Source: Acetobacter sp.
Lineage (GTDB): Bacteria > Pseudomonadota > Alphaproteobacteria > RF32 > CAG-239
DNA: 21,752 bases
Assembly: GCA_023665325.1 (NCBI GenBank)
Contig: JAMPED010000027.1
Coordinates: 1-21,752, forward strand
Reading direction: 5' to 3'
Shown here: in pieces, positions 1 to 21,752 of the stretch
Position numbering within the stretch: position 1 is the stretch's first letter
Layout: every line of letters starts with the position of its first letter
Made by a program: the position numbers and the translations under genes
The notes under the pieces: model-generated
Databases searched by the model: none
Told to the model about the DNA's origin: nothing
Seen by the model: only the letters and a program-made list of their open reading frames with translations

Positions 1-54
1 TATGTCATCGCTCTGAGCGTAGCGAAGTCAAGCGATCTCGTGAGAGTATGGGTG
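1..54. repeat. Dispersed intergenic repeat A, left copy
   Basis: These 54 bases recur at 21490-21543 with only three differences (positions 17, 20 and 23 of the unit). The unit starts TATGTCATCGCTCTGA and contains the short inverted pair CGCTC/GAGCG. In both places it lies a short way upstream of the ATCCCT/AGGGAT palindromic repeat, so the two form a composite repeat. No reading frame in it looks like a gene. Confidence 0.85.
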
Positions 55-63
55 CGGTGTGGA

Positions 64-115
64 GAGGGAGATCCCTTGACTCAGGGTGCCGGAGCAGGGC
101 ACCCTGAGAGGGATG
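64..115. repeat. Palindromic repeat B, copy 1
   Basis: A 52-base hairpin-forming repeat, identical over its whole length to 21701-21752. The outer arms are ATCCCT and AGGGAT. The inner stem is CTCAGGGTGCC (80-90) with GGCACCCTGAG (98-108), 11 bp around a 7-base loop. A third copy at 21408-21456 keeps the outer arms and the CTC/GAG base of the stem but has a different inner stem. It is intergenic and resembles mobile palindromic elements of other alphaproteobacteria, though I cannot name the family. Confidence 0.85.
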
Positions 116-307
116 ACACAGAAAAGCAAGAGGGATGACAGTGAAAAGCAAGGGGAGGGAAAGAAAAGGTTCGCAATGGCGGGGGAAGAGGTAAGGATTG
201 TCGGTTTTGAAGTTGGGGGAAAATGGAAAATAATATTTGCAGATGATGAAAAAAGTTTATATATATGGAGATTATGAATAAGAATTTTTAAGTTTAAGGA
301 GCGAAAC
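116..307. other. Gap upstream of lspA, repeat debris
   Basis: After repeat B comes a stretch with GGGATGAC twice and the fragment GGTTCGCAATGGCGG (168-182), a variant of the TCGCAATGACGG motif also seen near 21053 and 21680. A GTG-initiated frame at 86-277 starts inside repeat B and runs through this debris; I do not consider it a gene. The lspA ribosome binding site AAGGAG is at 296-301. I see no confident promoter. Confidence 0.5.
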
Positions 308-802
308 GTGATTATCGGTTTGGCTGTGGCGGTATTAGCAGCTTTTTTGGATCAAGCGTCTAAGATGTTGGTGTTTGGCTATTTGTCTGAAACGGCGCCT
401 GTTGTGCAGGTGACATCTTATTTTAATTTGGTGGCGGCGTGGAATACTGGTGTGAGTTTTTCTATGTTTAATGATTTGGGGAATGCTGGCGTTTATATTC
501 TTTCTGCCTTTTCACTGCTGGTGGCAGGTTTTTTAATTTATTGGCTACTGAATGAAAAAGAACGTTTGATGCAGGTCGCTTTAGGACTGGTTATTGGTGG
601 GGCAGTCGGTAATGTGATTGATCGGCTGCGTATTGGTGCTGTATTTGACTTTTTGGACTTTCATATTTCTGGTCATCATTGGCCGGCGTTTAACTTGGCG
701 GATAGCTTTATTTGTATTGGAGCCGTGTTGATTATTTGCAATGGGTTGCTTTTTAACTGTGATAGTAAAACCGCCATTTCTGACAAAGGATTTAAGAAAT
801 GA
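308..802 (+). CDS. lspA: Lipoprotein signal peptidase II (prolipoprotein signal peptidase)
   Basis: Cleaves the signal peptide of diacylglyceryl-modified prolipoproteins at the inner membrane, just before the lipidated cysteine. The 164-residue protein has the usual family length and four hydrophobic segments. Family signatures are visible: FLDQASK near the N-terminus (residues 13-19), FNLVAAWNTGVSF (39-51), GGAVGNVIDRLR (97-108), then VFDF and FNLADS holding the two expected catalytic aspartates, D114 and D132. The GTG start is preceded by AAGGAG (296-301) six bases upstream. The TGA stop overlaps the ATG of the next gene as ATGA, so the two are translationally coupled; that product is itself a lipoprotein and a likely LspA substrate. 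In many alphaproteobacteria lspA follows ileS, but here only repeats lie upstream. Confidence 0.96.
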   Translation: MIIGLAVAVLAAFLDQASKMLVFGYLSETAPVVQVTSYFNLVAAWNTGVSFSMFNDLGNAGVYILSAFSLLVAGFLIYWLLNEKERLMQVALGLVIGGAVGNVIDRLRIGAVFDFLDFHISGHHWPAFNLADSFICIGAVLIICNGLLFNCDSKTAISDKGFKK

Positions 803-957
803 AAAAAATGTTTATATTGTTCGTGACGATAATGTTTTTAACAGCGTGTGGGATGACCAAAGAAGATTTGGGGATGGCGCGCTCTAAACCAGATGAGAGT
901 CAGGTGAGTAGTCGGGCTAAATTAGTGGTGCCGCCAGACTATGGTGTTCGTCCTTAA
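799..957 (+). CDS. Short DUF3035/BamF-type lipoprotein
   Basis: A 52-residue protein starting at an ATG that overlaps the lspA stop by four bases. It has a lipoprotein signal: basic start MKKMF, a hydrophobic stretch, and lipobox LTAC with the lipidated cysteine at residue 17. The mature part ends with KPDESQVSSRAKLVVPPDYG, which closely follows the core of the DUF3035 family (PDEF..V..R.PL..PPDY..RP). DUF3035 proteins include BamF, an accessory lipoprotein of the alphaproteobacterial BAM complex, and typically sit between lspA and M16 peptidase genes, as here. The protein is much shorter than most family members, keeping little beyond signal and core motif. The family call rests on motif plus gene order and on my memory of the family. 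Confidence 0.8.
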   Translation: MKKMFILFVTIMFLTACGMTKEDLGMARSKPDESQVSSRAKLVVPPDYGVRP

Positions 958-1089
958 TTATGGGCGCTTGTATAACACCTGTTATTTTATGTCGGCGTCT
1001 TGTTGTTTTGGGATTGCCGCGTTTTATTATGTTTTTCTCGCAATGATGATGTGTCGTGGCGCATTTGCTTTTTAGGAGTTGGGGCTGGT
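958..1089. other. Intergenic gap with decayed repeat
   Basis: This stretch holds GGGATTGCCGCG followed by CTCGCAATGATGATG, which looks like a worn copy of the common repeat carrying CTCGCAATGACGG (compare 21678-21690). AGGAG at 1074-1078 is the likely ribosome binding site for the next gene. I see no clear promoter or terminator, so the M16 genes may be read from the lspA promoter. Confidence 0.4.
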
Positions 1090-2403
1090 ATGAAACAATT
1101 ATTTCTGGTGTTGCTTTGTTTTTTGGTGGCAGCGGTGGCTGAAGCTAAGGTGGCTGATGTGGCTGCGTTTAAGCTTAAAAACGGGCTTGAGGTGGTGGTG
1201 ATTGAAAATCATAAGGCGCCAGTAGTGTTGCAGATGCTTTATTATAAAACGGGGTCGGTGAATGATCCGAAAGGTAAGGGGGGAATTGCTCATCTTTTGG
1301 AACACTTGATGTTTCGTGGAACGAGCCAAGTGCCGGATAAAGAATTTAATCGTTTGACAGATGTTTATGGGGCACAAAATAATGCCTATACAACTTATAA
1401 TGAAACAGGATATTATGAGTTTTCGGATATCTCTAAATTAGAATTGATGATGGCGCTGGAAGCGGATCGGATGCAGAATCTTAGTATTAACGAGGAGGCT
1501 TTTGCGGCTGAACGTGATATTGTACTTCAAGAGCGGATGCAACGGTTTGAGAGTAATCCGGTACCGTTGTTTTATGAAACTGTGCTCAAGATTTTGTGGC
1601 AAGATAGTCCATTGGCTAATCCAGTAAGTGGCAGTCCGGCAGAGATTAAGGCGTTGACAGCTGGTGATGCGCAGGCATTTTATGAGCGGTGGTATCGTCC
1701 TGATAATGCATTGTTGGTGTTGGCGGGGGATATTACTAAAAAAGAAGCTGAGGTGTTGGTTAAAAAATATTATGGCGGGTTAAAAGCCGAACGCGAATCG
1801 CAACAGGCAGTCGTTGTGTCGGCGGGGAGAGCGGTTGAAACGGAATTAGTGATGAAACTTAAAGGGGTGACACAGCCACGGTTTATGTCTGCTATACGTT
1901 TGGAGGCGGGGATGCTTTCAAAGAAAGATGTCTTGGCACTGACATTGTTTGCCGAATATTTAGCTGGGGATGATACGGCGTATTTGTATGATAAATTAGT
2001 GTACGAAGACAAAGGTTTGCTTTCTGTTGATATGGATGTATCATATGAAGAAAAATTGGGCGGAATGGTTTCTTTTTATGCGACGCCGGCAGATGAGACG
2101 CAAACTCTTAAAGATATTGCGATGAGGTTGCGTTTGCAGACGGCGGAGGGATTGCGTGTCCTTGATGCGGCGAAACTTGAAAAAATTAAAAACCAAGTGT
2201 TGAGTGCGGCAGTTTATTTGCAGGAAAATCCGGAAAGTGCGGCTAGGTTTGCTGGTGGATTGCTGCTTTTGGGATATACCCCTGATGAGGTTGAAAACTA
2301 TGATCTTTTGGTGCGGGAGATAACCCCAGAAGACGTTGCGGCTGCTTGGCATAAGGTGCTTGGGGCTGAGGGGCGTATTGATGCTTATTTGGAGGGGGAG
2401 TAG
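1090..2403 (+). CDS. Exported M16 family zinc metallopeptidase (catalytic partner)
   Basis: Predicted periplasmic zinc endopeptidase of the pitrilysin/PqqL-like M16 family. I place the start at ATG 1090 because it gives a clean signal peptide (MKQLFLVLLCFLVAAVAEA, cleavage after AEA) with AGGAG at 1074-1078; the frame is open further upstream to 1000 but codes nothing signal-like there. The inverted zinc motif HLLEH is at residues 68-72, and E148 in a QER context is the expected third ligand. The first M16 domain spans about residues 25-180 and the C-terminal domain 180-430. The protein has 437 residues, usual for two-gene M16 systems. Its stop codon directly abuts the ATG of a second M16 gene, and the two should work as a heterodimer. 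The substrate is unknown. Confidence 0.92.
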   Translation: MKQLFLVLLCFLVAAVAEAKVADVAAFKLKNGLEVVVIENHKAPVVLQMLYYKTGSVNDPKGKGGIAHLLEHLMFRGTSQVPDKEFNRLTDVYGAQNNAYTTYNETGYYEFSDISKLELMMALEADRMQNLSINEEAFAAERDIVLQERMQRFESNPVPLFYETVLKILWQDSPLANPVSGSPAEIKALTAGDAQAFYERWYRPDNALLVLAGDITKKEAEVLVKKYYGGLKAERESQQAVVVSAGRAVETELVMKLKGVTQPRFMSAIRLEAGMLSKKDVLALTLFAEYLAGDDTAYLYDKLVYEDKGLLSVDMDVSYEEKLGGMVSFYATPADETQTLKDIAMRLRLQTAEGLRVLDAAKLEKIKNQVLSAAVYLQENPESAARFAGGLLLLGYTPDEVENYDLLVREITPEDVAAAWHKVLGAEGRIDAYLEGE

Positions 2404-3789
2404 ATGAAAAAAATCGTTATAGCAGTAGTGTTGTTGGCTATATTAGGAGCAGCGGGGGCGGTTTGGCACGGGCAAAAGTTTAATGCAGAACGGATTTTGG
2501 CGCAATCTAAACTTAATGGGCGCACGTTTAAAGCTGAGGTGCAGGAGGTGACGGCGCTTGATGGGACGGTTGTGGCGTATTTGATGGAAGAGCATAGTGT
2601 GCCGTTGGTGGCGATGTCTTTTGGATTTAATCGTGCAGGTAAGGCGTATGAACCGAAGACGGGAGTGGCACTCTTAACTGAAAGTGTTTTGCTTGATGGG
2701 GCTGGGGCGTATTCACGTAGGGAGCTGCGTGAGATTATGAAAGAAAAAGGCATACAGCTGGAAGTTTCTGCGCAGACGGATAGGCTTTCTTTTAACTTAA
2801 CGTTTGTTAAGGAGTTTGAAAAGGAAGCGTTGGATGTGTTGCGGGCGGTATTGTATGAACCAATGTTAACGGATGCTGATTTGGCGTTGGCGAGGCGGCA
2901 ATTGGCTGTGCTGAAAAAACGACAGGCAGAAAATCCGCAATATCATTTGGGACGGTTGGTTAAAGAGAAATTTTATATTGAGCATCCTTACGGCAAGGCA
3001 GATATTCCGGATGAAAAAGAATTGGCAGCGGTGACAGCGGCAGATATTCGGGTATATTTAAAAAGTTTTATGGGGCGGAATATGCTCAAAATTGGGATTG
3101 CTGGTGATATGGATAGAGCTGAAACAGAGGCATTTTTGGCGCAAGCGTTTGCAGGATTAGCTACAGAAAGTGTGGCGCAAGAGTTGCCGAGGTTTGAGCC
3201 TGAATTTGAACGTGAGGTGGTGACAACTGATGTGCCACATTCGGCGCAAAGTTATGTGATTTTGGCGGCTCGAGGTGTGGGGCGGTTGGATGATGATTTT
3301 TATCCACTATATTTGGCTGATTATATTTTAGGCGGGGCGGGGCTTTCCTCTCGGTTTAATCAGGCTGTGCGTGAGAAAAATGGTTTAACATACGGTATTT
3401 ACAGCTCTTTTTCAAATACGGATGCGGGAAATTTGTGGCAGATTTATTTTTCGGCAACGCCTGATAATGCAACGAAGGCGTTAGATGTGGCTGCGGATGT
3501 GTATGCGGATTTTTATGCAAATGGTGTGACGGCGGAAGAATTAACGCAGGCTAAAAATAGTTTGCTAAATTCGTATAACTTGAGATTTGCTAGTCTTATC
3601 AGTATTGCCCAGATGTTGGAGCAGATGCAAGTACAACATTTGGGGCGAGATTTTTTGAATAAACGACAGGACTTAGTGCAGGCAGTAACGCTTGAGGCTG
3701 TGAACGATGCTATTGCACGGCGAATGCCTCAGAGTTTGACTGCAAAAGGCGGTGTGCGGACGTTTGTGGCAAATGGTAAAACAGAGTAG
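2404..3789 (+). CDS. M16 family protein lacking the zinc motif (non-catalytic partner)
   Basis: A 461-residue M16-fold protein encoded with no gap after the preceding peptidase. It begins with a hydrophobic segment (about residues 3-22) that is either a signal peptide or a membrane anchor. The region where HxxEH should lie reads LLTESVLLDGAG, so the zinc ligands are gone. The C-terminal domain keeps the arginine/tyrosine substrate-binding motif typical of M16 partners, in REKNGLTYGIYSS. This is the classic arrangement of an active beta-like and an inactive alpha-like subunit forming a chamber. The downstream gap contains only an AT-only hairpin (about 3806-3833) that might end transcription. 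Confidence 0.9.
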   Translation: MKKIVIAVVLLAILGAAGAVWHGQKFNAERILAQSKLNGRTFKAEVQEVTALDGTVVAYLMEEHSVPLVAMSFGFNRAGKAYEPKTGVALLTESVLLDGAGAYSRRELREIMKEKGIQLEVSAQTDRLSFNLTFVKEFEKEALDVLRAVLYEPMLTDADLALARRQLAVLKKRQAENPQYHLGRLVKEKFYIEHPYGKADIPDEKELAAVTAADIRVYLKSFMGRNMLKIGIAGDMDRAETEAFLAQAFAGLATESVAQELPRFEPEFEREVVTTDVPHSAQSYVILAARGVGRLDDDFYPLYLADYILGGAGLSSRFNQAVREKNGLTYGIYSSFSNTDAGNLWQIYFSATPDNATKALDVAADVYADFYANGVTAEELTQAKNSLLNSYNLRFASLISIAQMLEQMQVQHLGRDFLNKRQDLVQAVTLEAVNDAIARRMPQSLTAKGGVRTFVANGKTE

Positions 3790-3908
3790 ACCTATTCTTT
3801 TGATTATATTTTTAAATAAAAAAATATTTTTTTCTTATACGAAAAATTAACGATATTTGTTGTCTAATATTCTTAATGTATTAAATGGCAACAGAGGTGC
3901 GGTAAGCG

Positions 3909-4235
3909 ATGAATACCTTAAATGATATTATGGAAAAGTTTAAGAAATCCGGCGTATTGATTGTTTTTGGGGTGCTCTCGTTTTACTTTACGGTGAATGC
4001 GATTAAAGGTGACCGCGGCTTTTTTAAATATCTTTATCTGAAGGGCAAAGTGGAAGCGGCCCAACAAGAACGTGCAAAATATGCTGTGATGAAGAAAGAT
4101 TTGGAACATAAAGTTGCTATGCTTTCTGAAAAAACACTAGATTTGGATTATCTGGAAGAGCGTGCACGAATCGTGTTGAATATGGTCGGTGACGGCGAAT
4201 ATGTTATTTTGGATAAAGATATTGATAAACGCTAA
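3909..4235 (+). CDS. ftsB: FtsB/DivIC-like septum formation initiator
   Basis: A 108-residue bitopic membrane protein: short cytoplasmic start, one membrane helix (about 16-32), then a GDRGFFKYLYLKGKVEAA segment and a coiled coil (about 44-82). It ends with the family's DLDYLEERARIVLNMVGDGEYVI block (residues about 78-100). FtsB/DivIC proteins bridge the division machinery in the periplasm through the coiled coil, with FtsL and FtsQ. The start ATG is preceded by GAGGTG (3894-3899), nine bases away. In alphaproteobacteria this gene is often near eno and pdhA; here the neighbours are M16 peptidases and a cell-wall M23 peptidase with its own promoter just after the stop. The gene symbol is by family only. 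Confidence 0.85.
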   Translation: MNTLNDIMEKFKKSGVLIVFGVLSFYFTVNAIKGDRGFFKYLYLKGKVEAAQQERAKYAVMKKDLEHKVAMLSEKTLDLDYLEERARIVLNMVGDGEYVILDKDIDKR

Positions 4236-4242
4236 AAATCCA

Positions 4243-4270
4243 TTGTCATTTAAAATATATTTGCTATAAA
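4243..4270 (+). promoter_or_regulatory. Sigma-70-type promoter for the M23–bactofilin operon
   Basis: TTGTCA (4243-4248), 16 bases, then TATAAA (4265-4270): five of six matches in each box. Transcription would start near 4277. The roughly 55-base leader contains a small hairpin, CAAGG with CCTTG, near 4283-4298. The site lies immediately after the ftsB-like stop codon, so the wall genes have their own transcription start. Confidence 0.6.
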
Positions 4271-4331
4271 TAGCGTGAATTTGCAAGGGTTCGTCCTTGT
4301 GGGACCATTTTAATTGAACGGATTTTTTTGA

Positions 4332-5558
4332 TTGAGGTATAAACGGTATTCAAATAGGCTAAAGCCGGTTAAATATCAGGCATCGGAGGATAGGTCTTTG
4401 TTTTCCGAGAAAGAATTTATTATTCGTTCTAATGGGAAAATGAAGATTTTTAAGATTTCTACTCGGTTGCAGTGGAGCTTGTTTGTGATGATGCTGGGGG
4501 CGGCCATCTGGACAGCCTATTCATATCGGATGTATAGTGTGTCGGATCGTATTATCTCATATCAGGAACAAAAGTTAGATGAAACACGTAGTGCATACGT
4601 TGATTTGATGAGTGATTTTGTGACGGTGCATAAAAACATTACCTCTATGGTTGAGGTTTTGGGTAAACCGCAAGAGCAGCAAACTGACAGCATTGAAGAA
4701 TATTTGAAAAAGGCTGAAGTTATTGAAGAACGTATTCGTCAGATTACGGCAAATGAAGATTGGATAAGCGAGAAAGAGTTGAACCGGAAAAATGCAGTGA
4801 AAGAGGCGATTTTGCGGCGCGATGTGGCGGTTGAAGAAAAGAATTTGCTTGAGGAAAAAGTTAAGCATTTGGAAGAAATGGTGCGTTCGTTGCAGGCGTT
4901 TGAGTTTGACTTACTGCAAAAAGTTGAGACGGTTTCGAATAAAGAGATTGATAAGCTTAAATCAACAATTTCGACGGTTAATGGTGAGCTTAAAAAAAGA
5001 GGGAAATATTTTAATCCTTTGGCAAACTCTAAGAAAAATAGCCGTGGGGGCGAGTTTATTGCAGATGAGATGGCTATTGGCTTTAGTGATGAACTGATTA
5101 AGCAGGCACAGCGTGCTTATACGGCAGTTGAAGATATCAATTATTATCAAGAGGCGGTAAAGAAAATTCCATTAGGAAAACCGGTGTGGACGTATTGGCT
5201 TTCTTCACCGTTTGGCAAGCGTTCGGACCCGTTTAATGCTAAAAGTGCTAAACATAAAGGGGTTGATTTGGCCTCAAATAAAGGTAATAAAATCAAAACG
5301 ATGGCAGAGGGGAAAGTTACACGTGCTGGTATGGCTAGTGGTTATGGTAAGATGGTGGAGATTGACCACGGTAATGGATTTAAAACTAAATATGGGCATA
5401 TGAATGCAATTTATGTGAAACAAGGACAGATGGTAGAGTTTGGGCAGACTATTGGTGAGGTTGGTTCAACGGGGCGTTCAACTGGTCCGCATCTGCATTA
5501 TGAAGTTTTGTATGACGGGGTTCACCTTAACCCGATGGTCTTTATTAAGGCAAAATAA
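4332..5558 (+). CDS. Membrane-anchored M23 (LytM) peptidoglycan endopeptidase
   Basis: A 408-residue protein expected to cut peptide crosslinks of peptidoglycan in the periplasm. A cytoplasmic start (1-47) is followed by one membrane helix (about 48-64), a long coiled coil (about 75-215), and a C-terminal M23 domain (about 285-405). Zinc ligands and catalytic residues are present: H308 and D312 in KHKGVD, H356 in YGHM, and HLH at 387-389. The domain is therefore active-type, not a degenerate EnvC/NlpD-like activator. Translation probably starts at TTG 4332; a stop codon lies directly before it, and the segment EKEFIIRSNGKMKIF resembles the conserved N-terminus of alphaproteobacterial relatives. 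The alternative start, ATG at codon 37, would remove that segment. The bactofilin gene follows by 19 bases, a known functional pairing. Confidence 0.92.
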   Translation: MRYKRYSNRLKPVKYQASEDRSLFSEKEFIIRSNGKMKIFKISTRLQWSLFVMMLGAAIWTAYSYRMYSVSDRIISYQEQKLDETRSAYVDLMSDFVTVHKNITSMVEVLGKPQEQQTDSIEEYLKKAEVIEERIRQITANEDWISEKELNRKNAVKEAILRRDVAVEEKNLLEEKVKHLEEMVRSLQAFEFDLLQKVETVSNKEIDKLKSTISTVNGELKKRGKYFNPLANSKKNSRGGEFIADEMAIGFSDELIKQAQRAYTAVEDINYYQEAVKKIPLGKPVWTYWLSSPFGKRSDPFNAKSAKHKGVDLASNKGNKIKTMAEGKVTRAGMASGYGKMVEIDHGNGFKTKYGHMNAIYVKQGQMVEFGQTIGEVGSTGRSTGPHLHYEVLYDGVHLNPMVFIKAK

Positions 5559-5577
5559 GTTTGAACGGAGGTTTCTG

Positions 5578-5964
5578 ATGAGAAAATTAAGACGAGTGAT
5601 GTTTTTGAAGATGGCGAGATTTATGCGGGGAGAGAAAAATATTGTGCCGTGTATTATCAGTGCTGGAACGAAAATTATCGGCAATATTACCGATGGTGAT
5701 GTGATTCATATTGATGGACACATTGAAGGGGATATTACCTGTAAAGAATTGGTTATTGGCGCGCAAGGGGCTGTGAGCGGTAAGGTTGAAGCGAAAAGTG
5801 TCGAACTTTATGGCGAGCTAAATGGTACTCTTAAAGCAGAAAATTTATTTATTGCTGGAACGGCGAAGTTTATTGGTGATTCGGTTTATAAAACTATTGC
5901 GATTGAACCGGGGGCAGTGCTTGAAGGTAAGTGTTCGGTAAATAGCGGAACGCAGGCTGCATAA
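5578..5964 (+). CDS. Bactofilin
   Basis: A 128-residue cytoskeletal protein that polymerises into nucleotide-free filaments on the inner face of the membrane. Residues about 22-120 form the DUF583 right-handed beta-helix, visible as short hydrophobic-glycine repeats: KIIGNI, VIHIDGHIEGDI, LVIGAQGAVSGKV, VELYGELNGTL, LFIAGTAKFIGDS and IAIEPGAVLEGKC. The N-terminal tail is basic and could bind membrane. I place the start at ATG 5578 because a clean GGAGG (5567-5571) precedes it; the frame is open further upstream but overlaps the M23 gene. Bactofilins next to M23 peptidases localise these enzymes to control cell shape or stalk growth in several bacteria, and the same is inferred here. Confidence 0.93.
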   Translation: MRKLRRVMFLKMARFMRGEKNIVPCIISAGTKIIGNITDGDVIHIDGHIEGDITCKELVIGAQGAVSGKVEAKSVELYGELNGTLKAENLFIAGTAKFIGDSVYKTIAIEPGAVLEGKCSVNSGTQAA

Positions 5965-6044
5965 ATAAAGATTATTGAATAGAAAATTAGCAGCTGTTGC
6001 TATATAATTAGGATGTTAAAGAGTTATTTTTGCGGAGAAGTCTG

Positions 6045-8678
6045 ATGAAGAAATCTGTCATTGTTTTAGGGAGTGTGTTAACGGCGGCGGCTTTGGGCGG
6101 CGCCCTTTATTTTATTCAAGGGGGGAGTGGTGTTGATACAGCGCAGTATTGGGATGGAAAAACTGAGCTTAACCTTAAGGGGGCGGATGGTAATTTGCCG
6201 TTGATTAAAGCGGTGGCTGTTGGTGATGTGGCGGCAGTGCAATATTTCCTTGACAAAGGGGCAGATGTTGATGTGCGTAATAATGAGGGAATGTCTGCAT
6301 TATTGATAGCTATGGAAAAAGGAAATGCGGCTTTGTTTATGACTTTGGTTGCAAAAAGTGCGGCGGATTTTAAAGAGCCAATATATCTGGATAAAGCGAT
6401 TGAAGGGGGAAGTGCAGAAATTGTGCAGGCTTTGTTACAAAAAGGTGCAGATGTTAATGCGGTGTTAGCGTTTAAGGGACGCAAACGTCCTGATGATGTA
6501 TTAAATTATAAAGACCCGCGTGTGACAACGCCGCTTAAAAAAGCTGTAATTGAAAATAAGCCAGAGGTGGTGAGGGTGCTTGGCGCAAACGGTGCGGAAG
6601 GTGTGGTTGATTTTCTTTCTGAAAATTTAAGAGAAACGACACCTGAGATGGTGAAAGCGTTAGCGGAAAATGCGGGCGATTTGCGCAAAATTGTTATTAA
6701 AGGGATGGATTTGCTGACATACGCTGCTGGTGGGGCAAAACCTGCGGTGGTTGCTTATTTGCTCCAACAAAATGCTGGAGATGTGAACCGCGCGTTTGCT
6801 CGTGTTTTAGGACAGCGTAAAAATGATAATCAATATAATGAAACGGTTGAGCTGTTTTTAAAAGCTGGTGCGATGCCAACGATACAGGTTTTAGAATTGA
6901 TGCAGAAAAAGAAAAATCCGGATATGTTTATGAAGCTTGCTGGATGTTATGCGAACCCAAATATTAAGCTGGAAAAAGCTGGAGAGGATGCCTTTATGTT
7001 TGCTATTCGTCACGGGCAAGTAGAAGTGGTGAATTGGTTGATTGAGCATAAGGCTGATATTTGGCAAGAATATGATAATAAGATGACACCGTTTAAAACG
7101 GTGGTTGGTTTAGCTGCAGAGCAGCCTGAGTTATTGGCGTTGTTTGAAAAGCAACTTAAGGATGTGAATGAAACTGGCTATGATGGTGAAACGTTGTTGA
7201 TGTTATTTGCTGGTGCGGGAGATTTTGAAAATTTCCAACGGATTATCAATAAAGGTGGTAATATATGGCAAAAAGATAATAATGGCAAAACAATGTTGAT
7301 GTATGCGGCAGAAGGAGGGAGCAAGCAGGTGATGGATTATCTTATTTTTAAGGGGGATAATCTGGCTGCTCGAGATAATTTTGGGCGCAATGTGCTTTCA
7401 TATGCTGCGGCTGCAGGTAAGAGTGATGTGGTGAAATATCTGGCTGACAAAGGGATTGATATTTCAGCACAAGATAATGATGGTAAGGCGGTGTTGATGT
7501 ATGCGGCAGAAAAAGGGCATAGCGCTGTCGTGGATATGCTTATCAATATGGGAGAGAGTGCGGCGACTGCGGATAAAAATGAGAAAACTGTTTTGATGTA
7601 TGCTGCAGAAAGTGGCGAGTTGGCTGTGGTTGAAACTCTTTTGCTGAAAGGTATGGATGTCAATGCGATGGATAAAAATGATGTGCCTGTGTTGTCGTAC
7701 GCAGTTTTAGGTGGTAATGCGGAGATTGTTCGGCGTTTGCTTAAGTTGGGGGCTAATGTTTACGCGGCAGATGTGAATGGTTATACGGCGATGATGCACG
7801 CGTTTATGCTTGGGCGTGAAGATTTAGTACGTTTGGTGCAGCCTTCTAGTTTAGAATTTGTGGGTAGTGCCAAAGATACGGGGAAGAATATTGGCATTAT
7901 GGCTGTTGAAGGTGGTAATGTAGATTTGATTACAAAAGTATTAGATGAACGGCGTAATTTATTAAATGTGCCAGATAATAATGGTACGACTTGTTTGATG
8001 TTACTTGCTGGAGAGGGACGACCGGATGCCTTGAGGACGGCTTTTTCATATGGTGGTGATATTGAGATTGCGGATCATAATGGGCGGACGGCATTGATGT
8101 ATGCGGCGCAAAGAAATGTGGGCGTTAATCTTGTTAGCGTGTTGAAAAGTGCGAGATCAGGTGTGAAAGATTATGTTAATAGAAAGGATAATGATGGGCG
8201 AACAGCATTGATGTATGCGGTGGGATTTGAGAATAATCAACCATTTAAATCTCATACATTATTAGTGAATGGGGCTGATGCGAAAGCAGCGGATAAAAAT
8301 GGCAAAACGGTATTGATGTATGCGGTGGCAAATCCTTATAGTCGGGTCGATGCACGGGGGATTAGTGAGATATTAGCCGCAGATCGTGTTGTGGATAGAA
8401 AAGATAATGAGGGACGGACGGCATTGATGTATGCAGCGGCAAATGTGCAGACGGATGGTAATGTATTGATTGAGCTTTTTAACGCTGGAGCGGAGGTGAA
8501 TGCACGTGATAATAATGGTAAGACGGTGCTGATGTATGCGATGGAAAGTGGTGATATCGGTAAGGTGCAGCTGTTACTTTCGGCTGGGGCTAAGATGGAT
8601 GCAAAGACCAATGATGGCAAAGTCGTGAAAGATTTTATCAATCCGAATGCGTTATGTTTTAAGGCTGCGATTGAATAG
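6045..8678 (+). CDS. Large ankyrin-repeat protein with N-terminal signal/anchor
   Basis: An 877-residue protein consisting almost entirely of about 21 ankyrin repeats. The start ATG 6045 follows GGAG (6034-6037); a TTG five codons upstream is possible but less likely. Residues about 4-24 (VIVLGSVLTAAALGGALYF) are a signal peptide or membrane anchor without an obvious cleavage site, so the repeats should face the periplasm or outside. Repeats from about residue 405 are very regular, with the pattern DN-NGKTVLMYAAE-G---VV--LL-KGADVNA; Met-Tyr replaces the His of the usual TPLH motif. Early repeats (about 50-400) are more diverged. No catalytic domain is visible. A TATAAT lies at 6003-6008 without a good -35 box. 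Ankyrin proteins in host-associated bacteria are sometimes effectors; nothing here proves export from the cell. Confidence 0.88.
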   Translation: MKKSVIVLGSVLTAAALGGALYFIQGGSGVDTAQYWDGKTELNLKGADGNLPLIKAVAVGDVAAVQYFLDKGADVDVRNNEGMSALLIAMEKGNAALFMTLVAKSAADFKEPIYLDKAIEGGSAEIVQALLQKGADVNAVLAFKGRKRPDDVLNYKDPRVTTPLKKAVIENKPEVVRVLGANGAEGVVDFLSENLRETTPEMVKALAENAGDLRKIVIKGMDLLTYAAGGAKPAVVAYLLQQNAGDVNRAFARVLGQRKNDNQYNETVELFLKAGAMPTIQVLELMQKKKNPDMFMKLAGCYANPNIKLEKAGEDAFMFAIRHGQVEVVNWLIEHKADIWQEYDNKMTPFKTVVGLAAEQPELLALFEKQLKDVNETGYDGETLLMLFAGAGDFENFQRIINKGGNIWQKDNNGKTMLMYAAEGGSKQVMDYLIFKGDNLAARDNFGRNVLSYAAAAGKSDVVKYLADKGIDISAQDNDGKAVLMYAAEKGHSAVVDMLINMGESAATADKNEKTVLMYAAESGELAVVETLLLKGMDVNAMDKNDVPVLSYAVLGGNAEIVRRLLKLGANVYAADVNGYTAMMHAFMLGREDLVRLVQPSSLEFVGSAKDTGKNIGIMAVEGGNVDLITKVLDERRNLLNVPDNNGTTCLMLLAGEGRPDALRTAFSYGGDIEIADHNGRTALMYAAQRNVGVNLVSVLKSARSGVKDYVNRKDNDGRTALMYAVGFENNQPFKSHTLLVNGADAKAADKNGKTVLMYAVANPYSRVDARGISEILAADRVVDRKDNEGRTALMYAAANVQTDGNVLIELFNAGAEVNARDNNGKTVLMYAMESGDIGKVQLLLSAGAKMDAKTNDGKVVKDFINPNALCFKAAIE

Positions 8679-8736
8679 AGCTTTGATGGCTTGTGAGCAA
8701 GCCGAAAGTAGATGGGAGATTGTTACCCCACTTATG

Positions 8737-8765
8737 CCTCCTCCTCTCAAGGGGGAGGTATTTTT
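8737..8765 (+). terminator. Rho-independent terminator after the ankyrin gene
   Basis: Arms CCTCCTCC (8737-8744) and GGGGGAGG (8751-8758) pair over 8 bp with one G-U, around a 6-base loop, and are followed by TATTTTT on the plus strand. The site lies about 60 bases after the ankyrin stop codon. Confidence 0.65.
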
Positions 8766-8770
8766 GTGTA

Positions 8771-8803
8771 TAAAAAAACACCCAATGTTGTGATTGGGTG
8801 TTT
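8771..8803 (-). terminator. Terminator of argS (may work in both directions)
   Basis: A perfect 11-bp stem AAACACCCAAT (8776-8786) / ATTGGGTGTTT (8793-8803) with a 6-base loop. On the minus strand it is followed by a run of seven T, right after the argS stop codon. On the plus strand it is followed by GGGGTTTTT, so it can also catch readthrough from the ankyrin gene. Confidence 0.8.
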
Positions 8804-8810
8804 GGGGTTT

Positions 8811-10637
8811 TTACATTTTTTCTGGAGCGGTGAAGCCTAAGAGGTTAATGTTTATTTCAAGCACATTGTAGGTTAGTGTTATCAATGCAACTAATGAGCG
8901 CAAGATGGTTTCATCGGTTTCAGCTAGAATCTTCTTGTCGTGATAGAAAGCATTGAACTTATTGGCAATTTCGTAGATGTATGAGCAGATAATTGCTGGT
9001 GCATCTTTCTTTATGGCTTCGTTTAAAGTGTGTGAAAAGCGGATTAAGGTTAAGGCTAATTCACGCTCGCTATCTGTTGTAAATGTAGTGAAGGTGGACG
9101 GCGTACTCTGCGCTGGTTTAAGGATTGCCTCGCTGTGTGTGTCTGAAGATACGGAAGAGGAAAGCGTGAAAATCTCCGGTTTCTTTTCGGCAAGTTTACT
9201 TAGGATAGACTTAATGCGCACCATCGTGTAGAGGATATATGGACCAGTGTTGCCTTCAAAAGAAGCAAATTTATCGATATCAAAAATATAGTTACTTTCG
9301 CTTGGGTTCATCAAATCTCCATATTTGATGGCGGCAAGACCGATGATTTGACTTAAGGTTTTTAGCTCCTCGGCAGTCATTGTTTCGGCATCTTTGATAT
9401 TGACTTGGCTTTCAACTGTATCTAATAATTCCGAAAGTTTCATTGTACCGCCGGCACGGGTTTTGAAAGGTTTACCGTCTTTGCCATTTACTGTACCAAA
9501 GCCGATGAATGATAAATCAGTTTCTGCTCTGGTAACGCCGGTTTTCTTGGCGCAGCGGAATACTCGCTCAAAGTGTAGTACCTGACGTTTATCGACCACG
9601 TACATTACTCGGTCAGGCTGAAATTTCTCTTCCCGTTCAACTAATGTTGCTAAATCAGTTGTTTCGTAAATCGCGCTTCCATCAGACTTTAAGATTATGC
9701 ACGGTGGAATGGGAGCGTTGTCGGTTTCTTCCTTAACGTCTACCACGAGTGCACCTTCTGATTCATAAGCAAAACCTTTGTCTTTCATCATTTTAACCAT
9801 ATTAGGAATGTATGGTTCAGAATCTGATTCACCGTTCCAAAGGTCAAAATCTACATCTAAACGGCGGTAATTGCGCTTTAAATCTGGTAATGATACGTTC
9901 ATAATATGTTGCCACAAAGCTCGATAACCGCGGCGGCCAGATTGCAACTCTTTGGTGGCATTACGGGCAGCGGTCAGGTATTCTTCATCTTCTTTTGATT
10001 TGCCGGAAGCAAAAGGATAAATTTCTTCCAAATCTTTTAAGCTAAATGGGGCTTCTGTTGGATATTCACCGGTGTAGCTTTCATCAAAATATGGCAAGGA
10101 TGGTTGACGACAGGAAAGTTCGTGAATAATTAAGCCCATCTGTAAGCCGAAATCGCCTAAGTGAGCGTCGGCAATAACCTTATTTCCGGCAAAGCGGTTC
10201 ATACGTTTTAGTGCTTCACCAATGACAGCAGAGCGCAAATGACCAACGTGCAATGGTTTGGCAACGTTTGGTCCGCCATAGTCTATGACGATGGTTTTAG
10301 GATTTTCGGTTTTGGTAAAACCTGCATTTTCAGCGGTTGCCATTTCACTTAAATATTGAGAAATAAAAGAGTCTTTAACTGTGATATTGATAAATCCGGG
10401 AGCAACGACTGTGACATTTTCGACAATGTTATTTTCGGGCAGGTTAGCGACCACATCGTTTGCAATCATCAGCGGAGCTTTACGATATAACTTAGCGCCA
10501 GACATTGCGCCGTTGACCTGAAACTGGCATAAATCTGGTCGTGCGGAAACGACCACGCGCCCCAAATCAGCCTCGTAGCCAGCATTCTTAAAGCTTTCGG
10601 TGAAGATTTCATTTAATGTTTCGATGATGGTTTGCAC
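8811..10637 (-). CDS. argS: Arginine–tRNA ligase
   Basis: Class I aminoacyl-tRNA synthetase charging tRNA-Arg in the cytoplasm. The 608 residues show an N-terminal tRNA-recognition domain (about 1-90), a Rossmann catalytic core with AKPLHVGHLRSAV (HIGH motif at 130-133), a GTMKLSELLD segment where other class I enzymes have KMSKS, and a C-terminal DALR anticodon-binding domain ending in LGFTAPEKM. The start is GTG at 10637 with AGGAGAG a few bases before it. Two oddities: the usual GDWGTQFG segment reads GDFGLQMG, and a Ser/Thr-rich insert of about 30 residues (SSSVSSDTHSEAILKPAQST and beyond) precedes the anticodon domain. It is somewhat longer than the common 550-590 residues. It has its own promoter and terminator, so it is probably monocistronic. 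Confidence 0.96.
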   Translation of the reverse strand: MQTIIETLNEIFTESFKNAGYEADLGRVVVSARPDLCQFQVNGAMSGAKLYRKAPLMIANDVVANLPENNIVENVTVVAPGFINITVKDSFISQYLSEMATAENAGFTKTENPKTIVIDYGGPNVAKPLHVGHLRSAVIGEALKRMNRFAGNKVIADAHLGDFGLQMGLIIHELSCRQPSLPYFDESYTGEYPTEAPFSLKDLEEIYPFASGKSKEDEEYLTAARNATKELQSGRRGYRALWQHIMNVSLPDLKRNYRRLDVDFDLWNGESDSEPYIPNMVKMMKDKGFAYESEGALVVDVKEETDNAPIPPCIILKSDGSAIYETTDLATLVEREEKFQPDRVMYVVDKRQVLHFERVFRCAKKTGVTRAETDLSFIGFGTVNGKDGKPFKTRAGGTMKLSELLDTVESQVNIKDAETMTAEELKTLSQIIGLAAIKYGDLMNPSESNYIFDIDKFASFEGNTGPYILYTMVRIKSILSKLAEKKPEIFTLSSSVSSDTHSEAILKPAQSTPSTFTTFTTDSERELALTLIRFSHTLNEAIKKDAPAIICSYIYEIANKFNAFYHDKKILAETDETILRSLVALITLTYNVLEININLLGFTAPEKM

Positions 10638-10669
10638 TTTTACTCTCCTATAGTCATAAAATATCGGGG

Positions 10670-10698
10670 AGGGTAGCGAATTTTTGCGGAATTGTCAA
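10670..10698 (-). promoter_or_regulatory. Promoter of argS
   Basis: On the minus strand, a perfect TTGACA (complement of 10693-10698) is followed by 17 bases and TACCCT (complement of 10670-10675). The -10 box is weak (three of six) but the -35 is consensus and the spacing ideal. The site lies between the tolB terminator and the argS ribosome binding site. Confidence 0.6.
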
Positions 10699-10711
10699 GA
10701 GGTTTATAAGG

Positions 10712-10741
10712 TATTAGAAAAGGGTGTCAACTGACACCCTT
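10712..10741 (-). terminator. Rho-independent terminator of tolB
   Basis: AAGGGTGTCA (10720-10729) pairs with TGACACCCTT (10732-10741). On the minus strand the stem is followed by TTTTCTAATA. It starts about 8 bases after the tolB stop codon. Confidence 0.8.
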
Positions 10742-10749
10742 GGTTAAGT

Positions 10750-12081
10750 TTAGAGTAGTGGAGACCAAGCAGGGTCTGAGCCGTCACCAGGGGTGATGAC
10801 CATACGCTCATTTTGACCGGTGATGTCTACCGAATATAGCTGCACAGGGGCATTAGTGGTAGCGGTGCCACGGTTTTGACGGTAGAACATCAAAACACGT
10901 CCATTTGGTGACCACGTTGGTCCTTCAACCAAAAAGCCGTTTGCTAAAATGCGCTCACCGGTGCCATCTGGATACATCACCCCGATTTGGAATTGACCGC
11001 CATAGATGCGTGTGAATGCAATATAATCTCCGCGTGGTGACCAGACTGGTGTGGCGTAACGAGCACCTTGCTTGAAGCTAATGCGCTCTACATTTGAGCC
11101 ATCTCTATCCATCACATAAAGCTGCTGGTTGCCTCCACGGTCAGAGTTAAATACAATCTTTGTGCCATCAGGGGAGTAACTAGGGGAGGTGTCGATACTT
11201 GGACCTGAGGTGAGCTTTTTGCTTTGGCGGGTGGCTAAGTCCATCTCGTAAATATCTGTAATACCGTTTTTCGCATAGCTCATCAGTACATATTTGCTAT
11301 CTGGTGAGAAAGCCGGTGCAAAGGTCATTCCGGGGAAGTTGCCTAAGAGCTCAGTACGCTGAGTGCGCAGGTCATACATATATACTCTTGGTTTGTTATT
11401 GATAAATGATAAGTAGGCAATGTAGCGCATATCTGGTGAAAAACGCGGTGTTAATACCAGATTAGCTCCGCTGGTTAAAAACTGGTGACCATCACCATCT
11501 TGATCCATCAATGCTAAGCGTTTGACGCGTTTGCTGGAAGGACCAGACTCTGAAATGTAGGCAATGACAGTGTTGAAATAGCCTTTATCACCGGTTAGGC
11601 GTTCGTAAATCGCATCTGCCATTGAGTGAGCCATTCGGCGCCAGTTGTTTTTATCTGCCGTGTAGATTTCAAACATCAATTCTTTTTGGCTGATGATATC
11701 CCACAGTTTAAAACGAAGTTTCAGTTCGGTACCGTTTTCTTCCATTATAACAGATTGAATAAGGACTTGAGCGTTAATTACCCGCCAATCACCAAAAATT
11801 GGCTGTTCGTCTATGCTCGAAAATTTTTGGATATAGCTACGTTCGTTTATAATTCGAAATAAACCGCTTCTTTCCAAATCTGCTAGAACGACATCGCGTA
11901 CTTTATCTGCATACGAAAAGCCGAAAAATGCGCCGAGACCGTTATTATCTGAAATGATTTTCGGAAAAGCAACGGGTATTGGCTCTTGCGTGGCGCCGCT
12001 GATGCTGATATTTAGCTGTGCGTGAGCTGGTACGGAAAGTGCCCAAAAGGCGCAAACGAGGAGGGATAAAAGCTTTTTCAT
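10750..12081 (-). CDS. tolB: Tol-Pal system protein TolB
   Basis: Periplasmic beta-propeller protein that shuttles between TolA and Pal to keep the outer membrane attached during division. The 443 residues begin with a signal peptide (MKKLLSLLVCAFWALSVPAHA, cleavage after AHA), then the TolB N-domain (about 22-130, IPVAFPKIISDNNGLGAFFG near its start), then WD40-like PD40 blades: FSPDMRYIAYLS, FSPDSKYVLMSY, YSPDGTKIVFNSDRGG, WSPRGDYIAFT, WSPNGRVLMFY and a closing WSPLL. Length and domain order are normal. Unusually, no tolQ, tolR, tolA or pal gene is adjacent; tolB stands alone between argS and a glycosyltransferase, with its own promoter and terminator. The ribosome binding site is weak (AAAGG, 13 bases from the ATG). 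Confidence 0.95.
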   Translation of the reverse strand: MKKLLSLLVCAFWALSVPAHAQLNISISGATQEPIPVAFPKIISDNNGLGAFFGFSYADKVRDVVLADLERSGLFRIINERSYIQKFSSIDEQPIFGDWRVINAQVLIQSVIMEENGTELKLRFKLWDIISQKELMFEIYTADKNNWRRMAHSMADAIYERLTGDKGYFNTVIAYISESGPSSKRVKRLALMDQDGDGHQFLTSGANLVLTPRFSPDMRYIAYLSFINNKPRVYMYDLRTQRTELLGNFPGMTFAPAFSPDSKYVLMSYAKNGITDIYEMDLATRQSKKLTSGPSIDTSPSYSPDGTKIVFNSDRGGNQQLYVMDRDGSNVERISFKQGARYATPVWSPRGDYIAFTRIYGGQFQIGVMYPDGTGERILANGFLVEGPTWSPNGRVLMFYRQNRGTATTNAPVQLYSVDITGQNERMVITPGDGSDPAWSPLL

Positions 12082-12118
12082 TTTCTATAACCTTTAGGTT
12101 GGTGTTATGTTTCGTTTT

Positions 12119-12147
12119 ATACTAAGGTGGTGTCATTGGTTTGTAAA
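12119..12147 (-). promoter_or_regulatory. Promoter of tolB
   Basis: On the minus strand, TTTACA (complement of 12142-12147), 17 bases, then TAGTAT (complement of 12119-12124). This is five of six and four of six to consensus. The leader would be about 30 bases. Confidence 0.5.
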
Positions 12148-12192
12148 CCTAAAAATAATGTCTATTAACAAAAAGTAAAGGTTGGGAGGAAA

Positions 12193-13140
12193 TTAGGATA
12201 TTGAATTTTTTTCAATACGGAGGAACGGGATGAAACCAAATAGATAATAGGATGTTTGAGAAAAAGTGTATTTTTTTAGTATCTTATTTAGTTCTGTTTT
12301 GTATGCTTTTTGATAGTTGGAGGAGAAACGTTTATATTTGGTTATGATGCTATTGGTATAGCTTTTTTTGTATCTGGCATAGATTTGTTCATTTCCTTGT
12401 GCTTTAATAAAACTGAGCACTAGGTCGGTAATTTTTAAGTTATCAAGATAATGTTTTTCCTGATTTTGGGTGATGGATGCGCTATGTATGCGGCGAAAGT
12501 AGAATTTTTCTTTGTTAATTCCTATAAGGGAGGCAGCAAAGAGTGCTTGTGTGAAAAAAAGGTTATCTTCAAAATGTAATCCTTTGGGGAATAGGAGATT
12601 GTTTTGTTCGATAAATTTTCGTCTGTATAAGGTTAGGCAGGCGGTGACTCCCATTTTTTCACAGAAATGCTGACAGTCCGCAAAATGAAATGTTCGATAG
12701 TCAAAATTTGAGGGTAAATATGTAAAATTAAAATAATTTTCATTAAGCAATTCTTTGGTTTTGTTATTAACATTATAACCGCTGAAGCTTAGCATATCCA
12801 GTTCTTGGGTATGAGCGGTGGTGTAAAGTTGTTGGCACGTGTCTTCTCTTATCCAATCGTCGGAATCTAAAAACTGTATATATTCTCCGCTAGCTATTTT
12901 AAGTGCGTTATTGCGACTGTAAGATATTCCTAAGTTTTTCTGATTGATAATTTTAATTCGTTGGTCTTTTTGAGCATATTCATTTAGTATTGCAAGAGAG
13001 TTATCTGTTGAGCCATCATTGATACAGATGATTTCAATATTTTTGAGAGTTTGTTTTATAATACTGTTAAGACATTCTGGTAGATATGCACTGGTATTGT
13101 AAATTGGGATAATAATAGAGATTTTGGGAGAATTATTCAT
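12193..13140 (-). CDS. Family 2 glycosyltransferase
   Basis: A 315-residue GT-A fold transferase that would add a sugar from a nucleotide-sugar donor to a surface glycan on the cytoplasmic face of the membrane. The N-terminal half is typical GT2: ISIIIPIYNTSAYLPECLNS, IICINDGSTDNS (NDGS at 41-44) and FLDSDDW (residues 90-96, metal-binding DxD). The acceptor side (about 120-300) is basic, aromatic and unspecific. The C-terminus ends with YYLFGFIPFLRIEK, a motif also present at the end of the neighbouring small protein. The start ATG is preceded by AAGGA eight bases upstream, and the 68-residue gene ends 11 bases before it, so the two form an operon. The gene is visibly more AT-rich than its neighbours, which suggests horizontal transfer. 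The sugar is unknown. Confidence 0.9.
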   Translation of the reverse strand: MNNSPKISIIIPIYNTSAYLPECLNSIIKQTLKNIEIICINDGSTDNSLAILNEYAQKDQRIKIINQKNLGISYSRNNALKIASGEYIQFLDSDDWIREDTCQQLYTTAHTQELDMLSFSGYNVNNKTKELLNENYFNFTYLPSNFDYRTFHFADCQHFCEKMGVTACLTLYRRKFIEQNNLLFPKGLHFEDNLFFTQALFAASLIGINKEKFYFRRIHSASITQNQEKHYLDNLKITDLVLSFIKAQGNEQIYARYKKSYTNSIITKYKRFSSNYQKAYKTELNKILKKYTFSQTSYYLFGFIPFLRIEKNSIS

Positions 13141-13151
13141 TGATGTTATCC

Positions 13152-13358
13152 TTATTTTATTTTTGCGATTAAAAAAGGGAGACCAAGCAGATAATATTTG
13201 TAAATTGAACCGTTTTTTTTACGACGGATTTTAAACAATGGTATTCCGCAGATTTTCCAAATTTTCTTTTGTCTGGTTTGTTTGTATTTATAGATGGGCA
13301 TAAATAAAAAAAGTTTGATTGTTTTTTGATATGTTTCCTCATTCCATTTCTCAGGCAT
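13152..13358 (-). CDS. Small basic protein, glycosyltransferase companion
   Basis: A 68-residue, strongly basic, AT-rich reading frame with AAAGGA correctly spaced before its ATG. I recognise no enzyme domain. Its second half reads IWKICGIPLFKIRRKKNG followed by YYLLGLPFLIAKIK, the short hydrophobic-basic motif often found at the ends of bacterial glycosyltransferases and matched by the C-terminus of the next gene. It could be a real small membrane-associated subunit, or the remnant of a larger glycosyltransferase that lost its catalytic part. Its start lies 12 bases from the left arm of the 22-bp inverted repeat, so it would be the first gene transcribed from the putative invertible promoter. 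Confidence 0.6.
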   Translation of the reverse strand: MPEKWNEETYQKTIKLFLFMPIYKYKQTRQKKIWKICGIPLFKIRRKKNGSIYKYYLLGLPFLIAKIK

Positions 13359-13370
13359 TTAGAGTCCTTT

Positions 13371-13497
13371 CATCTAACGAACGTTTGTTGCTCGTGATTG
13401 CTAATGTGTTAATAATCCACATATTTTATTATATAATTTGACTTTGCGAAATGTTTGATTTAGGGTAAAAGTGTTAGCAACAAACGTTCGTTAGATG
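13371..13497. repeat. Perfect 22-bp inverted repeat enclosing a promoter: candidate invertible DNA element
   Basis: Left arm 13371-13392 and right arm 13476-13497 are exact reverse complements over 22 bases, separated by 83 AT-rich bases without a reading frame. The arm core is AACGAACGTTTGTT, itself nearly palindromic around AACGTT. The enclosed DNA holds a promoter (TTAATA, 17 bases, TATAAT). This matches the layout of phase-variable invertible promoters, with a surface-glycan operon on one side. A pair of operators or a small MITE are the alternatives. No recombinase gene is in the window. Confidence 0.75.
13409..13437 (+). promoter_or_regulatory. Promoter inside the inverted repeat (plus-facing in this assembly)
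   Basis: TTAATA (13409-13414), 17 bases, then a perfect TATAAT (13432-13437). Transcription would start near 13444 and run through the right arm. The -10 region ATTATATAAT (13428-13437) is palindromic, so a minus-facing -10 also exists, but I find no good -35 for it at 16-18 bases. If the element inverts, this promoter would face the 68-residue gene and the glycosyltransferase with a leader of about 66 bases. Confidence 0.5.
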
Positions 13498-13498
13498 C

Positions 13499-13578
13499 AC
13501 ACGTTTTTAAGCTACTAAAAGCGTGTCAAGCTTGCATTTGTGGGTGGGGTGCCTCGACCAAATGCTAGGTCGTTTTTT
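13499..13578 (+). terminator. Structured leader or small RNA ending in a rho-independent terminator
   Basis: Three structures follow the right arm. First, an 11-bp RNA stem with one G-U: ACACGTTTTTA (13499-13509) with TAAAAGCGTGT (13516-13526). Second, GCATTTG (13534-13540) can pair with CAAATGC (13559-13565). Third, CGACC (13555-13559) pairs with GGTCG (13568-13572) directly before TTTTTT (13573-13578), a terminator. The second and third pairings cannot form together, as in an attenuator. No gene lies between the internal promoter and this terminator, so the transcript would be about 135 bases. Confidence 0.55.
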
Positions 13579-13654
13579 AAGCGGATGTTAAGAAGTTGTG
13601 GGTTACTTTTTAAAAAAGTTGTAACCAAATTTTGTGCAGAGTAGCTTACTTTTT

Positions 13655-14836
13655 ATGATGAAAATGAACTTAAGATATTTTAGAAAAAGGTTGATGACTG
13701 GAGTGTTTGCCTGCGGGATGATGCTGAGTATGGCGTTGCCGGCTTGGGCACTTAATGTTATCAAAGATATTCGTATTGGGCAACAGGTGGATGGTATCCG
13801 TATTGTGTTGGATGGGGCGGAAAAGTTTGATTATGATGCTTTTTTACTCTCATCTCCGAATCGTTTGGTGATTGATGTTAAAAATGCGACTTTGCCTAAG
13901 GCGCCGACAGTGACGACTAGTAAAATTATCAGTGGTTTTCGTGCGGGGAATTTGGCTACTGGTAAAGGTAAACGTTTGGTGTTTACACTTAATACGGATG
14001 TGAATATTAAGAAGAAATTTGCGATTGAGCCAAATGCGGCACAGAAAAATTGGCGTTTGGTGTTGGATTTGAGTACACAGGGGTTTGGTGCACCTAATAG
14101 TACGGTTTCTACGAAGGCTTTGAATGTGGGTAATGTGCGTCGACAGAAGATTGTAGTACTTGACCCTGGACACGGTGGAAAAGATCCTGGAGCGATTGGA
14201 CGTTCATTTAAAACATACGAGAAAAATATTACTCTTTCAATGGGGCAAGAACTTAAAAAACATCTCGAATCTAAGGGGTTTAAAGTGTATATGACCCGTT
14301 CGACGGATATCTTTATTCCGTTACGCAAGCGCGTGGATATTGCGCGTAGCTATCACGCTGATTTGTTTATTAGTTTGCACGCTGACAGTGCCGCAAATCG
14401 TAAGGCGCAGGGGCTTTCTGTATATACTCTTTCAGAAACAGCTTCAGATAAAGAGGCGGCAGCGTTGGCTGAGCGTGAAAATAAAGCAGATATTATTGAT
14501 GGGTTGGACTTTTCGGATAATTCGCCAGAGATTAACGATGTGTTGATATCTCTTTCGCAAAATGATAGTCGCAATAAGTCTTCTAAATTTGCTGGTTATG
14601 TGGTTAATGATATGCAAAAGCAAGTGAAATTGGTGAGTAATGCGCATAAATTTGCTGGATTTGCAGTTTTAAAAGCGCCGGATATTCCCTCTGTTTTGGT
14701 TGAGTTAGGGTATCTTTCCAATTATTCGGAAGAAAAGTTTTTACGTCAGCCTTCATATCGGAAGAAGCTTGCAGAATCTATTACCCGTTCAGTGGTGAGG
14801 TATTTTAAAGATCCAGAAGTTGCCTCCTCAATATAA
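13655..14836 (+). CDS. amiC: Periplasmic N-acetylmuramoyl-L-alanine amidase with AMIN domain (AmiC type)
   Basis: Zinc amidase that removes stem peptides from glycan strands, usually to split septal peptidoglycan at division. Numbering from ATG 13655 (393 residues): signal peptide to about AWA (30-32), AMIN targeting domain (about 33-143), short linker, Amidase_3 domain (166-385). Zinc ligands are H173 (DPGHGG), E189 (TYEKN) and H242 (SLHAD); the catalytic glutamate is E350 (VELGYLSN). Residues about 262-312 form the long insert with DKEAAALAERENKADIIDG, typical of amidases whose active site is covered by a regulatory helix until a LytM-type activator binds. The start is uncertain: no good ribosome binding site is seen, and ATG 13664 or GTG 13634 are alternatives. 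A terminator-like hairpin at 13555-13578 insulates it from upstream transcription. Confidence 0.92.
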   Translation: MMKMNLRYFRKRLMTGVFACGMMLSMALPAWALNVIKDIRIGQQVDGIRIVLDGAEKFDYDAFLLSSPNRLVIDVKNATLPKAPTVTTSKIISGFRAGNLATGKGKRLVFTLNTDVNIKKKFAIEPNAAQKNWRLVLDLSTQGFGAPNSTVSTKALNVGNVRRQKIVVLDPGHGGKDPGAIGRSFKTYEKNITLSMGQELKKHLESKGFKVYMTRSTDIFIPLRKRVDIARSYHADLFISLHADSAANRKAQGLSVYTLSETASDKEAAALAERENKADIIDGLDFSDNSPEINDVLISLSQNDSRNKSSKFAGYVVNDMQKQVKLVSNAHKFAGFAVLKAPDIPSVLVELGYLSNYSEEKFLRQPSYRKKLAESITRSVVRYFKDPEVASSI

Positions 14837-14854
14837 GAAGGTGTTATTTTGTGA

Positions 14855-14942
14855 ACTAGCTCGTGGATGGAAGCCCCGCTTTGTCGCAACACGTACGTTT
14901 ATGTACGCTTATGCTCCTTGGGGGACATCCGCGGCTATTTCG
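14855..14942. repeat. Palindromic intergenic element C, copy 1
   Basis: A long imperfect palindrome after the amidase gene. Outer arms CGTGGATG (14862-14869) and CATCCGCG (14926-14933) lie 72 bases end to end; the centre is CGTAC (14892-14896), loop GTTTAT, GTACG (14903-14907). A second copy after recA has the same spacing, with base pairs changed on both sides of the stems. Shortly downstream is the small hairpin GTGGCAGCGCCAC (14950-14962), which recurs at 20954-20966. Confidence 0.75.
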
Positions 14943-15020
14943 CAAAATGGTGGCAGCGCCACGGGCATAACTTATGTGTTTTTGTGAGATATTTGTGACT
15001 ATTTTTTCTGTATTTTATAC

Positions 15021-15047
15021 AAAAAAAGCCCTCCGTTTGGAGGGCTT
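15021..15047 (-). terminator. Terminator of fabI
   Basis: A perfect 9-bp stem AAGCCCTCC (15026-15034) / GGAGGGCTT (15039-15047) with loop GTTT. On the minus strand it is followed by seven T, just after the fabI stop. T-rich sequence on the plus side means it may also end amidase transcripts. Confidence 0.88.
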
Positions 15048-15061
15048 AGGTTTTTATTTTT

Positions 15062-15889
15062 TTAGAAATCAGCCAAAACTTCGGAAGATTCTTTAGTGTT
15101 ATGGATATTTACCATTGCGATGGTGTTGTAGCCGTTATCTACGTGCAATACTTCACCAGTAATAGCTTCACCCAACGGTGAAAGAAGTGCCAAAGCAGTA
15201 CGACCAACTTGTTCTTGTGTAACATTTGCTTGCAACGGAGCGTTTAATTCATTCCAACGTAAAATTTTGCGGAAATCACCAATGCCTGAAGCTGCCAATG
15301 TTTTAATTGGACCTGCGGAAATTGCGTTAACGCGAACTTTCTGCATTCCCATATCTGCTGCGGCATAGCGAACAGAAGCTTCTAATGCAGCTTTGGCAAC
15401 GCCCATAATGTTATAGTTTGGCAATACGCGTTCAGAACCCAAATATGTTAATGTAACGATAGAGCCGTTTTCATTCATATAAGGAGAGGCGCAACGGCAA
15501 GCTTCCAAGAATGAGAAACAAGAAATGTGCATTGTATTAGTAAAGTTTTCTAAAGTCGTATCAATTGTTCGACCTTTTAATTGATCTTTATCAGAGAAAG
15601 CAATGGCGTGAACTACAAAGTCAATCTTACCCCATTTTTCGCCAAGCTGCTTAAAGCATTCTTCTACAGATGCAGAATCGGTGACATCACATTTAATCAA
15701 AGTTGGCTCAAAAGAGAGTTTTTCAGCCAATGGTACAACTCTTTTCTCAAGAGCTTCATTTTGATAAGAGATAGCGATTTGTGCGCCTTGCGCATCTAAC
15801 GCCTGAGCAATTCCCCAAGCAATGGACTTGTCATTTGCAAGACCCATAATCAGGCCCTTTTTACCGGCCATAAGCAGTTCAGCAGTCAT
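15062..15889 (-). CDS. fabI: Enoyl-[acyl-carrier-protein] reductase (NADH), FabI
   Basis: Performs the last step of each fatty-acid elongation cycle, reducing trans-2-enoyl-ACP with NADH; the target of triclosan and isoniazid-type drugs. The 275 residues form a short-chain dehydrogenase fold. The dinucleotide-binding segment GLANDKSIAWG (16-26) is the FabI variant of the glycine motif. Active-site residues are Y149 (TYLG), Y159 (PNYN) and K166 (VAKAAL), with the Tyr-x6-Lys spacing specific to FabI. SAGPIKTLAASGI is the usual substrate-loop sequence. The start ATG at 15889 has GAGGT at good distance; M7 is an internal alternative. The gene is divergent from recA and ends in a strong terminator, so it is probably monocistronic. 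An 18-bp palindrome lies 26 bases upstream. Confidence 0.96.
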   Translation of the reverse strand: MTAELLMAGKKGLIMGLANDKSIAWGIAQALDAQGAQIAISYQNEALEKRVVPLAEKLSFEPTLIKCDVTDSASVEECFKQLGEKWGKIDFVVHAIAFSDKDQLKGRTIDTTLENFTNTMHISCFSFLEACRCASPYMNENGSIVTLTYLGSERVLPNYNIMGVAKAALEASVRYAAADMGMQKVRVNAISAGPIKTLAASGIGDFRKILRWNELNAPLQANVTQEQVGRTALALLSPLGEAITGEVLHVDNGYNTIAMVNIHNTKESSEVLADF

Positions 15890-15914
15890 ATATTTACCTC
15901 ATTAAATTGTTTAT

Positions 15915-15932
15915 AGTATGTTATAGCATACT
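15915..15932. promoter_or_regulatory. Palindromic operator candidate upstream of fabI
   Basis: AGTATG (15915-15920), six bases TTATAG, CATACT (15927-15932): a perfect 6-bp inverted repeat 26 bases before the fabI start. It overlaps TATAAC/TATAAA boxes that could be the -10 element on the minus strand. I cannot name a regulator. Confidence 0.35.
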
Positions 15933-16014
15933 TACTAACCGTGCTTTTTATATGAAAAAATGGTGTTTGTAAACAATTATTTTGCGGATGTGTGAATATT
16001 AACAATATTTGTTT

Positions 16015-16029
16015 TTAATTTGTGGTTAA
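16015..16029. promoter_or_regulatory. CtrA-like full site between fabI and recA
   Basis: TTAA (16015-16018), seven bases, TTAA (16026-16029), which is the consensus spacing of a CtrA binding site in alphaproteobacteria. In DNA this AT-rich the match could well be chance. Confidence 0.25.
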
Positions 16030-16083
16030 CTTATTGTTTTCCCATTTTCTTTTAAAAAAGTTTGAAAAAAGTGAAAAAAGTAC

Positions 16084-16112
16084 TTGCAATTCGAACAAAT
16101 AGTGAACATAAT
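16084..16112 (+). promoter_or_regulatory. recA promoter with embedded LexA (SOS) box
   Basis: TTGCAA (16084-16089), 17 bases, CATAAT (16107-16112). Inside the spacer is GAAC (16093-16096), seven bases, GAAC (16104-16107), whose complement is GTTC-N7-GTTC, the alphaproteobacterial LexA box. The operator fills the core promoter, so LexA would block polymerase directly. The box also overlaps the first base of the -10, tying the two functions together. Confidence 0.85.
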
Positions 16113-16152
16113 GAGCGCACAATTTAACAATAGGACTTTTAAGGGGTATAGA

Positions 16153-17184
16153 ATGGAAAAAGATAAGGCGTTGGATGCTGCGTTAAGCCAGATTGAGAGA
16201 GCATTTGGTAAAGGTTCAATTATGCGCTATGGGCAAGATACGAAGGTTGATATTGAGGCAATTTCGACTGGTTCTTTAGGAACGGATATCGCACTTGGTA
16301 TTGGTGGCTTGCCGAAGGGGCGTATTGTGGAGATTTATGGACCGGAAAGTTCTGGTAAAACCACGATGGCTTTAAGTGTTATTGCGCAAGCGCAGAAAAA
16401 AGGGGGAACGTGTGCATTTATTGATGCTGAGCACGCTTTGGATCCATCGTATGCTAAAAAAATTGGTGTAGATATTAATAACTTATTGATTTCTCAGCCA
16501 GATGCTGGTGAGCAGGCGCTTGAAATTGCAGATACATTAGTGCGCTCTGGGGCGATTGATGTTTTGGTTGTTGACTCGGTAGCAGCTTTAGTTCCAAAGG
16601 CTGAACTTGAAGGAGAAATGGGGGATTCACATATGGGCTTGCAAGCACGTTTGATGAGTCAGGCTTTGCGTAAGTTAACTTCTACAGTTTCCCGTTCAAA
16701 TACACTCATTATCTTTATTAACCAAATTCGTATGAAAATCGGTGTGATGTTTGGCAACCCTGAAACAACGACAGGTGGTAATGCTTTGAAATTCTATGCT
16801 TCTATTCGTATGGATATTCGTCGGGTGGGGGCAATTAAAGATAAAGACGATGTTATCGGGTCTCAGACACGTGTTAAGATTGTGAAAAATAAGGTTGCTC
16901 CGCCTTTCAAAACGATTGACTTTGATATTATGTATGGCGAGGGAATTTCTAAAGTTGGTGAACTTATTGACCTTGGTGTTAAAGCAGGAATTGTGGAAAA
17001 GGCTGGTGCGTGGTTTTCTTATAACGGAGAAAAACTCGGGCAGGGACGTGAAAATGCTAAACAGGTGTTAAGAGATAATCCGGCTTTGGCAGATGAAATC
17101 GAGCGCAAGATTAGGGCGGATGCGGGGCATCTTACTTCTGAGCTTATCGGCGACGAGGAAATAAGTGATTCTGCGGACGACTAA
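16153..17184 (+). CDS. recA: Recombinase A
   Basis: ATP-dependent strand-exchange protein for homologous recombination and co-protease for LexA. I place the start at ATG 16153, giving the canonical [25 protein letters not shown]-terminus with AAGGGG (16141-16146) seven bases upstream; in-frame codons further up overlap the promoter and SOS box. The protein has 343 residues, normal length. Walker A is GPESSGKTT (63-71), and [21 protein letters not shown] holds Walker B and loop L1. [25 protein letters not shown] holds loop L2 with the RecA signature, and the C-terminal domain ends in a short acidic tail ([11 protein letters not shown]). The stop codon lies within intergenic repeat C. It has its own SOS promoter and is not followed by recX or alaS here. 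Confidence 0.98.
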
Positions 17185-17266
17185 CTCGCAGATGGAAGCC
17201 TCTCTGCGTCGCGTCGTGTACGTTTATGTACACTCGTGCTCCTTGGAAGACATCTGCGGTTATTCG
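17180..17266. repeat. Palindromic intergenic element C, copy 2
   Basis: Outer arms CGCAGATG (17187-17194) and CATCTGCG (17251-17258), again exactly 72 bases end to end; centre TGTAC (17217-17221), loop GTTTAT, GTACA (17228-17232). Compared with copy 1, paired positions in both stems changed together. The element begins at the recA stop codon. Confidence 0.75.
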
Positions 17267-17492
17267 ACCGTATAATCGCTTATTTCACTACAACCACGTG
17301 GGTGTGGTTTGGTGGCAAAGGGATGAGCGGTCTTTTCGGGATGCTTAAAATTCACGTAGGCTTAACTACGCTAAAATTTTAAGCGCCCTTAATCCCATCT
17401 CTACTCCTCTCATATAATCTCCAATTTCACTACAACTACGTGAGTGTAGTTTTGGAGCGAGGGGTGGTTTGAGATTGGGGGGTGGGTGTTTT
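17267..17492. repeat. Tandem related hairpins in the recA downstream gap
   Basis: Two related units start TATAATC and contain TTTCACTACAAC. Unit 1 has stem AACCAC (17292-17297) / GTGGTT (17304-17309); unit 2 has AACTAC (17434-17439) / GTAGTT (17446-17451). Both have 6-base loops. The stems differ by a change on each side that keeps pairing. Between them lies a long hairpin, GCTTAAAATT (17343-17352) with AATTTTAAGC (17375-17384), enclosing CGTAG/CTACG. I see no gene. Confidence 0.65.
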
Positions 17493-17529
17493 GTACACTC
17501 GTGCTCCTTGGAGGACATCTGCGGTTATT
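17493..17529. repeat. Half copy of palindromic element C
   Basis: These 37 bases match 17228-17264 with one difference and hold only the right half of element C (GTACAC to GGTTATT). The left half is absent, so this is a truncated copy. GATATTTGTGGCTATT follows; nearly the same bases occur downstream of copy 1 near 14987-15003. Confidence 0.8.
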
Positions 17530-17576
17530 TGCAGGATATTTGTGGCTATTAAAAAAGAATTAGTCTCCAACTAATA

Positions 17577-17610
17577 AAAGGCGCTTTTCAGGGCGCCTTT
17601 GTTTTGTTTT
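17577..17610. terminator. Bidirectional terminator between recA and the membrane-protein gene
   Basis: A perfect 8-bp stem AAAGGCGC (17577-17584) / GCGCCTTT (17593-17600) with an 8-base loop. The plus side is followed by GTTTTGTTTTT; the minus side by TTATTAG after the A-rich arm. It ends the minus-strand gene at 17619 and could end recA transcripts. Confidence 0.75.
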
Positions 17611-17618
17611 TGATGTGG

Positions 17619-18047
17619 TTAATTTTGTGGAGATTTGGGAAAAATGCCGCTGATAATACCTAAAAATTGGATAGCACAAGCTTTGAGGGTGAGCCATATA
17701 AAAGAAAATGAATATTCCTTAGTTGTATTATCAAGTAATTTTCCTTCTATAGGATAGGCTAATGCTAATATTATGGCGGCAGCTACTAAAACAAGTGCTA
17801 AAATCCCGATATGCGTTATTGCTTTTTCATCTTCACTGTTTCCATTTTTGCGAATTCGCATCAGATAACTGGGAATATTACACGGTGTCGCAAAGATAAT
17901 AAGGATTGCCGCTTCATACCATCCGGTAATATAGAAAAGTCGAAAAGCAAGCATTCCACATAAGCCAACCATCGCAAACTGAATGAAGTGTTTACGAAAA
18001 ATATTTTCGTTTTCTACCTTCGTGTTTATTTCTTTCTTTGTGTTCAT
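17619..18047 (-). CDS. Hypothetical four-helix inner-membrane protein
   Basis: A 142-residue protein I do not recognise. It has a polar, charged N-terminus (MNTKKEINTKVENENIFRK), then hydrophobic segments at about 22-40, 43-60, 78-98 and 114-136. A basic-acidic loop MRIRKNGNSEDEK (63-75) lies between the second and third helices. No catalytic motif is seen. No ribosome binding site is obvious before the ATG, but a near-consensus promoter upstream and a terminator downstream support expression as a single gene. It is more AT-rich than the flanking transporter genes. Confidence 0.65.
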   Translation of the reverse strand: MNTKKEINTKVENENIFRKHFIQFAMVGLCGMLAFRLFYITGWYEAAILIIFATPCNIPSYLMRIRKNGNSEDEKAITHIGILALVLVAAAIILALAYPIEGKLLDNTTKEYSFSFIWLTLKACAIQFLGIISGIFPKSPQN

Positions 18048-18089
18048 AATGATATGTTTTAAATTACAATAATATTTTTCCTGAGTGGG

Positions 18090-18118
18090 ATAATAGTTTG
18101 AATATGTTTAACTGTCAA
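18090..18118 (-). promoter_or_regulatory. Near-consensus sigma-70 promoter for the four-helix membrane protein
   Basis: On the minus strand, a perfect TTGACA (complement of 18113-18118), 17 bases, then TATTAT (complement of 18090-18095), 11 of 12 matches to consensus. The start would be near 18083, with a leader of about 36 bases. Confidence 0.7.
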
Positions 18119-18270
18119 GTTTTTTAGCGAAAGGTTCGGCTAAGGTTATTTCACTGAAGGGAGGGGCACTTACATACCAAAATGTTAAAAAAAATCCGAT
18201 TAGGGTTTATTTTTTTTAAACTATTATTTATATAGTATGCCAATATGGATTTATTTTAGGGAGTTTACGG

Positions 18271-19587
18271 ATGATTTTCGGGCTGTCGAAAGCGGTGATT
18301 GCCAGTGTGATTTTGGTATTATCTTATGCGGTGTTGTTTTCGGAAAAACTTAATCGTGCGGTAACGGTGCTGCTTGGCTCGGCGGTGATGATTTTATTGG
18401 GTGTGCTTTCTTATGACCAAGCGATTAAAGGTGTTGATTTTAACACGATTGCCCTCTTAATTGGGATGATGATTATGGTGGGGATTATGGAAAAATCTGG
18501 TGCGTTTCAATTTGCAGCAGTGGCATCCTCTAAGCTCGTGAAGGCGAATCCTCGGGGGATTTTGGCAGTACTTGGATTGGTGACGGCGGTTTTATCAGCG
18601 TTTTTAGATAATGTAACCACGGTTTTGTTGATTGTTCCGGTAACGATAGAAATTACCCGTAAGTTGAAGATTAAGCCATATCCTTTTCTTTTGATGGAGA
18701 TTTTTGCTTCTAATATCGGAGGGACGGCAACGCTTATCGGTGATCCGCCGAATATTCTTATCGGCGGGGCGGTTGGTCTTGGCTTTACGGACTTTTTGAA
18801 AGAACTTTCTTTATTAGTGCTGGTGTGTTTGGCGGTGCTGATTTTAGTGTTTGATTTGTTTTTTGGGCGGAAGATGACTGCAACGGCGGCGGCGAAAAAG
18901 GAAGTGATGAGCATTAACGAGTATGATTGTATTACAAACTTTCCGCTGTTATGGAAGTCTTTGTTTGTGTTAACACTCGTGATTTTGGGGTTTGTTGCTG
19001 GCGAGCATTTTCATATTGAAAATGGGACGATTGCGCTGTTTGGTGCGGCGATTTTGTTGGCACTTTACACGATGGGGCTCCCACATTCGGAGCGCGATAA
19101 GCGTGTGGAGGATGCCTTTTCACTGGTGGACTGGACGACGATTTTCTTTTTTACCGGTTTATTTGCGTTGGTTTATGGCTTAGAGGTTACCGGCGTGTTG
19201 GAGATGTTGGGGCATAAGGCATTGATGTTGGTGGATGGCAGCGTTAAAAAAGCGGCGTTTCTTATCCTTTGGTCATCAGCTATTCTTTCGGCGGCGATTG
19301 ACAATATTCCGTTTGTGGCAACAATGATTCCTCTAATTAAAACGATGGAAGAGAGCTTAGGTGGGCGTGAAGCGGTTATGCCGGTGTGGTGGGCGCTGTC
19401 TATTGGTTCTTGCTTTGGCGGTAACGGCTCGCTGATTGCAGCGTCTGCCAATGTGATTGTAGCGGGGATTGCCGCACGCGAAGGGCACGCATTGAATTTC
19501 TTGAAGTTTTTGTTATGGGGCTTGCCGGTGATGTTAACGTCGATTGCGATTGCCTCGGTTTATTTGTATGTGGTTCATTTTATGTAA
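18271..19587 (+). CDS. ArsB/NhaD (ion transporter superfamily) permease, first tandem copy
   Basis: A 438-residue inner-membrane transporter with about 11 helices. Key motifs of the ArsB/NhaD/P-protein group are LDNVTTVLLIVPVT (112-125) and SNIGGTATLIGDPPNI (147-162). Their counterparts in the second half are IDNIPFVATMIP and GGNGSLIAASANVI, reflecting the two-fold internal repeat of these carriers. Members move arsenite, sodium/protons or organic anions; the substrate cannot be told from sequence. The start ATG is preceded by AGGGAG (18258-18263) seven bases away. A closely related gene follows after 10 bases and is co-transcribed. There are no arsR or arsC genes nearby, so an arsenic role has no contextual support. 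Confidence 0.85.
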   Translation: MIFGLSKAVIASVILVLSYAVLFSEKLNRAVTVLLGSAVMILLGVLSYDQAIKGVDFNTIALLIGMMIMVGIMEKSGAFQFAAVASSKLVKANPRGILAVLGLVTAVLSAFLDNVTTVLLIVPVTIEITRKLKIKPYPFLLMEIFASNIGGTATLIGDPPNILIGGAVGLGFTDFLKELSLLVLVCLAVLILVFDLFFGRKMTATAAAKKEVMSINEYDCITNFPLLWKSLFVLTLVILGFVAGEHFHIENGTIALFGAAILLALYTMGLPHSERDKRVEDAFSLVDWTTIFFFTGLFALVYGLEVTGVLEMLGHKALMLVDGSVKKAAFLILWSSAILSAAIDNIPFVATMIPLIKTMEESLGGREAVMPVWWALSIGSCFGGNGSLIAASANVIVAGIAAREGHALNFLKFLLWGLPVMLTSIAIASVYLYVVHFM

Positions 19588-19597
19588 AGGGTAAACG

Positions 19598-20929
19598 ATG
19601 GTGGTTCAGGACTTGATTTTTGGTGTTTCTCCGCAGGTGATTGCGCTGTTAGCGATGGGGATTTGTTACCTTTTACTCTTTACTGAGAAGATGAATCGTG
19701 CAGTGGTGACAATGGCGCTGGCGGCAATTTTGGTTATGCTGGGGGTATTGTCACAAAAGTCGGCGATTTCAGCGATTGATTTTAACACAATTTCACTTTT
19801 GGCGGGGATGATGATTATCATCAACGTGGCGGAACGTTCGGGGATGTTTCAATATGTTGCCATTTGGGGAGCGAAGAAAGTGCGGGCGCATCCGGTGGGG
19901 ATTTTGGTGGTTTTGGCGTGTGTTACTGGTGTGTTTTCGGCATTTTTAGATAATGTGACGACGGTTTTGTTGATTGTGCCGGTGACGATGCAGATTACGC
20001 GGAAATTAGAGGTTAATCCATATCCGTATCTCTTAATCAATATTTTTGCCTCTAACATTGGGGGAACGGCGACGTTGATTGGTGACCCACCGAATATTCT
20101 TATTGGTTCGGCTTTGGGGTTGTCGTTTACAGACTTTTTGTTTCACCTTGCGCCGGTGGTGTTAGTGATTATGATAGCGCTTATTTTGATGTTTGTGCAT
20201 TTTTGGGGACCAAGCCTTGTGGCGCCGATGAAAAACCGTGCCCTAGTGATGAGTATTAACGAAAAAGACGCTATTACGGACTTTACGCTTTTATATAAAT
20301 CTCTGGGTGTGCTCGGGGCGGTCATTTTTGGGTTTACGTTGGCTGAGCATATTGGATTGGCAAATGGGTTTATTGCGCTATTTGGGGCGGCGGTTATGCT
20401 ACTTTTATATACGTTTCATTTGCCACACGCGCAGAGTGATGAGAAGGTTGAGGATATTCTAAATCACGTAGATTGGACGACGATTTTCTTTTTTACTGGC
20501 TTATTTGTGATTGTTGGGGCGTTAGAGCATACGGGCTTTTTGCAGCTGGTCGGAAACTATCTGGTGGAGGTTACTGGTGGGAGTATTCAAAAGAGTGTGT
20601 ATGTGATTTTGGGAGTGTCGGCTATCTTTTCGGCGATGGTGGATAATATTCCGTTTGTGGCAACGATGATTCCGACGCTTAAAACGATGGAAGAGGCACT
20701 TGGTGGAAGGGAGGCGATGATGCCAGTTTGGTGGGCGCTGTCTCTTGGTGCTTGTTTGGGGGGAAACGGAACGTTGATTGGGGCTTCGGCTAATGTGATT
20801 GTGGCGGGAATTGCCGCACGTGAGGGGCATCCGATTAGCTTTTTACGTTTTCTTATCTGGTCGATACCGGTGATGGTGATGAGTGTTATTATAGCCGGTA
20901 TATTCCTCTATTTAGAGTATTTCTTATAG
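19598..20929 (+). CDS. ArsB/NhaD (ion transporter superfamily) permease, second tandem copy
   Basis: A 443-residue paralogue of the preceding gene, alignable end to end without large gaps. Shared blocks include LDNVTTVLLIVPVT (117-130), SNIGGTATLIGDPPNILIG (152-170), VDNIPFVATMIP and GGNGTLIGASANVIVAGIAA. Differences concentrate in the first helices and the loop near residue 200-215 (WGPSLVAPMKNRALVMS against FGRKMTATAAAKKEVMS). The ribosome binding site AAAGGG (19586-19591) overlaps the stop codon of the first copy, so translation is coupled. The two may form a heteromeric carrier or serve different substrates after an old tandem duplication; both remain intact, which argues that each is used. 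Confidence 0.85.
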   Translation: MVVQDLIFGVSPQVIALLAMGICYLLLFTEKMNRAVVTMALAAILVMLGVLSQKSAISAIDFNTISLLAGMMIIINVAERSGMFQYVAIWGAKKVRAHPVGILVVLACVTGVFSAFLDNVTTVLLIVPVTMQITRKLEVNPYPYLLINIFASNIGGTATLIGDPPNILIGSALGLSFTDFLFHLAPVVLVIMIALILMFVHFWGPSLVAPMKNRALVMSINEKDAITDFTLLYKSLGVLGAVIFGFTLAEHIGLANGFIALFGAAVMLLLYTFHLPHAQSDEKVEDILNHVDWTTIFFFTGLFVIVGALEHTGFLQLVGNYLVEVTGGSIQKSVYVILGVSAIFSAMVDNIPFVATMIPTLKTMEEALGGREAMMPVWWALSLGACLGGNGTLIGASANVIVAGIAAREGHPISFLRFLIWSIPVMVMSVIIAGIFLYLEYFL

Positions 20930-21103
20930 AGGGGATGGTTGTTTAATATGTCAGTGGCAGCGCCACAGGCAACGATTAAGGTTATGGTGTGGGGAGAGTG
21001 TGATTTTTAACGAGCGGGCTCCTTGTAGGGGGGGAGGGAAGAGCAAGGTTCGCAATGACGGTGGTAGCGCGGGTGGATGGTTTAATTTTTTTAGGAAGAT
21101 ATA
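20930..21103. other. Gap with repeat fragments
   Basis: Contains the hairpin GTGGCAGCGCCAC (20954-20966), shared with 14950-14962, and GGTTCGCAATGACGGTGG (about 21049-21066), a member of the TCGCAATGACGG family. AGGAAG at 21093-21098 is the ribosome binding site of the next gene. No promoter is clear. Confidence 0.5.
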
Positions 21104-21367
21104 ATGAACGGATTTGAGATTATTGGTTATATGGCGGGGTTGTTTACAGCGGTGTGTTTTATGCCGCAGAGTATTAAGACTTTGCGTACACGGGAGACTA
21201 AGGGGATTTCTGCGGTGTCGTATGCGTTGTTTTCTTTAGGGCTTATTTGTTGGATTATTTATGGGGTGTATCTTCACTCGATACAGATGATTTTGTTTAA
21301 TGCGATATCGTTAGTTTTTTCGTTGAGTATTTTGGTGGTAACGCTGTGTAATTTGAGAGTAAAGTAG
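21104..21367 (+). CDS. SemiSWEET-like PQ-loop (MtN3/saliva) sugar transporter
   Basis: An 87-residue protein with three membrane helices (about 5-22, 38-57, 62-82), the exact size of bacterial SemiSWEETs, which dimerise to form a facilitative sugar channel. The PQ motif is in FMPQSIKTLRTRETKGIS (P21-Q22), including the conserved basic loop and the KGIS start of helix 2. W50 and N66 sit where the sugar-lining tryptophan and asparagine are found in the family. The ATG follows AGGAAG by five bases. It is surrounded by repeats and has no close neighbour, so no pathway can be inferred. Confidence 0.88.
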   Translation: MNGFEIIGYMAGLFTAVCFMPQSIKTLRTRETKGISAVSYALFSLGLICWIIYGVYLHSIQMILFNAISLVFSLSILVVTLCNLRVK

Positions 21368-21407
21368 CGTTTTTTGCGTCATTGCGAGGGCTTTAGTAAT
21401 AGGTGAT

Positions 21408-21456
21408 GGAGATCCCTTGACTCGGGCAGCAGAGCTGGCTGCCCGAGAGGGATGAC
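21408..21456. repeat. Palindromic repeat B, copy 2 (different inner stem)
   Basis: Outer arms ATCCCT (21412-21417) and AGGGAT (21448-21453) as in the other copies. The inner stem is CTCGGGCAGC (21421-21430) with GCTGCCCGAG (21438-21447), 10 perfect bp, unlike the CTCAGGGTGCC stem of copies 1 and 3. The loop is 7 bases in both forms. Confidence 0.85.
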
Positions 21457-21489
21457 GGGGAAAAGCGAGTATAGTTTTGTTTCTTTTAA

Positions 21490-21543
21490 TATGTCATCGC
21501 TCTGAACGAAGTGAAGTCAAGCGATCTCGTGAGAGTATGGGTG
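21490..21543. repeat. Dispersed intergenic repeat A, right copy
   Basis: Matches 1-54 at 51 of 54 positions. In the left copy repeat B follows after 9 bases; here about 157 bases separate the two. Confidence 0.85.
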
Positions 21544-21700
21544 ATGTTTATTTATGGATTGCGCCGCTACGGAAAACGGTGTTTTCCTACTTGCGCGAAC
21601 AACTAAACGTTGTTGTGGTCGTTCCTTCCTTGCAACGTTAAGAGAAGTTTGCCACGTGCTTGTGCCTTACGGCGCACCTCGCAATGACGGTGCGCTTAAA

Positions 21701-21752
21701 GAGGGAGATCCCTTGACTCAGGGTGCCGGAGCAGGGCACCCTGAGAGGGATG
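21701..21752. repeat. Palindromic repeat B, copy 3
   Basis: Identical over 52 bases to 64-115, with the same 11-bp inner stem. Identity at this distance in non-coding DNA suggests recent spread or gene conversion. Confidence 0.85.

Follow-up and report, generated by a model that had tools for sequence, protein, structure and literature searches.

The window, by which we mean the whole 21,752-nucleotide stretch analysed here, carries a 127-bp inverted-repeat element between a small operon on its left and an amidase gene on its right. Comparisons across the family refer to 152 genomes of the family of G004, which is the family of the relatives discussed below. The features of the locus are as follows.

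12193..13140, - strand: glycosyltransferase family 2 gene (GT2; PF00535, E 3.8e-38), presumed switched gene
13152..13358, - strand: 68-aa open reading frame (ORF) without family, presumed first gene of the switched operon
13365..13370, - strand: presumed ribosome binding site (AAAGGA), six bases ahead of the ATG of the 68-aa ORF
13371..13392, + strand: left arm of the inverted repeat, with the reverse complement of AAACGTTCGT at 13377-13386
13393..13475, no strand: presumed invertible segment, 83 bp, AT-rich, no frame open throughout
13409..13437, + strand: promoter-like TTAATA-N17-TATAAT, pointing right, away from the glycosyltransferase, in the assembly
13438..13466, + strand: second promoter-like sequence, TTGACT-N17-TAGGGT, in the same direction
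13476..13497, + strand: right arm of the inverted repeat, with AAACGTTCGT at 13482-13491
13555..13578, + strand: weak terminator-like hairpin, 5 pairs with a T run, between element and amidase
13567..13634, + strand: amidase leader, conserved in 7 of the 152 family genomes
13634..14836, + strand: N-acetylmuramoyl-L-alanine amidase by domain match (AMIN + Amidase_3), presumed to lie outside the switch

The arms are 22 nt each and 100% complementary, with 83 nt between them, and all six frames of the segment contain at least one stop codon, which bears out an earlier sequence-only reading of the locus as two perfect arms around 83 frame-less bases. The G+C content is 26.5% in the segment and 42.0% in the whole window. 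A 22-bp match had been judged too long for chance, and shuffling agrees: among 300 dinucleotide-shuffled versions of the window, no perfect inverted repeat with a 20-500 loop was longer than 16 nt. The inverted-site type of the element is the AACGAACGTT pair, and the site consensus ARACGTTCGTN is present in both arms, at the positions given above for AAACGTTCGT. The chance that a 22-bp arm meets this ten-base consensus on either strand is about 5 in 100,000 by simple arithmetic that ignores base composition. No duplicated bases are found at the outer ends of the element. Just outside the right arm (13499-13526) the predicted fold contains a hairpin; taken as a whole, the stretch does not fold significantly better than shuffles. 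Elsewhere in the window, a 13-bp inverted pair, CGTCATTGCGAGG, stands at 21377-21389 and 21677-21689, 287 bases apart.

On the left, the 68-aa ORF and the GT2 gene are 11 bases apart. That a small gene and a glycosyltransferase follow a well-placed ribosome binding site is upheld by AAAGGA and PF00535, and AAAGGA, lying just outside the left arm, would be unaffected by inversion. The 68-aa ORF has no family match and no homologue in our searches; the sole hint of a relative is a weak DNA match, 84% over 37 bases, to its start, at G016:C189:3726-3762 (L169). Apart from the GT2 itself, the top-scoring protein shares 48% identity with it, and among the 120 matches listed identity goes no higher than 56%, over half the length. 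Its cluster consists of one sequence, from the window's own contig, which the window appears to span completely, and the same glycosyltransferase was not found in other strains. A surface-glycan gene presumably adjoins the element, the family being that of PF00535 and the product probably acting at the surface.

On the right, 8 of the 152 family genomes have a match to the stretch 13300-13660, seven just before the amidase gene and one inside the 68-aa ORF. The matches to the amidase leader run from 13567 on, at 77-96% identity in pieces of 27-61 bases. This block is kept in relatives that have no element, and the amidase is therefore probably transcribed from a promoter of its own. The predicted fold of the hairpin at 13555-13578 is not better than that of shuffles. 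The eight relatives found through the amidase are Alphaproteobacteria MAGs, three of them from rectum, colon or feces, and the host of the window is itself probably gut-dwelling; their best segment is 69-75% identical in L001-L007 and 39% in L008. None of the eight loci has the element beside the amidase or a detectable GT2 relative, and none of the eight genomes contains the 12-base core. The tolB gene was also found in four of the eight loci, where the interval between tolB and the amidase holds other small genes. Given these other genes and the missing GT2, the cassette and its switch look like a local novelty. One relative has, upstream of its amidase (L005:6557-6685), a 28-nt inverted repeat (93%) with a 73-nt loop and without the Mpi motif. 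Further right in the window, 18271-20929 holds two membrane-protein-like ORFs in tandem (438 and 443 aa), by eye apparent copies of one transporter.

Promoter candidates

The sequence-only reading had placed a promoter, TTAATA-N17-TATAAT, between the arms. The sequence is there, at 13409-13437, but the number of such matches is not above chance: promoter-like matches in 13100-13800 number 3, against a shuffle mean of 2.7, and the two + strand candidates between the arms are likewise no more than chance would give. In a weight matrix with manually set frequencies, TTGACT-N17-TAGGGT has the top + strand score, and the strands differ modestly (9.7 vs 7.3). Both + strand candidates point right, so the better promoter candidate does face away from the glycosyltransferase side, and the arithmetic agrees with a start about 66 bases before the first gene: after inversion about 13434, RNA would begin approximately 66 bases (first candidate) or 37 bases (second candidate) before the 68-aa ORF.

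A sister element beside an Mpi-family invertase

The window's 13-base cores occur as an inverted pair in one of the 152 family genomes, G089, and the reversed pattern in none; the 153 genomes covered for the order add no inverted pair of these cores. An 18-base core, ATCTAACGAACGTTTGTT, is found in each arm of both the G089 element (L148) and the window element. The G089 arms form a 27-bp perfect repeat, and the stop codon of a serine recombinase, P0001 (201 aa, with Resolvase and HTH_7 domains), lies inside the arm. P0001 scores 280.5 bits against a cut-off of 272 for NCBIfam NF009949, the master DNA invertase Mpi family, and six of six further invertases tested also score over this cut-off. 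The G089 promoter, TTGCCA-N17-TATAAG, faces a DegT aminotransferase gene, with a larger ORF and an acetyltransferase-like ORF beyond it (both by eye). The two elements are alike in the 18-base core, identical in both arms, in similar segment size and in having sugar genes on one side. They differ in that the G089 invertase gene abuts an arm and the G089 promoter points toward the sugar genes (ON), whereas in the 21.7 kb of the window no relative of P0001 is encoded (best tblastn E 1.6).

Relatives of P0001 at E 1e-20 are present in 114 of the 152 family genomes. In an even draw from the class, which differs from that family search in query and threshold, 11 of 289 genomes had an NF009949 match at 1e-50, three of them being family genomes, and 7 of 289 had one over the cut-off, compared with 0 of 14 control genomes. 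Database names with the Mpi family are already attached to 3 of the 120 matches listed, in Alphaproteobacteria. Given the relatives in the family and these existing names, the enzyme is no novelty in the lineage. In one stretch (L149:83-3960) an Mpi-family invertase and switch stand behind phage-like genes (by eye), as if at a prophage end.

Inversion between sister species

Two loci of one genus, L044 (G100) and L048 (G102), are collinear and 85.5% identical over 2.2 kb across the invertase and beyond. Between their AACGGACGT cores, 183 bases align in reverse-complement orientation, with 89.6% identity; AACGGACGT is a close variant of the window's AACGAACGT. When the segment is turned back, identity between G100 and G102 over a 231-base stretch rises from 64% to 90%, and that between G100 and G097 (L050) from 61% to 74%. 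In the orientation of the invertase, the inverted segment lies at about 2104-2286 in all three loci; G097 is oriented like G102, and G100 is opposite. This is an inversion between species, not within one culture.

The sequence-only reading had proposed to look in related genomes for a flipped segment, or for arms and orientation conserved as in fixed operators. At the eight relatives' loci there is no ortholog of the window element to be compared in either respect; it is a related element that is inverted, between sister species. A fourth genome, G098 (L046), shares 93% identity with G100 across the invertase region and lacks the element, so element decay does happen. Two other reverse matches were dropped as inversions at such a site: that between L042 and L043 has other arms, and that between L063 and L064 is a tRNA-Thr gene on opposite strands. 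Downstream of the invertase in L042 and L043 there is another repeat, CGGTGGTTTTTACGACA-like, whose copies are rearranged; this may be a switch of three or more sites.

Sites and target genes across the family

We examined 70 recombinase loci, 30 plus 40 others among the P0001 matches listed. A best inverted pair of at least 19 of 24 bases within 400-450 bases of the recombinase was found at 14 of the 70, compared with 1 of 70 random stretches drawn from L001-L008, and in 12 of these 14 loci the pair is downstream of the recombinase gene; the other 56 loci have no pair of 19/24. AACGRACG is part of the best pair at 9 of the 70 loci, in both arms at six and in one arm at three. Given such variation of the arms near recombinases, sites of several types seem to serve related invertases. 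Across the family, AACGRACGT is found in an inverted pair in 7 of 152 genomes (reversed pattern, 3 of 152) and TAACGRACG in 5 of 152 (reversed, 2 of 152); the G127 pair, among these five, falls within a coding ORF. With the reversed counts this close to the real ones, pattern matches alone are weak. In five of the seven genomes with AACGRACGT pairs (G009, G011, G047, G062 and G089) the arms agree for at least 3 bases beyond the motif. Single cores mean little, as they are common in viral stretches: 42 of these have a single 15-base core, and in 40 of the 42 a second 9-base core within 300 bases is absent. The other two, L116 and L128, which are alike, have a second core at a distance of 238 bases; the two cores face outward and do not extend into longer arms. 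The sister elements have the cores in common, not the middle.

The AACGRACGT pairs abut an invertase in three of the seven genomes (G011, G028 and G089) and lie on contigs without an invertase among the matches listed in the other four (G009, G020, G047 and G062). In G047 the switch on contig C5, where no invertase is among the matches listed, is 86% identical over 136 bases to a copy beside an invertase on C6. The C5 copy, standing apart from its invertase-linked counterpart, is a natural precedent for action in trans. In G009 (L152:4828-9500) an orphan Mpi-type pair stands directly before genes for a polysaccharide-synthase type dehydratase, a DegT aminotransferase and a cytidylyltransferase, a set that we take to resemble a pseudaminic-acid type biosynthesis operon. 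The switch neighbours elsewhere are a GT2 in G011, a TPP-enzyme gene in G062 and, on C5 of G047, a family-less 129-aa ORF. By eye, nucleotide-sugar and glycosyltransferase-like genes come next in G005, G032, G040 and G097; in G020 a degenerate invertase paralogue is followed by a glycosyltransferase-like ORF, with an acetyltransferase-like ORF opposite; and G028 has no glycan gene beside its switch. In most of the inspected sister loci, though not in all, the gene across the switch is thus one of sugar or glycan metabolism. A likeness between the 68-aa ORF of the window and the 129-aa ORF of G047, a short recurring motif by eye, was set aside because BLASTP gives no support.

Promoters were scored, again with the manually set matrix frequencies, in 12 elements including that of the window, after 3 of 15 elements without a pair had been left out. 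In 6 of the 12, 15-17 bases separate the end of the better promoter's -10 box from the outer end of the core in front of it; the same distance is 26 bases in the window element. The better promoter faces sugar genes in G089 and G040 and faces away from the presumed switched side in G047 (C5), G062 and G005. By the same promoter-direction reading, the window element would be OFF.

Degenerate invertase paralogues

In the relatives it is common to find a second, degenerate paralogue separated from an intact invertase gene by an intergenic gap. In a set chosen for having such a match (20 regions plus L149, L156, L158 and L153) there are 19 gaps of 150-325 bases between intact invertase and paralogue. 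Arg7, Ser9, Gln13, Arg72 and Arg75 (P0001 numbering), presumably key residues of the invertase, are kept in 18 of 18 intact invertases of these gaps. None of the 25 paralogues keeps more than one of the five, Ser9 being kept in seven, and four tested paralogues have NF009949 scores of 46-59 bits, far under the cut-off. One ORF, in L153, scores as an invertase though the key residues are lost. The best inverted pair has at least 17 of 20 bases in 10 of the 19 gaps, a value reached by 0 or 1 of 100 shuffles; 3 more gaps have 16/20 pairs, reached by 0, 1 and 7 of 100 shuffles, and in the remaining 6 a strong inverted pair is absent, 30 or more of 100 shuffles being as good. The paralogue has the same direction as the invertase in 10 gaps and is divergent in 9. 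In L149, L156 and L158 it is, by eye, the first gene before glycan genes. The paralogues are located as follows.

L149:4220-4807, L156:4287-4880, L158:2708-3286, L211-L224, L228: degenerate paralogues, possible switch-dependent regulators

With the paralogue across an intergenic repeat from the invertase, its expression could depend on the switch, and a paralogue made in one state only could latch it.

Discussion

The 127-bp element is best read as an Mpi-type invertible promoter that is served by an invertase encoded elsewhere, controls the 68-aa ORF and the GT2, and was assembled in the OFF state. We give this reading, which is built on sequence comparison, a probability of roughly 0.8. The candidate switch beside a glycosyltransferase gene that had been proposed from the window's letters is strengthened by the Mpi site in its arms, the G089 core at an invertase and the inversion of a related segment between sister species. 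We infer the following course for this copy. An Mpi-family serine recombinase from elsewhere in the genome would pair the 22-bp arms, cut close to the middle of AACGAA-CG-TTTGTT, the near-palindromic core, and invert the 83 bases. In the assembled orientation the promoter would point right and leave the left operon OFF; after inversion it would point left, and transcripts starting in or just before the left arm would include the fixed ribosome binding site, the 68-aa ORF and the GT2, to give a phase-variable surface glycan. The host bacterium would then probably turn a surface-sugar enzyme on and off at random.

An unlikely alternative is that the element is a relic, a former Mpi-type invertible promoter that has been fixed since the genome lost the matching invertase. 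The window contains no invertase, and G098, which keeps its invertase region and lacks the element, fits such decay, but the arms are still identical at 22 of 22 positions where drift would be expected without recombination. It is similarly improbable, if anything a shade more so, that the target of the switch is the amidase on the right, or genes on both sides, instead of the glycosyltransferase alone. Both promoter candidates point at the amidase in the assembly; against this stand the pre-amidase block in relatives without the element, which suggests a separate promoter, the weak terminator-like hairpin in between, and the sugar or glycan genes across the switch in most, though not all, inspected sister loci. 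A fixed pair of operators, in which a dimeric regulator binds the near-palindrome AACGAACGTTTGTT on both sides of the promoter, is very unlikely. The core is nearly palindromic and single cores are common, as the viral stretches attest, but cores of this type lie directly beside Mpi-family invertases, sister species carry a related segment in opposite orientations, and 22-bp identity is more than operators need. The remnant of a transposon or other insertion element, or an RNA hairpin or attenuator without inversion, is hardly credible: the cassette does stand where four relatives have other small genes, but the outer ends carry no duplicated bases, the sister elements are alike in their cores only, and a loop of 83 bases makes a poor hairpin.

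The Mpi-type invertible promoter is itself of a known kind. ARACGTTCGTN is the repeat flanking promoters under the Bacteroides fragilis master invertase Mpi (PMC8375218), and the Mpi-controlled promoters of the B. fragilis polysaccharide loci go back to Coyne 2003, as quoted in PMC8375218, PMC4747536 and PMC5903667. Many distant sites of B. fragilis are served by one serine invertase (PMC8375218, PMC4747536, PMC5903667), and in B. intestinalis the repeats are GTTCGTTTAA, transcription starts inside the proximal repeat and the invertible segments are 183-186 bp (PMC8375218). The window element and the B. fragilis promoters have in common the site consensus and a short invertible segment beside a glycan gene. 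Unlike the Bacteroides elements, that of the window has an alphaproteobacterial host and a segment of 83 bp as against 183-186 bp in B. intestinalis, and it adjoins one small operon, with no invertase in the 21.7 kb of the window, where B. fragilis has a capsule locus. The familiar Hin/Gin-type and fim-type switches are similar in that site-specific inversion controls surface structures, but their sites and partners are others; the fim switch uses tyrosine recombinases.

Proteobacteria do have invertible-promoter loci, far rarer than in Bacteroidales (PMC8748976), and one survey of reads gives inversions in 0 of 4 Alphaproteobacteria (PMC5903667). Our search found no paper on invertible promoters or invertons in Alphaproteobacteria; the PhaseFinder survey (Jiang 2019) may contain cases from the lineage. 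The remark that such switches are not known in this kind of alphaproteobacterium agrees with this search as regards the switch; the enzyme's family, Mpi, is already named in the class. Nor did we find, judging by title, a paper on the pairing of intact and degenerate invertases.

More tentatively, and we regard this as doubtful, the gut Alphaproteobacteria of the family may have a network of surface-glycan switching by Mpi invertases, with orphan targets such as the window element and with a degenerate paralogue across the repeat that holds the switch by blocking the invertase or its sites. If the reading of the window element is true, promoter inversion of the Mpi type, best known from Bacteroides, would extend to an uncultured lineage of Alphaproteobacteria, which would gain a testable way of changing its surface, with the inversion between sister species as evidence. 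The pairs of invertase and pseudo-invertase prompt one to ask what biases or latches such switches, and, if the network reading is true, a paralogue across the repeat would be a switch design new to description.
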